Below are positions 1 to 64,000 of a DNA stretch of 64,000 nucleotides, one piece after another. Numbering within the stretch: position 1 is the stretch's first letter; the number at the start of each line of letters is the position of its first letter. A program made the translations under genes and the position numbers. Source of the DNA: Terriglobia bacterium. GTDB taxonomy: Bacteria > Acidobacteriota > Terriglobia > 20CM-2-55-15. The DNA lies in assembly GCA_036496425.1 (NCBI GenBank), contig DASXLG010000248.1, positions 1 through 64,000 on the forward strand. The letters are read 5' to 3'. The notes beneath the pieces are model-generated. The model saw nothing but the letters and a program-made list of their open reading frames with translations, had not been told where the DNA came from and ran no database searches.

Positions 1-579
1 CACACCGTAAATCGTCGCGACGAACGCGACGGCGATACCCTTGCCCACTTCGTCGATATTGTTCAGGTGCTGCATAACCTGAATCAGACCGAGAACGGCG
101 CCGATGATTCCAATGGTCGGCGCGAAGCCGCCGGCCGCTTCATAGACTCTCGCGGAGTGATCGGCGCGTTCTTCCATATACTGAAGTTCCACTTCCATGG
201 TCTGGCGCAGCTCTTTGGGCTCGTTTCCATCGACAGCCATCATGATGGATTTACGGAAGAAGTCGTCCTGGACTCCGGCCGCATCCTTTTCGAGCGAGAT
301 GATTCCTTCCCGCCGCGCCTTGTTCGTGAACCTGACGACCTCATCGATGACTGCTGTCGGCTCGATCGTGTCTTCTCTGAAAATATGGAGCAGATCGGCC
401 GCAGCCTGTTTGACTACTTTTAATGGAAACGAAATCATGACCGCTCCAAGCGTCCCGCCGAAAACGATCAGCCCGGCGGTCGGTTGGAGGATTTGAAAGA
501 CAGAGCCTCCCTCGATGGCCTGACCTGCAAGAATTCCGATCAGCGCGATCAGAATGCCGAGGATTGTTCCTAAGTCCAT
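1..579 (-). CDS. motA: Flagellar motor stator protein MotA (5' part, runs off the left edge)
   Basis: MotA forms the inner-membrane stator ring with MotB and converts ion flow into torque. Only the first 193 codons are in the window; there is no stop before base 1. The protein begins MDLGTILGILIALIGILAGQ, a first membrane helix, followed by a second helix with the GGTLGAVMIS segment and then a cytoplasmic loop rich in E and R. The reading frame stays open and GC-rich to the edge. The ATG at 579 overlaps the end of flbD by 10 bases, so the two are translationally coupled. FlbD next to MotA is a common flagellar arrangement. A sodium-type homologue (MotP) cannot be excluded. Confidence 0.9.
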   Translation of the reverse strand, partial: MDLGTILGILIALIGILAGQAIEGGSVFQILQPTAGLIVFGGTLGAVMISFPLKVVKQAAADLLHIFREDTIEPTAVIDEVVRFTNKARREGIISLEKDAAGVQDDFFRKSIMMAVDGNEPKELRQTMEVELQYMEERADHSARVYEAAGGFAPTIGIIGAVLGLIQVMQHLNNIDEVGKGIAVAFVATIYGV

Positions 580-776
580 TCCAATACCTCCGGTTTCCTC
601 TGGATCGCGCGCTTATATTCAATGATCTTGCGCAGCAGCTCGTCGCGGGTTTCATCGACGATGATCTTTTCCCCGGTCGTCAAAGACATAACCGCGTGAG
701 GCGAAAACTCGATCGTCTCGATGAGATCGCAGTTCACGACGATCTCCTCCCCATTGATTTTTTTGACGACGATCAT
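570..776 (-). CDS. flbD: Flagellar FlbD family protein
   Basis: A 68-residue protein starting MIVVKKINGEEIVVNCDLIE, which matches the small FlbD family found beside motA/motB in many bacteria. Its molecular role is not established; the family name comes from location in flagellar operons and is unrelated to the Caulobacter FlbD activator. Both ends overlap neighbours: the ATG overlaps the stop of the spsF-like gene by 4 bases and the 3' end overlaps the motA start by 10. It is therefore the middle gene of one operon. Confidence 0.85.
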   Translation of the reverse strand: MIVVKKINGEEIVVNCDLIETIEFSPHAVMSLTTGEKIIVDETRDELLRKIIEYKRAIQRKPEVLEWT

Positions 777-1498
777 GCCGTGGCCCTCCGGACATTTACC
801 GGCGGCGCGGTGCCGCTCATGCTTTCATCGGCAGCCTCGATCAGGTTCTTGAGCTCAAAATCGACCGTACTGAAGCGTTCGGCCAGCTCCCGGTTGTACA
901 GATATTCATCAATCGTACCGACGGTGAAACTGAGGTCCGGCCGGCTGTATTCCGGCGGCGCGCTCAGCAGCGCGCAGGTGAGAGCCTTCGGATTCTGGAT
1001 GGCATAGAGGGTCACATGTTCGCGCCAGAGTGGGGTGTTCGCAACGGAATCCATGAAACTCAAGGCTTCCCAGGTCAGGGCTTCTCCCCTGACACCGACA
1101 GGTAAATGGTTCTCGATGGCATAGTCGACATTTCCGCCCTTGAGGGTATCCACGACCCGATCGATGCTGTCGGGATCCGTAAACGGATTATCCGCGGTAA
1201 CCCGGACGACGATGTCGGCCTCACAGGCCCGCGCTGCCGAAACATAACGGCCGAGCACATCCGATTCGGCGCCGCGGAAATTGGGGATACCCCGCCGTTC
1301 ACACTCCTCGATAATCACGTTGTCGCGTGGATTCGTCGTTGTGGCGACCACAATTGCGTCGAGCGTACGCGACCGTGAGATCCGCTCGACAAGATAGACG
1401 AGCAACGGCCGCCCGGCGATCTTCATCATGACTTTGCCCGGCAACCGGGTCGACCCCATGCGGGCCTGAATAATCGCAACCGTCCGTGGTTGTTTCAT
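773..1498 (-). CDS. SpsF-like cytidylyltransferase (CMP-sugar activation)
   Basis: A 241-residue CTP-transferase-3 family protein. The N-terminal nucleotide-binding signature AIIQARMGSTRLPGKV is clear, followed by a conserved RVTADNPFTDPDSID segment. The family (SpsF of Bacillus spores, PseF/NeuA relatives) couples CTP to a nonulosonic acid to give the CMP-sugar donor. The start at 1498 is chosen because it lies just after the stop of the upstream neuB-like gene (10-base gap) and begins directly before the conserved motif; an in-frame ATG at 1549 would overlap that gene. It overlaps flbD by 4 bases. With its two upstream neighbours it forms an SpsE/F/G-like set, probably serving flagellin glycosylation. 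Confidence 0.8.
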   Translation of the reverse strand: MKQPRTVAIIQARMGSTRLPGKVMMKIAGRPLLVYLVERISRSRTLDAIVVATTTNPRDNVIIEECERRGIPNFRGAESDVLGRYVSAARACEADIVVRVTADNPFTDPDSIDRVVDTLKGGNVDYAIENHLPVGVRGEALTWEALSFMDSVANTPLWREHVTLYAIQNPKALTCALLSAPPEYSRPDLSFTVGTIDEYLYNRELAERFSTVDFELKNLIEAADESMSGTAPPVNVRRATA

Positions 1499-1508
1499 GA
1501 AGCCAGCC

Positions 1509-2522
1509 TCATTGCAGCGACTCCCACTGCACCGGCGCTCCGGCTTCAATCGCGGTGAGGGCCTGTCTGCCTACGACGGACCCGACAAATTCGGGCGCGA
1601 TTCCGGTGGCCGGACGCAACGCGTGAAGCATGCCGGCATCAATGATCTCGCCGGGCGCGATCGGCCGGCTTGCGTAAAGGGCCCTGCGCGACGCTGTCTT
1701 GTTCCGGCTTTCAGATTCGGAGGCAAACTTGCCGCGCTCGCCGAGAACGGAGCCGATGGCTCGCAGCTCTTCGATATGAGCTTTGAGAGTCTTGGCATCC
1801 ATCGACACGGCATGATCCGGTGTCTCTACCCGGGTCTCGATCATGAAATGCCGCTCGATAACCTGCGCTCCGAGCGACGTTGCAACGATCGATCCCAGGG
1901 ATCCGACGCTGTGATCGGAGAAACCGACAGGAACTCCAAAACGATCGCTCAAATACTGCACGGACTTGAGGTTCAGTTCTTCGCGCTTCGCAGGATATGA
2001 CGAGACGCAGTGCAGGAGAACCACCTCGTCGTTCAAATGGGTGTGCATCCAATCGATCGCATGCTCGATTTCTTCCGCCGTGCTCATCCCGGTCGAGAGC
2101 AGCACCGGCTTGCCTTTTCGGGCCACGTGTTCGATCAGCGGCCGGTGCGTAATGTCGCCGGACGCAATTTTGAACGCGCTTACGCCGAGATCGTTGAGGA
2201 AGTCGGCACTCTCTTCATCGAACGGCGTCGATAGAAATTCGATGCCGACCCGCTTTGCCTCTTTGTGCATGGCGCGGAAGGTGTCGAACGACAGTTCCAG
2301 CCTGGTCTGGGAGGGGACCGCAGATTTCGCCGACGCCGGACGGTCGGCACGAAACATTTGAAAGTTCACCGCATCGGCGCCGGCCCATTTTGCGGCCCGG
2401 ACGAGCGCAAGCGCCCTTTCCTTATTTCCTCCGTGATTGAAACCCGCCTCCGCGATTACATAAATCCTGTTGGGATTTTCGGTCAGCAGGCCGTAAAGGT
2501 TTTGACTTGGCTGGTCAGCCAT
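1509..2522 (-). CDS. NeuB/SpsE-family nonulosonic acid synthase
   Basis: A 337-residue sialic-acid-synthase family enzyme that condenses phosphoenolpyruvate with a six-carbon sugar to give a nine-carbon nonulosonic acid. Visible motifs are VIAEAGFNHGG near residue 21, the barrel segments FLSTPFDEESADFL, KIASGDI and STGMST, and GFSDHS. A C-terminal SAF/antifreeze-like domain begins around residue 275 (RRALYASRPIAPGEII). The exact product (pseudaminic, legionaminic or another acid) cannot be read from the sequence. Its 5' end overlaps the 3' end of the pseG/spsG-like gene by 40 bases, supporting one operon. Confidence 0.88.
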   Translation of the reverse strand: MADQPSQNLYGLLTENPNRIYVIAEAGFNHGGNKERALALVRAAKWAGADAVNFQMFRADRPASAKSAVPSQTRLELSFDTFRAMHKEAKRVGIEFLSTPFDEESADFLNDLGVSAFKIASGDITHRPLIEHVARKGKPVLLSTGMSTAEEIEHAIDWMHTHLNDEVVLLHCVSSYPAKREELNLKSVQYLSDRFGVPVGFSDHSVGSLGSIVATSLGAQVIERHFMIETRVETPDHAVSMDAKTLKAHIEELRAIGSVLGERGKFASESESRNKTASRRALYASRPIAPGEIIDAGMLHALRPATGIAPEFVGSVVGRQALTAIEAGAPVQWESLQ

Positions 2523-3478
2523 ATTTGCCTCCTTATAATTTCGACTACTCGTGACAATCCTTTGCCATCAACAAGTGTTGGGCCGGCCTGGCTGAGTCGT
2601 TGGATCATAGGCCGGTTTTCAAGCATCTCCGTGCTGTAGCGCACCAGGTCGTCTGACGAAACGCGCCGCACAGGGCCGGCGCTCAGAACGGCGCCATGCT
2701 CGTGAAACGCATCTGCGGTTCTCAACTGAATCCGATCGAAGGCAACGGCAATGGTCGGAACGCCGGATGCCAGCAGGTCATATAGCGTTGGCCCGGAACC
2801 GGAAATCGCAAACCGGCAGGTCGCCATCGCATCCGCAAATTCCGCGTCGCTCATGGGCGTCGTGCCGATGAATCCGCGCGTCGTAATCGGCATCAGGCCC
2901 ATGCGCCACAGCTCCTCCGAAATCTTTAGAGCGAATTGCGAGGTCGATCCGCCGCCAAAGGTCACCAGGACGGTGTCCTTGAGCTTGCCTCGGTTGACGG
3001 TTTCTCGCGTGATCATGTACTGCGGGCCGAGAAACAGTGCGCGATCCTTGTCGGCCGCGTATGGAAACAGGCGCGTGATGCTGCCGTCGATCGCGACATC
3101 CGAATGGCACTGGCCGAGGCCCAGGTCATGAATACTGATGTGGGTGGAGCCCTGCCGCCGTATCGAGGCCGTGATGCCATGCGCTTCACGCAAATCCGTT
3201 ATGACCACCGGAGGAAATGCCGATGATGCCGTCGTGGTGAAACCCGACGCTTCGATGAATTCGCGGCAGTTTTCCGAAAGCGGAAAGAAAACTACCGGCT
3301 GCCGGCGGCTTAGAGCGCGCGCCAGACGCACGCTCCGCATGGCATGGCCGTAACCCAGTTGCGGGCCGGCATCGACAACGATTCCGACTTGTCCTTCGAG
3401 ATCCATGGGGATGCCCTGGCCGGCCTGGGGATAATCGGTGGGTAATTCGACTTCAGTCTCGTTGCTCATCACATCCAT
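2483..3478 (-). CDS. PseG/SpsG-like nucleotide-sugar hydrolase
   Basis: A 331-residue protein with the N-terminal motif DAGPQLGYGHAMRSVRLARAL, close to the G-G-H-x-x-R signature of PseG, and a C-terminal GT-B-type half with GSGPTLYDLLASGVPTIAVA. PseG removes UDP from the sugar precursor before NeuB-type condensation; SpsG is the equivalent in the Bacillus sps set. The ATG at 3478 has a GGAAG ribosome-binding site about 10 bases upstream. The N-terminal 30 residues are weakly conserved, so an internal ATG is possible. It is the first gene of the spsG-E-F-flbD-motA run. Confidence 0.75.
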   Translation of the reverse strand: MDVMSNETEVELPTDYPQAGQGIPMDLEGQVGIVVDAGPQLGYGHAMRSVRLARALSRRQPVVFFPLSENCREFIEASGFTTTASSAFPPVVITDLREAHGITASIRRQGSTHISIHDLGLGQCHSDVAIDGSITRLFPYAADKDRALFLGPQYMITRETVNRGKLKDTVLVTFGGGSTSQFALKISEELWRMGLMPITTRGFIGTTPMSDAEFADAMATCRFAISGSGPTLYDLLASGVPTIAVAFDRIQLRTADAFHEHGAVLSAGPVRRVSSDDLVRYSTEMLENRPMIQRLSQAGPTLVDGKGLSRVVEIIRRQIWLTSQVKTFTAC

Positions 3479-3857
3479 GTGTTTAGTCTTCCTTTCAGCG
3501 CCTGGATCTCGTTTCTCCGAAACGGGGTTTGTTCCAGCGCTGTGACCACTCAGCTAATGCACTTACGCTGCCGTTCCAGAGATAAGAATGTCCTTTTTAT
3601 AAAAGCATCGGCGGGGCCGGCCCAGCGCCTTTGCGCATAAAGCTTTGCGAGATTCGATCGTGCATTCGCACCAAGGTCAGGATGCGGTCAGGCGTCGAGC
3701 CGTCGTGCCGGTGGCCAGAATTATGACTTCAGCGGTGATGGATCTGACACGTTGAGAAAAGTCTAAAGTTCCGGAAAGCCGGAACGATACACCTTTTGTG
3801 CAACGAAGCAGGCTGCGATGGTGTGGCGCTTCGATTTCAGGCAAAAGGAGTTAAACG
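3479..3857. other. Divergent intergenic region
   Basis: This 379-base gap separates the minus-strand spsG/pseG-like gene from the plus-strand FlgN-like gene. It has a sigma-28-type promoter for the plus-strand gene at 3764-3790. No convincing promoter could be read for the minus-strand operon. A short hairpin with arms GTTTC/GAAAC lies near 3512. No coding signal was found. Confidence 0.6.
3764..3790 (+). promoter_or_regulatory. Sigma-28 (FliA)-type promoter for the FlgN-like gene
   Basis: TAAAGTTC - 11 bases - AACGATAC, against the FliA consensus TAAAGTTT-N11-GCCGATAA. The -35 matches 7 of 8 and the CGATA core of the -10 is kept with exact spacing. It points at the gene starting at 3858. 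Confidence 0.65.
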
Positions 3858-4292
3858 GTGGAAATCAACCAGGTTTTAGACGCACTGGAACGCGAGAGGG
3901 AACTGCTGCGGGAGTTCCACGAGATTTCGAGTCAGCAGGCCGATCTTCTCGATGATGAGAATCTGGATGGAATGGGCAAGCAGCTGGACACCCGATCCGA
4001 CCTGATGCTCGAGTTGACGGCCATTGAAAGCACCCTGGGAACCTGGATTACGCAGCTCCGGGCCGAGTCCACCATAACGAGCGGCGTCCTGCATGAGTTG
4101 CGCTGCATCAACGAAGAAATCGTGAGTCTGGCCAACGAAATCGTGAGTCTGGACGAACAGATGCACTGGCGGCTGGATCTCATCAAGCAAGAGACTGCCG
4201 CGGACCTGAGAGGTTTGAGCCGATCTCAAAATTCCTCATCCGGCAGCTGCGCAACGATTCAGATCAGACCAGATTTCCGGCTTAACGGGTGA
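3858..4292 (+). CDS. FlgN/FliT-like helical protein (putative flagellar chaperone)
   Basis: A 144-residue protein that is almost wholly helical and charged for its first 120 residues (EVERE-type repeats, LDDENLDGMGKQLDTRSDLM), as in FlgN/FliT export chaperones; the identification rests on this pattern and on context, not on a firm motif. It starts with GTG at 3858 behind a strong AAGGAG at 3845-3850 (7-base spacer). A sigma-28-type promoter lies 68 bases upstream. It is the only plus-strand gene in this flagellar block and converges on csrA with a 22-base gap. The last 25 residues look unstructured. Confidence 0.55.
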   Translation: MEINQVLDALERERELLREFHEISSQQADLLDDENLDGMGKQLDTRSDLMLELTAIESTLGTWITQLRAESTITSGVLHELRCINEEIVSLANEIVSLDEQMHWRLDLIKQETAADLRGLSRSQNSSSGSCATIQIRPDFRLNG

Positions 4293-4314
4293 TCGGATAC
4301 GAAATGGGGGACGG

Positions 4315-4563
4315 TTAAATCTTGGTCTCGGGGTTGAGACCGGTTGCGAGGGCTTCGAGGGTTTCCTTGTCTGGAATCTGTGACTTTACAGCGGAAACGT
4401 TTTCCTGTTTGATGGCTTCGTAAATCTCGTACCGGTAAATGGAGATGTGGGCCGGCGCTTTGATACCAAGCCGCACGTTATCGCGGCCGATGCGCAAGAC
4501 CTGAATTTCTATCTCATTACCGATAATCAGTTTCTCATCCTTCTTGCGCGTGACTACCAGCAT
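4315..4563 (-). CDS. csrA: Carbon storage regulator CsrA
   Basis: An 82-residue RNA-binding protein. The start MLVVTRKKDEKLIIGNEIEI and the core VRLGIKAPAHISIYRYEIYEAI are diagnostic of CsrA, which binds GGA-containing hairpins near ribosome-binding sites. It lies 78 bases downstream of fliW, whose product antagonises CsrA in Bacillus and Campylobacter, so a FliW-CsrA switch controlling flagellin or related messages is likely here. The ribosome-binding region GGGAGGAA itself holds GGA motifs, which would allow autoregulation. Confidence 0.95.
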   Translation of the reverse strand: MLVVTRKKDEKLIIGNEIEIQVLRIGRDNVRLGIKAPAHISIYRYEIYEAIKQENVSAVKSQIPDKETLEALATGLNPETKI

Positions 4564-4641
4564 GCGGATTCCTCCCTATTTATCGGGTCTCTAACTTTTC
4601 TGGTCCCATAATAAGCGAGAGACCACCTTCGGGCAAGGTTC

Positions 4642-5058
4642 TTAAACGAGAGGGTGTCGTACGGAAAGGGCGAGGTCGGTCAAAATCAGCTGGCGGCCAA
4701 TCATTTTCTTATGATTGACGATCAGCGGAGCCTGGAAATTGCCGGTAGCCTGCCTGGGCTCTTTGCCGACAATGCAGATAGTGAATGCCATACGGGGATC
4801 GCCTTCCGCGATTCCAATGGTCTCCCATTCCCGCGCCGGAATCTTAGTGTAGTAGTCGGGCATAACCAGGGCAGGATCGATAACCATAAACCCGATATCT
4901 TCTCTGCACGCCATCTGTAACAAATGGAACGGCGCGATTTCGGGGTTGGCCAGCATGCGAAAATCCTTGCATTCCGAGAAGCCGACCAGGCCTTCATCGA
5001 AGTGAATGATGGCGTCGCCATCGGGAACTGAGGACCCGCCACCGGGTTCGAGGGACAT
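4642..5058 (-). CDS. fliW: Flagellar assembly factor FliW
   Basis: A 138-residue FliW protein: HFDEGLVGFSECKDFRML near the N terminus, then PFHLLQMACREDIGFMVIDP and the C-terminal AFTICIVGKEPRQATGNFQAPL and NHKKMIGRQLIL. FliW binds CsrA and, in studied species, flagellin, tying flagellin level to translation. I choose the ATG at 5058, two bases after the upstream stop, because the conserved domain begins soon after; a longer in-frame extension to 5160 would run through the upstream gene. csrA follows. Confidence 0.93.
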   Translation of the reverse strand: MSLEPGGGSSVPDGDAIIHFDEGLVGFSECKDFRMLANPEIAPFHLLQMACREDIGFMVIDPALVMPDYYTKIPAREWETIGIAEGDPRMAFTICIVGKEPRQATGNFQAPLIVNHKKMIGRQLILTDLALSVRHPLV

Positions 5059-5060
5059 GA

Positions 5061-5297
5061 TTACGCCTCGCCTGAAACGCGGCGCGAGGTAGCCTGTAAG
5101 CGGGTATTCAGCGTGATGAGCTGAGAGAGCGCCAGAAGCCGCTCGAGATCGGAAACGCAATCGGTGGCATCCCGGGAAATGGCGATGAGACGCCTCTGCG
5201 CGCAGACACTGGCGTCGTATGACGACGCATCGATCTCAACGAGTGCTTTGTGCTTTGCGCTTTCCAGGCGCAATAGTTCGTTCACTAGCCCATCCAT
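5061..5297 (-). CDS. Small helical protein between flgM and fliW (unrecognised)
   Basis: A 78-residue, probably all-helical protein (MDGLVNELLRLESAKHKALV...). I do not recognise a family with certainty. Position between flgM and fliW, where flgN- or fliT-type chaperone genes sit in other bacteria, and the heptad-like leucines make a small export chaperone plausible. The stop lies two bases from the fliW start, so the genes are probably coupled. Confidence 0.55.
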   Translation of the reverse strand: MDGLVNELLRLESAKHKALVEIDASSYDASVCAQRRLIAISRDATDCVSDLERLLALSQLITLNTRLQATSRRVSGEA

Positions 5298-5339
5298 GGG
5301 ACTTTTCTCCTGTTTTCAGGGCAAAGGGGTCAAACCCCC

Positions 5340-5642
5340 TCAGTCCTGTTTGGTGTTCGCGTCAACCAGCTTCTGAGCGATGTCCTTCGCGGAAACCGCA
5401 TACGTACCGGCTTCCAGCTCTGCCTGGACTTTATTGAAGCGCTCCGTCCTCGCTTGATTAACAGAGTTCGCCAGGCGGTTCATTTCCGCAGCTTTCGATG
5501 AAACCGCGACGGAATCCGAATCTCCCGTAGCACCTGTCTGATTTGTCGAGTTTGTCGAGTTCGTGCGCGTCAAATCCGCCTTTTGAGCGATTTGCGATCG
5601 ATCGATACCCTGACTGCTGATGTTGATTCGGTCAATATTCAT
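5340..5642 (-). CDS. flgM: Anti-sigma-28 factor FlgM
   Basis: A 100-residue FlgM. The N-terminal 55 residues are low-complexity (many T, N, S, D), as usual for the disordered half, and the C-terminal helices that clamp FliA are visible (AAEMNRLANSVNQARTERF ... LEAGTYAVSAKDIAQKL). I choose the ATG at 5642: an in-frame ATG at 5660 overlaps the ribosome-binding site GGAGG itself. A strong sigma-28-type promoter sits just upstream, giving the usual feedback in which FliA drives its own inhibitor. Confidence 0.92.
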   Translation of the reverse strand: MNIDRINISSQGIDRSQIAQKADLTRTNSTNSTNQTGATGDSDSVAVSSKAAEMNRLANSVNQARTERFNKVQAELEAGTYAVSAKDIAQKLVDANTKQD

Positions 5643-5665
5643 TGGGGTCTCTTCCTCCATCCAAT

Positions 5666-5693
5666 ATATCGGCTGAAGGTTATCAGAACTTTA
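5666..5693 (-). promoter_or_regulatory. Sigma-28 (FliA)-type promoter for flgM
   Basis: On the minus strand TAAAGTTC - 12 bases - GCCGATAT. Both hexamer cores are essentially perfect; the spacer is one base longer than the usual 11. The predicted 5' leader contains GGATGGAGGAAG overlapping the ribosome-binding site, a possible CsrA target. Confidence 0.75.
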
Positions 5694-5916
5694 CTTCAAA
5701 GTGCACATGTCACAGACCAACCTGTCGTCCAGAACAGTAGCAATCGAGTGCCCAAATTCAATGCTCGGTGACCACGCGGCCGGTCGATCGAGTTCAAGAT
5801 CCAACGTTTCAATAGTTTACACTTAAGTCCAGCGGTTACCGCCGACCTTGAAGACGCTCCGTTCCTACCCATCCAGCTGTCGGGTAATTGACGGATGGGC
5901 GAAATCGTGACATCCC

Positions 5917-6324
5917 TTAATTTCTGCTGACCAGGCGGGACATGCCGAGCAAAACTTCGACTTCGCCCTCGTGCAGGCCGCAGTTCCTCGCGATATCTGC
6001 GATTCCGATACCCCGCTTGGCCATGGTGACGACATGATTTCTCACATCGAAACCAACGGCGGAAGTACGTGCCGTGGCCGGCGCCTGAACCGGCGCTGGC
6101 GTGGACAGCTTCGCCAGATGTTCCTGAGCAGCGCCGACAAAGCCGGCATGGCTCGATTCCGCTTTGGACCATTCCGCCTGCAGAGCCTTCAGTGTCCTGG
6201 CTGCGCCCCGGAACTTGGAGTTGACGTACAGGACGATCGCCACCATGAACAGCCCATACAAAGCCAGAAACGCATAGATCAAAATGGGATTATGAATTGA
6301 GAGATTTAAATCGTTCGCCAGCAC
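5917..6324 (-). CDS. Membrane-anchored DUF2802/SwrB-like flagellar protein
   Basis: A 135-residue protein with one N-terminal membrane helix (about residues 12-34), a charged linker rich in A and P, and a C-terminal winged-helix-like segment AKRGIGIADIARNCGLHEGEVEVLLGM. This is the architecture of DUF2802 proteins and of Firmicute SwrB, which sit in flagellar operons and affect export-apparatus assembly. It overlaps the end of fliN by 35 bases and closes the flhA-flhF-fliA-fliM-fliN operon. The 5661-5916 gap that follows holds only the flgM promoter. Confidence 0.65.
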   Translation of the reverse strand: MLANDLNLSIHNPILIYAFLALYGLFMVAIVLYVNSKFRGAARTLKALQAEWSKAESSHAGFVGAAQEHLAKLSTPAPVQAPATARTSAVGFDVRNHVVTMAKRGIGIADIARNCGLHEGEVEVLLGMSRLVSRN

Positions 6325-6595
6325 TGGTGATCTCCGTGATTCGAATTCCGTAAAAACCGTCGACGGTTACGACTTCTCCACGAGCAAGGATTCTGTTGTT
6401 CACGACGAGCTCGACCGGCTGGTCGATGCCCGAATTCAGTTCGATGACCGATCCGACTCCGAGCTTTACGATCTCCTCCAACAGCATTTCCGTTTCTCCG
6501 AAACGGATCGCCACTGGAAGCTGCACGTCCATGAGAACCGCGAGGTTCCCGCTGTCGTCAAAATCCGTTTTATTTGGTGAGGCTGAGTTGTCCAT
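6290..6595 (-). CDS. fliN: Flagellar motor switch protein FliN (copy 1, linked to fliM)
   Basis: A 101-residue SpoA-domain protein: MDVQLPVAIRFGETEMLLEE, LGVGSVIELN and NNRILARGEVVTVDGFYGIRI are standard FliN features. FliN forms the base of the C-ring and docks FliH-FliI. It overlaps fliM by 26 bases. A second fliN lies at 56324-56617 in the fliL operon, so the C-ring may use two FliN types or one may act elsewhere. Confidence 0.9.
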   Translation of the reverse strand: MDNSASPNKTDFDDSGNLAVLMDVQLPVAIRFGETEMLLEEIVKLGVGSVIELNSGIDQPVELVVNNRILARGEVVTVDGFYGIRITEITSAGERFKSLNS

Positions 6596-7484
6596 TCACT
6601 GGCTCCTGTCTTCTCGGGCGGATAAGCCCGGTTATGCCGAAGGATTTGCGCGTGGAATCCATTTGTGCCTTGGCCTGCATTTTGCTTTTGCCTGCCACCT
6701 TGATACTGACCGGCCACTCTTTGCGTTGATCCAGCACGATCGTGTCGCCGGCCTGAAGTGAGACCAGCGACTGCAACGGAAACGAAGTTTCCGCCGTCTC
6801 GATGCTGACTTTTACGGGAACCTGGCGCAGCAGATGAAGCAGCCCGTCGTCATGGACGATCTTTCGGCGGCTGTATTCTTCCTGGTCGAAGATGTGCATG
6901 ATCGGCTCGAGCACCAGTGTCGGAATGGCGAGATGCATTTTCGTCAGCGTATCGCGCATGCGGACCTGGAACCCGAAATGGATCACCATTTCGTTCGGCG
7001 ACGTAATCTGGACCATATGCGGATGTGTTTCCGTCGCCGTCACCGAGAAGTCGATGGTGTAGACCTGCCGCCAGCTTTCCTTGAGATTGTCGACCAGCAG
7101 CTTCAAAACGTTCTGGATGATGCTCTGCTCGATTTCGGTCATAGGCCGGACGGTCGTGATGGGCTGGCCAATCCCGCCCAGCAACCGGTCGATTATCGGA
7201 AAGACCAGGGCCGGACCGATTTCCAGCGCGGCAAGGCCATCCAGCGGCTTGAGGGAAATCGCGGCATAGCAGGTCGGATCCGAAACCGTGTTCATGAATT
7301 CCGAGTAGCTGATCTGCGCGATGTCATCGAGCGAAATCTCGACCACCGTGCGAAGGTAAGCGGACAGGGATGATGAAAAGTTCCGCGCGAAACGGTCGTG
7401 CACGAAGTGCAGCGAGCGGATCTGATTCTTGGAAACCCGGTCGGGACGCTTGAAGTCGTATTTCTGGATCTTCTTTTCAATCAT
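6570..7484 (-). CDS. fliM: Flagellar motor switch protein FliM, lacking the usual CheY-binding N terminus
   Basis: A 304-residue FliM. The CheC-like middle domain is clear (KNQIRSLHFVHDRFARNFSS, SLSAYLRTVVEISL), as is the C-terminal SpoA-like part (LQAGDTIVLD). FliM of most species begins with a short LSQxEIDALL peptide that binds phospho-CheY, followed by a linker. Here the protein begins only about 8 residues before YDFKRPD, and the frame upstream is closed by TAG at 7497-7499, so the peptide is genuinely absent from this gene. The start sits two bases after the fliA stop. Confidence 0.92.
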   Translation of the reverse strand: MIEKKIQKYDFKRPDRVSKNQIRSLHFVHDRFARNFSSSLSAYLRTVVEISLDDIAQISYSEFMNTVSDPTCYAAISLKPLDGLAALEIGPALVFPIIDRLLGGIGQPITTVRPMTEIEQSIIQNVLKLLVDNLKESWRQVYTIDFSVTATETHPHMVQITSPNEMVIHFGFQVRMRDTLTKMHLAIPTLVLEPIMHIFDQEEYSRRKIVHDDGLLHLLRQVPVKVSIETAETSFPLQSLVSLQAGDTIVLDQRKEWPVSIKVAGKSKMQAKAQMDSTRKSFGITGLIRPRRQEPVNGQLSLTK

Positions 7485-7486
7485 TT

Positions 7487-8230
7487 TCAGCCTGCGCTAA
7501 CCGCTCGTAAAACCGCTTCGACATCCGGCACAACCTTGGTCAAGCGGCCGCGCAGGCGCAGGGTTGCCTTGGTGTGCAGCTGCGAAACCCGCGATTCGTT
7601 GACTCCCAGGAGTGCGCCGATTTCCTTCATCGTGAATTCTTCGTAGTAGTAGAGCGACAGGACGAGGCGCTCTTTCTCGGGCAATTCTTCAATTGCGCCG
7701 GCGAGCATCGTCGTCAGTTCATTCGCTTCGAACTTGGTGTATGGGTCGTTGGTTCCGTCGTCCGGATAATAGTTGATGTAGTTGTCGCTGTCTTCGCTGT
7801 CGCCCAGGTTCTCGAACGAGCCGACCGTCAGACCGTGCAGCTGGTCGACAAGAGCGTGAAAGTTTTCGAGATCCTCGCCCATTGCCTCGCACACTTCTTC
7901 ATCGCTGGCGGGCCGGCCGAGCTTCTGGGTCAGTTCCGCGTAGGTTCTCTCCAGGTCCTTGCTCTTTTTGCGAAGCGAGCGGGGCGCCCAGTCGAGACTG
8001 CGCAGGCTGTCGAGGATGGCGCCGCGAATACGTACTTCGGCGTAAGTTTTAAACTTGATGTTCCGCTCCGGCTCGAACTTATCGATCGCGTCAAGCAGGC
8101 CGATGACTCCGGCGTTGACCAGATCGCGGATCTCAATGTTGCTGGGCAAGCGGACCGCGACGCGATGTGCGATATGTTTGATCAGCGGAAGCGATTCGTT
8201 GATGAGTGCGTCTCTCTCCAGTTCGGTCAT
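7487..8230 (-). CDS. fliA: RNA polymerase sigma-28 factor FliA
   Basis: A 247-residue sigma factor with regions 2 (NAGVIGLLDAIDKFEPERNIKFKTYAEVRIRG, split here for brevity), 3 and 4 (LPEKERLVLSLYYYEEFTMK followed by the ALLGVNESRVSQ helix-turn-helix). This is the FliA/WhiG type that transcribes late flagellar genes. It overlaps flhF by 4 bases (ATGA) with no flhG between them. Three FliA-type promoters can be read in this window, at 3764, 5666 and 63728, and the inhibitor flgM is 2 kb downstream. Confidence 0.95.
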   Translation of the reverse strand: MTELERDALINESLPLIKHIAHRVAVRLPSNIEIRDLVNAGVIGLLDAIDKFEPERNIKFKTYAEVRIRGAILDSLRSLDWAPRSLRKKSKDLERTYAELTQKLGRPASDEEVCEAMGEDLENFHALVDQLHGLTVGSFENLGDSEDSDNYINYYPDDGTNDPYTKFEANELTTMLAGAIEELPEKERLVLSLYYYEEFTMKEIGALLGVNESRVSQLHTKATLRLRGRLTKVVPDVEAVLRAVSAG

Positions 8231-9378
8231 ATGACAGGCTCCAGGGGTAGGACATAATGCGACAGCTCGTCCGCGACGGGAAACACCAGGTCTTCCGGCA
8301 CGCGCTGCCCGTTAGTCAGATAGGACACAGCAAGGTCGTTGCGGAGCAGATCTCCGGCCAGAGGACCTTTTGAATCGGTTTCATCGATCTTCGTGAAGAT
8401 CACGCTATTCGGTCTGAAGCGCTGAAACCGGGAAACAATTTTTGTAATGTCTTCGGAACGCGTTGTGGCGCTGATGACGAGTTGCACTTTCGCATCTGCC
8501 GTTGCCGTTACCGTTTCCAGCTTATTCAGCCGGGCAAGATCCGAAGGACTCGAACCGGGAGTGTCGATCAGAATGAGGTCGCGGTCGTCCAGACCCGCCA
8601 CCAGATCTTTCAGCGTGGCGACATCAGCGCAGCTGTAGGTCGGAACGCTGAGCAATTCACCGAACCGGCTCAACTGTTCCTGGCCGCCGACGCGGAACAG
8701 GTCCGTCGAAATCAGCGCGACTTTCTTTTTCATTCTCACCGCCGCATGACCGGCGATTTTCGCGATGGTCGTGGTCTTTCCGACGCCCGTCGGTCCCACA
8801 AATACGCTGACCATCCGGGTGCGGGCCTGCAGTTCCGCCGGCGGCGCAATCACAATCTGATCCGCAAGCAGACGGCGGACTCGATCGCGCAATTCCGTAG
8901 GAGCCGGGTTGCCGCGGGCTCCCGTCGAGATGAGGTGATCGGCCAGATCCGCTTCGATGCCCTGCCGAAGCAGCTCGGCATAAACCCCGCCGTTTTCAGA
9001 TCTGGCGGGAATCGCCTTGCTGAATGAACGGAACGATCTTTTCAGCTCGCTGATCTCATCGATCAACTCATCCATGCGCGCGTCGCGGACCGGCGCCGGA
9101 GTAGCGGGGGAAATCAGGGGTCGCACCCCTAATTCCTTGGAAATAGGGGAAGAAACCACAGGAAGCACCGAAGGCACATGCGCTTTCTGCGCTTCCAGTG
9201 GTTTCGTTTCTTCTTCCAGAGCTGCCGTAATTTCCCAGGCTTCCTTCTTGAACAATCCAAATCCGCTGCGTTCCGCAACCGACCGGGTGTTCAGGATAAG
9301 TGCATCGCTGCCGAGGTCCCGTTTGACGTCTTCCAGACCCTCTTGCAACGATCGATTCCTGTAGGTTTTGACTTTCAT
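8227..9378 (-). CDS. flhF: Flagellar biosynthesis GTPase FlhF
   Basis: A 383-residue SRP-type GTPase. The start MKVKTYRNRSLQEGLEDVKR is typical. The G domain has the P-loop GPTGVGKTTTIAKIAG (around residue 195), STDLFRVGGQEQLSRF, LIDTPGSS and TKIDETDSKG. FlhF sets number and place of flagella. The ATG at 9378 overlaps the flhA stop (ATGA); an open extension to 9516 lies inside flhA and is not used. The usual partner flhG (MinD-like) does not follow; fliA does. Confidence 0.95.
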   Translation of the reverse strand: MKVKTYRNRSLQEGLEDVKRDLGSDALILNTRSVAERSGFGLFKKEAWEITAALEEETKPLEAQKAHVPSVLPVVSSPISKELGVRPLISPATPAPVRDARMDELIDEISELKRSFRSFSKAIPARSENGGVYAELLRQGIEADLADHLISTGARGNPAPTELRDRVRRLLADQIVIAPPAELQARTRMVSVFVGPTGVGKTTTIAKIAGHAAVRMKKKVALISTDLFRVGGQEQLSRFGELLSVPTYSCADVATLKDLVAGLDDRDLILIDTPGSSPSDLARLNKLETVTATADAKVQLVISATTRSEDITKIVSRFQRFRPNSVIFTKIDETDSKGPLAGDLLRNDLAVSYLTNGQRVPEDLVFPVADELSHYVLPLEPVI

Positions 9379-11405
9379 TGTCCGGCAACTCCAAGAGAGA
9401 CAATCTGAATATTCGGCGGAATGTCGTTCGGCGAAATCACCGAGAGCTGCGGCATGAACCGCTCGATCAGCTTCCGCATGTGGAATCGCAGTCCGCTGGA
9501 GCACAACAAGGTCCATTGCGACGACATCGTTTTCTGGCAGGCCTCGGTCAGGATTCTCACCAGCTGTTCGAACGTGTTGGCATCCACGGCCAGGTACGTC
9601 CCGGCATCATTGCGGATGACCGCCTTGTTCAACCGTTCTTCCCAGTGCGGCGCCAGCGTAATCACGGGCAGTTCGCCGCTGTCGTTCGCAAGTCCTTTGG
9701 TGATCGACCGGTTCAGCGCGCCGCGGGTGACTTCCGTGAGCGTGACGTGATCCTTGGTCTGGGTTCCGTAATCCGCAAGCGTCTCGAAAATCGTGACCAG
9801 GTCGCGAACCGAGACTTTCTCGCGCAGCAGGTTCTGCAGCACTTTCTGGATCTCGCCGATGGAGAGGGTCTTCGGTACAAGTTCTTCAATCAGCTTGGGA
9901 TGCGTTTCCGCGACATAGTCGATGAGGGCTTTCACTTCCTGGCGGCCGAGCAGCTCGAAGGCATGGCCGCGGATCGTTTCCGTCAGGTGGGTGGCCAGCA
10001 CCGTCGCCGGATCGACCACCGTGTAATTCATCAGCTGTGCGCGATCGCGGTTTTCCCTGGTGATCCACACCGCCGGCAATCCGAATGTCGGCTCGTTGGT
10101 CGGTGTTCCGTCGATCCTGTCCGTAACGTTGCCTGGATCGATGGCCAGAAACTTGTCTGCGGCCAGCTCGCCGCGGGCGATTTCGACGCCCTTCAGCAGA
10201 ATCGCATACTGGCGCGGACCGAGTTTCAGGTTGTCTGTAATATTGACGGGCGGCACGATCACGCCCATATCCTGCGCAATCTGCTTCCGGATCGAGCGGA
10301 TCCGGTTCAGGAAATCGCCGCCTTGCTGGACATCGACCAGGCCGATCAGGCCGTAGCCGATCTCGACCGCAAGACTGTCGATCTTGAGGAACGATGTCGT
10401 TTTTTCGGCCGCCGCGTCATCCTTGACCGGCGCATCCGTGGCCGGCTCGCTCGCGCGTTCCTTCGCGGCCTTCGCCAGCGTGAAAGCGATGAAGCCCAGG
10501 GTACCGGCGAGGAAAAAGAACGAGAACTTCGGAAAGCCCGGAATCAAACCCAGGCCCCCGACAATGCCGGCTCCGAAGAAAACCGGCTTCGGATTCGAAA
10601 ACAGCTGCATCGAAACGTTTTCGCCCATGCTGACGTCGGAGGCCGAACGCGTTGTTACCAGGCCGCCGGCGATCGAAATCAGGAGCGAAGGAATCGCGGT
10701 GACGAGGCCGTCACCGATCGTCAGAATCGTGAACGTGGTCAGGGCCGTCACCACCGGCATTCCGAACTGGAAAACCCCGATGAACAAACCGCCGATAATA
10801 TTGATCAGCGTGATGAGAATCGAAGCCATCGCATCACGCTGCGTGAATCGGATGGCGCCATCCATGGCGCCGTAGAATTCGGCTTCCTTGCCGATCTCCG
10901 CCCGTCTTTCCCGCGCTTCCTGCTGGTCGATGATCCCCGCATTCAGGTCCGCGTCGATCGCAAGCTGCTTGCCCGGCAACGCATCCAGCGTAAACCGTGC
11001 CGTCACTTCCGAAATACGGACCGCTCCATGGTTGATCACGACATACTGGATCACGATCAAAACCAGGAAAATGATGATGCCTACTGCATAATTCCCCCCG
11101 ACGACGAACTGTCCGAAAGCCCGGATCACATCCCCCGCAGCAGACATTCCCTGGCTGCCGTTGAGAAGAATGAGCCGCGACGACGCGATATTCAGCGAAA
11201 GCCGGAGCAGTGTCGTCATCAGAAGGATCGAAGGGAACGAAGAAAACTGAACGGGCTTGAGTAAATAGACCGCCGACAAAAGAATGACTACAGATAGCGT
11301 GATATTTGCCGATATCAGTATATCGAGAACGATCGTCGGCAGCGGGATGAGCACCGCGATCAGGATAATGATGATTGCAATCGGCATTGCGATCTGAGAC
11401 TTCAT
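9375..11405 (-). CDS. flhA: Flagellar biosynthesis protein FlhA
   Basis: A 676-residue export-gate protein: about eight N-terminal membrane helices, the conserved FHIPEP-type loop region (LRLSLNIASSRLILLNG; ARFTLDALPGKQLAIDADLN), and a C-terminal cytoplasmic domain that binds export chaperones. I choose the ATG at 11405, directly before the first membrane helix; the frame stays open upstream to 11603 but that stretch has no family similarity. A perfect sigma-54-type promoter ends only about 15 bases upstream, so the leader would be very short. In most genomes flhB precedes flhA; here it is 42 kb away. Confidence 0.96.
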   Translation of the reverse strand: MKSQIAMPIAIIIILIAVLIPLPTIVLDILISANITLSVVILLSAVYLLKPVQFSSFPSILLMTTLLRLSLNIASSRLILLNGSQGMSAAGDVIRAFGQFVVGGNYAVGIIIFLVLIVIQYVVINHGAVRISEVTARFTLDALPGKQLAIDADLNAGIIDQQEARERRAEIGKEAEFYGAMDGAIRFTQRDAMASILITLINIIGGLFIGVFQFGMPVVTALTTFTILTIGDGLVTAIPSLLISIAGGLVTTRSASDVSMGENVSMQLFSNPKPVFFGAGIVGGLGLIPGFPKFSFFFLAGTLGFIAFTLAKAAKERASEPATDAPVKDDAAAEKTTSFLKIDSLAVEIGYGLIGLVDVQQGGDFLNRIRSIRKQIAQDMGVIVPPVNITDNLKLGPRQYAILLKGVEIARGELAADKFLAIDPGNVTDRIDGTPTNEPTFGLPAVWITRENRDRAQLMNYTVVDPATVLATHLTETIRGHAFELLGRQEVKALIDYVAETHPKLIEELVPKTLSIGEIQKVLQNLLREKVSVRDLVTIFETLADYGTQTKDHVTLTEVTRGALNRSITKGLANDSGELPVITLAPHWEERLNKAVIRNDAGTYLAVDANTFEQLVRILTEACQKTMSSQWTLLCSSGLRFHMRKLIERFMPQLSVISPNDIPPNIQIVSLGVAGQ

Positions 11406-11419
11406 GACGGCCTCGATAA

Positions 11420-11435
11420 AGCAAGCGCGGTGCCA
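11420..11435 (-). promoter_or_regulatory. Sigma-54-type promoter in front of flhA
   Basis: Minus strand TGGCACCGCGCTTGCT, with GG and GC separated by exactly 10 bases; it fits the consensus TGGCAC-N5-TTGCW throughout. The expected start point is about base 11410, five bases from the chosen flhA ATG. The rest of the 11406-11682 gap shows nothing else. Confidence 0.75.
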
Positions 11436-11682
11436 ACCTGCAGAATTTGCCTGGCCCAGCTTCAGGCGGGCGCCATAAATACCGCAACTACAGTCAGATA
11501 GAGCAAATCTCGCTTCATTTCCCGAGCCCGGGAAAATACCGAACCCGCTCACGAAAGGCAGCTTTCCGACGGTCTCGCTGTCAGTATTGTGACGCACGCA
11601 CAAAGCAGATCTGCCTTTTGTGCCTTTTGAGGCTAAACTCCCCGTTCACTACCAGGAGAATGCGTCGGATTTGTGACAGCCG

Positions 11683-12198
11683 CTAATCGGCTTCGGATTT
11701 TATGGGCCTGTCGAAATGAAAGGAGCTGTAACGAAGAATCCAGATCGCCACGGCAAGTGCAACAACCGTTGCGGCAATGAGTCCGAGCTCGACGAGCATA
11801 TTGTGGAATTGGGCGGGGTTGCCTTCCTGTTTCGTCGATGTCGCCGTAATGACCAGCATCCGCCGGATGCCGGCGATGATACCTATAATAAGGAACGGTT
11901 CAGCCCTGAGAATGTGAGATTCCAGCGACACCGCGACTGTATAGACAATCTCCATCGTCATCATCACCAGAAGCACGACATTGAGAATCTCGATCGCATG
12001 GTCTTCGATTCCCGGCGGCCCCAGCAGCACAGCCTGGCTGAGGTCATAAACGCCGGAATAAAGAAGCGATACGGCAATCAGGACTAACGCGATGCCGATC
12101 AGCACCAGTACAGCGCTCTCCGACATGCCAAGTAGATGAGCCGCCCGCAAGGGCCACGATTTGGATCGCGAATTACCGGCGTGCCTGTCTTCAGCCAT
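11683..12198 (-). CDS. PsiE-family membrane protein
   Basis: A 171-residue protein with four predicted membrane helices (about residues 27-48, 70-90, 100-115 and 140-160) and the segment EILNVVLLVMMTMEIVYTV ... EPFLIIGIIAGIRRMLVITA, which matches the phosphate-starvation-inducible PsiE family. The biochemical role of the family is unknown. It stands alone, same strand as flhA, and marks the start of non-flagellar DNA. Confidence 0.75.
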   Translation of the reverse strand: MAEDRHAGNSRSKSWPLRAAHLLGMSESAVLVLIGIALVLIAVSLLYSGVYDLSQAVLLGPPGIEDHAIEILNVVLLVMMTMEIVYTVAVSLESHILRAEPFLIIGIIAGIRRMLVITATSTKQEGNPAQFHNMLVELGLIAATVVALAVAIWILRYSSFHFDRPIKSEAD

Positions 12199-12305
12199 GG
12201 CCGGATTGTAACGGCATTATCCTGCGCGGCCAAGAACGAACCTTTCATAGACCGGCTTCGCGGTTTCTCGCCTTAGAATCATTAAGAACGGGGAGGCCAC
12301 AGCCT

Positions 12306-12614
12306 ATGGACGACAGAAAGGTTCCGACGATCGAAGCCCTTGATGCCGCATTTAAAGCACACCAGACAAAGAAGGTTGAAGATCGCGAGAAAGAAGCGGC
12401 CTGGTTTCTCGGCGCGATCAACAAATCAGATCCCTTGAAGCGAGAGATCTTACAAGTACTGCAGTTGATGAGAAATCAGGCCGGCATGGACCCGGAAAAG
12501 TTCGTGATGTCCCCCGACGACATTTCGCAATGGATTTTGCAAATCTCCGCTAGATTCTTTTTCATTGGCTGGGAGGCGCGTGGGGCTACGAACGACCAGC
12601 GGCGGGTCCACTAA
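12306..12614 (+). CDS. Hypothetical protein, 102 aa
   Basis: A soluble, mostly helical protein starting MDDRKVPTIEALDAAFKAHQ behind GGGAGG at the normal distance. It has a hydrophobic C-terminal part (WILQISARFFFIGWEARG). I do not recognise a family. It stands alone between the psiE-like gene and an orphan antitoxin. Confidence 0.5.
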   Translation: MDDRKVPTIEALDAAFKAHQTKKVEDREKEAAWFLGAINKSDPLKREILQVLQLMRNQAGMDPEKFVMSPDDISQWILQISARFFFIGWEARGATNDQRRVH

Positions 12615-12741
12615 ATCGGCAGTAGATCGATGAGGCTGCCTGCGGCCTGGGCCAACGGCTTAGGCTTCATTCGTCAAAAGGAGCGCTTTCATGCGGCGGC
12701 ACATTGCACGATCATTGCGTTTCAGCGCAACAGAACCAGGG

Positions 12742-13023
12742 TCACGTGCGTTTCCGCTGCCGCCACGGACGCACACTGATCGCATTCCTCCGGTCGGCGC
12801 GCTCCTGCGTTGCCAGCTCAGCCTCACTAATTTCGCCCAATTCGTGCTCGTAAGCTTCGACGGCCGCGGCAAGGGAGCGGAGCCGCCGTTCTTTCGCTGC
12901 CCGCTCTGCGAGCGCCAGATTCACCCATCCACTCAGCGAAGCCACACGGCCTTCCGTGACCGCCTGGTTGGCAGCCTCGATCAGCTCGGAATCTACCGTC
13001 ACCGTCATGCGTTCCTTGCTCAT
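12742..13023 (-). CDS. Orphan ribbon-helix-helix antitoxin
   Basis: A 93-residue protein, MTVTVDSELIEAANQAV ... SGWVNLALAERAAKERRLRS, the pattern of RHH antitoxins usually encoded directly upstream of a PIN-domain (VapC) toxin. No PIN gene follows: the next bases downstream on this strand lead into the opposite-strand gene ending at 12614. The toxin appears to have been lost. The start could be the M at residue 6. Confidence 0.7.
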   Translation of the reverse strand: MSKERMTVTVDSELIEAANQAVTEGRVASLSGWVNLALAERAAKERRLRSLAAAVEAYEHELGEISEAELATQERADRRNAISVRPWRQRKRT

Positions 13024-13198
13024 GTCGGGATACTAACAAAAGTATGACATTTATCCGATGCGTGGAGATCGCGCCATAGGCCTTCCGAACTCTCGGGTTT
13101 ATCAATTTACTCCCCGCCCAGCCACGAACCCGGGTCTTTCGCACACAACTGGTTAACAGCCGCGGCGTTCCACGCCGCTTTTTGGCTATTGCCGGCAC

Positions 13199-15811
13199 TC
13201 ACTCGCCGGTACGTAGAATGCGCATGGGATCCATGGTCGCGGCGCGCCACGCTGGAATCAGCACCGCACCACAGCCGACCACAGCCAGCGCGATCATTGA
13301 AGATGTCAGCGAAACGGGACTCCACAGGCTGCTCTCCGTCCAGGCAGCGATTGGACGATGGAGTATCGCGACGAGCGCCAACCCAACGCCCATTCCCAGC
13401 GCAATTGTCATCATTGCGGATGTAAAGATCTCACGGAGAATACGCGCATTTGATGCGCCCAATGCCATGCGCAGCGCAAACTCTCGCGTGCGCAGTGAAA
13501 CGGCACATGAAACGACACTGTACATGCCGACAGCGGCGAGAGCGAGAGCCAACGCCGCACACGCCGAGAACAGATATGCGGAGAACTGCTGACTAGCCCA
13601 CCCATTTTCCCAAAGCCTTTCTTCGAGACTCGAGTTACCCATAAGAGGTTGGTCAGCATTTATTTCTGCAACCTTCCGTTTCAGTTCCTCGGCAATTCCT
13701 TCGGGCGCTCCAGACGTTCGGACGAGGAGCAAGACGGCACCTAACGCCCGTAACGAGTAAGGCACATAAACCTCTGGCAACACCGGTCTTCTGAGACCAT
13801 CGTTGCGTACATCACCGATGACACCGACAATCTCAATCTGATCGTTGGCAGGCGACTTCGTCGATCCATCCCAGTTCTTAGCCAAGACGGCGAGCCGTAC
13901 TCGTTGTCCTATCGGATTGCCATTCGGCCAATATCGCCGTGCCAACGTCTCATTGATCAGGCCGACGTACGCGCGACGACGGTCCTCCGTGTCCGTCCAG
14001 ATTCGCCCGGCGCGAATCGGCACTTGGATCGTCGGGAAATATTCTCGGCTAACTTCCTCGGTTACGACCTCCTGGTCGGCGTTCGAGACGCCAGGAATCT
14101 CGATGAGGCTTCGCCTTGGCACGACAGGCGGCGGCGGTTGAGGCCCAAGAAGAGCGGCAGACTCAACACCTGGCACGCTGACAGCCGCACTCCTGAGCCG
14201 CTCCGCATAGTCCGCCATTTCTTGCGTTCCAACTGATCCGCGAAGCGTCCCGGTAAACACGGCAACGTTTTGAGGGTTGTAGCCAAGCGGCGCAGTCGTG
14301 AGCTCGACAAGCGTCCTCAGCGCAGCTCCGGCAGCGGCCAGCAGAACGACAGTTGCCGCACATTGGACCAGTGTCAGGAGACGATGAGTGCGTGCCGTGC
14401 CCCTCCTACCAACCTCGCTTCGGCCGCCCACACCACTCAGCTTCGAACGTGATAGGGCCAACGCTGGTGATAGCCCTGCTGCTAATCCAGCAAGCACCGC
14501 AACCACAGCGGCGAACACCAGAACACGAATGTCGATGGTGATAGCCATCTCCCAGGGAATGAGACCAGGGGGAACCCACGCGATGATCACAGCGAGCAAC
14601 CCATACGCGACGGCGACGCCAAAGACGCCACCGGTCATCGACAATACGAGGGACTCCGTGAGCAATTGCTGCAGAATCCGTCTCTGCGAGGCGCCGACGG
14701 CGCGCCGCACCGCCAATTCGTATCGCCGCTGAATTCCCCGCCCGATGAGGAGAATCGATACGTTGGCGCAGCCAATCACGAACAGCAATGTCACCGCACC
14801 TAACAGAATTCCCAGCATGTTGTGCAGGTTGCCTGCTTCATAATCGCGCAACGTCGTCAGGCTCACCCTCACGTCCCGCCGGCCGCCTCTGCTCTTGGCG
14901 GGATCAAACTGTTGTTGTTGAACCAACGCCTGCAACTCCGCAGTCGCCGCCGCTGTCGATACACCAGGCCGAAGGCGTAGCAGGGTCAGGGTCGAACGCT
15001 GGCCATTGTTGGAGGGATACGGTATATAGAAAGCAACATTACTGAATCTGAATCGCTCGGGCATGACGCCGATGATGGTGTACGGCTGGTCGTCCACCTG
15101 AAGGGTACGGCCGATTACATTGGACGCGCCGGCATAGTGCGTTTGCCAATAGCGATAGCTCAAGACCACGACGGGTGCCGAATCGCTTGTCGGCGAAGCC
15201 TCAAGAGACGAGTCGTCCGTGAATGTACGCCCGACGAGCGGTGGCACGCCCAGCATTCGAAACACGTTCTGCGAAAGCTTTCCTGCTTGAACCATGTCGG
15301 GTATGCCTTCATTTTTCGTCCACACCCAGGACGTCTCCCATAAGATGACGGCATCCAGCGATCGCGCTTGTCTCAATAAATGAGCCTGGTCGCCTGTGAG
15401 AAAGGTGCGCATGGACGGCCCGGCTCCCTCTGCTTGCGACATGACAACTAAACGGTCTGCGCCGGTATATGGATAGGGATTCAAAACGAGACCTTCGACC
15501 GCACTGAATACAGCCGTCGCCGCACCAATACCGAGCGCAAGAGACACAATCGCTCCGGCGGCATAGCCGGGATTCCTCGTCAGCGTTACGAACGCATAGC
15601 GCAGGTCCTGCCGCAGTTGGTCCAGCCATGTCCATCCCCAAACCTCACGGCTGGACTCTGTTATGAGCGAGATATTCCCGAACTCGCGGCGTGCCTGCCG
15701 CAACGCTTCGTCCCGCAGCAGGCCCGACTCCATCAATTCGTCGGTCCGCTCGGCGATGTGTGCAGCAATCTCCACCTCAACTTCGCGCCGTCTTTGCCAA
15801 AACCAATTCAT
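13199..15811 (-). CDS. ADOP-type ABC transporter permease (FtsX/MacB-like)
   Basis: An 870-residue protein with the N-terminal segment typical of the acidobacterial duplicated orphan permeases (HIAERTDELMESGLLRDEAL, RREFG), then an FtsX/MacB layout: helix, large periplasmic domain, three helices, a second such half, and three C-terminal helices ending with IPAWRAATMDPMRILR. Such permeases usually lack a neighbouring ATPase. It overlaps the upstream padR gene by 4 bases (ATGA), the usual PadR-ADOP pair. The substrate is unknown. Confidence 0.9.
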   Translation of the reverse strand: MNWFWQRRREVEVEIAAHIAERTDELMESGLLRDEALRQARREFGNISLITESSREVWGWTWLDQLRQDLRYAFVTLTRNPGYAAGAIVSLALGIGAATAVFSAVEGLVLNPYPYTGADRLVVMSQAEGAGPSMRTFLTGDQAHLLRQARSLDAVILWETSWVWTKNEGIPDMVQAGKLSQNVFRMLGVPPLVGRTFTDDSSLEASPTSDSAPVVVLSYRYWQTHYAGASNVIGRTLQVDDQPYTIIGVMPERFRFSNVAFYIPYPSNNGQRSTLTLLRLRPGVSTAAATAELQALVQQQQFDPAKSRGGRRDVRVSLTTLRDYEAGNLHNMLGILLGAVTLLFVIGCANVSILLIGRGIQRRYELAVRRAVGASQRRILQQLLTESLVLSMTGGVFGVAVAYGLLAVIIAWVPPGLIPWEMAITIDIRVLVFAAVVAVLAGLAAGLSPALALSRSKLSGVGGRSEVGRRGTARTHRLLTLVQCAATVVLLAAAGAALRTLVELTTAPLGYNPQNVAVFTGTLRGSVGTQEMADYAERLRSAAVSVPGVESAALLGPQPPPPVVPRRSLIEIPGVSNADQEVVTEEVSREYFPTIQVPIRAGRIWTDTEDRRRAYVGLINETLARRYWPNGNPIGQRVRLAVLAKNWDGSTKSPANDQIEIVGVIGDVRNDGLRRPVLPEVYVPYSLRALGAVLLLVRTSGAPEGIAEELKRKVAEINADQPLMGNSSLEERLWENGWASQQFSAYLFSACAALALALAAVGMYSVVSCAVSLRTREFALRMALGASNARILREIFTSAMMTIALGMGVGLALVAILHRPIAAWTESSLWSPVSLTSSMIALAVVGCGAVLIPAWRAATMDPMRILRTGE

Positions 15812-16146
15812 GACCTTACCGGCTTCATGACTCGTGCTATGCCTTCAAGCATCCGCTCGAAGCTTGATGTCTCGCTTTCAAGGTGTTTTCTGCCCAAAGC
15901 CGTGATTTTGTAAATGCGAACACGGCGGTTGTGTGCAGACAGCCCCCATTCCGCAGCAACTGCCTTAGCCTTGAGCATCCGCTGGAGCGCCGGATACAGG
16001 GAACCTTCTTCGACCTGAAGCAGATCGCCGGACAGTTGCTTGATGCTCTGCACCAGTGCGTAACCGTGAGACGGGCCGCGTCGAAGAATCTGAAGGACCA
16101 TCATCTCCAACGCGCCGGGGAAAAGATCGCGTTCGGAATCACTCAT
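15808..16146 (-). CDS. PadR-family transcriptional regulator
   Basis: A 112-residue PadR protein: MMVLQILRRGPSHGYALVQS, LLQVEEGSLYPALQRMLKAK and a winged-helix YKITALGRKHLE. These are the helix-turn-helix and wing of the family. I choose the ATG at 16146 because the alternative at 16176 lies inside a 28-bp palindrome that looks like its own operator. It is cotranscribed with the permease and probably represses both genes. Confidence 0.9.
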   Translation of the reverse strand: MSDSERDLFPGALEMMVLQILRRGPSHGYALVQSIKQLSGDLLQVEEGSLYPALQRMLKAKAVAAEWGLSAHNRRVRIYKITALGRKHLESETSSFERMLEGIARVMKPVRS

Positions 16147-16148
16147 AA

Positions 16149-16176
16149 TTGTTTGCTCTAGGCCTAGAGTAAACAA
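16149..16176. promoter_or_regulatory. 28-bp palindrome, likely PadR operator
   Basis: Centre between 16162 and 16163 with core CTCTAGGCCTAGAG and outer arms TTGTTT/AAACAA; one mismatched pair. It lies directly before the padR ATG and directly downstream of a TATACT -10-like hexamer, a good place for autorepression. Confidence 0.65.
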
Positions 16177-16513
16177 GTATAAATGCAGAGGTCAAGCACG
16201 ATTGGAGCAAAAGCCTGGAAATGCCGGCTGCACACTCGGCCTGCGCGATGGGCAGGAATGAGACCAGCCGCGAAAGACACCAGTACAGGGAGGAGGCCTG
16301 ACGCCAGCTGTGGAAGGCAGTATGTAATGAAAGCAGAATGGATATCAAGCCACATTGGACTTTAGATCAATTTCCAGGTTTAAGGGCATTGACGTGGATT
16401 GCGGACACGGGATGTCGTGTGACAGAAGCGGACTTCGTGGCAATTCCGATGGGATTGCCAGACCTTGTGGCGTTCGCTTGACGTTCAAGCCTGTTTGGAA
16501 AAAGAACCGCCAT
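16177..16513. other. Intergenic region with a possible permease relic
   Basis: No intact gene. The minus strand at about 16220-16320 reads GLLPVLVSFAAGLIPAHRAG, resembling the last helix and IPARRA motif of FtsX permeases, so it may be the remains of another ADOP gene. Nothing else was seen. Confidence 0.3.
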
Positions 16514-17608
16514 CTACTTGATGCGCGCGATGGCCTCCACGAACAGGCTTCTCACATCCGACAGGTGCGTGGCCGGGTCATTGTTGTAGTCCATCATGCG
16601 ATGTAGGTACGAGCGGTCCTTCGTTCGGGCCTCCACGATTTCGCGCACCAGTTCGCCTGCCGGACGGCGATGGTGAAAGGCCCCGACGACGTCGAGTTGG
16701 GCGCGTTCGACCGCGCAATAGATGCTCCACGTCGTCGCTGTGGCCGGGCACTTGCGATCGTCGGCGCGATTCCAGACCGCGTCCGATGTGATTATCGTTG
16801 CGGCGCGTTGGAGAATCTCGCGGTCGACCGCATTCGGCGGCACTTCCTGCTTCCCGTCGAGCTGGAATCGAATTGCGCTGTTGCTGACGCTGAAGCCCGA
16901 GATCGGAAACCAGCCGACATAGGTTCTTGCGACGCCCGTGCCGCCGGTGTAGATCTCAATCTCGATGTCGTCTGTTGACTTGTCAAGGTCGGCGGCGCCT
17001 TGAGTCCGGACGCGGTCTTCGACCAGGCGGAAGAACTTCTGGAGGTCCGCGAACGTCGTCTCCGGATCGTTGTTGTAGTCGACGAGTCGCGCGGAGTACT
17101 TCTTCGTGGTCACGACGTTGACGACTTGCCGCGCCTCATACATCACTGGGGATGCAAGATCGCTCATCTTGCCGGCCCAGACTTCGCTCGGCTTCGCATC
17201 ACGACGCCAGAAGCCGGTGACAATGCCGGGGACGCGCCGTAGGGTGAAGATCGGGTTCTCGTCGAAAAGGATGCCGCACGAACCTTCCTGGCCGTCCTTC
17301 GTTGCGTGAAATCGGCAGTCCGAATGCTCCGGCTGATTGGCGCCCGCATCGTCTGCGGCTTGTTGCAATGCGCACATCAGACTGAAGGTCTTCGCATGCA
17401 TTGGGCAGTCGCCGGTGCTCTTCTTGTCCCAATATGCAGGCGTTGGGATCAGTCGCGCAGCGCGGTTGACGATTGCCGCAGCCCATGGTCCGACGTCTGC
17501 TTTAGTTGTCGGGGCCTTTGTCGTCGGCAACGGCGCCACCGTTTGGGTTTCCGAAGCCTGCGTGATCAGCACTGCGCTGAGGAGTGTGGCGATTGTGAAC
17601 AGCCGCAT
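16514..17608 (-). CDS. Secreted protein with an internal duplication (unrecognised)
   Basis: A 364-residue protein with a signal peptide (MRLFTIATLLSAVLITQA). It has two similar modules. Each contains a segment with conserved W, C-P and C residues (AYWDKKSTGDCPMHAKTFSL versus AVWNRADDRKCPATATTWSI) and later a D-Y-N-N-D-P motif followed by a helix (LVDYNNDPETTFADLQKFF versus MMDYNNDPATHLSDVRSLF). The paired cysteines suggest disulfides in the periplasm. I choose the ATG at 17608, which starts the signal peptide; the frame is open to 17641. No function can be assigned. Confidence 0.65.
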   Translation of the reverse strand: MRLFTIATLLSAVLITQASETQTVAPLPTTKAPTTKADVGPWAAAIVNRAARLIPTPAYWDKKSTGDCPMHAKTFSLMCALQQAADDAGANQPEHSDCRFHATKDGQEGSCGILFDENPIFTLRRVPGIVTGFWRRDAKPSEVWAGKMSDLASPVMYEARQVVNVVTTKKYSARLVDYNNDPETTFADLQKFFRLVEDRVRTQGAADLDKSTDDIEIEIYTGGTGVARTYVGWFPISGFSVSNSAIRFQLDGKQEVPPNAVDREILQRAATIITSDAVWNRADDRKCPATATTWSIYCAVERAQLDVVGAFHHRRPAGELVREIVEARTKDRSYLHRMMDYNNDPATHLSDVRSLFVEAIARIK

Positions 17609-17684
17609 CGTTCTACTCCGGCTACGCGTTTTCAACGTCACAGCTATTATTACTAGCCAACATCATAAAGGTCCTCCGAGGCTC

Positions 17685-19928
17685 CTATCGCCAGCCCCTT
17701 GAGGCCAGGGCCACGAGATTGTCCACAGATAAGCGGCTGCCGGCACGGGCGTTCGCGCTGCGAACCTGATCCGGCGATATCCCCGAGTTGCGCATTCTCA
17801 CGAAATCGTCGATTTTGATGCCTGTGTAACCGAGACTTTGCATCTCCCGCACGTAATCCGGATCGACGCCGTGATTGCGAAGCTCGGTCAAGGTGTCGAG
17901 CGGCAGTTTTGCATATCCAAGTGCGCCGAGTTCGCGTGCGTAATCCGCATCGATGCCGTGGTTCCGAAGTTCGATCAGTCTGTCGAGAGTCAGGTTCGAG
18001 TATCCGGCGGAGGCAAGTTCCCGGCTGTATTCGGCGTCGACGCCATGATTGCGAAGCTGGATGAGTGTGTCGACGGGAAGCTTCGGATAGCCCTGCGCCG
18101 CAAGGTCACGTGCGTAGTCCGCATCCACGCCATGGTGACGGAGCTGGACCAGTTCATCCAGAGGCAGCTTCGCGTAACCCAAGCTTGCCAGGGCACGAAT
18201 GTATTCTCCATCGACGCCGGAATTCCGGGCGCGAAGGAGATCTTCAATAGAAAGCTTCGGCAGGCCTGCAGCCGCGAGATCGCGAATGAAATCGGGCGAG
18301 ACGCCGTGCCGCGACAGGTTGAGTAGATTGCCGAGTGTTCCGCCGTTATATCCCAACCGGCCCAGCTCGCGAAGATATGAAAGGCTGATGCCTTGGCGCG
18401 CGGCCTGAACAAGTTCGACGAGATGCGCCGGGCGAGCATAATGCTGAGCAACAAGCTCATCCAGGAAGGCGAAGCCGATATCCGTGCGTGCGAGCAGACG
18501 CTGCTCGACCAGGCCTGGCCGCTCGAAACCCCGCTTGGCGAGTTCGTCAGGAAACGTCGCGCTGGCTGCAAAGGTATATGTCCCGGCGCCAACGCCGTTT
18601 CGGATAACCCCCTCGACGGCAAATGTCCCGGCGTCGCGCCGCATATCGAAATGCACGGGACCTCCAACACCGGGGAATCCTGCCGGAAGCTCCGGCGTGT
18701 GGTCGAGGTCGATGGTGGTTGAATAAGAACTGCCGCCTTCTCTCAGTTGGAGATGCAGGATTCGCGCCTGACCTGTGGGACGAACTTCCCATACACCAAC
18801 GGCGTCCGCGGATTCCGGCGATACGGCTTGCACAAGGCCGGCTACCGCGAGCCCGAAGGTTGAACGCCCCGGCAACTTGACGGGCGAGCCTGGCGCCGCA
18901 GGCTGCCGGGCGGCTGTTGTCGCTGCGGCAATCGGGATCAGTAATGCAAATAGGATTCCGAGGGCCAGAAGATGACTGCGCAGCGCAGGCAGTGTACGGT
19001 TGCGAGCGCCGTCGAGCACTGCCAGCAGGCGCTTTTCAAGCTGCCCCGAACCCGCCATGCTCACGACAAGCGCGGTTTGCCGGCCGCTCTGGAGCGAATA
19101 AGCGATGTCCAGCAGATGGCCGGCATACTTGCGCGGTTCATCGGTTCCAAGAGAAAGCACACGATCATCACTTGCCAGCTCGCGCTCGACCCGGAGACGG
19201 CGTGCAATCCACCAGGCACCCGGATGGACCCAATAAACCGAACACACCACGGCCGCCAGAACCTGAGTCAAACAATCATTCCGCACCACATGCGCTATCT
19301 CGTGGAGTAGTACGGCCCTGCGGCGATCCTCTGACCAGGTATCCGCGATCGCCGGAATCACGATCGCACCGCCCAGAATTCCGAATGCAGCCGGCATGAT
19401 CTGCTCGTGGCTGCGCCATAGTTTGATCCTTCGCCCGGCGCGCATTCGTTGACAACACTCCAGCAGCAGGCGCTCCCATTCCGGATCATGGACTTCGCCT
19501 GCGCCACGCATCAGCCGCCCTGCCGAAAAGAATTCGGCAATCAGACGAAGCAGCAGAACAAATGCCACGCTTGCGTAAACAAGTTCGAAAGCGCGGAACC
19601 AGGGGAAGCCTGCCGGATTCGCCTGCAACGAGCGTTGCTCCATTGAAATGTTCAACGGCTCTGCGATCTGGACAGAATCGAACGGGGAATGTGGTTGGCC
19701 CGCAACGATGCCCGGAGATTCGATAAGGTTTTCGGGCGCCGTCGTCACGATGGTCCAGGGCGGCAGCACAAATGAAAACACAGGAACCAGCAGGAACCCG
19801 GCGGCGGCCAGTGTCCAGACCAGATGACGCGTCGCCGCGGACATCCGGCGGCCCCACAATGCCTGAAGCAGCCCGGCGGCAAGAAAAAGAATCGAGGCCT
19901 TAAGAAGGATGGAAATCGGTGTCATCAT
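17685..19928 (-). CDS. BlaR1/MecR1-type M56 metallopeptidase sensor with C-terminal 29-residue repeats
   Basis: A 747-residue membrane protein. The N-terminal part has helices near residues 5-22, 35-52 and 112-132 and the zinc motif HEIAH at 209-213 with a downstream ERELASDD that can supply the third ligand, as in M56 peptidases that cleave BlaI-type repressors. A further membrane helix lies around 320-340. The second half has a beta-rich stretch, then at least eight repeats of 29 residues (consensus YxRELxxxGYxKLxxDxLxxLRNHGVDxD). There is no penicillin-binding domain, so the signal sensed is not obviously a beta-lactam. It overlaps blaI by 4 bases. Confidence 0.88.
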   Translation of the reverse strand: MMTPISILLKASILFLAAGLLQALWGRRMSAATRHLVWTLAAAGFLLVPVFSFVLPPWTIVTTAPENLIESPGIVAGQPHSPFDSVQIAEPLNISMEQRSLQANPAGFPWFRAFELVYASVAFVLLLRLIAEFFSAGRLMRGAGEVHDPEWERLLLECCQRMRAGRRIKLWRSHEQIMPAAFGILGGAIVIPAIADTWSEDRRRAVLLHEIAHVVRNDCLTQVLAAVVCSVYWVHPGAWWIARRLRVERELASDDRVLSLGTDEPRKYAGHLLDIAYSLQSGRQTALVVSMAGSGQLEKRLLAVLDGARNRTLPALRSHLLALGILFALLIPIAAATTAARQPAAPGSPVKLPGRSTFGLAVAGLVQAVSPESADAVGVWEVRPTGQARILHLQLREGGSSYSTTIDLDHTPELPAGFPGVGGPVHFDMRRDAGTFAVEGVIRNGVGAGTYTFAASATFPDELAKRGFERPGLVEQRLLARTDIGFAFLDELVAQHYARPAHLVELVQAARQGISLSYLRELGRLGYNGGTLGNLLNLSRHGVSPDFIRDLAAAGLPKLSIEDLLRARNSGVDGEYIRALASLGYAKLPLDELVQLRHHGVDADYARDLAAQGYPKLPVDTLIQLRNHGVDAEYSRELASAGYSNLTLDRLIELRNHGIDADYARELGALGYAKLPLDTLTELRNHGVDPDYVREMQSLGYTGIKIDDFVRMRNSGISPDQVRSANARAGSRLSVDNLVALASRGWR
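17688..18377 (-). repeat. 87-bp in-frame tandem repeats in the BlaR1-like gene
   Basis: Seven full units of 29 codons plus one of 27, at the 3' end of the gene; a weaker ninth unit precedes them. Conserved positions are Y1, L5, G9, L13, D16, L18, L21, R22, H24/S24, G25 and D27. The pattern suggests a helical solenoid for protein or ligand binding. Confidence 0.85.
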
Positions 19929-20320
19929 TTGTCTCCGTGTTTGCGGGATTGCTTCAACAAGGCGCTGAGACGTTTGTATTCTTCGTCCGATATGGCGGCG
20001 CCGGACGTCGCATCGAGCAGGGCGGCCATGGCCGAGCTTGGCGAATTGTCGAAAAATGTCCGTACCAGATCCTTCAAAGCGGAACGGCCTGCGTCTTCAG
20101 GAGCAGTCGAGGGGAAGTACATGAACCGCGGACCATCGTATTCTCTGGCCAGCAGTCCGCGCTCGATCATGATCTCGAGCAGCTTGCGTACGCTCGATGG
20201 ACTCGGCGCGTCCGGCAATTCCGCCCGGATCTCCTCGACCGCCGCCCGGCGGCGGCGATGAAGAATCTCCATGATCTGGCTCTCGCGCCGTGTGAGATGA
20301 ATTCGTCTGAGTCTCGGCAT
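19925..20320 (-). CDS. BlaI/MecI-family transcriptional repressor
   Basis: A 131-residue winged-helix repressor: HLTRRESQIMEILHRRRRAA, SPSSVRKLLEIMIERGLLAR and a C-terminal dimerisation helix LKDLVRTFFDNSP. The partner sensor peptidase gene overlaps by 4 bases. GGAG lies 7 bases before the ATG. A perfect 16-bp palindrome 34 bases upstream is the likely operator. Confidence 0.93.
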   Translation of the reverse strand: MPRLRRIHLTRRESQIMEILHRRRRAAVEEIRAELPDAPSPSSVRKLLEIMIERGLLAREYDGPRFMYFPSTAPEDAGRSALKDLVRTFFDNSPSSAMAALLDATSGAAISDEEYKRLSALLKQSRKHGDK

Positions 20321-20354
20321 CGAAACACTCCGTAGGGCGATTTTTTTCGCTGTG

Positions 20355-20370
20355 GGCGAATATATTCGCC
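20355..20370. promoter_or_regulatory. BlaI operator candidate
   Basis: Perfect palindrome GGCGAATATATTCGCC upstream of blaI. A second, looser pair of half-sites (GGCGA ... TCGC around a T-run) lies at about 20336-20350, closer to the gene. Confidence 0.7.
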
Positions 20371-20410
20371 ATTGGACCCGGAGTCAAGGGATTCTGTTCA
20401 CTTAATTTGA

Positions 20411-20435
20411 CTCCCCGCCTAAGCTAGGCGGGGAG
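20411..20435. repeat. GC-rich hairpin at the 3' end of the kinase gene
   Basis: Perfect 11-bp stem (CTCCCCGCCTA and its complement) with a 3-base loop. The kinase stop codon TAG lies in the stem. There is no T-run, so it is not a classical terminator. The stem shares CCCCGCCT with the repeat elements at 24421 and 57316. Confidence 0.6.
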
Positions 20436-23400
20436 TTTCAGGGCGAATGCGTGGCCGTGGGCTGTGAAGGCGAAGACCCGGCGGCCATCCACAAGCGTGG
20501 TCGAAGCCGGCCAGAGCAGATCCAGCTTGCGATTGTTCTGTTTCGCTACAGCTGCTGGCGGAACTGCCGCTTGAAGTGAGCCATCCGTAGCGCGGAGCGC
20601 GTAGGTTTGCTGGCCGACGGAATACATGACGGCGTTGTCATGGGCGGCGAACATCCGGATAGGTTCTCCGGCGTCGCGGCTGCCGATCTTCAGGGTTTGG
20701 TTATGGGTCCAGGCGCGGGCGCCGGAGACCGCGTCGAAGGCGTCGACGAAGACCTGAACCGTGTGGGTGTTGATATCCGGCACCACGCTCGCAACGAAGA
20801 TGCGGCCGGCGGCGTAGGCGATCCAGGCCTGATCGATGCGCTGTTTTCCTTTCCAGGTGGCGAGCTGTTTGCGGTCGCCTGTGCGCACGTCGACGCGATA
20901 GAGGAAGACGCTGTTCAGGTCGGCCTGGCTTCCGGCGGCATAATATAAATAAGGTAGCGGGTCCTTCACGGCGACCGACGCGGTAAAGCGTTCGGTTGGG
21001 AACCGCCACGCGAGGGCGCCGGTGTCGGGATCAAGCCCGACGATCGAGCGATCCAGCGGGACGCCCTCGGCGTCCTGGGCAGACTTCCGGCCGGCGCTCA
21101 CCAGACGATCTCCGATCAAAACCGGATCGCCGGCCACATCGAAGCCGACATCCGACACCCATAGCAGCCGATGATCCCGCTTCAGTTCCGCGATCGTGCG
21201 GCGGCCCTCTTTCGAATCGAGTCCGGTGAGATCCGCGTATCGCGCCAGTTCCTTTCCGCTGCGCGCCTTGTTTCCTTCGGCCTGCGACAGCCGTGCTTCG
21301 AGCAGCACCAGCGGAGGATAATCCGGATCGAGCGACGATGCTTTGGCGGCGAAGACGCGCGCTTGAACCAGATCATGCCTGGCCAGATATGTCCGTGCCA
21401 GCTCCGTCTCCGTGTCCTTGTCCGTCACGGCGTTTGCCTGCGCTGCCGTCGCATATTCCTTGATGCCCGTGACGTCGAGGATAAAGAGCCGGCCCGCTTC
21501 GGCCAGGACGGCGGGCGTTTCGGGTCCTTCGTAGTGCCAGATTTGTTTGCCGGTTGCGGTCTCAACGGCGGAAATCTGAAGCGGCGAATTGTAGACGACG
21601 GCCGTGCCGTTCAGGAAAGTCACGCCGGGTCCCATGTCGACCGACGGGTATTCCCAGATTTTGGCGCCGTCCAGCGTGAAACCGTAAAGCGTGTTGTTCG
21701 ATCGCACGACGAGGCCATCCTCGTCGACGCGGTCGAGCAGAACGCCGCGGTCCGTCACTTTGATGGTGTTGAGGATTCCTCCGGAGGCTGCGTCGAGAAC
21801 CAGGATATCGCCCTGAGCCGTACCCAGGTAGAGCCGGTTCCGGAGCAGCCGGAAATGTTGCACCCGCCTCTGGACCGGCGTGCGCCACAGCAGGCGGAAT
21901 TTCGTCAGGTCGATGGCGCAAACCTCGAAGTCTTTCGACAATATATAGAGGACGTTGCCCTGAGCCATAGCTCCGGCCAGCCACTTCGGCCCCGCCACTG
22001 TCCGCAAGACGTCGGCGTATTGTTCGATCGCGATTTCGCCCGCAGCCTTCCCGGTTTCCAGATCGACAAAGAAAACGCGCCGCTCCGGCTCGAAGACGGC
22101 CAGGCCCTTTTCCGTCAGGAGCTCCGAGGGTTTCTCCGAGTGGACGCTCACGGACCAGGCGTCGCTCCCATCCGATTTGCGGATGGCCCGGTACGTGTCC
22201 CGGGATTTGAAGATGAAAATCTCGCCGTACGCCTTCGTGCGCGCGGTCCATGGCGCCTCGGTGCCGTCCACGGCCAGGTCGTCCCGTCTCCACAGACGAT
22301 CGCCCGTGCGGCCCTCAAGGAGATCGAAACGCTGCAGAGCCGGGTAATAGATGTAGACGTCGGTGCCGATCGGCGCGAATCGCGGGGCATCGTTTCCGAA
22401 ATCGGCGAGTTCGCTATGCCAGCCCAGGCTGCCGTCCTTCGCAAACGCATATAAGCCGATTTTCCGTTGCGCAGGAGGAGCGTTCGCGTCGATCGAGGCC
22501 ACGAGGGTGAGGGTGTCGTTGCCATAGGCATTGGTGAGAATGATGTTTTCATCCGCCACTTCCACACGGCGGACCGAACCCTTTTCGAGATTCACGAACT
22601 GCAGGACTGTCGACTTGCCGTTGCGTTCGGCGTAGACAGCGCGCTGCAGGGGTGTCGCCTTTCGTGGAGCAAACAGATCCCGCTGGTTATGAAACGCCGC
22701 CGCGTTGTTCGCGCGGATCATACCGCGGATGGGATTGGCATACATGGGATCCCAGTTCGACAAGACCGTCTTTTCGGATTCGGATTGCGGAAGGGCGCGC
22801 ATCAAAGCGTCGCTGGCCTCGTCGAGACGGTTCAGCTTCTCGAGCGCGAGGCCGCGGTAATAATTGGCAGCGGGATATTGGGGATCGCTGGCAATCGTCC
22901 GGTCGAACGCTTTCAGCGCACCCGCGGCCAGATCATTCTGGAGGAAGTACACGCCGCTCGAAAATGCCTGGAAGGCTTCGATGCTGTGGCCGGTGGGAGC
23001 CTGCTTCTCCGGTCCTTGCGCGGCGGCGACAATCAGGACGGCGAGTTGTCTGGCGAGATCGCCCTGCAGCTTGAAGAGGTCTTTGAATGGGCCGTCTGCC
23101 GTACTGGCAGAGCGGATAACCTCACCGGTTATGGGATCGACAATGCGTCCGATCAGCCTCACGTCATTGCCGGTTGTCTGGAAGCTCCCGATGATCAGGG
23201 CGTCGACGCCGATCGCCTTACCGATCTCGCGGGCGGTGGCAGCGGGAAGCTGATCGAACTTAGGGATCTCCACGTCATGAACCGTATCGATCACGCGGGC
23301 GCGCTCGACGACGGTGAGGCCGGTCACCTGCGCGAGCTCGGCGGTGATGGTTTCGGCAATGCCGGCGGTGTAGGGATCGAGCGCGCTGTCGCCGCTCAGG

Positions 23401-24347
23401 TTGAGGAAGTTGAGGACCGCGACGCGATGGATGGTCTTCGGCTGCTGTTTCGCAACCTTTTCGGTCGATGGGACGGACGGCACGCGAGCCGCAGGACGCG
23501 ACAGCCTGGAGCCTTCTCGATCGACCGCGCCTACGGAAGAGAAGAAGTACACGGCGACGAGGATCAATGCGATGGCCGAAGCGGCGAGAAGTGCGGTGCG
23601 GCCTTTGGATAATTGCAGCTTTGGCGCCTCGAGGCCCAACGCAACCCGGACTTGGTCAACGGAGTTGTAGCGGTTCTTGCGATCGATTTCGATGCAGCGT
23701 TCTACCACGCCCTTCACATCGCCGGGCACGCCGGGCGGAAGCTCGAGCGGCGCGGGCGGTCTGGGGCGTACGCCCGACAACATTTCACCGAGAACGCGGC
23801 CGAAGCAAAACAGGTCTGCGCGGGCGTCGCATTTCGCGCCCATTGCCTGTTCGGGAGCGCCGTAGGCAGGCGTGCCGCCCGGAGTGTTTCCTGTTTCGAA
23901 ATCGACGGGATCGATCGGGCGGGCCTGTCCCAAATCCAGGATTTTCACGTGGCCGTCGCGGGTGAGCATGAGGTTTGAGGGTTTCAGGTCGAAATGGATG
24001 TGTTTCATCTCATGGATCGCCTTGAGACCGTTAAGGATCTCGACGACGATGGCCTGCGCTTCGCTCCAGGAAAGCGGTCCTTCAAGGAGACGGTCGGCGA
24101 GAGTGCGCCCGTCGATGTACTCCATGACAAGGAGTTTGGTTCCGTCCTCTTCCACGAAGTAAAGATAGATGCGGCACACGTTGAGATGCGTGACCTGGTG
24201 GGCAATGAAGACCTCGCGCACCGGGGCGCCGGGGAGATTATGGAAGACCTTCACCGCGACGACTTGGGCCGTGAGCGTGTCTAAGGCTTTATAGACAATG
24301 CCGGAGGTTCCCCGGCCGAGTTCGCGTTGGAGGTGGTATCTATTCAT
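20424..24347 (-). CDS. Giant membrane Ser/Thr protein kinase with CsgG/FlgO-like, TPR and PQQ-propeller parts
   Basis: A 1307-residue protein. Residues 1-250 are a Hanks-type kinase: GRGTSGIVYKA loop, VAVK lysine, catalytic HFDLKPSN in place of HRDLKPxN, DLG in place of DFG, and GTPAYGAPEQ. A membrane helix follows (about 262-285). Next comes a CsgG/FlgO-like domain (RVAVLNFLNLSGD ... VGVDALIIGSF type motifs), a TPR segment (GALKAFDRTIASDPQYPAAN), and a long series of PQQ/WD-like blades (for example IVGLDPDTGALAWRFP). The outer part is presumably periplasmic. It has a near-perfect sigma-70 promoter and no ribosome-binding site. Confidence 0.88.
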   Translation of the reverse strand: MNRYHLQRELGRGTSGIVYKALDTLTAQVVAVKVFHNLPGAPVREVFIAHQVTHLNVCRIYLYFVEEDGTKLLVMEYIDGRTLADRLLEGPLSWSEAQAIVVEILNGLKAIHEMKHIHFDLKPSNLMLTRDGHVKILDLGQARPIDPVDFETGNTPGGTPAYGAPEQAMGAKCDARADLFCFGRVLGEMLSGVRPRPPAPLELPPGVPGDVKGVVERCIEIDRKNRYNSVDQVRVALGLEAPKLQLSKGRTALLAASAIALILVAVYFFSSVGAVDREGSRLSRPAARVPSVPSTEKVAKQQPKTIHRVAVLNFLNLSGDSALDPYTAGIAETITAELAQVTGLTVVERARVIDTVHDVEIPKFDQLPAATAREIGKAIGVDALIIGSFQTTGNDVRLIGRIVDPITGEVIRSASTADGPFKDLFKLQGDLARQLAVLIVAAAQGPEKQAPTGHSIEAFQAFSSGVYFLQNDLAAGALKAFDRTIASDPQYPAANYYRGLALEKLNRLDEASDALMRALPQSESEKTVLSNWDPMYANPIRGMIRANNAAAFHNQRDLFAPRKATPLQRAVYAERNGKSTVLQFVNLEKGSVRRVEVADENIILTNAYGNDTLTLVASIDANAPPAQRKIGLYAFAKDGSLGWHSELADFGNDAPRFAPIGTDVYIYYPALQRFDLLEGRTGDRLWRRDDLAVDGTEAPWTARTKAYGEIFIFKSRDTYRAIRKSDGSDAWSVSVHSEKPSELLTEKGLAVFEPERRVFFVDLETGKAAGEIAIEQYADVLRTVAGPKWLAGAMAQGNVLYILSKDFEVCAIDLTKFRLLWRTPVQRRVQHFRLLRNRLYLGTAQGDILVLDAASGGILNTIKVTDRGVLLDRVDEDGLVVRSNNTLYGFTLDGAKIWEYPSVDMGPGVTFLNGTAVVYNSPLQISAVETATGKQIWHYEGPETPAVLAEAGRLFILDVTGIKEYATAAQANAVTDKDTETELARTYLARHDLVQARVFAAKASSLDPDYPPLVLLEARLSQAEGNKARSGKELARYADLTGLDSKEGRRTIAELKRDHRLLWVSDVGFDVAGDPVLIGDRLVSAGRKSAQDAEGVPLDRSIVGLDPDTGALAWRFPTERFTASVAVKDPLPYLYYAAGSQADLNSVFLYRVDVRTGDRKQLATWKGKQRIDQAWIAYAAGRIFVASVVPDINTHTVQVFVDAFDAVSGARAWTHNQTLKIGSRDAGEPIRMFAAHDNAVMYSVGQQTYALRATDGSLQAAVPPAAVAKQNNRKLDLLWPASTTLVDGRRVFAFTAHGHAFALKLPA

Positions 24348-24362
24348 ATATGGAGTGGCGGC

Positions 24363-24390
24363 ATTATATGATTTCCGGTAAAAGTGTCAA
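24363..24390 (-). promoter_or_regulatory. Consensus sigma-70 promoter for the kinase gene
   Basis: Minus strand TTGACA - 16 bases - TATAAT, both hexamers perfect. The start point should fall near 24356, only about 8 bases before the ATG at 24347, so the message would be nearly leaderless. Confidence 0.85.
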
Positions 24391-24420
24391 CGGATTGAGG
24401 TTTTGGGTTAAAGCTGCCCC

Positions 24421-24512
24421 ATTCCCCGCCTTTCCAAGGCGGGGAGGCTGCGCGCATCAAAGATTCCAGAATTGCGCGCAGCCGGGGCGGTTAGTAACTT
24501 CCATCAACAATA
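24421..24512. repeat. Hairpin repeat element, left-half copy
   Basis: Begins ATTCCCCGCCTTTCCAAGGC, a perfect hairpin, then a second inverted pair built on GGCTGCGCG/CGCGCAGCC, then GTTAGTAACTTC. The same order is found at 57316-57500. The right-hand terminal repeat of that copy is missing here. Confidence 0.65.
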
Positions 24513-24516
24513 GGTT

Positions 24517-24714
24517 CTACAGCGGGGGTTCCGCTTTAATCAGCGACGCATCCAGCGGCTGACCCGTGTTCTGCTCATACGCCTGAACCGCCTTGCCGAT
24601 GATGCTCACCAGCGCCGCAGCCAGGCCCGCATCCTGCTGAACCGTGCCCGTGGTCTGGCTCTTCACAATCGACAGGGCCAGCTCAATGATCTCGAGAGCG
24701 AAGTTGGTGTTCAT
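24517..24714 (-). CDS. Hypothetical protein, 65 aa (last gene of the sigma-54 operon)
   Basis: A small helical protein (MNTNFALEIIELALSIVKSQ ... AVQAYEQNTGQPLDASLIKA). I do not recognise a family. Its ATG overlaps the stop of the lipoprotein gene (ATGA), so it is translated with it. It ends next to the repeat element at 24421. Confidence 0.6.
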   Translation of the reverse strand: MNTNFALEIIELALSIVKSQTTGTVQQDAGLAAALVSIIGKAVQAYEQNTGQPLDASLIKAEPPL

Positions 24715-25079
24715 TGCGCCTCCTCAAATGCCCGGATCGCGGTGGTCAAGTCCGAGAGATTCTGATTCAGCGTGTCGAGATACTGCTGCGGAGGAGCGTT
24801 CGTCGTCATCGCCCCGCGATAGGCGATCCACGAAGCCCGCGCGAGATTGTACGACTTGATCAGCGCATCCAGCGCCGGTTTAGCCGAGCCGTCGAGCGGA
24901 AGCACCCGCGCCTGATCGATCGTCACTCCGGCGACCATCAATGCGTCGTACGCCACCGAATCGGCCTGATTCAGCGCGCCCGGATGGACGACATAACGGT
25001 TGGCGCACGCCGAAAGCGAGATCACGAGCGCCAGGACAAGTAAAAGCCCAAACTGATGTTGTGCTGCAAATTCAATCAT
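24711..25079 (-). CDS. Small lipoprotein, 122 aa, unknown function
   Basis: Begins MIEFAAQHQFGLLLVLALVI and continues SLSACANRY: a signal peptide with lipobox L-S-A-C, so a membrane-anchored lipoprotein. The mature part is helical (ALIKSYNLARASWIAYRG, LDTLNQNLSDLTTAIRAFEE). I choose the ATG at 25079 because AAAGGAG lies 8 bases upstream; the open frame extends to 25178 through the next gene. Third gene of a four-gene operon behind a sigma-54-type promoter. Confidence 0.7.
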   Translation of the reverse strand: MIEFAAQHQFGLLLVLALVISLSACANRYVVHPGALNQADSVAYDALMVAGVTIDQARVLPLDGSAKPALDALIKSYNLARASWIAYRGAMTTNAPPQQYLDTLNQNLSDLTTAIRAFEEAQ

Positions 25080-25093
25080 GGTCGTTTCTCCTT

Positions 25094-25276
25094 TCATAAG
25101 CCGCCCCTGCAGGTTTTGCAGAGGTGTAGATACGCCGCCGTCAGCGCGGCCCAGCCGCCGCGAAGCCAGAACTGCCATCGTTCGAGGGCCGCGACCCGCT
25201 GGTAGAGATCGCGGATCCCGGCCAACTCGCCTTCGATGTACCCGAGAGCCCGGAGGATTTCGTCATCTTTGTTCAT
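25094..25276 (-). CDS. Small membrane protein, 60 aa
   Basis: MNKDDEILRALGYIEGELAG, a short coiled-coil (IRDLYQRVAALERWQ), then one membrane helix (FWLRGGWAALTAAYLHL) and a CKTC end. The layout recalls phage XhlA-like proteins, but similarity is too weak to claim this. It overlaps the upstream gene by 14 bases and precedes the lipoprotein gene by 14. Confidence 0.6.
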   Translation of the reverse strand: MNKDDEILRALGYIEGELAGIRDLYQRVAALERWQFWLRGGWAALTAAYLHLCKTCRGGL

Positions 25277-25661
25277 AACGGCCTCCTCCGGACCTGCCGG
25301 TCAGATCGCGTACGATGTCGAGGATGTTTTTCGACGACTCGTCCGCCCGATGCACGACGTCCAGCAGGTCATCGCTGTCGGCGAAGACTTCGTGACTCAG
25401 GTCGAAAGTGTCACTGCCTTCCTGCGCCAGCTTCGCGGTGACATAGAGAGATGTGGAAATGGTCACCATCTCGCAGGCGAAATTGAGGATCTCTTCGACG
25501 ATGTCGAGGAGATCCTCGGCAACCGCCTGGGTGCTCGGATGGGCGCGCAGGCAGGCCGCGGTAATCTCCGCGCGTTCGGTTAACAGGTCTGCATGCGCCA
25601 ACCGGAGGCTGGATTCCTCATGATCGGCGAACTCGAGGTTGTCTTCTTCTTCAAACTTCAT
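25263..25661 (-). CDS. Hypothetical helical protein, 132 aa (first gene of the sigma-54 operon)
   Basis: An acidic, helical protein (AVAEDLLDIVEEILNFACEM ... DDLLDVVHRADESSKNILDI). The end is basic. I do not recognise a family. It has a good AAAGGAG-type ribosome-binding site and lies 66 bases downstream of a sigma-54-type promoter that has twin palindromic activator sites. Confidence 0.6.
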   Translation of the reverse strand: MKFEEEDNLEFADHEESSLRLAHADLLTERAEITAACLRAHPSTQAVAEDLLDIVEEILNFACEMVTISTSLYVTAKLAQEGSDTFDLSHEVFADSDDLLDVVHRADESSKNILDIVRDLTGRSGGGRYEQR

Positions 25662-25727
25662 GGTCTTGCTCCTTTTTGTGATTTGTTTTTGCGGGCTGTG
25701 CCCGCGTTCGTTACGCGGATGTATAAG

Positions 25728-25742
25728 GCACGGCCCCTGCCG
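25728..25742 (-). promoter_or_regulatory. Sigma-54-type promoter of the four-gene operon
   Basis: Minus strand CGGCAGGGGCCGTGCC; GG and GC are exactly 10 bases apart (GGCA ... TGC). The -24 GG pairs at 25740-25741. The nearest twin-palindrome centre is 82 bases upstream. Confidence 0.6.
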
Positions 25743-25812
25743 AACGGGCGGAGCAAAACCAAACGTGATTTTTCAGTGGGTTATCGATCCAGTGCGGACT
25801 GCGGCGGGCGGT

Positions 25813-25854
25813 TTTTGAACCGGCAGTTCAAAATCTCTGAACTGCCAGTTCAGA
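25813..25854. promoter_or_regulatory. Twin palindromic activator sites (set 1)
   Basis: Two palindromes with the core GAAC-N5-GTTC: TTTTGAAC/GTTCAAAA at 25813-25833 (centre 25823) and TCTGAACTGCCAGTTCAGA at 25836-25854 (centre 25845). The centres are 22 bp apart, two helical turns. They lie just downstream of the activator gene and upstream of the four-gene operon. The same motif recurs at 28690-28728. Confidence 0.75.
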
Positions 25855-25860
25855 ACGCAA

Positions 25861-27726
25861 CTATCGTTCCTTATTTTCGTCCTTGAGAAGGCGGTAAATA
25901 TAACGTTCGCTGTACCCCATGCGCCTGGCGGTCTCCGCAATACTGCCGGTTTCAGCGTAAATCCTCGCGGCCTCGGCCCTCAGTATCTCGTGCGCGATCT
26001 TGCGGGCGTCCATTTGAACGGCACCTTGTGCAGGCGCTGCGCCTGCTGCTGCCGCAGCCGCACGCCGGGGCTCGGTCAGCGCGGCCGGCAGATCCTTCAG
26101 CCGGATGACGTCGGAACGGCCGGCTTTCGCAAATGCAATCCCGGAGCGGACCAGGCCGCGAAGGTCGCGGATGTTGCCCGGCCAATCGTAGGCCAGCATG
26201 GCTTTCAGCGCATCCGTCGCAACTCCGGTAACGCCCAGGCCGGTCCCGAAGCGGCCCAGAAAATAATTGATGAGCAGCGGGATATCTTCGCGGCGGTCGC
26301 GCAAGGGCGGGACGACGATGGTGATGTCCTTCAGACGCTGGTAGAGATCCTTACGAAACTTGTGCTCCCGAACCGCCTGTTCCAGATCGACATTCGTGGA
26401 TGCGATCACACGGACGTCGACTTTGACGGTGCGTTGGGCTCCGACCGGCTCGAACTCGTACTCCTGCAGGGCGCGGAGCAGTTTGGGCTGCATCTCCAGC
26501 TTCAGCTCGCCGATTTCGTCCAGCAGAAGCGTCCCGCCGTCGGCCTGCTTGAACTTGCCGTCGCGGGATTCGGTCGCGCCGGTGAAGGAGCCTTTGACGT
26601 GCCCGAACAACTCGCTTTCGAACAGCGTTTCGGTCACGGCCGGGCAGTTGACGGCGACAAGGGGTTGATCGGCGCGGCTGCTCCTCGCATGAATACGGCG
26701 GGCGACCAACTCCTTGCCGGTCCCGGTTTCCCCGTGAATCAGAACAGGGATGTCCATACCCGCGGCCACCTCGATGTGTTCGAAAACGGTTTGAATGGCT
26801 TCGCTCTCTCCAATGAGCTCATCGGCGAACCGGTGCTCGGCTTTCAGCACGTCCCTTTCATGACGGATCGATTCAACCTGCCGCGACTCGCGCAGCCCGG
26901 CTACCACGGTTTCCGCCAGGTCCTCCGCCCATTGCAGGTGTTCCGGCTCGAAAGCGCGCGCGCCGCGCACTCCTTCCAGATAGAGGACGCCTTTGATCTG
27001 TCCGCTGGACAGCAAAGGAACACAAATGGTGGGGGGAACGATCGTCCCGGGCATGCGAGGTTCGCGCTTCGCATACACCTCCGCCACGAGCCGGGTGTTG
27101 TAAGGAAACGGCGTATCGAGGCCCGAATCGGCCTCGCGATAAACCTGAAGAACGAAATCGGCAGGCTCGGGACCGATGCGCCTGCCGTTGATCAGGATCG
27201 CTCCGCGCCTCGCAGGAATGATGTCCAAAATCAAATCCAGCAGGCCCGCCAGCAGCTTGCCCGGATCTTGAATCGCGGTCAGGCAGCGGCCCGTCTTTAA
27301 AGAGGCCCCGAGCCCGCCGCGGTAATAGGCCTGGGTGTCCTCGATCGAGGAGTAGTCTACGCGCAATGTTTCCAGCTCTTGGTTTTTCGCAATCTCGCCG
27401 GCGCTCACGGTGAGAAATTTCTGCGGCACCTTGTCTTGAATCAGGCAGACAAAGATCGTGCTGCCGCACTGGATCCGGCTGCCCTCCTTGAGGTCGTCCC
27501 CGCGGAGACGCACTTCACCGTCGACCCGCACTCCGTTCCGCGTGCCGAGATGGCGGAACCAGAGCTTGCCGGCCTCCCGCCAGAACGAAAAATGCTGCCG
27601 GGAGGCCAGCTCATCGTTGAGAACGATATCGTTGCCGGCGGCTCTGCCGACGGTGGTTTCTTCGTCCTTGAATGGAAACTCGGAATCCTTCAGTGGTCCT
27701 GAAAGCGCTCTAAGTCTGTCGTTCAT
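25861..27726 (-). CDS. Sigma-54-dependent activator with FHA, GAF-like, AAA+ and Fis-type HTH domains
   Basis: A 621-residue enhancer-binding protein. Residues 1-95 form an FHA domain (TVGRAAGNDIVLND, ASRQHFSF, GTRNGVRVDG), which reads phosphothreonine. Residues about 140-300 look like a GAF domain (RRGAILINGRRI, LLSSGQIKGVLYLEG). The AAA+ domain has GETGTGKELVARRIH (Walker A), GSFTGATES (the sigma-54 contact loop, GAFTGA type), GGTLLLDEIGEL (Walker B) and NVDLEQAVREHKFRKDLYQR. The C-terminal helix-turn-helix is SIAETARRMGYSERYIYRLL. FHA input implies control by a Ser/Thr kinase. Its likely targets are the two flanking sigma-54 promoters. Confidence 0.92.
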   Translation of the reverse strand: MNDRLRALSGPLKDSEFPFKDEETTVGRAAGNDIVLNDELASRQHFSFWREAGKLWFRHLGTRNGVRVDGEVRLRGDDLKEGSRIQCGSTIFVCLIQDKVPQKFLTVSAGEIAKNQELETLRVDYSSIEDTQAYYRGGLGASLKTGRCLTAIQDPGKLLAGLLDLILDIIPARRGAILINGRRIGPEPADFVLQVYREADSGLDTPFPYNTRLVAEVYAKREPRMPGTIVPPTICVPLLSSGQIKGVLYLEGVRGARAFEPEHLQWAEDLAETVVAGLRESRQVESIRHERDVLKAEHRFADELIGESEAIQTVFEHIEVAAGMDIPVLIHGETGTGKELVARRIHARSSRADQPLVAVNCPAVTETLFESELFGHVKGSFTGATESRDGKFKQADGGTLLLDEIGELKLEMQPKLLRALQEYEFEPVGAQRTVKVDVRVIASTNVDLEQAVREHKFRKDLYQRLKDITIVVPPLRDRREDIPLLINYFLGRFGTGLGVTGVATDALKAMLAYDWPGNIRDLRGLVRSGIAFAKAGRSDVIRLKDLPAALTEPRRAAAAAAGAAPAQGAVQMDARKIAHEILRAEAARIYAETGSIAETARRMGYSERYIYRLLKDENKER

Positions 27727-27765
27727 GGGGCGGGCATGTTAGGGCTGTAGCGATGCGATTGCAAG

Positions 27766-27808
27766 AAAAAAAACCCCTTGCCGCACCGGTGAAACGGGCG
27801 GCAAGGGG
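27766..27808 (-). terminator. Intrinsic terminator after the FN3 gene
   Basis: On the minus strand a perfect 10-bp stem CCCCTTGCCG/CGGCAAGGGG around a 15-base loop, followed by eight T. It ends transcription of the fibronectin-type gene before the activator gene, so the two are separate units. Confidence 0.9.
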
Positions 27809-27850
27809 CTAAGGAGAGTTCGATGAGTTACACCGGCGCCAATTTACGAA

Positions 27851-28495
27851 CTACGTCGACATCATTGTCACGGAGTCGCTCCAATCGGTAGATCCGAGAG
27901 GGCCCAACGCCCGGACCTGAAACGCATAGACGGTGCCGGGAGTGAGGTTGCCGATCAGCATTCCCTTTTTCACCGTGGTCATCGTTTCCGTCGTCCATGG
28001 ACCGGGATTGCCGTTGGCCATCGCGGCGTATCGCAGGTCGTAACTCGCCGCGTTCCGGATCGCAGCGACCCGGACCAACAGCTGTCCGCTGTTGGCGCCG
28101 TGCACGATCTTCTTCACGACCGGCGGAGTCAGCGGCGCCGCCGACGATTTTGTCGTCGTGGCGGGCTGGAAACCGCTCGTCGTAAAGATAGCGAGATCGT
28201 CGCCGCAATTCGCTTCGACATAGACCGCGAGTTGCCTCATCATTTTGATCAAGGTCTCACGGTCGCCGTCTTTTGCGGCGATGGCTTTCTTGCTTCCATC
28301 CAACGCCGCCGCGATTGCGGCCGCAAACGTGTCGATCATTGTCTTGAACGTTGCCAGATCCACAGCAGGGTTCAGGAACTTTGCATTTCCCGTCAGTCCC
28401 GCCAGCACCGCCGTGGCGCGGGCCAGGACACTGGCGTCGCTCATGGTCCTGAAACCCAGCATCGGTCGTATCGGGTTGATCTTATTTGTCGTCAT
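27851..28495 (-). CDS. Fibronectin type III domain protein, 214 aa
   Basis: N-terminal part helical (ATAVLAGLTGNAKFLNPAVD ... RETLIKMMRQLAVYVEANCG), C-terminal FN3 domain from about residue 122 (LLVRVAAIRNAASYDLRYAA ... LTPGTVYAFQVRALGPLGST). No signal peptide is visible. Ribosome-binding site AAAGGA lies 8 bases before the ATG. It has its own sigma-54-type promoter with twin activator sites and a strong terminator, so it is a one-gene unit. Related proteins of this layout are known from other environmental bacteria, without a function. Confidence 0.75.
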   Translation of the reverse strand: MTTNKINPIRPMLGFRTMSDASVLARATAVLAGLTGNAKFLNPAVDLATFKTMIDTFAAAIAAALDGSKKAIAAKDGDRETLIKMMRQLAVYVEANCGDDLAIFTTSGFQPATTTKSSAAPLTPPVVKKIVHGANSGQLLVRVAAIRNAASYDLRYAAMANGNPGPWTTETMTTVKKGMLIGNLTPGTVYAFQVRALGPLGSTDWSDSVTMMST

Positions 28496-28600
28496 ACCGT
28501 CATCCTTTCGATGTGTTTTGGTTCATTGTTTATGTTTCGGAAGAATCCAATCCGGCGCTTCACCGGTTATTTTCTCCCCGCCAGGGAACGCGCATATATT

Positions 28601-28616
28601 CGCAATCCCGCAGCCA
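28601..28616 (-). promoter_or_regulatory. Sigma-54-type promoter of the FN3 gene
   Basis: Minus strand TGGCTGCGGGATTGCG: TGGC and TTGC with GG-GC spacing of exactly 10. The -24 GG pairs at 28614-28615, 83 bases from the nearest palindrome centre, nearly the same as at the other operon (82). Confidence 0.7.
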
Positions 28617-28672
28617 AAGCCGCCAGGAAATACCAAGCGTGATTTATCAACGAGTTAGCTTTTGAGAGGGGA

Positions 28673-28728
28673 TGAACTGCGGCCGGATTTTGAACTGCCA
28701 GTTCAATTTTTGAACTGCCAGTTCAAAA
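28673..28728. promoter_or_regulatory. Twin palindromic activator sites (set 2) plus a half-site
   Basis: TTGAACTGCCAGTTCAA at 28690-28706 (centre 28698) and TTTTGAAC/GTTCAAAA around TGCCA at 28708-28728 (centre 28718), 20 bp apart. A half-site TGAACTGC is at 28673-28680. Same motif as at 25813-25854. Confidence 0.78.
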
Positions 28729-28753
28729 TCAGCACGATGGAAACCAAATCCGA

Positions 28754-29440
28754 ATCTTTAAACACAACATTTAAAGATGAACCAGAACACGCGATCTTTG
28801 TCGCCACAATTTAAAGATGGGATTAATGATCGACATCTTTAATCGCATGTTTTAAAAATGCGACCAGAAATGCCAATCATTAACCCCATGTTTAAAACAT
28901 GAAGTCAAACTCGCAATCTTTAATCGAGTCCTTCGAAGATCGGATTAAAGATCTCGATCTTTGAGCCCAAAAGTCAAAAATGGCGTTAAAGATGGATATC
29001 TTTAAACCGATCCCGAAAAGATGTGATCCAAGATGGCCAACATTAACCCGATCTTGAAAAAATAGATTTAAAGATGCGGATCATCAATTCAATCCTCGAG
29101 ACACCGGGTTAAAGATCGAGAACTCTGGATCCATGTTTTGGAAATGGCGCTAATGATCGCGATCTTTACTACTTCCCTGAAGAATGCGCTTAAAGATCTG
29201 TATCTTTATTCCCATTTTCAAAACATGAATTTAATGTTCTGGGGCTTCAAACCCGAAATTTAAACATCAATCCAAAGATGTAAAGATTCGATCCATGGTC
29301 GGCAAGATTAAGCCAATGTTTTAAAAACGCATTTCAAGATTCCGATTTTGGGATGCATCTTAAAATCATTAATCCCATCTTCAAATCATTCTTTCTGTTT
29401 TTCGATGTTTTGTTTAAAGATGCCGAACATCAGAATGTTG
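28754..29440. repeat. Array of about 17 degenerate 41-bp palindromic repeats, AT-rich
   Basis: Unit starts read at 28754, 28794, 28835, 28876, 28916, 28957, 28998, 29039, 29080, 29121, 29162, 29202, 29243, 29284, then about 29325, 29365 and 29405: steps of 40 or 41. The approximate consensus begins ATCTTTAANCCCATNTTT, has NAAAGATGNGATTAAAGAT after it, and a 3-4 base spacer. It is self-complementary (ATCTTTAA at one end, TTAAAGAT at the other), so each unit is a dyad. Units differ at many positions. The period is not a multiple of three and no open frame runs through, so it is not coding. Confidence 0.85.
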
Positions 29441-29651
29441 TCCTCGCCTTTCGGACGGAAGCAACCGAACCATTCTGGACCTGCTCAAGGGTTCCCGCTT
29501 TTAAGAATTCCGGAAAGTGACATCTTCCCGATACTTTAGGTTTTGTGAATTCGGAAAATAGTGACGGCGCAAATTGCCGCTTCGCACCACATGACTTGCA
29601 AAAATGTGAGGCACCGCTGACTTGATTACCGCAGTTTTCACAAAAGGGCAT
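29430..29651 (-). pseudogene. Zinc-ribbon protein, probably truncated
   Basis: Starts MPFCENCGNQVSGASHFCKS followed by CGA: a clear zinc ribbon with two C-x-x-C knuckles, usual at the N terminus of longer membrane proteins. The remaining 48 residues are not recognisable and the frame stops at the edge of the 41-bp repeat array, so the rest of the gene has probably been lost or replaced by the array. It could also be a short intact protein. Confidence 0.5.
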
Positions 29652-29718
29652 TGCGGTGATTAAACAGCACGCATCCTGTTGTTGTCAAAGTTGAGAGTGG
29701 ATGTTTAGGAAGGTCAAA

Positions 29719-29886
29719 TCACTTACGTTTTCGCGGTCGGCCACCAGCGTGAGTCTTGCGCTTGGCTTGGATCTTACGGAAATACTCCGGTCCTCGTTCT
29801 TTCATCAACCTTGCTCCCGTAATCTCACCAGCCGCCTTCAAAATCCAATCGTCCCGTAGCCGCTTCCCGCAGTGCGGGCATTGCAT
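29719..29886 (-). CDS. Small zinc-knuckle basic protein, 55 aa
   Basis: MQCPHCGKRLRDDWILKAAG continues EITGARLMKERGPEYFRKI and ends in a basic AGGRPRKRK tail. One C-x-x-C knuckle at the N terminus plus a basic end suggests nucleic-acid binding. The frame from 29886 to the TGA at 29719 is complete. Similar short zinc/basic proteins are seen in mobile or accessory DNA, but I do not know a named family. Confidence 0.5.
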   Translation of the reverse strand: MQCPHCGKRLRDDWILKAAGEITGARLMKERGPEYFRKIQAKRKTHAGGRPRKRK

Positions 29887-29987
29887 CTATGTCGGGGATA
29901 TTATGGTGCCTCATAATGAAGCGGGCCACTCCTTTGTTGAGCAGGCCCGACCGGACCACCTTCCCCCAATTGGGTTGAAATCGACAT

Positions 29988-30794
29988 ATGGAAAGTAAGG
30001 TCGAACAGCTAAAGGCGCTAATTGTCGAGGGCGAGAAATTCAGCTTCGCCAATTTTTCAATCCGGACGGACTCTAAATACGGAGGAGAGGATACTCCAGC
30101 ATGGCTAACATGGAAGACCCGCGTGCGATTCGTATTGAACGGACTGGTAAGCGAACAGTCAGCGCCAATGGCATTGTGCGCTAAAGCGCAGGGTATTTTA
30201 ACAGCCGGAAATCTCGCAGATAGCTTCGACGCCCAAAAAGGTATGCTTCTTGCGGCACTAAAAGAAACGCTGACAGTAGTTGAAGGTGACCCGTACGGCG
30301 AAGCGGCGCAACAAAAAGCTGTGCCGAAATCTGCGGTAATTTCCAACCATGTTTTCATTGTGCATGGACACGATCACGCGTTGAAGACGGATTTAGAGGT
30401 ATTCCTCAAGGGCATCGGGCTAGAACCTATTGTGTTGCACCGTCAGCCGGATGAAGGGAAGACGATAATCGAGAAGTTCGAGAAGCATGCTGACGTGGGT
30501 TACGCATTTGTTCTCCTCACTCCTGACGAACTGGCTTACACGGTAGACCAGGAAAAGCTGCCTGAGGATCAACGCAAGAAGGAGTATCGTGCCCGCCCGA
30601 ATGTGATATGGGAATTCGGCTTTTTCAGCGGCCGGCTAGGGCGTAGTCGGGTTTGTTGCCTGCTCAAAGGAACCGTCACAAAACCCAGTGACATTGATGG
30701 CCTTGTGTACAAAGATGCTTCCGGCGGTGTGGAAAGTATTGCGTACGCCATCATCAAGGAGCTTAAAGCGGCGGGATACATAATCAAGATCTGA
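29988..30794 (+). CDS. TIR-like nucleotide-binding protein (CAP12/PF10137 type)
   Basis: A 268-residue protein. The N-terminal about 115 residues form a helical domain. The C-terminal part has HVFIVHGHDHALKTDLEVFL, PIVLHRQPDEGKTIIEKFE, AFVLLTPDELAY and RPNVIWEFGFFSGRLGR, the marks of the TIR-like family PF10137. Members act as NAD-degrading effectors in antiphage systems such as CBASS or Pycsar. The glutamate in IWEFGF is the expected catalytic residue. No nucleotide cyclase gene is adjacent, so the trigger is unknown; the next genes are unrecognised. Confidence 0.8.
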   Translation: MESKVEQLKALIVEGEKFSFANFSIRTDSKYGGEDTPAWLTWKTRVRFVLNGLVSEQSAPMALCAKAQGILTAGNLADSFDAQKGMLLAALKETLTVVEGDPYGEAAQQKAVPKSAVISNHVFIVHGHDHALKTDLEVFLKGIGLEPIVLHRQPDEGKTIIEKFEKHADVGYAFVLLTPDELAYTVDQEKLPEDQRKKEYRARPNVIWEFGFFSGRLGRSRVCCLLKGTVTKPSDIDGLVYKDASGGVESIAYAIIKELKAAGYIIKI

Positions 30795-30839
30795 CATATG
30801 GAGCTTATCGCGGCAACAACCGCCAACCGCGCAGCATGC

Positions 30840-31154
30840 TCATGAGCAGGTTCGCTTCGCTGCGTACCTCGTGAAACCGAACATGCCATTCCTTCGTGAG
30901 GTTATCCAGGCCAACCCCATGGGCCGCTCTCTCCACATTTCCCGCACCACGCGCATCGGCACGGGGCGGTATTGCTGCACCGAGTGCATCTGAAAACGGA
31001 CTTCCAGACACCGTGTTACGCGATCGTACGCAAGGCTGCGTATCGCTCCATCATCAACGGCATGAGGTGCCGTCTGCACCGGCTCGGCTACATGCTCGCA
31101 ATCGACAACCCAATGCCAACAGCTGGCGCACCAGTGGGAATATAAGGCGTCCAC
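30840..31154 (-). CDS. KTSC-domain-like protein
   Basis: The middle reads DDGAIRSLAYDRVTRCLEVR, then FQMHSVQQYRPVPMRVVREM, close to the KTSC domain (S-x-I/V ... YD ... L-x-V-x-F ... Y-x-Y-x-x-V-P). The N terminus holds a possible C-x-x-C pair. The domain's end (usually SKGxFFN) is altered to MGLAWITSRRNG. The gene may be decayed; it lies between the TIR-like gene and the next gene on the opposite strand. Confidence 0.45.
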   Translation of the reverse strand: MDALYSHWCASCWHWVVDCEHVAEPVQTAPHAVDDGAIRSLAYDRVTRCLEVRFQMHSVQQYRPVPMRVVREMWRERPMGLAWITSRRNGMFGFTRYAAKRTCS

Positions 31155-31222
31155 TGGTCAACCTCGTCGGGATTGGAGTCGAATTGGCTGGTGTTCACCA
31201 TCCAGATTGTATCCTATACATC

Positions 31223-32488
31223 ATGATCAACCGCTTCTGCACGCGCTGTACCACTTGTGGTCACAACAATACGCTGCGCATCACGCTGGGCGCCGAGCAA
31301 CGCCAAGAGCACACGTTCTCCTGCTCGGGCTGCGGTATCGGCACAAAGGTGGCACTCGAAATTGATTTCAATGAACGCATACCGCTCGCGTTGCCAGACG
31401 GCGCGAATTTGTCCGAACAGATCAAGCCGATGTTCTCGCAGCCCAAAGTGATTTTTCAGGCGTCAGATAACTGCGCGGTTTGCGACCATGAAGGCACGGT
31501 CACCAATCTGGACCCAAACTTCCTGGTCCCTGAGAATCTGCTGCACGCGGATGGCGGATTTTCCTGGATGCAGGAAATCGAGCGGATCGGCATGATCGAG
31601 GAGCAAGAAAACCTCAAACCAAAGCCTCACATCCACGACATTATTCAAGGAGTCGGCGGTGTTCGCGAACTGAAGCGGGCCATTACAGCCTTGGCCAAAT
31701 CGTGGACTCTCCAACGCGTCGGCAAATCGGAGTTGAGGGATAAGGTCATCGAGGAGTTCCGTCTCTGGGCCAACATTCCGGTCCAGATGACCCTGAATCA
31801 GTTCGCGATCATTTGCGCGAGCCTCTTTCTTGGTCGTGCGCGACAAGACGAAATCGATAACATGGTTTCCGAGGTCTGCAAATGCAAGAACGCAGATCCA
31901 TCGGAGTACCAAAAACTCCAGATACGTTTGAGAACCAATTTCAATGAGGTGCTGGATCGGCAAATCGGCGTCCTGGAGGAGTACGCCAAGGCATATGATC
32001 AGCTTTCTCAAACGTTCATTTACGCCATCCGGAATACGCCTATTGATGGAAATGTAGTCGCTTCATCCAAGGACGTGCGTGCCGTTCGGATGTTTTATGG
32101 CAACTGTTTTGAAGACTTAGCCACGGGATTTGATTTGCCAGCGTGTTTAAACAACATCAAGATGGGCCGAGCGTTCGATCAGTTTGCGCAAATGACCCTG
32201 GCAAAATACCTCACTATCAACAAGGCGGGTCGTGCGAATCCGTTTGCCGACAATGCCAACTTCGCGATCTTGCACGAGGAGTTTGATAGCACCATCCGCA
32301 ATGCCTCGCACCACGGGGCCTTACGCGTTCGTAACGGTCATCCGGAGATTCTGGAGTATCGGTCAGGAGACGCCGGTAACTGGAGGGAGATGTTATTCTC
32401 GGAATATCTCCTTCGCTGCAATAAGATCATGATGTGTGCCATGCGTCTCCTCATCCTCCAGATCGTGATAGCGGAAGATCTGGCGTAG
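31223..32488 (+). CDS. Unrecognised protein with N-terminal zinc ribbon, 421 aa
   Basis: Starts MINRFCTRCTTCGHNNTLRI followed by FSCSGCG, a zinc ribbon of two C-x-x-C pairs, and a second possible pair, NCAVCDHEG, near residue 90. The rest is mainly helical. Near residue 380 it has IRNASHHGAL, an R-x4-H element like that of HEPN nucleases, but this alone is weak. I choose the ATG at 31223 because it begins at the zinc ribbon; the frame is open further upstream without conserved features. It sits beside the TIR-like gene and two other unknown genes, possibly one defence cluster. Confidence 0.6.
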   Translation: MINRFCTRCTTCGHNNTLRITLGAEQRQEHTFSCSGCGIGTKVALEIDFNERIPLALPDGANLSEQIKPMFSQPKVIFQASDNCAVCDHEGTVTNLDPNFLVPENLLHADGGFSWMQEIERIGMIEEQENLKPKPHIHDIIQGVGGVRELKRAITALAKSWTLQRVGKSELRDKVIEEFRLWANIPVQMTLNQFAIICASLFLGRARQDEIDNMVSEVCKCKNADPSEYQKLQIRLRTNFNEVLDRQIGVLEEYAKAYDQLSQTFIYAIRNTPIDGNVVASSKDVRAVRMFYGNCFEDLATGFDLPACLNNIKMGRAFDQFAQMTLAKYLTINKAGRANPFADNANFAILHEEFDSTIRNASHHGALRVRNGHPEILEYRSGDAGNWREMLFSEYLLRCNKIMMCAMRLLILQIVIAEDLA

Positions 32489-32511
32489 CACTGGTGGCTA
32501 ACGCAAAGGAA

Positions 32512-33003
32512 TTAGTAGGCCTGTAGTGGCTCCAAGCCTGTTCTGCCAGTGGGATCGTAAAGCTGGGTTTTCAGCAATCGATGGACGATTTTAATCACAT
32601 CGTGCGTCTTGTCCCAATCGTGGCTCATAGGGCTCGTGAAATGCGCGGCAGCCTTGTCCGCCATCGTAAGAAAATTGAGGATCAGCTGCTTTTCATCGGG
32701 AAATAGTTTTTTGACGTCGACACGTCTTCCCCCAAGATCATCCACGGTTATGTCATCCCTGCGTGCAACGAAGGGAGTAAGCCTGTTGTCCTCTTTCCCA
32801 ATACCGAGCACATTCAGGTACATCCGTGCTGTGACTAAGGATGCAACAAAACAGGCTTCCAGCCACGCTGGGTCGCTATACCACGGCTTGTCCGCTCCGT
32901 CGAGGTCATGTGTCATCTTATAGTGCGCAAGCAGAATCCTTGTGCGATACGGTAAATGTTTCTCAAAGTATTCATTCACTTGATCTGGACTCAATTTGTT
33001 CAC
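32512..33003 (-). CDS. Hypothetical protein, 163 aa
   Basis: A soluble helical protein (MNKLSPDQVNEYFEKHLPYR ... VTARMYLNVLGIGKEDNRLT). I do not recognise a family. Its 3' end faces the zinc-ribbon gene with a 23-base gap. The codon use is less GC-rich than the flagellar genes, in line with acquired DNA. Confidence 0.5.
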   Translation of the reverse strand: MNKLSPDQVNEYFEKHLPYRTRILLAHYKMTHDLDGADKPWYSDPAWLEACFVASLVTARMYLNVLGIGKEDNRLTPFVARRDDITVDDLGGRRVDVKKLFPDEKQLILNFLTMADKAAAHFTSPMSHDWDKTHDVIKIVHRLLKTQLYDPTGRTGLEPLQAY

Positions 33004-33063
33004 TCGTAAACCACCAATTCTTGTCTTCAGTTCAAATGACCCGGCACTATTCTCACTGTTTCG

Positions 33064-33459
33064 CTATGGGACCTTTCCCGATTTCGCTTTGAGTAATTCG
33101 TGATTTCCAACGAACGTAATCGTATTGTCATCGTCACGCAGATTTAGCGCGTTTGCGAAGATTGATATTTCGAGATCATGCATCTCGAACGCCTTTGCCT
33201 CAATTTCGGCCGCCGAGTTCAATATCTCCGCCTCGCCTTTGATCGGATCATACAGACCGTGAAAATGAATTATGTTATTTCTGAATTTCGCCAAATCTTC
33301 GGCTTGTTTTAGGGAACCCTTCATGTCGTCAGCAAAGCGCTTGTATCGGTGTTCGGCAACAGGGGAAGTCAGATGGTCAGGCATTGCGTTGATGAGGTCG
33401 CGGTGAACGCAGGCATTGTGCCGTCGATCTTTATTCTGATTTATCACCTCTCTTATCAT
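33064..33459 (-). CDS. Hypothetical protein with HEPN-like R-x4-H element, 131 aa
   Basis: Helical protein with KFRNNIIHFHGLYD near residue 58-71; R-N-N-I-I-H fits the R-x4-H signature of HEPN ribonucleases, though one short motif in one sequence is thin evidence. It is 60 bases upstream of the 163-residue gene on the same strand. The start at 33459 lacks a clear ribosome-binding site. Confidence 0.45.
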   Translation of the reverse strand: MIREVINQNKDRRHNACVHRDLINAMPDHLTSPVAEHRYKRFADDMKGSLKQAEDLAKFRNNIIHFHGLYDPIKGEAEILNSAAEIEAKAFEMHDLEISIFANALNLRDDDNTITFVGNHELLKAKSGKVP

Positions 33460-33486
33460 CCGCCGATTTCGGGCTGAGAACGTTGG

Positions 33487-33945
33487 TCAGTTCTCGGAGG
33501 GTTTCTCGATGTGATCGATGACCAGTACATCGACAGGCTGCTTTGAGAGTTCCAGTTTGATCCCGGCCTCCCTCTCCAACACGGAGAGGAGCGATTTGAT
33601 TTCGTTCGGCGGACGAATATCACCCGGGACGGCAATATCGCCGGGACTAACCTGGTTTACGACACCCGGGCGTGTCAACTCCAGGTCATAGGTCACGGAA
33701 AAAGAAAATCGGCTCGTCACACCGGTTTGATCGACGATGGGTCTGCCGGTCTTGCGTCCCAGCAACGGGATAAGTTCAGGCATCGTGACGTTGAAGCCGT
33801 AGACCCAACCGGCTTCCTCTGCGGCGACGCCCTGCCTGTCGTCCACCCCATCCGGCAGGTCCGCAGGCTTGGCCGTCACCCACGCCGTGCCGGATTTCTC
33901 TGCGAACTTCGAACGATCTTTGACGGTCATCACGTATGGGGCCAC
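33487..33945 (-). pseudogene. TIGR03435-family protein, C-terminal fragment
   Basis: The end (LLSVLEREAGIKLELSKQPV, DVLVIDHIEKPSEN) is the hallmark of TIGR03435 proteins, which are expanded in Acidobacteriota. The N-terminal half with signal peptide and FEVASVK motif is absent; the sequence breaks near 33930, where a plus-strand hicB remnant begins. Compare the full copy at 45258-45983. Confidence 0.75.
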
Positions 33946-34060
33946 TTCGGATGAAGCTAAGGCGAAGGCTCAAGCCATAGCCTTGAGAGCTCTGGCCGAT
34001 CAACTTGAGCATGGCGAAGCAACGGCCGACCTTTCCAATATTTCCTTTGCGGCCGCATGA
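33935..34060 (+). pseudogene. HicB-like antitoxin, C-terminal fragment
   Basis: Reads YGATSDEAKAKAQAIALRAL then ADQLEHGE and ends ISFAAA, the typical C-terminal part of HicB-like antitoxins. The N-terminal half and any hicA toxin gene are missing. Confidence 0.6.
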
Positions 34061-34061
34061 G

Positions 34062-34248
34062 TCAGTGGCGCAGTAGCAAAGCGCGGCAAGAGTAACGAGC
34101 TTTCCGACGTCCTGCTCCGGTCAGGGATATATTTGTTGAGCCGCTGCATCGCGGCGTCAACATTGGCGAGCGAAGCCGTTCTGTCCTCGATCGGCAGGTA
34201 CGTGAGATCGATATCGACCGAGAGGCGCTGCAGGTCCCGCACAACCAC
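34062..34248 (-). pseudogene. AbiEii/AbiGii-type nucleotidyltransferase, fragment
   Basis: Reads LQRLSVDIDLTYLPIEDR then TASLANVDAAMQRL, which is the region after the GGTxL motif in AbiEii-family toxins. The GG motif and the C-terminal half are missing. The 5' break coincides with the repeat at 34245. Confidence 0.55.
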
Positions 34249-34278
34249 AATCCAGAGAAGTAAATGAGGGGATGGTTA
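34245..34278. repeat. Direct repeat, copy 1
   Basis: CCACAATCCAGAGAAG followed by TAAATGAGGGGATGGTTA. The first 26 bases are identical to those at 42895-42920 in the same orientation; the rest differs by one extra G. The two copies enclose about 8.6 kb. Confidence 0.8.
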
Positions 34279-34338
34279 GATTGCCTTTACCTGAACTGAA
34301 TGCGGCAAACCATCTTGGCCACGATGCCCTCCAGGCTC

Positions 34339-35127
34339 TTAGCGGTTAATCGCGAAATTTACGGTAACAGTCGCCACAACTCGGACAGGGCGGCCATCGA
34401 CGATCGTAGGTTTATATTTCCACTGACTGACCGCTTGCAGGGCACTCTCGTCGAGGCCAGCACCTAACGGCAGGACGATCGAAATATTTGTGACATCTCC
34501 GGCCTCGTTAATCTCTACCTGAAGGCCCACCACGCCCTGAATTCCCAAACCTCTTGCAACGTCCGGGTATTTGGGGCCGACCTGTCTCAATAACTTCGAT
34601 GCCTGTGCGGCACTCGTAAGTCGAATGGGTTCTGTGTCGCCACTGTTGGCAGGCGCTTGTTCCTGTTTTGTTCCGCCCATGTACGACCGCCAGTAACTCG
34701 GAACGAGTTGTACCAGAGTTTCAGGGCCGACAATGACGTTCTTCATCGCCTGCAGAACATCAGACACTGTCGCATTGCTGCTAACGGCGACTTCAATGTC
34801 AACCCGCATATCCGATCGAGATGGACTCAGTTTATCGGAGCCTCGATCGCGATGATGTATGACACGCACGCCGCTCAGACGAAGCCGCGATTCCGTCAAC
34901 TCAACCTTGTTAACGAACACCTGAGAATAGAGGGTCCATGGCCCAATCTCACTCTGGGTCAGGAGTTGGCCATTTTCATCGAACTCCTGGTGGCTACTCT
35001 GGCTGAATGTACGGAGCGTCAGGACCTTGTTTTGATAGGCATCGGCAAGTTGGTTTTGGACGACATTTATGCGTGTTTGGCTTACCAGAGCCAACAGCAG
35101 GATGGCAGAAGCGGTAGAGGAAAACAT
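34339..35127 (-). CDS. TonB C-terminal domain protein (energy-transducer-like)
   Basis: A 262-residue protein with an N-terminal hydrophobic segment (ASAILLLALVS), a middle domain that I do not recognise, and a C-terminal TonB-like domain (KYPDVARGLGIQGVVGLQVE, GLDESALQAVSQWKYKP). Such proteins in Acidobacteriota often act outside the classical TonB-ExbB-ExbD system. No exbB/exbD is adjacent. The proline-rich spacer of true TonB is missing. Confidence 0.7.
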   Translation of the reverse strand: MFSSTASAILLLALVSQTRINVVQNQLADAYQNKVLTLRTFSQSSHQEFDENGQLLTQSEIGPWTLYSQVFVNKVELTESRLRLSGVRVIHHRDRGSDKLSPSRSDMRVDIEVAVSSNATVSDVLQAMKNVIVGPETLVQLVPSYWRSYMGGTKQEQAPANSGDTEPIRLTSAAQASKLLRQVGPKYPDVARGLGIQGVVGLQVEINEAGDVTNISIVLPLGAGLDESALQAVSQWKYKPTIVDGRPVRVVATVTVNFAINR

Positions 35128-35216
35128 CGGTGGATCATAACATCGGTATTGCCGAAGCGAAGTAAGCCACCTCGCCGGTTGCGTTTGGACAAATAGCAGG
35201 TGCTGCGGCGGTAGCT

Positions 35217-35601
35217 TAGTACTGGGCCGGGACTATAATAGGACCGTGAGCAAACTTGAGGAGGCCGAAAAACTATTGGCCCAGCTGACGCGTGGCGAAA
35301 AGGCGCAGGTACTGCAGTGGCTGGCACGAGATCTCGGAGACGCGTTTCCTGGAATTGAGTCCAATCCAAACATATGTGGCGGCGAGCCATGTATCGTGCG
35401 GACCAGGATTCCAGTTTGGTTGCCCGAACAAGCACGGAGGCTGGGTACACAGGAAGCGGAATTACTTCGAAATTATCCAACATTGAAAGCTGAGGATCTC
35501 GCCAATGCATGGGCCTACGTTCGCGCCCATCGCGCTGAGATCGATCAACAGATTGCGGAAAGCGAGGCCGCCTGATTGGCCAGGCTTTACGCGAATGAAA
35601 A
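35217..35601. repeat. Segmental duplication, copy 1 part a
   Basis: Nearly identical to 40005-40389. It covers a -10 (TATAAT) with start region, the whole DUF433 gene and the first 8 codons of the DUF5615 gene. Confidence 0.92.
35246..35575 (+). CDS. DUF433-family antitoxin
   Basis: A 109-residue protein with the DUF433 core ESNPNICGGEPCIVRTRIPV then W ... LGTQEAELLRNYPTLKAEDL. DUF433 proteins pair with PIN-like DUF5615 toxins, whose gene follows at once. The start is GTG at 35246. A perfect TATAAT lies 6 bases before it, so the message is probably leaderless. Confidence 0.88.
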   Translation: MSKLEEAEKLLAQLTRGEKAQVLQWLARDLGDAFPGIESNPNICGGEPCIVRTRIPVWLPEQARRLGTQEAELLRNYPTLKAEDLANAWAYVRAHRAEIDQQIAESEAA

Positions 35602-35917
35602 CTTCCCGCTTGCTGTCGTTGTGAGGCTTCGCGAACTCGGCCATGACGTTCTCACCACTCTCGACGCAGGCAAAGCCAATCAGGCAATCAAGGATGCCGA
35701 AGTGTTGAGGTTCGCCGCATCGGAGGGTCGCGCAGTGCTGACGCTGAATCGCAAACATTTCGTGAGGCTCCATCAGACGGCAACTGCGCACGCGAGCATC
35801 GTTGTGTGCACATATGACCCGGATTTTCCTGGGCAAGCGGAACGGATCTATGAAGCGATCAAGAATGTGGACGATTTGAAGCAGAAAATTATAAGAGTGA
35901 ATCGGGTGGCCGATTAA
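35576..35917 (+). CDS. DUF5615 PIN-like toxin
   Basis: A 113-residue protein: RLYANENFPLAVVVRLRELG, DAEVLRFAASEGRAVLTLNR, HASIVVCTYD. These match the DUF5615 PIN-like nucleases (D/N acids at the start, TLNxxHF in the middle). It starts with TTG directly after the DUF433 stop. Only 8 of its codons survive in the second copy at 40364. Confidence 0.82.
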   Translation: MARLYANENFPLAVVVRLRELGHDVLTTLDAGKANQAIKDAEVLRFAASEGRAVLTLNRKHFVRLHQTATAHASIVVCTYDPDFPGQAERIYEAIKNVDDLKQKIIRVNRVAD

Positions 35918-36184
35918 AAAACATCGCGAACCGAACGATTCGATTTCTCCTACGTTACTGACCTGTGCAGTTCCATCGGGAGTTCCATAGCTTCCAGCAG
36001 ATCTGAAAGGCAACGACGGTCTTGCCGGTATCGCAAACTGGCGTCCGCCAATGAAAGTTGAGGTCGTTGCGGCGATCCTGCGGCGTGATCAGAATCCGCC
36101 TGGACCGGGCAGATCCACGGGATTATCTTCGCGGAGTGAGGCTCTTCTGCGTGCAATCGCGAGGACGATCGGGAAGGACCGGCG

Positions 36185-36601
36185 CTACCACAGCCGCACA
36201 CCTGATCGGGCTGCTGCCTTTCGCAATGGTCCATCTTTACAGGCCAGCTTAAGTTTTCGACGCTGCGCGAGTTCCAGGTATGCCGCGTCGTACACGGAGA
36301 GTCCATGGGCAACCGCCAGTTCCGACAGTCGGGAAAAGGCGAGCGAGGACATTTCGTGATCGATACGCAACGGAAGCGCGCGAAGCCAGACCAACGCGGT
36401 CTCGCGCTCTTCCTCCGTCAGTTTTCGGCGCCGGCCCAGAACTGTCAGGGCATTCGCCACTTCCAGCGGCCAAAGTGCCGGTACTTCAAGCGCTGCGCCG
36501 TCGGCTATGGCGTCCAACATCTCGGCCGTTTCAGGAGTTGCTTGACTGGGATGAACCCAGCCGATGGCCACGGACGCATCGGCTACGAATGTCCGCGTCA
36601 C
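36185..36601 (-). CDS. VapC-type PIN-domain toxin
   Basis: A 138-residue PIN nuclease: FVADASVAIGWVHPS (first acidic residue), EVPALWPLEVANAL, and HGLSVYDAAYLELAQRRKLK then LACKDGPL (later acids). It overlaps the antitoxin gene by 4 bases. VapC toxins cut specific tRNA or rRNA. Confidence 0.88.
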   Translation of the reverse strand: MTRTFVADASVAIGWVHPSQATPETAEMLDAIADGAALEVPALWPLEVANALTVLGRRRKLTEEERETALVWLRALPLRIDHEMSSLAFSRLSELAVAHGLSVYDAAYLELAQRRKLKLACKDGPLRKAAARSGVRLW

Positions 36602-36855
36602 AGCCGTCCTTCTTCAATCGCCGATTGGACATCGCGGCCGGTCAGCTTTGCTTTGGATCTCAGCCGGATCTGTTGCTGCAACTCACGAAGCCCCTCGACG
36701 GCACGGCGGACGTCATCGAGCCGCTGAGCATTCTCGGGCACAATGCGTGCAACTGGCCGGTCGTGGCGGGTAATCACAATCTCCTCGCCTTTTGATACAC
36801 GGTCCAGGAGGTCTCCGAAATGAGTCTTCGCCTCAAAGGCAGTTACCTTGGCCAT
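36598..36855 (-). CDS. Phd/YefM-type (VapB) antitoxin
   Basis: An 85-residue protein: MAKVTAFEAKTHFGDLLDRV, then SKGEEIVITRHDRPVARIVP, the Phd/YefM DNA-binding fold. I choose the ATG at 36855, 10 bases after GGAGGG and right at the conserved start; the frame is open to 36882. Forms a pair with the downstream PIN gene. Confidence 0.88.
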   Translation of the reverse strand: MAKVTAFEAKTHFGDLLDRVSKGEEIVITRHDRPVARIVPENAQRLDDVRRAVEGLRELQQQIRLRSKAKLTGRDVQSAIEEGRL

Positions 36856-36889
36856 TTGTTTCGATCCCTCCGGATTAACCAATCATTGA

Positions 36890-37080
36890 CTAGTTTATCA
36901 TGGGCCGGACAACGCGGGCGATGGGGAGCCGGGACAATCCCAACGCTGCCGCCAGACCCAGGATCACCCCCGAAAAGCACCAGACCGAGCCCTGTCTCAG
37001 CACCATCCTTCGCACTCGGCCTGCCTGCGCCCCAAGCGCGACGTGGATTCCGATCTCGCGGCGCCGCTGCTCGATGTGTA
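36890..37080 (-). pseudogene. FtsX/ADOP permease, C-terminal relic
   Basis: Reads EQRRREIGIHVALGAQAGRV then RRMVLRQG and, after an apparent frameshift, VILGLAAALGLSRLPI. This is the conserved segment before the last helices of ADOP permeases. It is about 60 codons long with no start. Confidence 0.6.
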
Positions 37081-37081
37081 C

Positions 37082-37207
37082 CCCAGGATCGAGAAAGCGA
37101 AGAGCGCGAAGGGTAAGAAGCCATTTAGTGCCACGGGCGCTTTTGGGATCTGGGCGGATCGGAAAGACATCGGTAATAGCGTGGAATACGTCAACCGCAT
37201 GAGTTGA
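37082..37207 (+). pseudogene. Antitoxin C-terminal relic
   Basis: The frame ends ATGAFGIWADRKDIGNSVEY then VNRMS, a tail seen in several RHH/AbrB-type antitoxins (WADRxDIxDxxEYVR). There is no start or DNA-binding part. Confidence 0.4.
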
Positions 37208-37304
37208 AGAAGATTACGGGATAACCCGAACTTGATTCCTGCCGGATCCATAGTTAAGGCTTCACATCATGCCGTCAATTTGTTGAGAATATGTCAGGCA
37301 AAAC

Positions 37305-38011
37305 ATGGACGAAATGAAAGCTGAAGTAAAGCGAAGTGTCCGGAATGCCGGCTTGGCGGGATTTGCGTCCTTCATACTGATCTTGATCAGCGCGACGGTG
37401 CGGCTGCCCGATACGCCGGCCACCGTGTTTAACGGTATTACCCCATTCGCTGATTTTGAGCTGGTTCATAACAAAGCGGAACTGGAAGCCATGCTGGGGC
37501 CGGCCGGGTCGGAGGCTCGAAGGGTTATTGCCGGAAGAAAGTCGGCCCCCGGCTTCGACTTCATCTTTTCGATCGCTATATTCATGCTGGCATTGTGCCA
37601 ATTGCAACGTAGGCTCCGGCCCGATCAGAACTTCTTTACACTGGCTTCAATGGCCATGCTGGCAGCCGCTCTCTTCCTCGATTACTTCTTTGTGCACCGG
37701 GCGGCCGTAGTCGCCAACGAGGCCCGGATCACCGAGGACATGGCGCTCACGTTGCGCACCGTGGGATGGGTCGAATGGTCACTCGTCCTGTTTGCGCTTA
37801 ACGCTGCACGTTCTTTCTGACAAAGACGCCTCCGGTGCTTCGCTTCGGAGCGGGTCTGATGCGGACCGCGGCGCTCTCAGGCGTCATTGCGGTCTCCTAC
37901 AACGAGCGTTACATGGGGCTCGCCGTGCTCCTCATGTTTGTCGGCTTGTGCGGCGTTTCCGCTTTATTCGTCTTCAATCCTGAGCTTGCGCTCGAACACG
38001 CTGGCGATTAG
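37305..38011 (+). pseudogene. Membrane protein, broken by a one-base deletion
   Basis: Starts MDEMKAEVKRSVRNAGLAGF and has hydrophobic helices near residues 17-33, 85-102, 110-128 and 155-165. At base 37803 a G present in the second copy (40860) is missing, so the frame stops at 37820. Restoring it gives a protein of about 235 residues that continues with two more helices (TAALSGVIAVSYN, GLAVLLMFVGLCGVSALFVF) to TAG at 38009-38011. I do not recognise the family. Confidence 0.65.
37332..37816. repeat. Segmental duplication, copy 1 part b
   Basis: Nearly identical to 40391-40874. In copy 2 this part is joined directly to part a, so 1.73 kb (35602-37331) is missing there. Confidence 0.92.
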
Positions 38012-38164
38012 AACGGGCCAGCGGAAGAGCCGCCAATGACGCGAATGTCGTGAATTAATTGGCGGAATTTGCGCGATTGGCGGCAAAAAAGGTTCCCGTA
38101 TAGCAGTTCTAGATGATCAGACGGTTTAGCAGCATTGCGTTAAAATTGACCGCAGGTGAACCAC

Positions 38165-38407
38165 ATGAGCATCAAAGCAGTCTACGAGAACGGCATCTTC
38201 AAGCCTCTCGAAGATGTCCCACTCAAGGAAGGGACTGAGGTCGAAGCGTACCCGATGGAGAAGAAGGGGAATGGCGATCAGGGAAGCTCTTCGGAGAAAC
38301 GCGGAAAGTCTCTTCTCGATAATCCCGCTTTCGGAATGTGGAAGGACTACGACGAGATCGGGACTGGCATCAATTTCGAGAACCGCCTGCGCCAATACCG
38401 GAAGTGA
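38165..38407 (+). CDS. AF2212/DUF104-type antitoxin
   Basis: An 80-residue protein: MSIKAVYENGIFKPLEDVPL then KEGTEVEAY, the AF2212-like antitoxin fold, with a C-terminal toxin-binding tail. An upstream ATG at 38156 is also possible. No PIN toxin gene follows, so it is an orphan. Confidence 0.75.
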   Translation: MSIKAVYENGIFKPLEDVPLKEGTEVEAYPMEKKGNGDQGSSSEKRGKSLLDNPAFGMWKDYDEIGTGINFENRLRQYRK

Positions 38408-38975
38408 ATTCTGATGCGTATAGGTACGGAGGCTGTCTCTTTGCGGTCTGTGATCTCCTGTTACGCGGCCCGCTGACGCAGGGTTGCCACCTCAGATAAC
38501 TCCAGGGTTGAATCACACGTTGAACGCCGCCGAATAAAGCACATTGGATCGAATGAGAGAGGACAAGCCTTCCGTTCCCGTTCTTCTCTAAGAGAGCGGG
38601 AAGGGGAACGCTGGAGGTCGGCGGAGTTGGAAACCAATGAGGATCGCCGGCAAAGAGCCCGCCGGCGGGACGTCGCGTTAATGTCCGAGGGCTTCAACTC
38701 CGAAACCGATCCGGCTGTGGCATGAGAGCAATGGGAAGGGGTCCCAGACGCCGGATCAATGAAATCCCATCCGGGATCGACTCAATTTGACAGACCTTTC
38801 AGGATAAAGCGATAACCGTGCAGCGAATTCGCGAGGATTGCCGGACGGGTGCTGCGAGATCCCGAGTCACGTCATCGCCTCCAGATAGGGACGGATGATC
38901 CTTTAAACCCGATTCGGACCCCGATTCGCGAGCGAACATGCGGCAAAATGAGGATTGCCTAGAATGGCGGTGTGT
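38408..38975. other. Region without a recognisable gene
   Basis: About 570 bases between the orphan antitoxin and the higBA operator. No frame on either strand has family-like motifs; a toxin gene lost from the upstream antitoxin may have lain here. Confidence 0.5.
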
Positions 38976-38995
38976 TATGCTTAACGTAACGCATA
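38976..38995. promoter_or_regulatory. Palindrome before higBA, likely HigA operator
   Basis: TATGCTTAACGTAACGCATA, an inverted repeat with two mismatched pairs, 21 bases before the higB start. The left arm holds TATGCT, a possible -10. Confidence 0.55.
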
Positions 38996-39016
38996 TCGGC
39001 GAGAGCAATAGTCAAG

Positions 39017-39298
39017 ATGATCGTTAGCTACCGCGGCAAGAACACAAGAGACTTTGTCCAGGGGAAACGAGTCAAGGCCTTCTCTGGGATCGAGCACGCT
39101 GCGGAGAACACGCTTGCGCAACTCGACGCGGCAACGATTCTGGCGGATTTGCTCCGGCCCGGCAATCGCTTCGAAAGCTTGAAGGGAGATCGGAAAGGGC
39201 AGTACAGCGTTCGCGTTAATGATCAATGGCGGATATGTTTTGAATGGCCCAAAGGCTCTCCCGGACCCGTGAACGTGGAGATTATTGATTATCACTAA
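39017..39298 (+). CDS. higB: HigB-type toxin (RelE superfamily)
   Basis: A 93-residue protein: VQGKRVKAFSGIEHAAENTL, LLRPGNRFESLKGDRKGQYS, VRVNDQWRICFEW. This is the HigB/RelE-like mRNA interferase with the R-x-N-x-Q-W-R-I motif. The antitoxin gene follows after 12 bases, the toxin-first order typical of higBA. Confidence 0.93.
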   Translation: MIVSYRGKNTRDFVQGKRVKAFSGIEHAAENTLAQLDAATILADLLRPGNRFESLKGDRKGQYSVRVNDQWRICFEWPKGSPGPVNVEIIDYH

Positions 39299-39310
39299 GG
39301 AGTTTTTTGA

Positions 39311-39613
39311 ATGGCACGTATACCAATTCATCCCGGCGAAGTACTCGCCGAAGATCTGAAGGCCCTGGAGATGAGCGCCGCGGCGCTCGCGCGGCAAATC
39401 AAGGTACCTACGAACCGCATCACGGAAATTGTAAATGGTGAGCGGGCTATCACAGGTGATACAGCCCTGAGGCTTGCTCATTTTTTCGGTACGAGCGCCC
39501 AGTTTTGGCTGAATCTTCAGAGTCTCTTTGAATTGCGGCTTGCGGAACAGAAAGCGGGGAAATCGATTAAGGCTCTCCCGACGCTAAAGCGGCGGGCACC
39601 CGGGCATGCGTGA
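39311..39613 (+). CDS. higA: HigA-type antitoxin
   Basis: A 100-residue XRE-type protein starting MARIPIHPGEVLAEDLKALE, with helix-turn-helix ALARQIKVPTNRITEIVNG and the TALRLAHFFGTSAQFWLNLQ segment typical of HigA. It neutralises HigB and represses the operon. Confidence 0.95.
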   Translation: MARIPIHPGEVLAEDLKALEMSAAALARQIKVPTNRITEIVNGERAITGDTALRLAHFFGTSAQFWLNLQSLFELRLAEQKAGKSIKALPTLKRRAPGHA

Positions 39614-39717
39614 TACGAAGAAAGCCGGGGGCCGTTTAGTGGTCACGCGGATTCGCCGTTTCCCAGCCTTCGTTGATTGCCTCTTGCATTCGCTGGAGAT
39701 CGTCTGCCGATATGCGG

Positions 39718-40002
39718 ATGAAGCAATTGGGTGATTTCTCGATCGAGTGGAAGAGCGTCTCTGTTCCCAAAAAAGGCAACGACAAATACGATTCGAAGGC
39801 GCTTCCCGAAGGCCGCTAGCTCATCGGATGGCGTGAGCGCGGCAAGCGCCGCCGCTCTGCGGCCGGTTTAGTCCTGCAGGATGCACTCGACGCCGCGCGT
39901 CGAAAGAAGCACGAACTGGAAGGCCAGGCTCTCGGTATCGCCGAGCATGTCGAGGAGGAAAAACCGAAACCGATCCCGCTTCATACCGGGGTGAAGCGTT
40001 AG
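39718..40002 (+). pseudogene. Tyrosine-recombinase (integrase) N-terminal fragment with in-frame stop
   Basis: Starts MKQLGDFSIEWKSVSVPKKG and runs to PEGR followed by TAG, then continues in the same frame: LIGWRERGKRRRSAAG, LQDALDAARRKKHELEGQAL. This resembles the N-terminal arm of site-specific integrases (GxR-x-W ... A-L-x-A-x-R-K-x-x-E-L). There is no catalytic domain. It ends two bases before the copy-2 duplication begins, so the duplicated block may have landed in it. Confidence 0.5.
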
Positions 40003-40033
40003 CGTAGTACTGGGCCGGGACTATAATAGGACC

Positions 40034-40363
40034 GTGAGCAAACTTGAGGAGGCCGAAAAACTATTGGCCCAGCTGACGCGTGGAGAAAAGGCGCAGGTAC
40101 TGCAGTGGGTGACACGAGATCTCGGAGACGCGTTTCCTGGAATTGAGTCCAATCCAAACATATGTGGCGGCGAGCCATGTATCGTGCGGACCAGGATTCC
40201 AGTTTGGTTGCTCGAACAGGCACGGAGGCTGGGCACACAGGAAGCGGAATTACTTCGAAATTATCCAACATTGAAAGCTGCGGATCTCGCCAATGCATGG
40301 GCCTACGTTCGCGCCTATCGCGCTGAAATCGATCAACAGATTGCGGAAAACGAGGCCGCCTGA
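40034..40363 (+). CDS. DUF433-family antitoxin, second copy
   Basis: A 109-residue near-identical paralogue of the gene at 35246 (changes such as L to V in WLARD/WVTRD and P to L in WLPEQ/WLLEQ). It has the same GTG start and TATAAT six bases before. Its toxin partner is gone, so it is an orphan antitoxin that could still neutralise the toxin encoded at 35576. Confidence 0.88.
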   Translation: MSKLEEAEKLLAQLTRGEKAQVLQWVTRDLGDAFPGIESNPNICGGEPCIVRTRIPVWLLEQARRLGTQEAELLRNYPTLKAADLANAWAYVRAYRAEIDQQIAENEAA

Positions 40364-40874
40364 TTGGCCAGGCTTTACGCGAATGAAAAACGAAGTGTCC
40401 GGAATGCCGGCTTGGCGGGATTTGCGTCCTTCATACTGATCTTGATCAGCGCGACGGTGCGGCTGCCCGGTACACCGGCCACCGTGTTTAACGGTATTAC
40501 CCCATTCGCTGATTTTGAGCTGGTTCATAACAAAGCGGAACTGGAAGCCATGCTGAGGCCGGCCGGCTCGGAGGCTCGAAGGGTTATTGCCGGAAGAAAG
40601 TCGGCCCCCGGCTTCGACTTCATCTTTTCAATCGCTATATTCATGCTGGCATTGTGCCAATTACAACGTAGGCTCCCCCGATCAGAACTTCTTTACACTG
40701 GCTTCAATGGCCATGCTGGCAGCCGCTCTCTTCCTCGATTACTTCTTTGTGCATCGGGCGGCCGCAGTCGCCAACGAGGCTCGGATCACCGAGGACATGG
40801 CGCTCACGTTGCGCACCGTGGGATGGGTCGAATGGTCACTCGTCCTGTTTGCGCTTAACGGCTGCACGTTCTTT
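40364..40874 (+). pseudogene. Chimeric DUF5615/membrane-protein pseudogene
   Basis: The first 8 codons (MARLYANE) come from the DUF5615 toxin gene and then the frame passes into codon 9 of the membrane protein of 37305 (KRSVRNAGLAGFASF...). A 2-base deletion at about 40677 (GGCTCCCCCGAT against GGCTCCGGCCCGAT) shifts the frame. The sequence diverges from copy 1 after 40874. Confidence 0.8.
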
Positions 40875-41163
40875 TTGATACCTGGATCGGCGTCATCAAT
40901 TGCAACTGGCCCCATGCGATCCGGAGCGTCAGGTTACGAATGTTGTCGTTTTGCGCAGACAATGTGATTGTCAACTTCTCCCCCGCTCCGGAAGCCTGCT
41001 CCGGCGTCATGGTACTTTGAAGTCGACTGGTAGCTTCTGTGTATTCCGGACCATTCCAGACAGTGATTCCGAACGAATCCAGACCCTCGGTTGTATTGCT
41101 GGGTCTGTCAGTGGGTGCTCCGTTAGGAATGTTATGGAACCAACCGAAAATCATCCGGAGCAA
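40875..41163 (-). CDS. Hypothetical fragment, about 95 aa
   Basis: The minus-strand frame starting at 41163 reads MLRMIFGWFHNIPNGAPTDR ... EKLTITLSAQNDNIRNLTLR. The composition is protein-like but I recognise no family, and the frame runs into the edge of the duplicated block at its 3' end, so it may be the 5' part of a truncated gene. Confidence 0.3.
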
Positions 41164-41222
41164 TCCTCAATAAATTCCCGTTGCCTGACGGTAAAGATCA
41201 AACTCGAAGAACGATGCGGAAT

Positions 41223-42716
41223 TCAACGCACAGAACCATAGGAACTGATTCGGGTGAGAGTATTCTCAGGCCAACGCCACACCCATAACTGTTTGGCCGC
41301 CAGGTCCCATAAAACCGTTCCATCGTTCCAACTTTGACGGAGCGTTGTTCCGTTCCACGTCGAGATCCATTCGTGTTCGCGCTTCACTGTAAATGGAATC
41401 TCACCGCCCAGAGCCCCGGTAATGTCCCAGTAGGCCTCGAAGACCGTTACGCCGCCCACTTCGGCAGGAACATCGGCTAAGACTAGAGCTCCGGATGGCA
41501 GGTGCGAAAAGGCACCAACAGGCGCACTAGCTATAATCTCCCGTTGTAGCTGCCATGATCGTGCCCAATCCATCGTCCGATATATCGTCGCTATGCTGCA
41601 CAGCACAATAAAAATGGCGGACAAAGCGAGTTCCGATCGGAGCGTTGTTGCAGACCTCCGGGCACCTAGAATTGCTCCGAATCCGACACAGAACCATGTG
41701 CCTACCCCCAGGAATGTTCGCGAAAACACACCAGTGCTCGAAAGACCGTAGCCTGCCATCGCATAGACGCCAGTGCACATTATTGCCGCGAAGACTGCAA
41801 TCACTGGCGCAAAAAATGAATGCTTGAGTGGGGACAAACACCAGATCGCCACGAGTAACGTGATTACTGCCGCAAGAGGATAAGCGACCTCCCGAAACGC
41901 GAGGAACAATTGGTGCGGTAGCCGAACGAATGATCCGACAAAGATTAGGTACCAATTTGCAGCAAACGATTTGGATACGCTGGGAAGATAGTGCGCCGCT
42001 ACACGATTCCAAAGGAGCGCAACCGTTTGGATGCTGCCGAAGCAAACAACACACTGCAAAAGTTGCTTTCGTGATATTCGTGATTCTCGCGAAAACCAAA
42101 CGAGCGCAATGACGGAGAGGAATTGGAAATAGAAAGTCTCGTATGTCAAGATCGAGATGGCATACAGAACAAGAGCAGGCCAGTATTTTCCCGGTTCAAA
42201 TGCTTGACTGCGAAGAAGAATCCGTGCGCTGACAAGAAATGTAAACACAGCCAGAAGGCTTCCGCTGGTAGTCGGCCAGACCGTGCTGCCTAACGCTGTT
42301 GGCAATGCAAGCCAGCACACACCCGCAATTAAACCAGGCGTCTTGTAGGTCGGCGTGAATACATCAACAAAACGCCGGATTGCGTGTGCCACTGCGAGAG
42401 TCAGCAATGCGCAAACGCATTGCCACATAAACGGATTGGCAGTCAGCAACGATGAAACGATCACCATGAAAAGGGCATAGATTGGGCGCGGGGCGAAAAC
42501 CGCCAGGACGGCATTAAATCGTGCGGCAGAAAAGGGCGCGCCGTGTCGCGCAAAGTCCGCGATTGTTGACCAGTCGTCGTGATAGAAACCTAGAACAAAA
42601 GGCCTCCAGGCGACGAGGGCCATCCAAACGGCAGGAAGAAACAAATCAGAGAGTTTCCATCTCTTGACGGTGCGACCTTCTTCCGTCCAGCCCCCAGGCG
42701 ATCCTGTTGCGATCAT
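41223..42716 (-). CDS. Polytopic membrane protein, GT-C-like glycosyltransferase candidate
   Basis: A 497-residue protein with about 11 membrane helices. The first loop has YHDDWSTI, acidic residues in the place where GT-C enzymes carry their catalytic D/E. The last about 110 residues are soluble (VFEAYWDITGALGGEIPFTV ... AKQLWVWRWPENT). The layout fits lipid-linked-sugar glycosyltransferases, but the family is not certain. It stands alone. Confidence 0.6.
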   Translation of the reverse strand: MIATGSPGGWTEEGRTVKRWKLSDLFLPAVWMALVAWRPFVLGFYHDDWSTIADFARHGAPFSAARFNAVLAVFAPRPIYALFMVIVSSLLTANPFMWQCVCALLTLAVAHAIRRFVDVFTPTYKTPGLIAGVCWLALPTALGSTVWPTTSGSLLAVFTFLVSARILLRSQAFEPGKYWPALVLYAISILTYETFYFQFLSVIALVWFSRESRISRKQLLQCVVCFGSIQTVALLWNRVAAHYLPSVSKSFAANWYLIFVGSFVRLPHQLFLAFREVAYPLAAVITLLVAIWCLSPLKHSFFAPVIAVFAAIMCTGVYAMAGYGLSSTGVFSRTFLGVGTWFCVGFGAILGARRSATTLRSELALSAIFIVLCSIATIYRTMDWARSWQLQREIIASAPVGAFSHLPSGALVLADVPAEVGGVTVFEAYWDITGALGGEIPFTVKREHEWISTWNGTTLRQSWNDGTVLWDLAAKQLWVWRWPENTLTRISSYGSVR

Positions 42717-43195
42717 CGCGGCGATTATATCTTCCAGGAAATCTGTAATGGATTCTTAGTTACAGGGCCCAGTGACGTTCAAGTCAAACACTCATTGATT
42801 TCGCCGGATCGGTCTTGGATCTTCCGTCCTTCTTCATGCAGAAACTTTACAGAAGCATGAAGACCTGTCCGGGCAGTTGCGGATATTGTTGCAGCCACAA
42901 TCCAGAGAAGTAAATGAGGGATGGTTAAATGACTCTCCCGGGTTTCGGCCTGAAAAATTGAATTACCGCCGAACGGCGCCCTGCAATAAAGGTACATGGG
43001 TTTGCCGTCCCGAAATTCGACATCTCGTCCCAGGACCGGACACTTCACGGTTACGGCGCCGAATTCAGATTATTGATACAACGCAACTTCAGAGATGGAC
43101 TTCCGCATGCCATGTGCCCGAGCGTTTGTTGAAGGAAGATGTCAACGAATTTCGGGTTTGGAGAGTATTAACACTCTGAAGGAGTCCAGGTATCG
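42717..43195. other. Intergenic region carrying the second direct repeat
   Basis: No confident gene. A minus-strand frame (42779-43048) passes through the repeat at 42895 and has no family motif. Ahead of the ECF sigma gene an inverted repeat AGAGT-N6-ACTCT lies near 43157-43172. Confidence 0.45.
42895..42927. repeat. Direct repeat, copy 2
   Basis: CCACAATCCAGAGAAG followed by TAAATGAGGGATGGTTA; matches 34245-34278 in the same orientation except one G. Confidence 0.8.
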
Positions 43196-43801
43196 ATGGA
43201 AGCCGAACGCACAAACGATTCCGGAGCAGAATTGGATTTCGACGAAGTTGTACGTCGAAACTGGGGGCGCATATTTGGATTGATCACGAAGTTTGAGCGC
43301 GATCGGGACACGGCACGTGATCTCACGCAAGAATGTTTTTCGCACGCATGGCGAGGCTGGCAAGGCTTCAGGCAGGATGCAAGCGTCCGGACATGGCTGT
43401 CGCACATTGCCATTAATGTTCTGAGGAGCCATGCGCGGCGGCAAGCCAGGCGTGCCGCGGAACGCGACCCTGTCTGCCTGAACGATGATCATGCCCGCAC
43501 CCAAAGCTCCCCGGAGACGCTCCTGCTGGTCAAGGAAAAGGTTCAGGCGATCTGGAGTGCCAGCAGCTTCGTTTCGATGCAGCAGTCAACCGCTTTTCGA
43601 CTCCGGTTCGCTCATGATTTGACGATGGTCGAAATCGCCGGAGTCATGGGGATCAGCGAGGGTGCCGTTAAAGGACACCTTTTCCGCGCCGTTCAGACGA
43701 TCCGAAGAGTCATTCGCGGGAAAAATCAGCGAATCAAAGGACGCGGTGCCAGGCGCCCTCGATCTCTCTTGAACGAATTTCCGTATGGGTGTGTGGATTA
43801 A
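43196..43801 (+). CDS. ECF-type RNA polymerase sigma factor
   Basis: A 201-residue sigma-70 family protein. Region 2: FDEVVRRNWGRIFGLITKFE, DTARDLTQECFSHAWRGWQG. Region 4: FRLRFAHDLTMVEIAGVMGI then SEGAVKGHLFRAVQTIRRVI. AAGGAG lies upstream at a rather long distance (11 bases). No anti-sigma gene follows; the next gene is on the other strand. Its regulon cannot be read. Confidence 0.9.
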   Translation: MEAERTNDSGAELDFDEVVRRNWGRIFGLITKFERDRDTARDLTQECFSHAWRGWQGFRQDASVRTWLSHIAINVLRSHARRQARRAAERDPVCLNDDHARTQSSPETLLLVKEKVQAIWSASSFVSMQQSTAFRLRFAHDLTMVEIAGVMGISEGAVKGHLFRAVQTIRRVIRGKNQRIKGRGARRPRSLLNEFPYGCVD

Positions 43802-43966
43802 GCGGAACGCCACCGTGCAAAAGAGCATCAGTTGATCCTGATTGGTTGCGTAAGCATTGTTTCGCCAATTGCAACTGCCTTGGTCGTGAAGCCGCGTAGC
43901 GCGGGAAGGTGTTGGTCGCTTTTTTAGTATTGTTCATTGGGTCATTGTCGCAAACCCACAGATGAT

Positions 43967-44293
43967 TTATGCCGCGGGGCGGCCGCGTGACCGGGAACGC
44001 GATCTACGAACATCCAAAGCCAGGCCGAGCCGATCTGCATAGATAAGCAACTTCTCAATGCTCATTTGCGAAATCTTGCCGCATAGAAGATTGCTCACAA
44101 CAGGCTGATGCTCATCGAGAACCTTCACGAGATCTGCCTGTGTATATTTCTTCCGTTTGATTTCATCAGCAATGGCAATGAGTATGTTGGCCTTGAATTT
44201 CAATGCCAGAGCTTTCCCGGCGGAAAGGCCTAAATCGCGGAAAACGTCTCCACGTGTGACATGGCTTGGTTTATTTCTTTGATCGCTTCGCAT
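43967..44293 (-). CDS. XRE-family antitoxin
   Basis: A 108-residue helix-turn-helix protein (DEIKRKKYTQADLVKVLDEH, QPVVSNLLCGKISQMSIEKL), the type encoded after Gp49/RelE-like toxins. GAGGAAG precedes the ATG. The toxin gene directly upstream is broken. Confidence 0.85.
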   Translation of the reverse strand: MRSDQRNKPSHVTRGDVFRDLGLSAGKALALKFKANILIAIADEIKRKKYTQADLVKVLDEHQPVVSNLLCGKISQMSIEKLLIYADRLGLALDVRRSRSRSRGRPAA

Positions 44294-44331
44294 GCTTTCT
44301 TTCTTCCTCTATTCGTTTCCGAACCATCCCG

Positions 44332-44629
44332 CTAGTCCGTCTTCCTGCTCTGCTTTTCGAAGCAATGAAGCACGTAGATCACGTTTTCGATCTTCGAAAG
44401 GTAGATGACTCGATACCACGTCCGCTCATCGGCTGTTTTTAGCTCGTAAACACCAGGACCTACCGATTCCATGCGGCGTGTTTCGATCATGGGCTGACGG
44501 CCTGTTGCAGTTCGAACAGAGCAAAGCCGAGATCTCCTCGTGGTCCTTCCGCAAAGCTTGCCAGCACGTTCTTACATCGCCTTCCCAATGGATCTCCGCG
44601 AGCTGTGGTTTGGTCTCTTTCCCACTCAC
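44332..44629 (-). pseudogene. RelE/Gp49-like toxin with two frameshifts
   Basis: Three pieces in different frames make one toxin: HWEGDVR, then NVLASFAEGPRGDLGFALFE then LQQ, then MIETRRMESVGPGVYELK and RTWYRVIYLSKIENVIYVLH then CFEKQSRKTD. The last piece is the Gp49-like core. The likely start is GTG at 44629 and the stop TAG is at 44332-44334, 38 bases before the antitoxin gene. Confidence 0.7.
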
Positions 44630-45060
44630 TTGTGGAGCATAATACCAGCCGACGACTATAATGGATTTATTATAATCACAGTCGAATGCTACCAAAGGGG
44701 CACTGGTAAAGAAACTGCTCGACAAACAGCAGCGAACCCGTTGCCAACGTCAATGATTCGCTCGCCGGCAGGCCATAGAGGCTGCGCATAGCGAACCAAC
44801 AGCTAACGCGATCGGCGCGGCCTCCGGTCTGATGATCAGGCGATTTCAATGATCTGCTTTCACCCTAGCAAGTCCTTGGCAGCGCGTCACTTATGGTGGA
44901 TTCCAGGCTGAATGGGTGCTCTTTACAAAGCGAAGCCGGATTGTTGTTCAATTCCGCTCCGTGCAGAAGCTTTCCGAAAACTAATGAACGAAAGGAGCCG
45001 CTGCTCTGTCTAGCAAATAGAAGACGAATCCTTGCCGATGACGGAGGAAACGAGGAAACC
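44630..45060. other. Region without a recognisable gene
   Basis: About 430 bases between the toxin relic and a truncated TIGR03435 gene. No frame has family motifs. Confidence 0.45.
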
Positions 45061-45255
45061 ATGCGACGCAGCTCCGGTAGAATCCTGCTCGCGTTACTGA
45101 TTGCGCTGAGTCGTTCAGGCGCTCTCGTGCTTGCACAAACGGGCGTGGATAAGGTACCCGAGTGGCAGAAAGCGGCAGGTGGCAAGGTGTTGTTTGATGT
45201 GGCTTCCATCAAGTTGGCCAACCCAGCCATTCCTGCGCAGTCAACCGAGAACTGA
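45061..45255 (+). pseudogene. TIGR03435-family protein, N-terminal fragment
   Basis: MRRSSGRILLALLIALSRSG is a signal peptide, followed by PEWQKAAGGKVLFDVASIKL, the conserved start of TIGR03435 proteins, and then a premature end. The full copy begins two bases downstream, so the upstream paralogue was cut down to 64 codons. Confidence 0.75.
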
Positions 45256-45257
45256 AA

Positions 45258-45983
45258 ATGCGCTATAGGAACATTGCATTCGCGTTTCCGGCCATTATGT
45301 TCGTCGTCTACGGGGCGGCGCATGCGCAGTCCGCCCGCCCTCAGTTTGAAGTGGCTTCGGTCAAAACGAACAAGTCAGGAGGTCCTCCGGGCATCCTTGG
45401 AACGGAAGGCAATCGTTTTATCGCAGAAAACTACCCAATTGTATTGCTGATCCAGAGGGCATACGGGTTTCCCGATGAGTGGCTCACGAGGGATCGGTTG
45501 ATTGGCGGGCCCGGCTGGATACAGAACGACCGTTTCGATATTGAAGCCAAGATTGAAGGCGATCCACGCGCAATTCCGAACGAGCAGGTGTGGCTCATGG
45601 TCCGATCGCTTCTGGAAGATCGGTTTCAGCTGAAAGTACACCACGAGACGCGAGAGTTTCCGGTCTTCAATCTGCTCGTCGCAAACGGTGGTTTAAAGAT
45701 GAAGTTATCGAGCGACCAGACTCCCCCCAAATCCGACGAAGAGGTCGCTACCTTCGACCCAGCGTCTCCGCCCCGCGGTGAAACGGCGGCAACACGCACT
45801 CCGTCAGGTGACTTCGATTTCCGCCTCGAATTCGTTCCCGACGAGTTGTCGGGTAACCCCGATATATCCGGCCCCACCATCTTCACCGCACTTCAGGAGC
45901 AGCTTGGTCTCAAGCTCGAAAGCGGCAAAGCGCCTGTTGACGTGCTGGTTATTGATTCAATTCAACGCCCTTCGGAAAACTGA
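45258..45983 (+). CDS. TIGR03435-family secreted protein
   Basis: A 241-residue protein: signal peptide (MRYRNIAFAFPAIMFVVYGA), RPQFEVASVKTNKSGG, LIQRAYGFPDEWLTRDRLIG then GPGWIQNDRFDIEAKIEG, LRVHHETREFPVF-type core and the terminal VDVLVIDSIQRPSEN. This family is strongly expanded in Acidobacteriota; its function is unknown. It is complete, unlike the pieces at 33487 and 45061. Confidence 0.9.
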   Translation: MRYRNIAFAFPAIMFVVYGAAHAQSARPQFEVASVKTNKSGGPPGILGTEGNRFIAENYPIVLLIQRAYGFPDEWLTRDRLIGGPGWIQNDRFDIEAKIEGDPRAIPNEQVWLMVRSLLEDRFQLKVHHETREFPVFNLLVANGGLKMKLSSDQTPPKSDEEVATFDPASPPRGETAATRTPSGDFDFRLEFVPDELSGNPDISGPTIFTALQEQLGLKLESGKAPVDVLVIDSIQRPSEN

Positions 45984-46127
45984 CTCGTGGAGTTCTGGGG
46001 ACAGACACCAAATTCGTCAGGAGATAATTCGGTGTCCCGGAACCTCGCGGCACGATCAAACGTATTTGGTTTCCTGGAGTCGAAGCGCATTCGGTCACCT
46101 CAAACCCGTTCCGTATTTGGAGGCTTT

Positions 46128-47297
46128 ATGACCTTTCGCAGGTCACTGTTTGCAGCCGCAATCGTTGTCGCGGTTACAGGTCTTCTTCCAGTATTAGTCC
46201 CCGCGATGGTGGTCCAGACCACAGCGTTGCCTGCCGAAATCAGCGACAAGGATTTCTGGCGGATGATCGTGGACCTTTCCGAGCCGGGTGGCACGTATAC
46301 CTACGAAAACTTCATCTCTAACGAGCTTCAATACCAGGACGTGGTTCCGGCACTCAAAAAGACCACGAAGCCGGGCCGGGTCTATATCGGCGTCGGTCCC
46401 GAGCAAAATTTCACGTACGCGGCGGTATTGCAGTCGAAGCTGGCGTTCGTCATCGACATCCGCCGGCAGAACATGGTCGAGATGCTGATGTACAAAGCGC
46501 TCTTCGACATGTCTCCAAAGCGCGCTGACTTTGTGAGCAATCTGTTCTCGCGCCCGAGGCCCGCTGGCCTCGACAGCAAAACAACACCGGCGGCGCTTTT
46601 TACCGCCTACGAGAGCGCCAAAGTGGATCCCGATCTGTCGGCAAAGAACCTGGCGGCCATCAAAGCGTACATGACCAGACATGGTTATGAACTCACCAGC
46701 GAAGACATCCGCAGCATCGACAAGGTCTTTGACGCTTTTACTCGTGGTGGACCAGGCATCAACTACTATTTTGCCAGTGCAGCTCCGGTGGGGCTCGGGC
46801 CTTCCAGAGAGGGGACCTACACCCGGATGATGAACACCACCGATAGTACCGGCCACAACTCGTCATTCCTGTCGGCTGAAGAGAACTATCTGTACGTGCG
46901 TGAGATGCAGCGCAAGAACCTGATCGTTCCGTTAGTCGGTGATTTCGCCGGGCCGGCCGTGATCCGCAATATCGGCCGCTATCTGACCGAGCACAAAGCA
47001 ACAGTGGGGGCGTTCTACATTTCCAATGTCGAAACCTATCTCAGTGATGCGCAGAAACAGACCTTCTACGAAAACGTCGCCACACTGCCCGTGGATTCTT
47101 CCAGCATGTTCATCCGCCACATCCTGGGTAACCCGGCGCGAGGTTTGTCATGGTGGAGGCCGGGTATGAGCAATGTCAGCACCGTTGCACCTATGAGCCA
47201 ATTCATCAGCCAAATAAAATCCGGACGGAAGCCTACCTTTCAGGAGATTGTTCGAGAGACGAAGAATCCTGACGTACTCGGTGGCGTTTCGCGATGA
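46128..47297 (+). CDS. Conserved secreted protein, 389 aa, unknown function
   Basis: Signal peptide MTFRRSLFAAAIVVAVTGLL, then SDKDFWRMIVDLSEPGGTYT, YIGVGPEQNFTYAAVLQSKL, AFVIDIRRQNMVEMLMYKAL and LFSRPRP. The GxGPEQNFTY ... F-V-I-D-I-R-R pattern is highly conserved in a family I know only as hypothetical; it has some look of a nucleotide or SAM-binding fold. I choose the ATG at 46128 because it starts the signal peptide and GGAGG lies just upstream (4-base spacer); the frame is open from 45987. Confidence 0.75.
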   Translation: MTFRRSLFAAAIVVAVTGLLPVLVPAMVVQTTALPAEISDKDFWRMIVDLSEPGGTYTYENFISNELQYQDVVPALKKTTKPGRVYIGVGPEQNFTYAAVLQSKLAFVIDIRRQNMVEMLMYKALFDMSPKRADFVSNLFSRPRPAGLDSKTTPAALFTAYESAKVDPDLSAKNLAAIKAYMTRHGYELTSEDIRSIDKVFDAFTRGGPGINYYFASAAPVGLGPSREGTYTRMMNTTDSTGHNSSFLSAEENYLYVREMQRKNLIVPLVGDFAGPAVIRNIGRYLTEHKATVGAFYISNVETYLSDAQKQTFYENVATLPVDSSSMFIRHILGNPARGLSWWRPGMSNVSTVAPMSQFISQIKSGRKPTFQEIVRETKNPDVLGGVSR

Positions 47298-47510
47298 TGA
47301 AAGAACGGGCACATCGTCTGTCGGTCGTTCCAACATCGCGGGTATTGAGGATCGTCCTCAGGACCCGCACGATTTCACTCGCGCCGCCCTCCCGCGGCGT
47401 GTTGTTCAAGCGGATCACTTTTTCCGCTTAACACCACCGAATCAGAGAAGAAGGCGACTGGCGCATTCCCACCCCTCCGCATGCCCCGGCTCCCGGCCTT
47501 GAGAGCCATC

Positions 47511-47735
47511 TCACTTTCGCCGAAACTTACGCCGTGAATTCGTGGCGGGTTTCTTCACGCCATTCGAAACGCCGGCGAGGTCGGAGGTGGCGGCATAGAC
47601 GGATTGGACTCCAACGCCGGACGGATTCTCAACGCGCTCTCGAACCAGTGCCGCGATGCTGCGGCCGCTAGCCTCCGCCTGACGCCGGAGCCGGCGCAGT
47701 GTTTCGTCAGGAAGCTTGATGGTGATACCCTTCAT
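47511..47735 (-). CDS. RHH (CopG/Arc-type) antitoxin
   Basis: A 74-residue protein: MKGITIKLPDETLRRLRRQA then EASGRSIAALVRERVE, a ribbon-helix-helix fold of the kind paired with PIN toxins, followed by a basic tail. I choose the ATG at 47735 at the start of the fold. No toxin gene follows on this strand, so it may be an orphan. Confidence 0.75.
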   Translation of the reverse strand: MKGITIKLPDETLRRLRRQAEASGRSIAALVRERVENPSGVGVQSVYAATSDLAGVSNGVKKPATNSRRKFRRK

Positions 47736-47812
47736 AACCTCAAACGGTAACTCGTTTATGATAATTGGGCAACGCCGTGCACAGACGTATGATCTGATCA
47801 AGTACAAGCAAA

Positions 47813-48439
47813 CTAAAGCTTGGGAACGATCGTGAGAAAGTACTGCTTGACCTGGCTCCAGGTCATCGGCCGCAGCATGTGTGGCATCGGATCTTTTTCG
47901 GCGTCAGCGAAGTATGTGAGCGATTTTTTCAGATGGATATCGCTGAAGCTCGCTGGGGAAAACTTTCGTTCAAGCAAACGAAGAATCTCATCCAAACCGT
48001 ACTGCTGGGACAATACATACAAATCGACGAAGTCACGCTTGGTTCCTCGGCTGGCAATCGCGGTGAGTTTCATTGCCGCGATGTCCCGCGGATCGGCAAC
48101 GGCTACTCCTTCGTAGGTCGTGAACGGAAACAGTATCGGATAGTGGTATCCAAGGAAACTGACTTTCGTAGAGCCGATGTGAAGGTGCAAGGTCTCCGGC
48201 GCTTTCGATTGGATTGCCAGCCCTGCAAGGCATTGTAGTTTGCTCAAGAGAGGATCTTCCTCTACCGTCTCAGAGGAGAAAAAATCCAGATCGACGGACG
48301 TCCGGTATCCCAGCTGCAGCGCCAGAGCCGTGCCGCCTGCCAGATAAAACGAAGCGAGAACCGGCATGCGGCTCAACCTGGCGAGCGTCTTTTTCGCCTC
48401 TTCCGGCAACACCTCCGGATGCCAATCAGCGTTTTGCAT
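47813..48439 (-). CDS. AbiEii/AbiGii-type nucleotidyltransferase toxin
   Basis: A 208-residue protein with YLAGGTALALQLGYRTSVDL then DFFS, the catalytic nucleotidyltransferase motif (GG ... DxD), and DIAAMKLTAIASRGTKRDFV then DLY. This family modifies tRNA in the AbiE type IV toxin-antitoxin systems. It overlaps the upstream partner gene by 14 bases. Confidence 0.9.
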   Translation of the reverse strand: MQNADWHPEVLPEEAKKTLARLSRMPVLASFYLAGGTALALQLGYRTSVDLDFFSSETVEEDPLLSKLQCLAGLAIQSKAPETLHLHIGSTKVSFLGYHYPILFPFTTYEGVAVADPRDIAAMKLTAIASRGTKRDFVDLYVLSQQYGLDEILRLLERKFSPASFSDIHLKKSLTYFADAEKDPMPHMLRPMTWSQVKQYFLTIVPKL

Positions 48440-48704
48440 GCGTTAATAAACGAAGAACGGCTACATCGTGCGCCGGAATCTGGTAGATCAAAGCCCAATA
48501 ATTGGCCGATTTAGGAGTGAGCCGCCCGTTGGTCCGTATCACCTCTTTGATTTGCTCTTCCGAAAACTGCTCCTGCAGCCAGCCAACAGCCTTCGAATCC
48601 CCCAGCTCGAGAATGCGTTCGATGGTGTATTCCGGGTGGGCGTGAGGATCGAACGATCCATCGTCAATGTCCCAAAAATATGCGCGTAAATACTGCGGAA
48701 TCAC
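48426..48704 (-). CDS. DUF6922-like partner of the AbiEii toxin
   Basis: A 92-residue protein: VIPQYLRAYFWDIDDGSFDP, PEYTIERILELGDSKAVGWL, LTPKSANYWALIYQI. This short family sits upstream of AbiEii-like genes and presumably acts as antitoxin. The GTG at 48704 matches the usual start; an ATG at 48758 is possible. Confidence 0.75.
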   Translation of the reverse strand: MIPQYLRAYFWDIDDGSFDPHAHPEYTIERILELGDSKAVGWLQEQFSEEQIKEVIRTNGRLTPKSANYWALIYQIPAHDVAVLRLLTHAKR

Positions 48705-49189
48705 TAAGTTAGTGTAGCACGGCCGGGCTTCGGCAGCAACCCGTCTCACCTGCAGCAAAATCGAGACGTGCCGGGATACGCGTTGGTGGTAAGCAAGAGC
48801 GGCGCAAAATTGAAGCCAGGCTAAAGAGGACGAAGCGATCGGAGCGAGCTTAAACGGCTATGGCCGGATCTTCCGGGGAATGCCTGTCGCGATCTGACGC
48901 CGCTCGAGAATGATTCGCCCCAGCCCGCCGCCCAGGGAATCCGGGAAGCGCGTTTGCCCGCCTCTCGGCCGCGGTCGAGGAACAACTGGGGATTGATCTT
49001 GGAGCCGCGAAGAATTCCTGTTGAGAACCTCCTCATTAGACCAAGCGGCACGGCCTTCGGCGAACTAACACAAGTCTGAACGTCTCAAAACGTAAGTTTT
49101 GGAACGATATCGGAAGGCGCTGAAGTCAAGGTCTCTACAGGCACACGGCGATTTCCCCATGGAAACATTCCGCGCTGGCAACAGACGGC
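48705..49189. other. Region without a recognisable gene
   Basis: About 485 bases. Both strands were read; several short frames are broken by stops and none gave a convincing motif. Confidence 0.45.
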
Positions 49190-49246
49190 CTAGGTTTTCT
49201 TCTTCGGCTTCTTCTTTTCTTTTTTCGGTTTGTCTCCGCGTCCCAT
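49190..49246 (-). CDS. Lysine-rich micropeptide, 18 aa
   Basis: MGRGDKPKKEKKKPKKKT. The MGRGDK start resembles bTHX-like ribosomal peptides and other tiny basic proteins. There is no strong ribosome-binding site. It may be a real micropeptide or chance. Confidence 0.3.
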   Translation of the reverse strand: MGRGDKPKKEKKKPKKKT

Positions 49247-49374
49247 AAAGATAAGTATGCCAGTTTTCCATGAAAACAGGAAGATCGAGGATAGACAGTG
49301 CTACTACTTTCGTGCGCAAGCTTCGGGACCCGTGGGAATGGAAAAGTAATAAACCTTTGGGCAACTGTCGCGCC

Positions 49375-49791
49375 CTATCCGACGGAGTATGGAAATTGAC
49401 GCAAAACCCTCAGTTCGAGGTGTTCTTCGAATGGATCGAAGTCGCGGTCGTTGTGGAGGAGTGGAAAGCCGCGCTCGATGCAGAATGTGGCGATCCAACA
49501 GTCGACGGTCTTGCGGACTGTAATTCCCTTGCTTCGAAGCTTGCGATAATTTGCAGCACTCTGGATAGCGTTCCGGCGCCCGATCATCAGGTAGATTGGA
49601 AAATTTGAGAAATGGCGCTTCACGGAACGGAACTCTTTGTCAGAATCGATACCTTGCAGGACCTCGCTCAGGATCACATCGCCAAGTGCAGCTTCGCCAC
49701 GACGGATGATGCGTTCGAGAAGGTCGGTTTGCTCGCTTTTCGAATCACGAAAGAAGTCGATCCAAACTGTTGTGTCAACGATTGCCGGCAC
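49375..49791 (-). CDS. VapC-type PIN-domain toxin
   Basis: A 138-residue PIN protein: VPAIVDTTVWIDFFRDS (first acid), LGDVILSEVLQGI, KTVDCWIATFCIERGFPLLH then NDRDFDPF (later acids). I use the GTG at 49791, directly before the conserved core; it overlaps the antitoxin gene by 17 bases. An ATG at 49827 is an alternative. Confidence 0.87.
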   Translation of the reverse strand: MPAIVDTTVWIDFFRDSKSEQTDLLERIIRRGEAALGDVILSEVLQGIDSDKEFRSVKRHFSNFPIYLMIGRRNAIQSAANYRKLRSKGITVRKTVDCWIATFCIERGFPLLHNDRDFDPFEEHLELRVLRQFPYSVG

Positions 49792-50002
49792 GAGGGCGCC
49801 CGGTTCGCGAGGAGTCGAGGTCTCCACGCCAGTGGATCTTGCCCTGGAGTGAAAGGATTGTTTCCTGCTTCTTCAGACGGATGAGCGTTCGCAAGGCTTC
49901 GTCAACCACAGCTTTCTTCGTTGGCAAGGATGTCAGCTTCTGAGCCTCAGTTATCAACTGATCATCCAGGATGATGTTGGTTCGCAATTGGACCACCCCC
50001 AT
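49775..50002 (-). CDS. VapB-type antitoxin
   Basis: A 75-residue protein: LRTNIILDDQLITEAQKLTS, KKAVVDEALRTLIRLKKQET, GKIHWRGDLDSSR. The last segment is the typical toxin-contacting VapB tail. The ATG at 50002 is chosen over 50020 by family length. Confidence 0.9.
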   Translation of the reverse strand: MGVVQLRTNIILDDQLITEAQKLTSLPTKKAVVDEALRTLIRLKKQETILSLQGKIHWRGDLDSSRTGRPRAGNR

Positions 50003-50116
50003 GTGTATAGTATCGCCCACTTATGTGTATGATCAATCAAATGTGGAACAGCGCCAATCCCCTCTGTTCCGGCACCAGCCGCTACATTTCCCGCATCGGC
50101 CAGAAAGAGTCTTGGA

Positions 50117-51100
50117 TCAGGCGGCAGGCTTCCGGACCAGCGAGGCCGCGTCGGCAGGTTTGAGTCTGGTGACCTTCAGGCCCTTCTTCATCAATTGATT
50201 CACGATACCGGTTTCGCCGGCGTAATGCGCCGCGCCGACCGCAAAGAAATACGAGCGGGTTTTGTTGGTGCTGCATTTCGCGGCGATGCGGTCGGCCATC
50301 CGGACGTTACGATCGTCGAGCAACCGGGTTTGGAACTGTTTCCCGAGAATCTGCTCTTCCGGATCCTCTTTATTGAGTTCGGCGGCAAGAGGAACGAGAT
50401 CGCCGGCGAGATAGAGATTCACCAGCCGATGGATCGGATTTTCTTCGCCGGGTTTCGGATGCTCGATTTCATCGAGGGCAGCTACCAGCAATTTGGTCTG
50501 ATCTTCCATGGAAACGCTGTTTAATATGGACGTCTGCTCCTCGAGCGTTTCGATGCCGCCGGTTTCCTTTCCGGCTTGAACCGCATCGTTGTAAAGCTTG
50601 AGGTCGAGAGGCAGTTGTCCGGCGAGCAGGTCGGGAACGTATTCGATCAGTTCCAGTTGTTCGGCCGCCGCAAATGGCGTCATGCGTGACAGCACGGGAG
50701 TGAGAAGCTGAACCGCAGCCGGTGGAAAGCTATTGCCCAGGCCGCCGGCAAATACTTTGAGAAAGCGCTCAAAGACCGCATCGCCAACGACCTTCCGCAG
50801 GTCCTGCGATTCCGGCAATTGGCCGGCGCCGGCGGCCGTCTGGAGCGAGTTGCTGTCGAACGGGATCTCTGTATAGACCGCGTCGGAGACGGCGAGCGCT
50901 TTCTTCACGACATCGGGAATCGCCAGCACACGCTGGTCGGGGATGTGAATCGTACCGTAGAGATAACTGGGGACCGGACCCTCGATCCGCCACAACAGCG
51001 GGTTCTGCGTCGGTTGAATCGCGGGCGTCTGCGCATGGACGGCAGCAATCAAACATAGGACAAGAATCAGGGCAATCGGTAGAGACCTTCTGCTGGGCAT
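50117..51100 (-). CDS. TraB/GumN-family secreted protein
   Basis: A 327-residue protein with signal peptide (MPSRRSLPIALILVLCLIAA), then SYLYGTIHIPDQRVLAIPDV (GxxH motif) and the C-terminal SYFFAVGAAHYAGETGIVNQ (second histidine motif), as in TraB/GumN (TIKI-like) proteins, which are putative metalloproteases. It is divergent from the tannase-like gene. Confidence 0.88.
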   Translation of the reverse strand: MPSRRSLPIALILVLCLIAAVHAQTPAIQPTQNPLLWRIEGPVPSYLYGTIHIPDQRVLAIPDVVKKALAVSDAVYTEIPFDSNSLQTAAGAGQLPESQDLRKVVGDAVFERFLKVFAGGLGNSFPPAAVQLLTPVLSRMTPFAAAEQLELIEYVPDLLAGQLPLDLKLYNDAVQAGKETGGIETLEEQTSILNSVSMEDQTKLLVAALDEIEHPKPGEENPIHRLVNLYLAGDLVPLAAELNKEDPEEQILGKQFQTRLLDDRNVRMADRIAAKCSTNKTRSYFFAVGAAHYAGETGIVNQLMKKGLKVTRLKPADAASLVRKPAA

Positions 51101-51118
51101 GGTGCGATAGTACTACGA

Positions 51119-51234
51119 GGGAAGGAACACAAGAAGCATTGCACCATTGAATCATTGGAGGTTTCTGCATTTTAAATTTGAAATGCAAAAACTTCGAATG
51201 ATGCAATGGTGCAATGCTTCTTGTGTTCCTTCCC
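51119..51234. repeat. Long hairpin between divergent genes
   Basis: Two 38-base arms (51119-51156 and 51197-51234) are complementary except for one base; the loop is 40 bases and itself has weak symmetry (TGCATTT ... AAATGCA). It lies between the start of the traB/gumN gene and that of the tannase-like gene, so any transcript from either side would carry it. Confidence 0.9.
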
Positions 51235-51261
51235 CCGTTTTCTTGTGACATACTCCGCGCC

Positions 51262-52701
51262 ATGAACCCGCTCATTCTCGTGTTGGCTCTGGCGTGTGGG
51301 GATATGACCGCCTTTCAGATGCCCGGCATGTCCGTCACGATTACGAAGGCGGAAAAACCTTCAGACAACCTGCCGGCACGGTGCCGGGTCGACGGCGTCA
51401 TCGATGCGCGGACCGGGGCAGGCGGAAAAGCATACGGGATCGGTTTCGCGGTCGCGCTGCCGGATAACTGGAACGGGCGGTTTCTGTTTCAGGGCGGCGG
51501 CGGGCTCAACGGAAACGTGGCAAATCCGACCGGGTCGCAGGCGGCAGGAGATATGTCTGCACTGGCCCGCGGCTTTGCGGTCGTCACGACAGATACCGGC
51601 CATAAAGCAACTTCCGGCGGATTCGACTCCAGTTTCATGGCCGACCAGCAGGCGGCGCTCGATTTTTACTATGAAGCAAACGGCCGCGTCGCACCGGTTG
51701 CCAGGGAAATCGTCGCGAAGTATTACGGCCGGCCGCCGGATCACTCGTATTTCGTCGGATGCTCCACGGGCGGGCGCGAAGGAATGATCATGTCGCAGCG
51801 CTATCCGTCGTACTTCGACGGCATCGTGTCCGGAGATCCCGCGATTCGGACCGGCCATTCCAATCTCGGCCTGGCCTACTTCGCCGCAACGATGAACGGC
51901 GTCACTCCGAAGATGTCCGATTCGGACAAGAAGCTCGTTGTCGACTCCATCGTCAAGACCTGCGACGAGAAAGACGGCCTGAAGGATGGACTGATCTTCA
52001 ACGCCAAAGCGTGCAACTTCGATCCCGCCACTCTGGTCTGCAGCGGGGCGAAGGCCGAAAGCTGTCTCAGCTCCTCTCAGGCCGCAGGGCTTCAGAAAGC
52101 CTTTGCGGGACCTAAAGACTCCCGCGGCAACGCGATCTATCCCGCTTTTCCGTATGACGCCGGCATCATCGATCCCGCCGGGATTCCCGGCATTCTCCGC
52201 AGCGGCGGCAACAGCCCGGTAAATCCGCCGCCGGGCACCACATTCGACGCGGAAAAAGCCGCTTCCGATCTGAACACCAACGCGACCGCCACCGCCGGCG
52301 ATGCTCTCTGGACAAACCTCTCGACGTTTTCCGGCCATGGTGGAAAAATGATTTTCTATCACGGCATGAGCGATCCCTGGTTTTCTCCCCTCGACACCAT
52401 CGGTTACTACGAAACCATGAGCCGGGAAAGCGGCGGCATGGACAAGGTCAAGGACTGGAGCCGGCTATTCCTTGTTCCCGGGATGGGACACTGCCAGGGA
52501 GGTACAGCCACGGTCGACAGTTTCGATATGCTGTCGGCCATCATGAACTGGGTCGAGAACGGCAAGGCTCCGGATGCGGTCACCGCGAAAAGCCGCACGC
52601 AACCGGTGCGATCCCGGCCGCTCTGCGCGTATCCTTCTTATGCGGCATATTCGGGCCAGGGCGACCCGCAAAACGCGGCCAGCTTCAGCTGCCGCAACTG
52701 A
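51262..52701 (+). CDS. Tannase/feruloyl esterase family hydrolase
   Basis: A 479-residue protein with an N-terminal hydrophobic segment (MNPLILVLALACGD; possibly a lipoprotein signal). Tannase-family motifs are FQGGGGLNGNV, TTDTGHKAT, FVGCSTGGREGMIMSQRYPS then YFDGIVSGDPA (nucleophile Ser near residue 168), YHGMSDPWFS (Asp) and GMGHCQGG (His). It likely cleaves plant phenolic esters outside the cytoplasm. The SGNH hydrolase follows after 6 bases. Confidence 0.9.
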   Translation: MNPLILVLALACGDMTAFQMPGMSVTITKAEKPSDNLPARCRVDGVIDARTGAGGKAYGIGFAVALPDNWNGRFLFQGGGGLNGNVANPTGSQAAGDMSALARGFAVVTTDTGHKATSGGFDSSFMADQQAALDFYYEANGRVAPVAREIVAKYYGRPPDHSYFVGCSTGGREGMIMSQRYPSYFDGIVSGDPAIRTGHSNLGLAYFAATMNGVTPKMSDSDKKLVVDSIVKTCDEKDGLKDGLIFNAKACNFDPATLVCSGAKAESCLSSSQAAGLQKAFAGPKDSRGNAIYPAFPYDAGIIDPAGIPGILRSGGNSPVNPPPGTTFDAEKAASDLNTNATATAGDALWTNLSTFSGHGGKMIFYHGMSDPWFSPLDTIGYYETMSRESGGMDKVKDWSRLFLVPGMGHCQGGTATVDSFDMLSAIMNWVENGKAPDAVTAKSRTQPVRSRPLCAYPSYAAYSGQGDPQNAASFSCRN

Positions 52702-52707
52702 AAACCA

Positions 52708-53280
52708 ATGACAACTATCCTTGCGCTTTTACTTTTTCTGTTTCAGGCGAGTCCCCGCACGCCGGTTATCCTGGCGATGGGCGACAGCATGACGGCCGGC
52801 TATGGAGTTCCAGCGGAGTCTAATTATCCCGCCCAGTTGGAACGGGCGCTGAAGAGCCGCGGATACGACTACCGCGTCATCAATCAGGGAGTGACCGGCA
52901 GCACGACCACACAAGCCATGGGCCGGCTGACCCGTGCGCTGGCGATCCAGCCGGATATCGTCATCATTCAGCTTGGCGGGAATGACATCTCGCAGGGAAT
53001 TCCGCGAGCGGTCTCCATCGGAAACGTCCGCACGCTCATTCAAAGGTTCAAGCCCGGCGGCGCGAAGATTTTCTTTGCCGGCGGCAGATTTGCCTACCTC
53101 GACGCTCTGGCGAAGGAAATGGACGTTCCGGTCATCCCGTTTTTGCAAGGAGTCCAGGGCCATCCGGAGCTTTTGATTTCCGATGGCGCTCATCCCAACG
53201 CCGACGGGTATGCGATCGTGATTCAGAACATGCTTAAAGTGTTGGAACCTGCCCTGAAGAAGGAAATTAGCCGCAGATGA
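52708..53280 (+). CDS. SGNH-family esterase (TesA/arylesterase-like)
   Basis: A 190-residue protein with a short hydrophobic N terminus and the SGNH blocks: GDSMTAGYG (Ser 27), NQGVTGSTT, QLGGNDISQG and SDGAHPNADGY (catalytic Asp-His). It is probably exported and cotranscribed with the tannase-like gene. The last codons (ISRR) are encoded by the arm of a 78-bp palindrome. Confidence 0.88.
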   Translation: MTTILALLLFLFQASPRTPVILAMGDSMTAGYGVPAESNYPAQLERALKSRGYDYRVINQGVTGSTTTQAMGRLTRALAIQPDIVIIQLGGNDISQGIPRAVSIGNVRTLIQRFKPGGAKIFFAGGRFAYLDALAKEMDVPVIPFLQGVQGHPELLISDGAHPNADGYAIVIQNMLKVLEPALKKEISRR

Positions 53281-53341
53281 CGCGGATGACGCAGATGGGG
53301 GCGCCCCCATCCGCGTCATCCGCGTCATCTGCGGCTAATTT
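53264..53341. repeat. 78-bp palindrome shared by the 3' ends of two convergent genes
   Basis: Arms of 39 bases with one mismatch and no loop; the centre is GGGGGC/GCCCCC at 53302/53303. Each arm is made of 11-base repeats of the type GATGACGCGGA. Both the esterase (ends ISRR at 53280) and flhB (ends ISRR at 53325) terminate within it. It may act as a two-way terminator; there is no T-run. Confidence 0.9.
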
Positions 53342-54353
53342 TCTCCTTGTACACCCCCGCGAGGACTTCGGCGACGTCCTTGTACAGTTCCGGCGGGATT
53401 TCCTGCTCGATGTCGACACTGCTATATAACGCGCTGGCCAGCGGGCCATTTTCGATCATCGGAATATCGTGCTCGAGGCCGAGGTCTTTGATTTGGCGGC
53501 CTTTCGCGATCAACCGGGGAGCCCCCATCCGGTCGGGCTTGTATTCCAGCGCGACGGGCTGATGGCCGGGGTTGGTCACGATGACGTCGGCCTCTTTCAC
53601 GCGGGCCATCATGCGGCGCGCGGAATCGCGCTGAATGGATTTGATCTTGCCTTTAATCAGGGGGCTGCCTTCCGTGGCCTTCATATCGTCTTTGACTTCA
53701 GCCTTGGTCTGCTTGATGCTCTGCTCGAATTTCCGGCGCTGAATAAAGAAGTCGGCGATCGCGAGAATGACGACGACGGCAATCAGGGAACTCGCCACCC
53801 GGATGGTCAGGCTGCGGATGACCGCGTTCGACGCGTCGATTGAACGCGCCGGAAGCGTTACCAGATCATTCCATGAGGCAGCGAGCATTTTCCATGCGAT
53901 CAGCGCGACCACGCTCACCATGGCGACCAGCTTCAGCCACTGCATCCAGGAAAGCTGACCCTTCAACCTGGAGAGCGCGTGCGCAGGATTCAAATTCTCG
54001 AAACGGAGTCCGGCCTTTTCGGGCGCGAAAACGGGAAGACCCTGAATAAAGTTGCCGGCCAGAGCGGCCACCAGCGCGGCCGTGAATACAGGCGCCACGG
54101 CGAAGAGAAAGTAGACTCCCGCCTGATGAATGAGTTGAGAGTTGTCCCCGGTTGTGGCTTGTTCAAGCAGACTGGCGAACAGCGAGCGGAAACCGGCGGG
54201 CGATTCGAGATAGTAGAAAGCCGTCACGGCGCTGGCGGCGAGCGTTATCGCGCCAGTCAGTTCCTGGGAGTAGGCAAACTGTCCTTTGTCCCGCGCCTGC
54301 TTCCGGTGCCTCGCAGTCGCTTTTTCTGTGCGTTCCCCGCTTCCCGATGCCAC
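53325..54353 (-). CDS. flhB: Flagellar biosynthesis protein FlhB with NPGH in place of NPTH
   Basis: A 342-residue export-switch protein: charged N terminus (ERTEKATARHRKQARDKGQF), four membrane helices, and a C-terminal domain with EADVIVTNPGHQPVALEY, GAPRLIAKG and PLASALYSSVDIEQEIPPEL. FlhB normally cuts itself in N-P-T-H; here the residues are N-P-G-H and the following Y is Q. Asn and Pro, between which cleavage occurs, remain. Last gene of the fliL operon. Confidence 0.93.
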   Translation of the reverse strand: MASGSGERTEKATARHRKQARDKGQFAYSQELTGAITLAASAVTAFYYLESPAGFRSLFASLLEQATTGDNSQLIHQAGVYFLFAVAPVFTAALVAALAGNFIQGLPVFAPEKAGLRFENLNPAHALSRLKGQLSWMQWLKLVAMVSVVALIAWKMLAASWNDLVTLPARSIDASNAVIRSLTIRVASSLIAVVVILAIADFFIQRRKFEQSIKQTKAEVKDDMKATEGSPLIKGKIKSIQRDSARRMMARVKEADVIVTNPGHQPVALEYKPDRMGAPRLIAKGRQIKDLGLEHDIPMIENGPLASALYSSVDIEQEIPPELYKDVAEVLAGVYKEKISRR

Positions 54354-54357
54354 TGGA

Positions 54358-55107
54358 TTATTTCCTCAGGACCATGGTTTCCATGATCGGTCCCATCGCG
54401 CGCGGCAAAAATGCCAGCGAAGCGCCCAGGACGACGAGTCCGACAAGAATCTTCAACGGCGCTGCCAGGACCACGGTGTTGATCTGGGGTTGCATTCTCG
54501 CGACGAAGCCGACGGTGATTTCGATCAGAAATGTTGCCAGGAAGACCGGCAGAGCGATCTTCCAGCCGATCACAAAGATTTCCTTCGATACTTCCATCAG
54601 CGAGCTGAACCACTGATTGGTCGTGATCGTCGCGCCTATCGGGAACACTTTGTAGCTGTCCGCCAGTGCGCGAAACATCACATAGTGCTGGTTCGACGCC
54701 AGGATCATGACGTAGCCCAGCATCGTCAGAAATCCGGCCATGACCGTCGACCGGTTCTGCGTCGTCGGATCCGTCATCTGGGCCGCCGAGAATCCGAGAT
54801 ATACGCTTAGAAGCTGGCCGCCGAGATGGAGTCCCGCAAATGCGATCCGGATGCCCATGCTCAGGAGCAGCCCGATGAGGAATTCTGCCGGCAAAATCAG
54901 TCCGGGATTGGAATAAACCTGGGGGTTATACGGAATGATCACCGACATTGCCGCCGAGATCGAAAACACCAGGACAATCTTCAGATACTGAGGCAAACCC
55001 GAATAGCCCCAGATCGGAGCGAACAGCAGCGTCGAGCCCACACGAATACTGACAATGAGGACATGCAATAAATAAAGGTAAGGGATTGCGAGCGAAACGA
55101 ACTTCAC
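54358..55107 (-). CDS. fliR: Flagellar export gate protein FliR
   Basis: A 249-residue protein with about six membrane helices, including RVGSTLLFAPIWGYSGLPQY and ISAAQMTDPTTQNRSTVMAG-type loops. FliR joins FliP and FliQ in the core of the export gate. It overlaps fliQ by 4 bases and ends 4 bases before flhB starts. Confidence 0.93.
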   Translation of the reverse strand: MKFVSLAIPYLYLLHVLIVSIRVGSTLLFAPIWGYSGLPQYLKIVLVFSISAAMSVIIPYNPQVYSNPGLILPAEFLIGLLLSMGIRIAFAGLHLGGQLLSVYLGFSAAQMTDPTTQNRSTVMAGFLTMLGYVMILASNQHYVMFRALADSYKVFPIGATITTNQWFSSLMEVSKEIFVIGWKIALPVFLATFLIEITVGFVARMQPQINTVVLAAPLKILVGLVVLGASLAFLPRAMGPIMETMVLRK

Positions 55108-55373
55108 CGGACGTACGGCTCAAATGATGCGAGCAGCGTGTGCGTATACGAAACCATCGTTCCCATCATCCAGGGGAAGACGATCAGGAAGACGACAAAC
55201 GTCACGATGATGCGCGGCACGAACGCCAGCGCCTGGTCGTGGATCGAGGTGATGATCTGAATGACGCTGATGATAATACCGACGATGAGACCCGCTCCGA
55301 GCATCGGCGCGCTGACCATCAACACGGTTTCGAGAGTCTGATTGGATAGACGCAGAATGATTTCTTCAGACAT
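55104..55373 (-). CDS. fliQ: Flagellar export gate protein FliQ
   Basis: An 89-residue protein with two helices: ETVLMVSAPMLGAGLIVGII then ISVIQIITSIHDQALAFVPR, and VTFVVFLIVFPWMMGTMVSY. This is the standard FliQ hairpin. It overlaps fliP by 8 bases and fliR by 4. Confidence 0.95.
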   Translation of the reverse strand: MSEEIILRLSNQTLETVLMVSAPMLGAGLIVGIIISVIQIITSIHDQALAFVPRIIVTFVVFLIVFPWMMGTMVSYTHTLLASFEPYVR

Positions 55374-56091
55374 AGCTTTTCACCAGGGATGAGATAACGA
55401 GATTCCAGCCGTCGACCATAATGAAGAGCAGCACCTTGAACGGCAACGACACCATCACCGGAGGCAGCTGCATCATTCCCATCGAAAGCAAGACGGATGC
55501 GACCACCATGTCGATGACGAGGAACGGCAGGAACAGCACGAAGCCGATTTGAAACGCGGTCTTGATCTCCGAGATCATGAACGCCGGCATGACCGCGCTC
55601 ATCGAGAGCTCGGCCGGCGTTTTCGGCTTCGGCGCTCCCGACATCTCGACGAACAGCTGCAGATCCTTTTCGCGCGTGCTCTTGAGCATGAATTCCTTGA
55701 GCGGAGCGGCGCCGCGGTCGAGCGCTTCCGACTGGTCGATCTGGCCTGTAGACCAGGGCTGGTAGGCGCTGTTGTACATCTTCGTCAGCGTCGGATTCAT
55801 CACGAAGAACGAGAGGAACAGGGCCAAGCCGATGAGGATCTGATTCGACGGCGCTTCCTGAGTTCCGAGCGCCTGCCGCAAAAAATGAAAAACGATGATG
55901 ATGCGGGTAAACGACGACAGCGAAATGATAATGGCCGGCAGAAAGGTCAGAAGCGTCAGCAGGATCATGATCTGCACGGGCATGTTCATCTGAACCTGGC
56001 CGTTCGCGCTCGTCATGTCGAGCTTCAAGGTCGCCGGAGCCGCCGCCGCCGGCACAGTCGCAAGCATTAAATTGAACAATGAAAAGTTCAT
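55366..56091 (-). CDS. fliP: Flagellar export gate protein FliP
   Basis: A 241-residue protein: an N-terminal signal-like segment, FLPAIIISLSSFTRIIIVFH then FLRQALGTQEAPSNQILIGL, the DRGAAPLKEFMLKSTREKDL loop, and SEIKTAFQIGFVLFLPFLVI, followed by the last helix with MMQLPPVMVSLPFKVLLFIM. All FliP signatures are present. Confidence 0.96.
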   Translation of the reverse strand: MNFSLFNLMLATVPAAAAPATLKLDMTSANGQVQMNMPVQIMILLTLLTFLPAIIISLSSFTRIIIVFHFLRQALGTQEAPSNQILIGLALFLSFFVMNPTLTKMYNSAYQPWSTGQIDQSEALDRGAAPLKEFMLKSTREKDLQLFVEMSGAPKPKTPAELSMSAVMPAFMISEIKTAFQIGFVLFLPFLVIDMVVASVLLSMGMMQLPPVMVSLPFKVLLFIMVDGWNLVISSLVKSYV

Positions 56092-56324
56092 TTTCCCAGT
56101 TTGTCCAGAATGGAAATCGATTCCTTAGTTACGCCGATCAGGAGTTCTTCACCGCGGATTTTGACGACAATCAGACGGCATCGATCGCCGAGATGAAGCT
56201 GCTCAATGACCGATAGATCGCGCGGACCCGCCATGGCCGGAACGTACTTCTTCATGAGCTGAAGCACGAGGACCAGTCCGCCGAGAAGCAGTACCAGTGA
56301 GCCGATTACTTGAAACGCTATCAT
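56088..56324 (-). CDS. fliO: Flagellar protein FliO
   Basis: A 78-residue protein: one membrane helix (VIGSLVLLLGGLVLVLQLMK) and a short cytoplasmic domain with VIEQLHLGDRCRLIVVKIRG then EELLIGVT. FliO helps assemble FliP. Both ends overlap neighbours. Confidence 0.88.
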   Translation of the reverse strand: MIAFQVIGSLVLLLGGLVLVLQLMKKYVPAMAGPRDLSVIEQLHLGDRCRLIVVKIRGEELLIGVTKESISILDKLGK

Positions 56325-56617
56325 CAGACCAGACCTCCAGGCTTCTGGATTTCAATGATCCGCACGCCGGATGATTGGTCAACCGCGATCACCTCACCGC
56401 GCGCCACCTTCATACCATTGATGCAGATGTCGAACGGCTCTCCGGCCGGCTTTTTGAGCTCGATCACGGAGTTCGGCGAAAGGTTCATCATGTCGCGGAC
56501 GCGAAGCCGCATGCGGCCGACTTCGATGGCAACCTGCAACGGAATGTCTTGAACCGCGCTCAGCTCGCGCAACATCGCGTCGGCGGGTACTGCGAATTGT
56601 TCTGGTTTGTCGCTCAT
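56324..56617 (-). CDS. fliN: Flagellar switch protein FliN (copy 2, in the fliL operon)
   Basis: A 97-residue SpoA-domain protein: VQDIPLQVAIEVGRMRLRVR, MMNLSPNSVIELKKPAGEPF, INGMKVARGEVIAVDQSSGV. Typical FliN, at the classical site between fliL and fliO. The other fliN (6290) follows fliM. The sequences differ strongly, so the pair is old rather than a recent duplicate. Confidence 0.9.
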   Translation of the reverse strand: MSDKPEQFAVPADAMLRELSAVQDIPLQVAIEVGRMRLRVRDMMNLSPNSVIELKKPAGEPFDICINGMKVARGEVIAVDQSSGVRIIEIQKPGGLV

Positions 56618-57153
56618 AGTTGAATCACAAATTCGGTGAACATCACGTCCACGACTTTCGGATCGCGGAAATACAGGGCTACCTTGTCCTGCAGCTCGTG
56701 ACGGAGTTTGTTCTTGCCTTCTTCGTTCATGATTTCCTGCGAAGTCTTCGCTGTCAGGCTCTGCAGAATGACATCGCGAACTTTCTGCTGAAGCGGCTGA
56801 TTGGCGGCAATCTGCGCCACCTTCGATTTGTCGTCGACGAGAAGGCTGATCTTGATTCTGAGGTAACGAGCCGCGTCCTCGTCGGCGAGGTTGACGACAA
56901 AGGGCTCGAGCGGCAGCACCGCACTCTTCTCGAGCATGGCAGCGATCCTTTGCTGCTCGGCTTCCTTCGCCCTGTCCGGATTGGCCGCTCTGGCTTGAGC
57001 GTTCAGAGTTCTATTGATCAGTACAAACGAAATGAATCCGCCACCGGCGCTGGATACGATGGCCAGGAGCACAATCACCAGCATCCTGCCGATCGACGCA
57101 TAAGATTTCGCCGGTTTTACTTCCTGTAGTTCTTCGACTGTTTCTTCAGGCAC
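56614..57153 (-). CDS. fliL: Flagellar basal-body-associated protein FliL
   Basis: A 179-residue protein: a membrane helix (MLVIVLLAIVSSAGGGFISF) and a periplasmic domain with PLEPFVVNLADEDAARYLRI then KISLLVDD and the conserved tail VVDVMFTEFVIQ. It starts with GTG at 57153, 7 bases after GAGGAG. It opens the fliL-N-O-P-Q-R-flhB operon behind a sigma-54-type promoter. Confidence 0.92.
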   Translation of the reverse strand: MPEETVEELQEVKPAKSYASIGRMLVIVLLAIVSSAGGGFISFVLINRTLNAQARAANPDRAKEAEQQRIAAMLEKSAVLPLEPFVVNLADEDAARYLRIKISLLVDDKSKVAQIAANQPLQQKVRDVILQSLTAKTSQEIMNEEGKNKLRHELQDKVALYFRDPKVVDVMFTEFVIQL

Positions 57154-57184
57154 AATTCGTCTCCTCTTTACGAGTCAAGGACAA

Positions 57185-57200
57185 TGCACGAACTGTGCCG
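57185..57200 (-). promoter_or_regulatory. Sigma-54-type promoter of the fliL operon
   Basis: Minus strand CGGCACAGTTCGTGCA, GG-GC spacing of 10, against TGGCAC-N5-TTGCA. The start point would be near 57175, about 20 bases before the GTG, leaving room for the GAGGAG site. Confidence 0.72.
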
Positions 57201-57315
57201 TTTCGTAGGTGTTGAAAGGAAAGGGGTTAGGTCAGGGAAAGGTCAAAACATTGACTGGAAAGATGGGAATCAGCCAAAAACGGTTATGCAGGTATGAATG
57301 AATTGTCGCGTAGAC

Positions 57316-57500
57316 ATTCCCCGCCTTTCCAAGGCGGGGTGGCTGCGCCATTAACAAATGGCCCGTTTCCTTAGCGGCGCAGACGGGGTTGTTAGTAACT
57401 TCAACAAATAAGGTGCGCTGCGCGATTCCTGGATAACCGCCTCGCCCGAGCGTTCTAACGTTTGATCGCTCGGGCACCCCGCCTTGAAAAGGCGGGGAAT
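57316..57500. repeat. 185-bp MITE-like element with terminal inverted hairpins
   Basis: The left end ATTCCCCGCCTTTCCAAGGC and the right end (complement of ATTCCCCGCCTTTTCAAGGC) form near-perfect terminal inverted repeats of about 26 bp, each also a hairpin. Inside are a CTGCGCC/GGCGCAG pair, GTTAGTAACTTC, and a GCCCGAGCG/CGCTCGGGC hairpin. It lies in the gap before fliL. A left-half copy is at 24421-24512. No target duplication was evident. Confidence 0.72.
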
Positions 57501-57544
57501 GGCCTCGCCCGACAATTCATTCCTTGATTCCAGAACAATATTCC

Positions 57545-57736
57545 CTACTCCAGCAAATGCTCGGCTAAATCCCGGATCAGTTGCCGGACCTCCAGGGTTT
57601 TTTCCTCGATCAGCCTGGTGCGCTCGAGCGCTTTTGGCGTCAACTTCTCGAACTGCATCAGCTCGGCATTGGCCAGGACCATCCCGATGCGGTTATTGAG
57701 GTCGTGGATCCACTTCTTAACTTTTTCGTCATCCAT
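57545..57736 (-). CDS. Tiny histidine-kinase DHp-like protein, 63 aa
   Basis: MDDEKVKKWIHDLNNRIGMV then LANAELMQFEKL and a second helix (KALERTRLIEEKTLEVRQLI). H-D-L-N-N-x-I is the H-box of histidine kinase dimerisation/phosphoacceptor domains; there is no ATP-binding domain. It could accept or relay phosphate, or be a degenerate kinase. It lies between fliJ and the fliL operon, 23 bases after fliJ. Confidence 0.6.
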   Translation of the reverse strand: MDDEKVKKWIHDLNNRIGMVLANAELMQFEKLTPKALERTRLIEEKTLEVRQLIRDLAEHLLE

Positions 57737-57759
57737 GACCGACTAATCTAACACGCCTT

Positions 57760-58212
57760 TCAAATTCGTGTTCTGACGTAACGTCCAATAGAAGCATCGT
57801 CTTGCGACTTCTGCAGGGCCGCGTCGTCTTCACGCTCCGATTGATGCAATCGGCGCGCCTGAAGCTTCTCGATGATCTTTTGCGCCTTCATCGCTTCCGA
57901 CCATTCGGAACGCCGCTGTGCGAGGTTGGTTGTCGCTGTCTCGAGGGATTGATGGATCACCTTGCGTTGCTGTTTCAGGGCCTCGATATATCTTTCGCCG
58001 CTCTGGAGATCGTTGCCGGTAGCGGTCTTCAGATAGGCAATTCCTTCCCGCGTCTGCTGAATCTGGCCGGCGGCCTCGGAGTCGGCGTTCTCGAGACGGC
58101 GCACTTCGCCTTCGGCCTGCTTGACGCCGGCTTCCGCCACAGACACATAGGTCTGGCGGATATGAAACAGGCGTTCCAGCCGCGGCAGACTTCCCTTGAG
58201 TCTGGTGCTCAT
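57760..58212 (-). CDS. fliJ: Flagellar export protein FliJ
   Basis: A 150-residue coiled-coil protein (LPRLERLFHIRQTYVSVAEA ... YIEALKQQRKVIHQSLETAT). The weakly conserved FliJ family is recognised by length, helical pattern and position directly after fliI, which it overlaps by 4 bases. FliJ links the FliI ATPase to FlhA. Confidence 0.8.
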   Translation of the reverse strand: MSTRLKGSLPRLERLFHIRQTYVSVAEAGVKQAEGEVRRLENADSEAAGQIQQTREGIAYLKTATGNDLQSGERYIEALKQQRKVIHQSLETATTNLAQRRSEWSEAMKAQKIIEKLQARRLHQSEREDDAALQKSQDDASIGRYVRTRI

Positions 58213-59525
58213 TTCGTGCCCCCTAACTCGAGGAGTTGTTGATGGGTGACACTGAGCTGGGCGAACTGCTCCGCTCTCTGCTTCAGGAATTGGTTGATGG
58301 CATCGTGGCGGTCGATCGCCGTGTCGATGCGGGGATTGGATCCGCGTTTATACGCGCCGATATTGATGAGGTCTTCGGATTTCCTGTAGGTGGCCATCAA
58401 GTCGCGGATTTCATACGCCGCATTCTTGATGTTCTGTCCGACCAGATGCGGCATGAGGCGGCTGACGCTCGCAAGCACATCGATACAGGGATAGTGACCG
58501 CGCGATGCTAGCTCGCGATCCAGCACGATGTGTCCATCCAGAATGGAGCGCGCGGAGTCGGCGATCGGATCATTCATGTCGTCGCCTTCCACCAATACCG
58601 TGTAGAACGCCGTGATGCTGCCCTTGCTGAACTTTCCGGAACGTTCCAGAAGTTTCGGCAATAATGAGAACACGGAAGGCGTATAGCCTTTCGAAGACGG
58701 CGGCTCACCGGCCGCCAGACCGACTTCGCGCTGAGCCATGGCAAAGCGCGTCACGGAATCCATCATCAGCATCACGTTGTAGCCGCGGTCGCGGAAATAC
58801 TCCGCGGCGGCGGTGGCTGCAAATGCGGCACGGATGCGCACAAGCGCAGGCTGATCGGAGGTTGAAACGATAATGATGGACCGCTTCAATCCTTCCTCAC
58901 CGAGATCGTTTTCGATGAACTCCCGCACTTCGCGGCCGCGTTCACCGATCAATGCGATGACGTTGATATCCGCGCTCGTATAGCGCGCAATCATTCCCAA
59001 TAACGTGCTTTTGCCGACGCCGCTGCCGCCGAAGATTCCAACCCGCTGGCCCTTCCCGGTCGTCAGCAGGCTGTCGATGACACGGACGCCCGTCTGAAGA
59101 GGGTCGCGTATGGGATCCCGTGAAAGCGGGTTTGCCGGCTCGGCATAAAGATCCTGGCGATGAAGTTCGAGCGGCAGGGGTTTGTCGTCGATAGGACGGC
59201 CGAGGCCGTCGAGGACGCGGCCTTGCAGCGCCTCGCTCATGCCGATGCTGGCGGTGCGGCTCGATGCCTGAAGAATGTCTCCCTGGCGGACTCCGTCGAT
59301 TTTGCCCAGCGGCATCGAAATGACTTTTCCGTCGGTGAAGCCCACGACTTCGACGGGAATGCGCCGGCCCTGGGTTTCAAGCCAGCACACGCATCCCATT
59401 GTGACGTTCGGGCCGTGAGATTCGATCGTGTTTCCGACGACTTTTTCGACGATTCCGAATTCGTTAACCGGGTCGCCGGTCTCCAGGCGCTTATAGAATC
59501 TATCGAGATCCAGCCGGCTATTCAT
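58209..59525 (-). CDS. fliI: Flagellar export ATPase FliI
   Basis: A 438-residue F1-like ATPase with GIFGGSGVGKSTLLGMIARY (Walker A), ALIGERGREVREFIENDLGE, VMLMMDSVTRFAMAQREVGL (Walker B) and GSITAFYTVLVEGDDMNDPI. It drives or regulates type III export with FliH and FliJ. It overlaps fliH by 8 bases and fliJ by 4. Confidence 0.96.
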   Translation of the reverse strand: MNSRLDLDRFYKRLETGDPVNEFGIVEKVVGNTIESHGPNVTMGCVCWLETQGRRIPVEVVGFTDGKVISMPLGKIDGVRQGDILQASSRTASIGMSEALQGRVLDGLGRPIDDKPLPLELHRQDLYAEPANPLSRDPIRDPLQTGVRVIDSLLTTGKGQRVGIFGGSGVGKSTLLGMIARYTSADINVIALIGERGREVREFIENDLGEEGLKRSIIIVSTSDQPALVRIRAAFAATAAAEYFRDRGYNVMLMMDSVTRFAMAQREVGLAAGEPPSSKGYTPSVFSLLPKLLERSGKFSKGSITAFYTVLVEGDDMNDPIADSARSILDGHIVLDRELASRGHYPCIDVLASVSRLMPHLVGQNIKNAAYEIRDLMATYRKSEDLINIGAYKRGSNPRIDTAIDRHDAINQFLKQRAEQFAQLSVTHQQLLELGGTK

Positions 59526-60099
59526 CGAACAATGCCTTTCCGATGGTATCGATTTGCGCCGCTACCCGGCCGTCCAGGAAGGTTTGACCCGTTTCAATCA
59601 CAAAGTCACCGCGCTCCAGCGTGGCGTCGTCCTTCACAGTCACGGCAGGATTCGCATTCCCGGCCGCAACCCGGACCCGGCCAAAATCCTGCCGGCTGAC
59701 GCGCAATGCAATGCTCTGGTGTCCGGAGACGCGCTTCAACGCGACCGAAGCCAGCGCCCCCACGAGATCGGGATCCATGGTGAGTTCCCGCTGAACAATC
59801 TTGCGGGCGATCTCGAGAGCCAGCCGGACGGTCTGCTGCTCCATCTCTTCCACCAGCTGTTTATGGGACTCGGCGAGTTGGGCGATGCCGTTCTCGTAAC
59901 GCTTGACGATGGTTTCCACCATCTTCTCGCCCATCTGTTTACCGATCCTCTCGCCTTCGCCATATCCCTGCTCGAATGCCTCTTTTTCGACATTCATCGC
60001 ATGTTCCTGCGACGCCAGGGCAAGGAAAGACTGTTCTGCCGGCGCACTGATCGTGAGCCTCTGAAGCCTGCCGTCACCGCGAATGATTCTAGAGGACAT
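59518..60099 (-). CDS. fliH: Flagellar assembly protein FliH
   Basis: A 193-residue protein: helical N-terminal half with a G-x3-G pattern (FEQGYGEGERIGKQMGEKM), then the V-ATPase-E-like domain (LALEIARKIVQRELTMDPDL, VKDDATLERGDFVIETGQTF then LDGRVAAQID). It is a regulator of FliI. The start is ATG 60099 or GTG 60111; both overlap the fliG end. Confidence 0.9.
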   Translation of the reverse strand: MSSRIIRGDGRLQRLTISAPAEQSFLALASQEHAMNVEKEAFEQGYGEGERIGKQMGEKMVETIVKRYENGIAQLAESHKQLVEEMEQQTVRLALEIARKIVQRELTMDPDLVGALASVALKRVSGHQSIALRVSRQDFGRVRVAAGNANPAVTVKDDATLERGDFVIETGQTFLDGRVAAQIDTIGKALFDE

Positions 60100-61093
60100 A
60101 TTCCTCGCCACCGCCTCCGCCGAGGTTGATGATTCCTTTTTCTTCGAGCTTGCTTACCACTTCGACAATCCGCTGCTGAGCCGCGTGAACATCCTTGATC
60201 TTCACTGGTCCCATCAATTCCATTTCTTCCTTCATCATCTCGATTGCACGACCGGACATGTTGCGGAAGAACTGCTGCTGCTGATGATCCGTGGCGCCTT
60301 TGAGCGCTTGAGCAATGGTCTTCTTATCGATGCACTGCAGAATTTCGCGAATCGCCTGATCATCGAGAATCGAGATATCTTCGAAGACAAACATCAATTC
60401 ACGGATCGAATTGGCGACCTCGGGTTTGTCGCCGGCGATCTTATCGAGCACCGCGCGGCTGTGCCGCCGGTCCATTCTGTTCAGGAGTTCGGCAACGGCG
60501 CGGATACCGCCGTAGGCCTGGTTATGGGCATAGGTTCCGACCGGCTTAAGCTTCTCTTCAAGCACGGCGGAAATCCCGCGAATCACGTCGGGAGAAATGG
60601 TTTCCAGGCTCGCCATGCGGATGGCAACATCCGCCTGGATGTCGTCGGGCAATGATTCGAGCAGTTCCGCGGAACTGTTGGGCGCCAGGTGCGCAAGAAT
60701 CATGGCGATCGTCTGCGGGTGTTCGTTTTGAATGAACTGGGATAACTGAACCGGGTTCAAGCGGTCGATCGCCTCGAAGGCATTCGAGCTCGTGGCGCTG
60801 GATGAGAGCCGGTCCATGATGCGTTTGGCCGGGCCGGCGCCCAGGGTGCGGCGAATAACTTTCTTGGCGTAATCGACGCCGCCTTCGGAAACGAAGCGGT
60901 TGGCAACAAGCAGCCGGTACAGCTCCTCGGCGGATTTTTCCGCATCTTCGGATGCGATGGGACCGACATTCGAGATCTCTTTCGAAATCGCTTCGATCTC
61001 GGCCTCGTTGAGAAACCGAAGTACCTCCGATGCCGTCTCTTCACCGATGAGAACGAAGAGGGTGGCCGCCAGCTTCACATCACCGCTTTTCAT
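60089..61093 (-). CDS. fliG: Flagellar motor switch protein FliG
   Basis: A 334-residue protein with the three FliG domains. Middle: NEHPQTIAMILAHLAPNSSA. C-terminal torque helix region: FVFEDISILDDQAIREILQC, MSGRAIEMMKEEMELMGPVK. It binds FliF and FliM and takes torque from MotA. The tail is Gly- and Glu-rich (LGGGGGEEYVL). It overlaps fliF by 4 bases. Confidence 0.96.
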   Translation of the reverse strand: MKSGDVKLAATLFVLIGEETASEVLRFLNEAEIEAISKEISNVGPIASEDAEKSAEELYRLLVANRFVSEGGVDYAKKVIRRTLGAGPAKRIMDRLSSSATSSNAFEAIDRLNPVQLSQFIQNEHPQTIAMILAHLAPNSSAELLESLPDDIQADVAIRMASLETISPDVIRGISAVLEEKLKPVGTYAHNQAYGGIRAVAELLNRMDRRHSRAVLDKIAGDKPEVANSIRELMFVFEDISILDDQAIREILQCIDKKTIAQALKGATDHQQQQFFRNMSGRAIEMMKEEMELMGPVKIKDVHAAQQRIVEVVSKLEEKGIINLGGGGGEEYVL

Positions 61094-62697
61094 TTATGCC
61101 TTTCATCCGCGAGCCACATGCGCACCAGTCTGGCTACGGTCTCAGGGTCACTCTGTGTCTGCTCCACGACGCGCTTCCGGATCAAATCTATTTTGGTCGG
61201 CGACGATAATGACTGGAGCTCGCGCTCAGCCGCGTCCGCGCGGTCATCTGCAAGCGTTGTTCCGTTGAGCTGCGCTTCGAGCTGTTTCACCGTCATCGGT
61301 GTCTTCACGGTTCCGGGCAGGCGGGGAACATTCCGCCCTGCGGGGATTGAACCGGCAGGAGCCCAGTTGCCAAAAACGCTCTTCTGAACAGGACGCAGGA
61401 AGAGCAGATAAAGAATGATGAAGACGACCGGAATAATCAGGTAGCGAAGACCTGTCATGATCAACGGCCCTTGCTTGTCCATGAACGTGGGCTTTTCGAC
61501 GAGTTCGGCTTCCCCTTCGAAGGAAACGTTTTCGACCGTCAGCTGATCGCCTCGATCGGGATTGAAACCGATCGCCGCCGAAATCAGGTCCCGATACTTT
61601 TTCATGTCATCGGCGTCGCGCGGTTCCTGCGTCGTCTGCGGCTTGCCGTCGCTGCCCGTTACGACCTTGGTATGGTTATCGATCAGCACGGCGATCGAGA
61701 CGCGATCGACCCTCCCTACCGGATTGACGATATGGCGTACAGCTTTGCTGACTTCATAATTGGTGGTTTCGTTCTGTTTCAACAGATTGCCGGCGGATTC
61801 CGTTTGCGGCTCGCGCTCTTCCTGTTTCTGCTGGCTGCGAACGACACTGCCCTGCGGATCGTATTGCTCGACGGTTTCCTCGACCTGCTGGAAGTTCATG
61901 ACGACCGAGACCTGCGGGCGAACTTTTCCCTGGCCGACTGCAGGCTCGAGAATCTGGACGATCTTGTTCGAGAGTTCGGTCTCGACCTTCTGCCGTGCGT
62001 CCAATTGCGTTGAGGAGAGTCCGCTGTCGCCGCTGTCGTTGCGGGACAGGATCTTTCCGCGATAGTCGATCAATACCACTTTCTCGGGGGTGAGCCCTTT
62101 GACCGAGCTGGCGACAACATTGATGATTCCCTGCGCTGCCGAAGCAGACAGCGTCCGGCTATTCTTCAATTTCAGGATGACGGATGCTTTCGTCTGGTCG
62201 TCGGTGCTCTGAAAAAGCGACTCCTTCGGCAGCACCAGATGGACACGCGCCGCTTCAACTTCGGCGAGAGTCATGATGCTGCGGGCGAGCTCGCCTTCGA
62301 GCGCGCGCTGATAATTGACCTGTTCCTGGAAGTTGGTCAAACCGAAATTCGTACGATCGAAGATCTCGAAACCGATCCGGCCGCTCTCCGGCAATCCCTG
62401 GCTCGCAAGCTGAATCCGCACTTCGGCAATCTTGTCGGCGGCGACCTTAATCGTGCGGCCGTCGGGGCCGAGTTCGTAAGGAACTTTGAGGTCGGTCAGC
62501 TTTTGTATCAAGCCCTGGGCTTCCTGGGGATCGAGGTCCGCATACAGCGTCTGGTACTCGACGCGATTCATGAAAAACACCAGCGCCCACAGCATGACGA
62601 GAACAAGTGCGCCGGACCCGGCGATCGCCAGCTTCTGCTGAAGCGTATAGCGTGTAAGGAAGACCTTGATTTGATCGAGCGGGCTTTGTGCGGCCAT
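61090..62697 (-). CDS. fliF: Flagellar MS-ring protein FliF
   Basis: A 535-residue protein: first membrane helix (LAIAGSGALVLVMLWALVFF), ring-building domains (YQTLYADLDPQEAQGLIQKL, FGLTNFQEQVNYQRALEGEL then ARSI), second helix (LRYLIIPVVFIILYLLFLRP) and a C-terminal FliG-binding tail (PETVARLVRMWLADERHK). It is complete and of normal length. Confidence 0.96.
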   Translation of the reverse strand: MAAQSPLDQIKVFLTRYTLQQKLAIAGSGALVLVMLWALVFFMNRVEYQTLYADLDPQEAQGLIQKLTDLKVPYELGPDGRTIKVAADKIAEVRIQLASQGLPESGRIGFEIFDRTNFGLTNFQEQVNYQRALEGELARSIMTLAEVEAARVHLVLPKESLFQSTDDQTKASVILKLKNSRTLSASAAQGIINVVASSVKGLTPEKVVLIDYRGKILSRNDSGDSGLSSTQLDARQKVETELSNKIVQILEPAVGQGKVRPQVSVVMNFQQVEETVEQYDPQGSVVRSQQKQEEREPQTESAGNLLKQNETTNYEVSKAVRHIVNPVGRVDRVSIAVLIDNHTKVVTGSDGKPQTTQEPRDADDMKKYRDLISAAIGFNPDRGDQLTVENVSFEGEAELVEKPTFMDKQGPLIMTGLRYLIIPVVFIILYLLFLRPVQKSVFGNWAPAGSIPAGRNVPRLPGTVKTPMTVKQLEAQLNGTTLADDRADAAERELQSLSSPTKIDLIRKRVVEQTQSDPETVARLVRMWLADERHK

Positions 62698-62706
62698 TGG
62701 CGGTTA

Positions 62707-63000
62707 CTACACCTGGGCTTTCATGATTTCCTGGTACGCAGCAACGATCTTGTCGCGCACCTGCATCATCGTCTGAAACGATAGATCCGCCTTCTCGAAC
62801 GAGGTCATTACGGAATGCAGATCGGATTCATTGCTGAGAAATTTCTGCAAGTCGCCCGGGCAGCTTTTTTCGACGTTGCTTACCTGCTGGATGGCTTGGT
62901 TCAGGAGATTGCCGAAGGAGCCGCCGGAAACGGGGGCCTTTGGAAGCGTCGGCGTCGGCATCATCCGCGGAATGTTGCTGTAAACTTTGAAGTCGCTCAT
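62707..63000 (-). CDS. fliE: Flagellar hook-basal body protein FliE
   Basis: A 97-residue protein with SFGNLLNQAIQQVSNVEKSC, SDLHSVMTSFEKADLSFQTM then MQVRDKIVAAYQEIMKAQ, the standard FliE C-terminal helices. It joins the MS ring to the rod. AAGGGG precedes the ATG. The usual upstream flgB-flgC pair is not in this window. Confidence 0.93.
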   Translation of the reverse strand: MSDFKVYSNIPRMMPTPTLPKAPVSGGSFGNLLNQAIQQVSNVEKSCPGDLQKFLSNESDLHSVMTSFEKADLSFQTMMQVRDKIVAAYQEIMKAQV

Positions 63001-63013
63001 CGACCCCTTATAG

Positions 63014-63028
63014 GCAGGCGGAATACCA
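63014..63028 (-). promoter_or_regulatory. Weak sigma-54-type site before fliE
   Basis: Minus strand TGGTATTCCGCCTGC with GG-GC spacing of 10, but few other matches; the start point would fall within the ribosome-binding site. It is listed only because the fliL and flhA operons have better sites of this kind. The rest of the 63001-63178 gap shows nothing clear. Confidence 0.28.
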
Positions 63029-63178
63029 GATGGCAGATGTATCGGTAAATCAGTGACTTACGGCTGACTTGGTTGGGTAGGATAACCTTAAAAGTCGGGG
63101 GTTTGACACAAAAACCGGCGAAAAACGCCGCTTTCTTGACGGTTAAACGGCCGCCATTCTGTCAAGAATCCAACAATG

Positions 63179-63721
63179 TCAAGGTTTTGGATTCAACCCC
63201 ATCCTGGCAACAAGGATGCCTAATAAGGACTCGATCTTTTCAAGTCTGGAGTCGATCATCGCGGATTTTTCGGTCGCGAGGGCAAGCCTGGCCGACAGCT
63301 TCTTATTGTCGTCTATCAGCATCAGATACTCCATGATACGGCTCGCAGCGATTTCGATTTCGGCGAGCTTAAAAGGTTTGGCCAGGTAATCGAAGGCGCC
63401 GCGCCGGATGGCTTCGATGGCGGTCTCGATGGACGAATAGCCCGTCATAATGACGACATAGCTCAAAGGATTGACTTGTTTCGCCACCTTGAGAACCTCC
63501 ATCCCGTCCGGTCCGGGAGGCATCACAAGGTCGGTAAAGATAATGTCGAAGCTAAGCTTCCGGGATTGAATCAGGCTGATGGCTTCCGAGCCGTCGCGAG
63601 CCGACGAAACGGTGAAATTACGGGATTGCAGGTACTCACACAGTGTCAATCTGAGGTCACTGTCGTCGTCCACGACGAGGATTCGAATTTTGCCGGGAAA
63701 CACCTCTGCTACATTCACCAT
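63179..63721 (-). CDS. Response regulator with C-terminal coiled coil
   Basis: A 180-residue protein. Residues 10-130 are a receiver domain: ILVVDDDSDLRLTLCEYLQS, the phospho-acceptor in DIIFTDLVMPPGPDGMEVLK, MTGYSSIETAIEA and DYLAKPF. The rest is a coiled coil (IDDNKKLSARLALATEKSAM). There is no DNA-binding domain. A near-perfect sigma-28-type promoter ends 7 bases before the ATG, so the message is probably leaderless and the gene belongs to the late flagellar class. Confidence 0.88.
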   Translation of the reverse strand: MVNVAEVFPGKIRILVVDDDSDLRLTLCEYLQSRNFTVSSARDGSEAISLIQSRKLSFDIIFTDLVMPPGPDGMEVLKVAKQVNPLSYVVIMTGYSSIETAIEAIRRGAFDYLAKPFKLAEIEIAASRIMEYLMLIDDNKKLSARLALATEKSAMIDSRLEKIESLLGILVARMGLNPKP

Positions 63722-63727
63722 GTCAAT

Positions 63728-63754
63728 GTATCGGCAAATTCCTTGAAAACTTTA
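63728..63754 (-). promoter_or_regulatory. Sigma-28 (FliA)-type promoter of the response regulator
   Basis: Minus strand TAAAGTTT - 11 bases - GCCGATAC: 15 of 16 consensus positions with exact spacing, the best such site in the window. It overlaps the opposite-strand promoter at 63743-63771. Confidence 0.85.
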
Positions 63755-63771
63755 GATTCGACAGGTACAAT
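63743..63771 (+). promoter_or_regulatory. Sigma-70-type promoter of the right-edge response regulator
   Basis: TTGAAA - 17 bases - TACAAT on the plus strand. It shares bases 63743-63754 with the divergent sigma-28-type promoter. Confidence 0.65.
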
Positions 63772-63801
63772 CGGTCAGATTTTCTAGCAGGGAGGCGTTT
63801 C

Positions 63802-64000
63802 ATGGACACGAACAAGGAACAGGTTCTGGTGGTCGACGACGAAGAGGATCTTCGCCACGCGATCGTCGACATCTTGACACTCGACGGATTTGAAGTCGAT
63901 CAAGCCGGGTCTGCTGAAGAAGCAGCGGAGAAGCTTTCACAGATTGCATACGACGTTTTGATCACCGATCACAACCTTCCCGGAAAGACCGGGGTCGAAC
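63802..64000 (+). CDS. Response regulator (5' part, runs off the right edge)
   Basis: The first 66 codons: MDTNKEQVLVVDDEEDLRHA, then AIVDILTLDGFEVDQAGSAE and YDVLITDHNLPGKTGVE, a receiver domain with acidic pocket (DDE) and phospho-acceptor D in ITDHNLP. GGAGG lies 6 bases before the ATG. The output domain is outside the window. Confidence 0.88.
   Translation, partial: MDTNKEQVLVVDDEEDLRHAIVDILTLDGFEVDQAGSAEEAAEKLSQIAYDVLITDHNLPGKTGVE

Follow-up and report, generated by a model that had tools for sequence, protein, structure and literature searches.

Type 10 secretion systems (T10SSs) are described as descendants of phage lysis cassettes that lie outside prophages under tight regulation, as host-owned clusters of holin, endolysin and spanin genes (PMC10847048). 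Together with the lysis regions of tailed phages, and with the FHA enhancer-binding proteins that serve sigma-54 promoters and lie next to Ser/Thr kinases, they are the known systems with which the present locus was compared. The locus lies in a stretch of 64,000 nucleotides from a Terriglobia bacterium, hereafter the window, where a first-pass annotation had proposed an operon of four small genes under a sigma-54 activator, whose products could form an envelope-associated complex with a nearby FN3 protein. This interpretation is partly borne out by our analysis. The reading we prefer, tentatively and at a little less than an even chance, is that genes 2 to 4 are a phage-derived, host-adapted block, and that a kinase/FHA/sigma-54 switch co-activates the FN3 gene and this envelope set.

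The four-gene operon is real. Its genes run on the minus strand from 25661 to 24517 and, as read from the open reading frames, overlap or abut, with a 14 bp overlap, a 14 bp gap and a 4 bp overlap in order of transcription. First, ACID (25263-25661) encodes an acidic helical protein of 132 aa (pI 4.3), found at this locus only. Second, TMC (25094-25276) encodes a 60-aa coil protein with a short C-terminal hydrophobic segment. Third, LIPO (24711-25079) encodes a lipoprotein of 122 aa, in a short form that has no holin-like N-terminal hairpin. Fourth, S65 (24517-24714), which overlaps the LIPO stop by 4 bp, encodes a helical protein of 65 aa (pI 4.4). A strong Shine-Dalgarno sequence stands ahead of each of the four starts (AAAAAGGAG, GGAGGAGG, AAAGGAGA and GAGGAGG), and GC3 is 0.71-0.80 versus a GC2 of 0.38-0.48, with neighbouring genes alike. 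When genes 2 to 4 were compared with their homologues, dN was 0.30-0.53 and dS 0.93-1.8 or saturated; since dN is well below dS, these genes are coding, under purifying selection, and more than chance open reading frames. No family at a meaningful E-value was found for any of the four proteins in Pfam, NCBIfam or PHROGs. Thus, the description of four small, overlapping or close genes of no known family holds. PADLOC gave no match of the four genes and the FN3 protein to any anti-phage defence family, and its matches for their neighbours were no more than generic kinase and AAA+ ones; an Rfam scan of 24300-29900 returned no match. Between the operon and the downstream kinase gene we also observed a REP-like inverted repeat (24416-24502; CCCCGCCTT..AAGGCGGGG with GGGGCGGTTAGTAACTTCC), which is present as well at locus L136 (~3220-3410), and whose 19-bp core occurs at 55 places in the genome at no more than one mismatch.

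The assignment of a lipoprotein among the four products is supported by a lipobox, LSAC, that ends at Cys25. The structure model of this protein (pLDDT 86) consists of a signal helix and a three-helix bundle, a generic helix bundle for which fold searches of BFVD and the PDB gave nothing below an E-value of 0.001. TMC had been described as a single-helix membrane protein with a coiled coil, and this is weakly supported in the window copy, whose best 19-residue hydropathy is 0.63, the paralogues ranging from 0.71 to 1.65; that it is anchored in the membrane is our guess, given the weak hydrophobic segment of the window copy. A lipoprotein next to a possibly membrane-associated coil protein nonetheless supports a predicted envelope location. 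Two candidate identities for TMC were rejected, namely, an XhlA-like haemolysin, which the layout suggested but no Pfam match accompanied, and a metal repressor, matched by one TMC member at an E-value of 0.017 that we took as chance. ACID has no homologue among the 101 relatives searched, and a 66-aa gene at the equivalent place in locus L063 showed no homology to it.

Upstream of the operon, on the minus strand, lie an activator gene (25861-27726), with domain matches to FHA, GAF, AAA+ sigma-54 interaction and HTH domains, and the FN3 gene (27851-28495), whose product combines a helical domain and an FN3 domain (domain match; model pLDDT 93) and whose fold search was dominated by matches to the FN3 domain itself. 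Two copies of the palindrome GAACTGCCAGTTC stand ahead of the operon and two ahead of the FN3 gene, with a putative sigma-54 site accompanying each pair. Before the operon, the operator pair (GAACTGSCRGTTC; 25817-25851, minus strand, made up of 25817-25829 and 25839-25851) is followed by a stretch similar to that of the FN3 gene and then by P2, a sigma-54-like -24/-12 element (CGGCAGGGGCCGTGCC; 25727-25742, minus strand) recognised by eye at a position homologous to P1. The latter, which is the candidate sigma-54 element for the FN3 gene (TTGGCTGCGGGATTGCG; 28601-28617, minus strand), has a p of 0.02 against shuffles, and its operator pair spans 28692-28724 (28692-28704 and 28712-28724, minus strand, 20 bp apart). 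Between these operators and P1 stands TATCAACGAGTTA (28645-28657, plus strand), an IHF-like site by comparison with the IHF consensus, which recurs in L063 and L136.

These operators are nearly private to the locus. Allowing up to one mismatch, the palindrome GAACTGSCRGTTC has 10 matches in the window against 0.33 expected; over the whole genome, the exact pattern gives 12 strand matches, namely, seven at the window promoters, two in contig C307 and three single ones elsewhere, and the reversed pattern, used as control, gives zero. The sole other full copy of the operator in the genome stands ahead of L136, a sister locus in C307 with 20-bp repeats, the operator, an IHF-like site, a sigma-54 site (TTTGGCACGGCGGTTGCG), an FN3 gene, an activator 75% identical to that of the window, and a paralogue of the window's kinase, from which the four-gene operon is absent. 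RpoN is encoded in the genome. That the FHA activator controls operon and FN3 gene alike through sigma-54 is therefore a well-supported prediction from the operator distribution, and this part of the first-pass annotation stands. Downstream of the operon, the Ser/Thr kinase gene (20424-24347, minus strand), with matches to TPR and PQQ-type propeller domains, probably encodes the upstream sensor of this activator. Adjoining it is a gene for a Penicillinase-repressor regulator of the BlaI/MecI type (19925-20320, minus strand; PF03965, E 2e-21).

The FN3 gene belongs to a large family, which numbers at least 30 copies in the 6.2 Mb genome of the window, at least 28 in a sister genome, and a member in a genome from another class of the phylum. 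Sigma-54 sites beyond shuffles (p<0.05) were found in 14 of 45 upstream regions of the family. A second operator, CGCAACCTRTAGGTTGCG, marks five FN3 loci (L065, L067, L072, L092 and L099), three of them with a divergent FHA activator; its core occurs at five places in the window genome, four of which precede FN3 genes. An automatic search for pairs of even-length palindromes before FN3 genes, which misses odd-centred operators such as those of the window, recovered 4 of ~44, with ~0 expected.

A second feature of these genes is the repeat array upstream of them. In the window, a degenerate array (28727-29430) with a period of ~41 bp, made up of two 20.5-bp units, is built around TTAAAGAT/ATCTTTAA. 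Periodicity at 19-22 or 39-43 bp exceeded the 95th percentile of control stretches in 29 of 42 FN3 upstream regions, and their mean autocorrelation peaked at 20/21, 40/41, 60 and 80-82 bp, the unit corresponding to about two helical turns. The arrays are non-coding, lie roughly 200-700 bp upstream of the FN3 genes (other examples being L064, L080, L084, L092, L100 and L136 1-190), and have a repeat sequence that is locus-specific, close paralogues excepted; we found no description of such arrays in the open-licence literature. A wider reading, which we consider possible but doubtful, is of a multi-copy acidobacterial system in which each FN3 gene stands behind its own array of ~20.5-bp helically phased repeats, a subset having a private kinase/FHA/sigma-54 operator, and phage-lysis-derived envelope cassettes are accessory to the family. 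If true, this would make the arrays regions of a new kind, through which control or recombination is addressed to each gene individually. Not far from the window's FN3 locus there is also a gene for a CAP12/Pycsar-type TIR protein (29988-30794, plus strand; PF10137, E 4e-33), possibly a defence effector.

The relatives of the operon were mapped with one profile per protein, which gave 54 loci. Genes 2 to 4 occur together in a genus of group 5 Acidobacteria, three of whose genomes have about a dozen such sites; LIPO has seven places in the window genome, of which two are fragments, besides six in the two other genomes of the genus. Across the phylum, a LIPO match of any kind turned up in 6 of 297 sampled genomes, that of the window counted. 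Wherever all three occur, namely, in the window, L019, L021, L022, L025 and L027-L030, the order TMC-LIPO-S65 is constant; the cassettes of L020 and L026 stand at contig ends. At all complete cassettes but that of the window the trio comes directly behind an FN3 gene with no activator between. Thus, the expected conservation of gene order, and co-occurrence with the FN3 gene, is true of genes 2 to 4 but not of the acidic gene, nor of the FHA activator, which is missing from every complete cassette other than the window's, so that the activator switch is special to this locus. Most FN3 genes, in turn, occur without the trio, and L063 has an FN3 gene, an FHA activator (40% identical), an unrelated small gene and TMC, without LIPO and S65.

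What follows S65 differs among the cassettes. A Peptidase_M15_3 gene lies behind it in L026-L028 (E 9.5e-19 in L027), a protein with the motif RNNNPGDL but no Pfam match in L022 and L025, and in L030 one whose peptidoglycan-binding match is weak; in the window there is no hydrolase open reading frame, the kinase gene coming next. Most host copies of LIPO, and that of the viral contig L109, are of a long form in which a membrane hairpin precedes the lipobox, the hairpin-less form being that of the window and L025. Several copies are broken: the LIPO of C207 is split over two frames (2483-3071), fragments of it remain in C168 (10193-10462) and C250 (14888-14995), the TMC of C262 is truncated and L141 is rearranged, showing that cassettes decay besides multiplying. 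These broken copies, and the loss of the hydrolase and the holin-like part from the window, could be taken to mean that the cassettes are lysis-region debris scattered among FN3 genes by phage integration and recombination, of which the window copy would be the best preserved but idle. We consider this rather unlikely, as the operon genes of the window are intact, strongly coupled, provided with ribosome sites and have a dN well below dS, and their operon has gained an operator pair and a promoter matching those of the FN3 gene.

A phage connection is found for two of the four genes. In IMG/VR, three contigs were detected through LIPO and a fourth through S65; inspection showed both genes together in all four (L109-L112; hmmsearch E-values of 9e-44 to 8e-24 for LIPO and 2.5e-30 to 3e-11 for S65), the LIPO stop and the S65 start being no more than a few bases apart or, in L109, separated by a 48-aa gene. 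Near the pair there are a lysozyme in L109, an M15 peptidase in L110, a glucosaminidase and terminase- and portal-like genes in L111, and terminase- and portal-like genes in L112; in a prophage of genome G026, LIPO-S65 lies behind tail- and capsid-like genes (terminase, portal, tail and capsid genes were read by eye). GenBank phages and plasmids gave no meaningful match for LIPO, its N-terminus, S65 or FN3. Neither TMC nor FN3 was found in the viral contigs, using a pattern-based scan whose reach is limited to fairly close relatives, and the phage link is therefore limited to two genes. LIPO-S65 looks phage-derived and, from its position beside hydrolases, like a pair from a lysis neighbourhood. 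The opposite direction, in which acidobacterial genes were captured by phages, we regard as improbable. The LIPO of L109, the closest viral copy, has 53% identity to that of the window and, like host copies, a fused hairpin, so that recent exchange is possible in either direction; however, the pair also occurs in viral contigs that are divergent (34-40% identity) and, in another family, close to phage genes, and just 6 of the 297 sampled genomes show any match.

Phage lysis genes had been named beforehand as the match that would count against the original interpretation, and such a match exists for LIPO-S65 but not for a hydrolase or a holin-like segment, which the window lacks; on that account its operon is not a lysis cassette. 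No holin was recognised in it, by family match or as the hairpin of the long LIPO form. As for spanins, LIPO is a lipoprotein, but its Rz-like match has an E-value of only 0.08, and the hydrophobic segment of TMC is C-terminal, unlike in Rz. These observations also bear on the idea of a release device akin to type 10 secretion, in which the signal-less FN3 protein would be freed in a few cells by holin, hydrolase and envelope steps. Sister cassettes that hold FN3, the coil protein, a fused hairpin-lipoprotein, S65 and an M15 peptidase speak for it, as does the precedent of the T10SSs, tightly regulated descendants of phage lysis cassettes (PMC10847048). This idea fits such hydrolase-bearing cassettes better than the window copy, which has neither hydrolase nor hairpin; moreover, no holin or spanin family is matched and FN3 genes mostly occur without a cassette, and we deem it unlikely.

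Returning to the regulated, host-adapted block that we prefer, gene structure, relationships, phage context and operator distribution can be read directly from the sequences compared, and the following course of events would be consistent with them. LIPO-S65 would have been joined to TMC in an acidobacterial genus and set behind members of the FN3 family, and the cassette would then have multiplied, in many cases followed by a peptidoglycan hydrolase. The window cassette would have become a four-gene operon, with an acidic first gene and its own operator pair and sigma-54 promoter like those of the FN3 gene, lacking both the holin-like N-terminus of LIPO and the hydrolase. We infer a kinase-FHA link, by which a signal would be sensed by the Ser/Thr kinase (20424-24347) and the resulting phosphothreonine read by the FHA domain of the activator; the latter would bind at the paired GAACTGCCAGTTC sites and, aided by DNA bending of the IHF type, co-activate the FN3 gene and the operon. 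The lipoprotein, the coil protein in its presumed membrane position and S65 might then act as an envelope-associated set, perhaps a complex, that helps to anchor, export or release the FN3 protein, and that alone would not lyse the cell.

If so, the host, a member of a poorly studied phylum, would have turned genes of a phage lysis region into an envelope operon under its own regulation. The regulatory takeover would be readable in the sequence, where both promoters carry one and the same operator pair and a sister locus has no such operon. With its private operators and private phased arrays, the FN3 family would moreover offer a testable regulatory design, of which we found no description.

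Compared with the known systems, the locus shares features with each. First, as in the lysis region of tailed phages, LIPO-S65 stands beside lysozyme, glucosaminidase or M15 endopeptidase genes in L109-L112, and sister host cassettes retain an M15_3 peptidase behind S65; in contrast, the window operon has no hydrolase, holin-like hairpin or neighbouring capsid or tail gene, and appears to be under sigma-54 together with an FN3 gene. Second, as in T10SSs, genes of a phage lysis region seem to be placed outside a prophage under host regulation, although the window operon has no clear counterpart of any of their three defining components. Third, as in systems where FHA enhancer-binding proteins act on sigma-54 promoters and lie next to Ser/Thr kinases, the window has an FHA-GAF-AAA+-HTH activator, a candidate sigma-54 element, paired operators, an IHF-like site and an adjoining kinase, but here the activator clades appear to serve single FN3 genes by way of operators that differ from each other and are nearly private.

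Follow-up and report, generated by a model that had tools for sequence, protein, structure and literature searches.

Upstream of a gene for a fibronectin type III (FN3) family protein, the window (the whole stretch of 64,000 nucleotides that was analysed) carries a tandem array of diverged palindromic units. Arrays of the same phased and symmetrical design are found strictly upstream of members of this gene family in two phyla, and the gene in the window is in addition preceded by recognizable promoter motifs. These observations suggest an undescribed kind of gene-control DNA in this soil bacterium and its relatives; no published description of such arrays was found in the open-access literature, which leaves out most subscription papers. 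A large, unstudied bacterial gene family is hereby linked to a repeated DNA architecture that spans two phyla and changes its sequence from locus to locus. The tie to a gene family and the recurrence in another phylum go beyond the first-pass annotation of this DNA, the overall reading of which is partly supported.

Table 1. Features of the window around the palindrome array.
Feature	Position	Strand	Basis
FHA-GAF-AAA+(sigma54)-HTH activator (bEBP), downstream of FN3	25861..27726	-	Pfam, NCBIfam, cluster 5
FN3-family gene, 214 aa: N-terminal helices and C-terminal fibronectin type III fold	27851..28495	-	sequence and fold searches, predicted structure
sigma54-type -24/-12 promoter of the FN3 gene, TGGCTGCGGGATTGCG	28601..28616	-	motif; combined IHF + sigma54 match
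homology to second copy (78-79% identity; flanks unrelated)	28641..29453		comparison with G000:C288:45901-46638(-)
IHF-like site TAACTCGTTGATA, matching YAANNNNYTGATW with 0 mismatches and lying 41 bp upstream of the -24 box	28645..28657	-	motif
proximal UAS: dyad TTGAACTGGCAGTTCAA in two identical copies spaced 20 bp apart, at -231..-193 relative to the FN3 start	28688..28726	-	TRF, dimer scan
distal array: diverged palindromic units, 16 of 40-41 bp and one half-unit of 20 bp	28754..29425		autocorrelation, cyclic HMM, dyad axis, covariance-model matches

Structure of the distal array

Autocorrelation of positions 28754-29440, the check that had been proposed for a 41-bp periodicity, bears this periodicity out: the highest peak is at lag 41 with an identity of 0.48, versus 0.27 +/- 0.02 (maximum 0.32) at this lag and at most 0.35 at any lag in 500 dinucleotide shuffles. 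Secondary peaks are found at lags 163, 122, 82 and 81. A cyclic 41-state HMM with the unit consensus ATCTTTAANCCCATNTTTNAAAANATGGGNTTAAAGATCGC places twelve units (starting at 28754, 28794, 28835, 28876, 28916, 28957, 28998, 29039, 29080, 29121, 29162 and 29202), the half-unit (29243-29262), and four further units (starting at 29263, 29304, 29345 and 29385), so that the count of about 17 repeats given by the first-pass annotation was right. Its strict phase holds for the 40-41 bp spacing but is broken by the half-unit shift after the twelfth unit, and the return of phase that it saw at 29365 and 29405 is a real register, but that of the other dyad, since in a periodic palindrome such as this array a second dyad lies half a period away from the first.

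The units are indeed self-complementary. The dyad axis is sharp (j+j'=38), with 157 of the 284 arm cells (55%) Watson-Crick complementary, compared to 59-96 (about 21-32%) at other axes, and dyad axes occur about every 20.5 bp, giving about 33 axes in the distal array. Each unit displays three A/T peaks, with a period of 13.7 bp (power 17), while the power at 10.2 bp is only 4.7; the array is therefore not phased A-tract DNA, and A-tract bending or curvature was rejected as its basis.

Promoter anatomy and gene neighbourhood

Proceeding outward from the FN3 gene, the -24/-12 element is followed by the IHF-like site, the two UAS dyads and the array, which at motif level supports the earlier statement that the array adjoins activator sites of this gene. 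The promoter sequence TGGCTGCGGGATTGCG agrees, as a motif, with the -24/-12 element (TGGC-N7-TTGC). Nearly every sigma54-class FN3 locus has the start of its IHF-like site 40-42 bp upstream of the -24 box, and a motif with at most one mismatch is present in 12 of 15 of these loci versus 1.5 expected. The combined sigma54 and IHF signature was found at 13 of 52 FN3 loci, compared to 6 chance matches in 0.79 Mb of control strand sequence, and all six loci adjoining an FHA-bEBP gene are among the 12 best sigma54 promoters. A putative cognate AAA+ activator is likewise present, as an FHA-GAF-Sigma54_activat gene adjoins the FN3 gene; its product is a candidate ligand of the proximal UAS. Judged by motifs, the proximal FN3 promoter shows the tested features of a sigma54 promoter.

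The distal array, when tested as a sigma54 enhancer, did not share the motif of the UAS. The UAS dyads have the same spacing as the array dyads (20-23 bp), but their sequence is unlike that of the array at the same locus, and two loci (L042 and L052) have the same UAS and different arrays. Arrays are also present at loci without a sigma54 motif, and are therefore not simply the site of the bEBP.

Two other features of the window were noted: a TIR-domain gene of the candidate defence family CAP12/PDC-S35 on the far side of the array (29988-30794, + strand), and an 87-bp tandem repeat, a multiple of 3, at 17852-18073 inside a 747-aa open frame (17685-19928, - strand).

The FN3 family and its arrays in Acidobacteriota

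The structure of the 214-aa protein was predicted with a pLDDT of 93.6, and fold searches with it returned generic FN3 domains only, matching no known DNA-binding fold. The family has about 50 members in this genome and 28 in one congener, with smaller numbers in another three, and its proteins are basic (mean pI 9.3; pI above 8 in 46 of 48). From these five related genomes 52 FN3 loci, picked by match quality, were examined; they are not all independent, because they include orthologues and recent duplicates. An array was called at a best-lag identity of at least 0.49 and a self-reverse-complement score of 4.2 or higher (roughly the 95% point of the controls), the latter score being approximate and calibrated by the controls. 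An upstream array was thus detected at 29 of the 52 loci, and none at the other 23, compared with a single array in 180 control stretches of 2 kb. Within 1 kb of the FN3 gene, arrays were located upstream at 24 of 48 loci and downstream at 0 of 50. In operons that begin with an ECF sigma gene (L051, L068, L092), the array is located upstream of this first gene.

The best lags of the 29 arrays (20, 40, 41, 42, 80, 82, 83, 105, 123 and 124) are all multiples of 20-21 bp, and every FN3-linked acidobacterial array is self-complementary. In young arrays, with 90-98% identity between units, the dyad match is only about 60-65%, as in protein sites. The search of related genomes for arrays of the same symmetry, as had been proposed earlier, thus yielded arrays at FN3-family loci, but with unit sequences that are mostly unrelated; only close paralogues or orthologues (L044/L053/L057, L050/L083) have theirs in common. 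BLAST and covariance-model searches of the relatives retrieved just two copies of the window array, both in this genome, because the arrays at other loci differ in sequence; those arrays were found by autocorrelation, locus by locus.

Several FN3 loci have further features. At L063, L071, L074 and L078 (G000) the FN3-family gene adjoins a cluster 8 gene, and no array is detectable at any of the four; the L063 gene, the one cluster 8 gene searched, encodes a T7-like single-subunit RNA polymerase (PF00940, E 2.9e-94). A leader hairpin whose loop is conserved (CCGG[CT][CT]GC) and whose stems vary, with double-sided changes in 10 of 12 consensus pairs, is found at -60..-170 upstream of FN3 in L051, L056, L064, L065, L074, L085, L087, L091 and L092, and is possibly a new cis-regulatory RNA. 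Downstream of FN3 in L048, L051, L089 and L090 are genes for proteins of 77-83 aa with a holin-like look (a heptad region and a membrane segment), followed by conserved membrane proteins; those tested gave no significant Pfam match.

Arrays in Verrucomicrobiaceae

Two Verrucomicrobiaceae genomes contain 10 and 6 FN3 homologues, respectively. Upstream arrays were found at 8 of the 13 testable ones, with periods of 21, 42 or 84 bp and once 44 bp; one of the eight (L126) is weakly self-complementary. The controls comprised 180 stretches and held two clear 21-bp palindromic arrays, one of which lies directly upstream of the gene for a protein (L164) that, in our reading of its sequence and not from a database match, looks helical with an FN3-like C-terminus. 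The FN3 family is almost absent elsewhere in the class to which the window belongs, which makes its horizontal spread likely. One-turn (10-11 bp) direct repeats AACCACTGCA / ACCGTCAACC were also noted near the Verrucomicrobiaceae homologues (L120/L127, 1025-1204; L121, 4925-5020 and 3289-3321).

Proposed role of the array

Among the three functions suggested by the first-pass annotation, a multi-protein binding array is the best supported, by the two-turn-multiple periods at 29 loci, the dyads, and the arms, which have a common consensus and vary independently, as is the case with half-sites for a dimer. We infer that protein binds the array and that the array regulates the operon, and consider the chances evenly balanced that it is a same-face row of dimeric-protein sites acting in cis on the FN3 operon. 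Heading the operon as a cis-acting DNA element, the array would be occupied by a dyad-recognising dimeric protein, one axis every two helix turns; the dimers would lie on one DNA face and act cooperatively on the operon promoter from about 0.15-0.9 kb upstream, so that the array would work as an upstream activating sequence or operator does, but with its sites multiplied many times over. The specificity of this protein probably differs from that of the proximal-UAS protein, because the window promoter has its own IHF-like site and a two-dyad UAS of other sequence. The main weakness of this reading is twofold: it calls for a multitude of different binders, the units of most loci being unrelated in sequence, and the L050/L083 arrays evolve about as fast as fourfold-degenerate sites. 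Weak sequence constraint, arrays without an FN3 gene, and FN3 loci without an array all argue against a binding array.

If the arrays are binding sites, they would, to our knowledge, far exceed in length all other enhancer- or operator-like arrays on bacterial chromosomes, and the dozens of unrelated arrays per genome would constitute a natural library of DNA-recognition pairs. It seems unlikely that they belong to a two-part system in which the helical-plus-FN3 protein, or a partner dedicated to it, recognises the private, helically phased palindrome array upstream of that protein's gene; such a system would extend over two or more phyla of bacteria and, in one genome, would have been amplified to dozens of pairs that all differ from one another.

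Dispersed copies, constraint and alternative explanations

The strongest rival, which we regard as doubtful, is that the repeats are expanding satellites or promoter-length repeats without a dedicated binder. Upstream of FN3 genes they would come into being, become homogenised and decay, and they would either be selfish DNA or, like contingency VNTRs, do no more than tune expression through their copy number. The range of unit identity across arrays, from 98% down to about 50%, is as expected from birth and decay. The orthologous arrays at L050 and L083 differ in copy number (4.2 versus 5.5 units of 80 bp) and diverge about like fourfold-degenerate sites (unit identity 85-91% versus 84-86%), and sequence constraint is therefore weak.

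Dispersed solo copies with sharp ends point in the same direction. The second copy of the window array, on C288 in the same genome, starts at the IHF-like site and comprises a degenerate UAS and the whole array without promoter and gene, there being no FN3 gene in the available flank. Two solo palindrome-array elements of about 600 bp (G000:C344, about 10939-11535, and C209:4252-4847) are 92% identical, have sharp ends and stand in unrelated contexts with no FN3 gene; another solo copy is located on C308. Some arrays have no adjoining FN3 gene, namely at the C288 end, on C209, C344, C308 and C159, and at the C250 start. That all arrays stem from the insertion of one mobile element was rejected, because the window/C288 and C344/C209 pairs have no ends in common.

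The comparison of the window with C288 suggests, but does not prove, constraint on the array sequence: positions conserved among units diverge less (rho -0.55, p 2e-4; with A/T columns only, rho -0.49, p 0.007), yet sites matching and not matching the consensus diverge at an equal rate. Slippage leaves the two-turn-multiple periods, the universal dyads, the strict upstream position and the recurrence in two phyla unexplained, and if no protein binds, it needs explaining how bacterial tandem repeats keep both the two-turn period and the dyads.

That each FN3-family protein binds its own array, for private autoregulation or DNA coating, is distinctly improbable. The FN3 gene is the partner of nearly all arrays, at sigma54 and ECF loci and in both phyla, the proteins are basic, array motifs are common to the close paralogues L044, L053 and L057 and not to distant ones, and the L164 gene, with a product read as helical and FN3-like, also has a 21-bp palindromic array; however, the protein matches no known DNA-binding fold, arrays without FN3 exist, and FN3 loci without arrays are common.

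Transcription of the array into a repeat RNA, whether this served as an antitoxin array, as in type III toxin-antitoxin systems, or formed a large structured RNA, is very unlikely. The layout, direct repeats upstream of a small basic protein gene, resembles type III systems, and the window strand has a better folding score than shuffled sequence (z -8.5), but strong folding scores arise because the array consists of repeated palindromes. Over 28 units from the window and C288 copies, arm pairing (63.0% versus 62.1% in shuffles) and arm covariation (0.143 versus 0.139) are at shuffle level; an RNA hairpin or cruciform is unlikely because the arm pairs do not covary, and no Rfam family matched the window at gathering score, both of which speak against the structured transcript proposed earlier. 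Nor would an RNA be expected to have half-integral units, as in the 61-62 and 20 bp periods, to keep to strict helical multiples, or to be encoded upstream of the predicted promoter, and the protein has the FN3 fold rather than that of ToxN. The partition site of the first-pass annotation, or a nucleoid-organising site or origin iterons, is hardly credible: tandem palindromic sites do resemble some centromeres and origins, but dozens of arrays of unrelated sequence exist per genome, most of them at an FN3 operon, and BLAST found no match to the array in plasmid and phage records.

Comparison with known systems

Some centromeres and origins have tandem palindromic sites, and iteron and centromere (parS/parC-type) arrays are, as the window array would be, tandem phased sites for DNA-binding proteins. 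The window array differs in being located off an origin or par locus (no rep or par genes were found by Pfam in six neighbouring proteins) and in being one of many unrelated arrays per genome, most of them with one gene family.

In type III toxin-antitoxin systems the gene for a small basic protein is preceded by direct repeats that measure roughly 34-48 nt, and ToxI/ToxN is comparable in its tandem repeats of about 40 bp in this position. The FN3 arrays are unlike it in the fold of the protein, in their position upstream of the promoter, in their helical periods and in being without RNA support; a ToxN-like toxin was not found, the protein having an FN3 fold and no PADLOC match. With REP/BIME palindromes the arrays share that they are extragenic palindromes of 20-41 bp, but they form no single dispersed sequence family, being private to their locus and placed upstream of a single gene family. 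Promoter VNTR contingency loci are likewise variable-copy tandem repeats upstream of multigene-family members; the FN3 arrays differ in their two-turn dyad units, which are often strongly diverged yet in phase.

The sigma54 UAS of the NtrC type, with an IHF bend, resembles the proximal UAS of the window, in which the dyads are about two turns apart and an IHF-like site lies between the UAS and the -24/-12 element. Known sigma54 enhancers have few sites each, whereas the distal array has about 33 dyad axes of another sequence, and such arrays are also found without a sigma54 motif and in Verrucomicrobiaceae.
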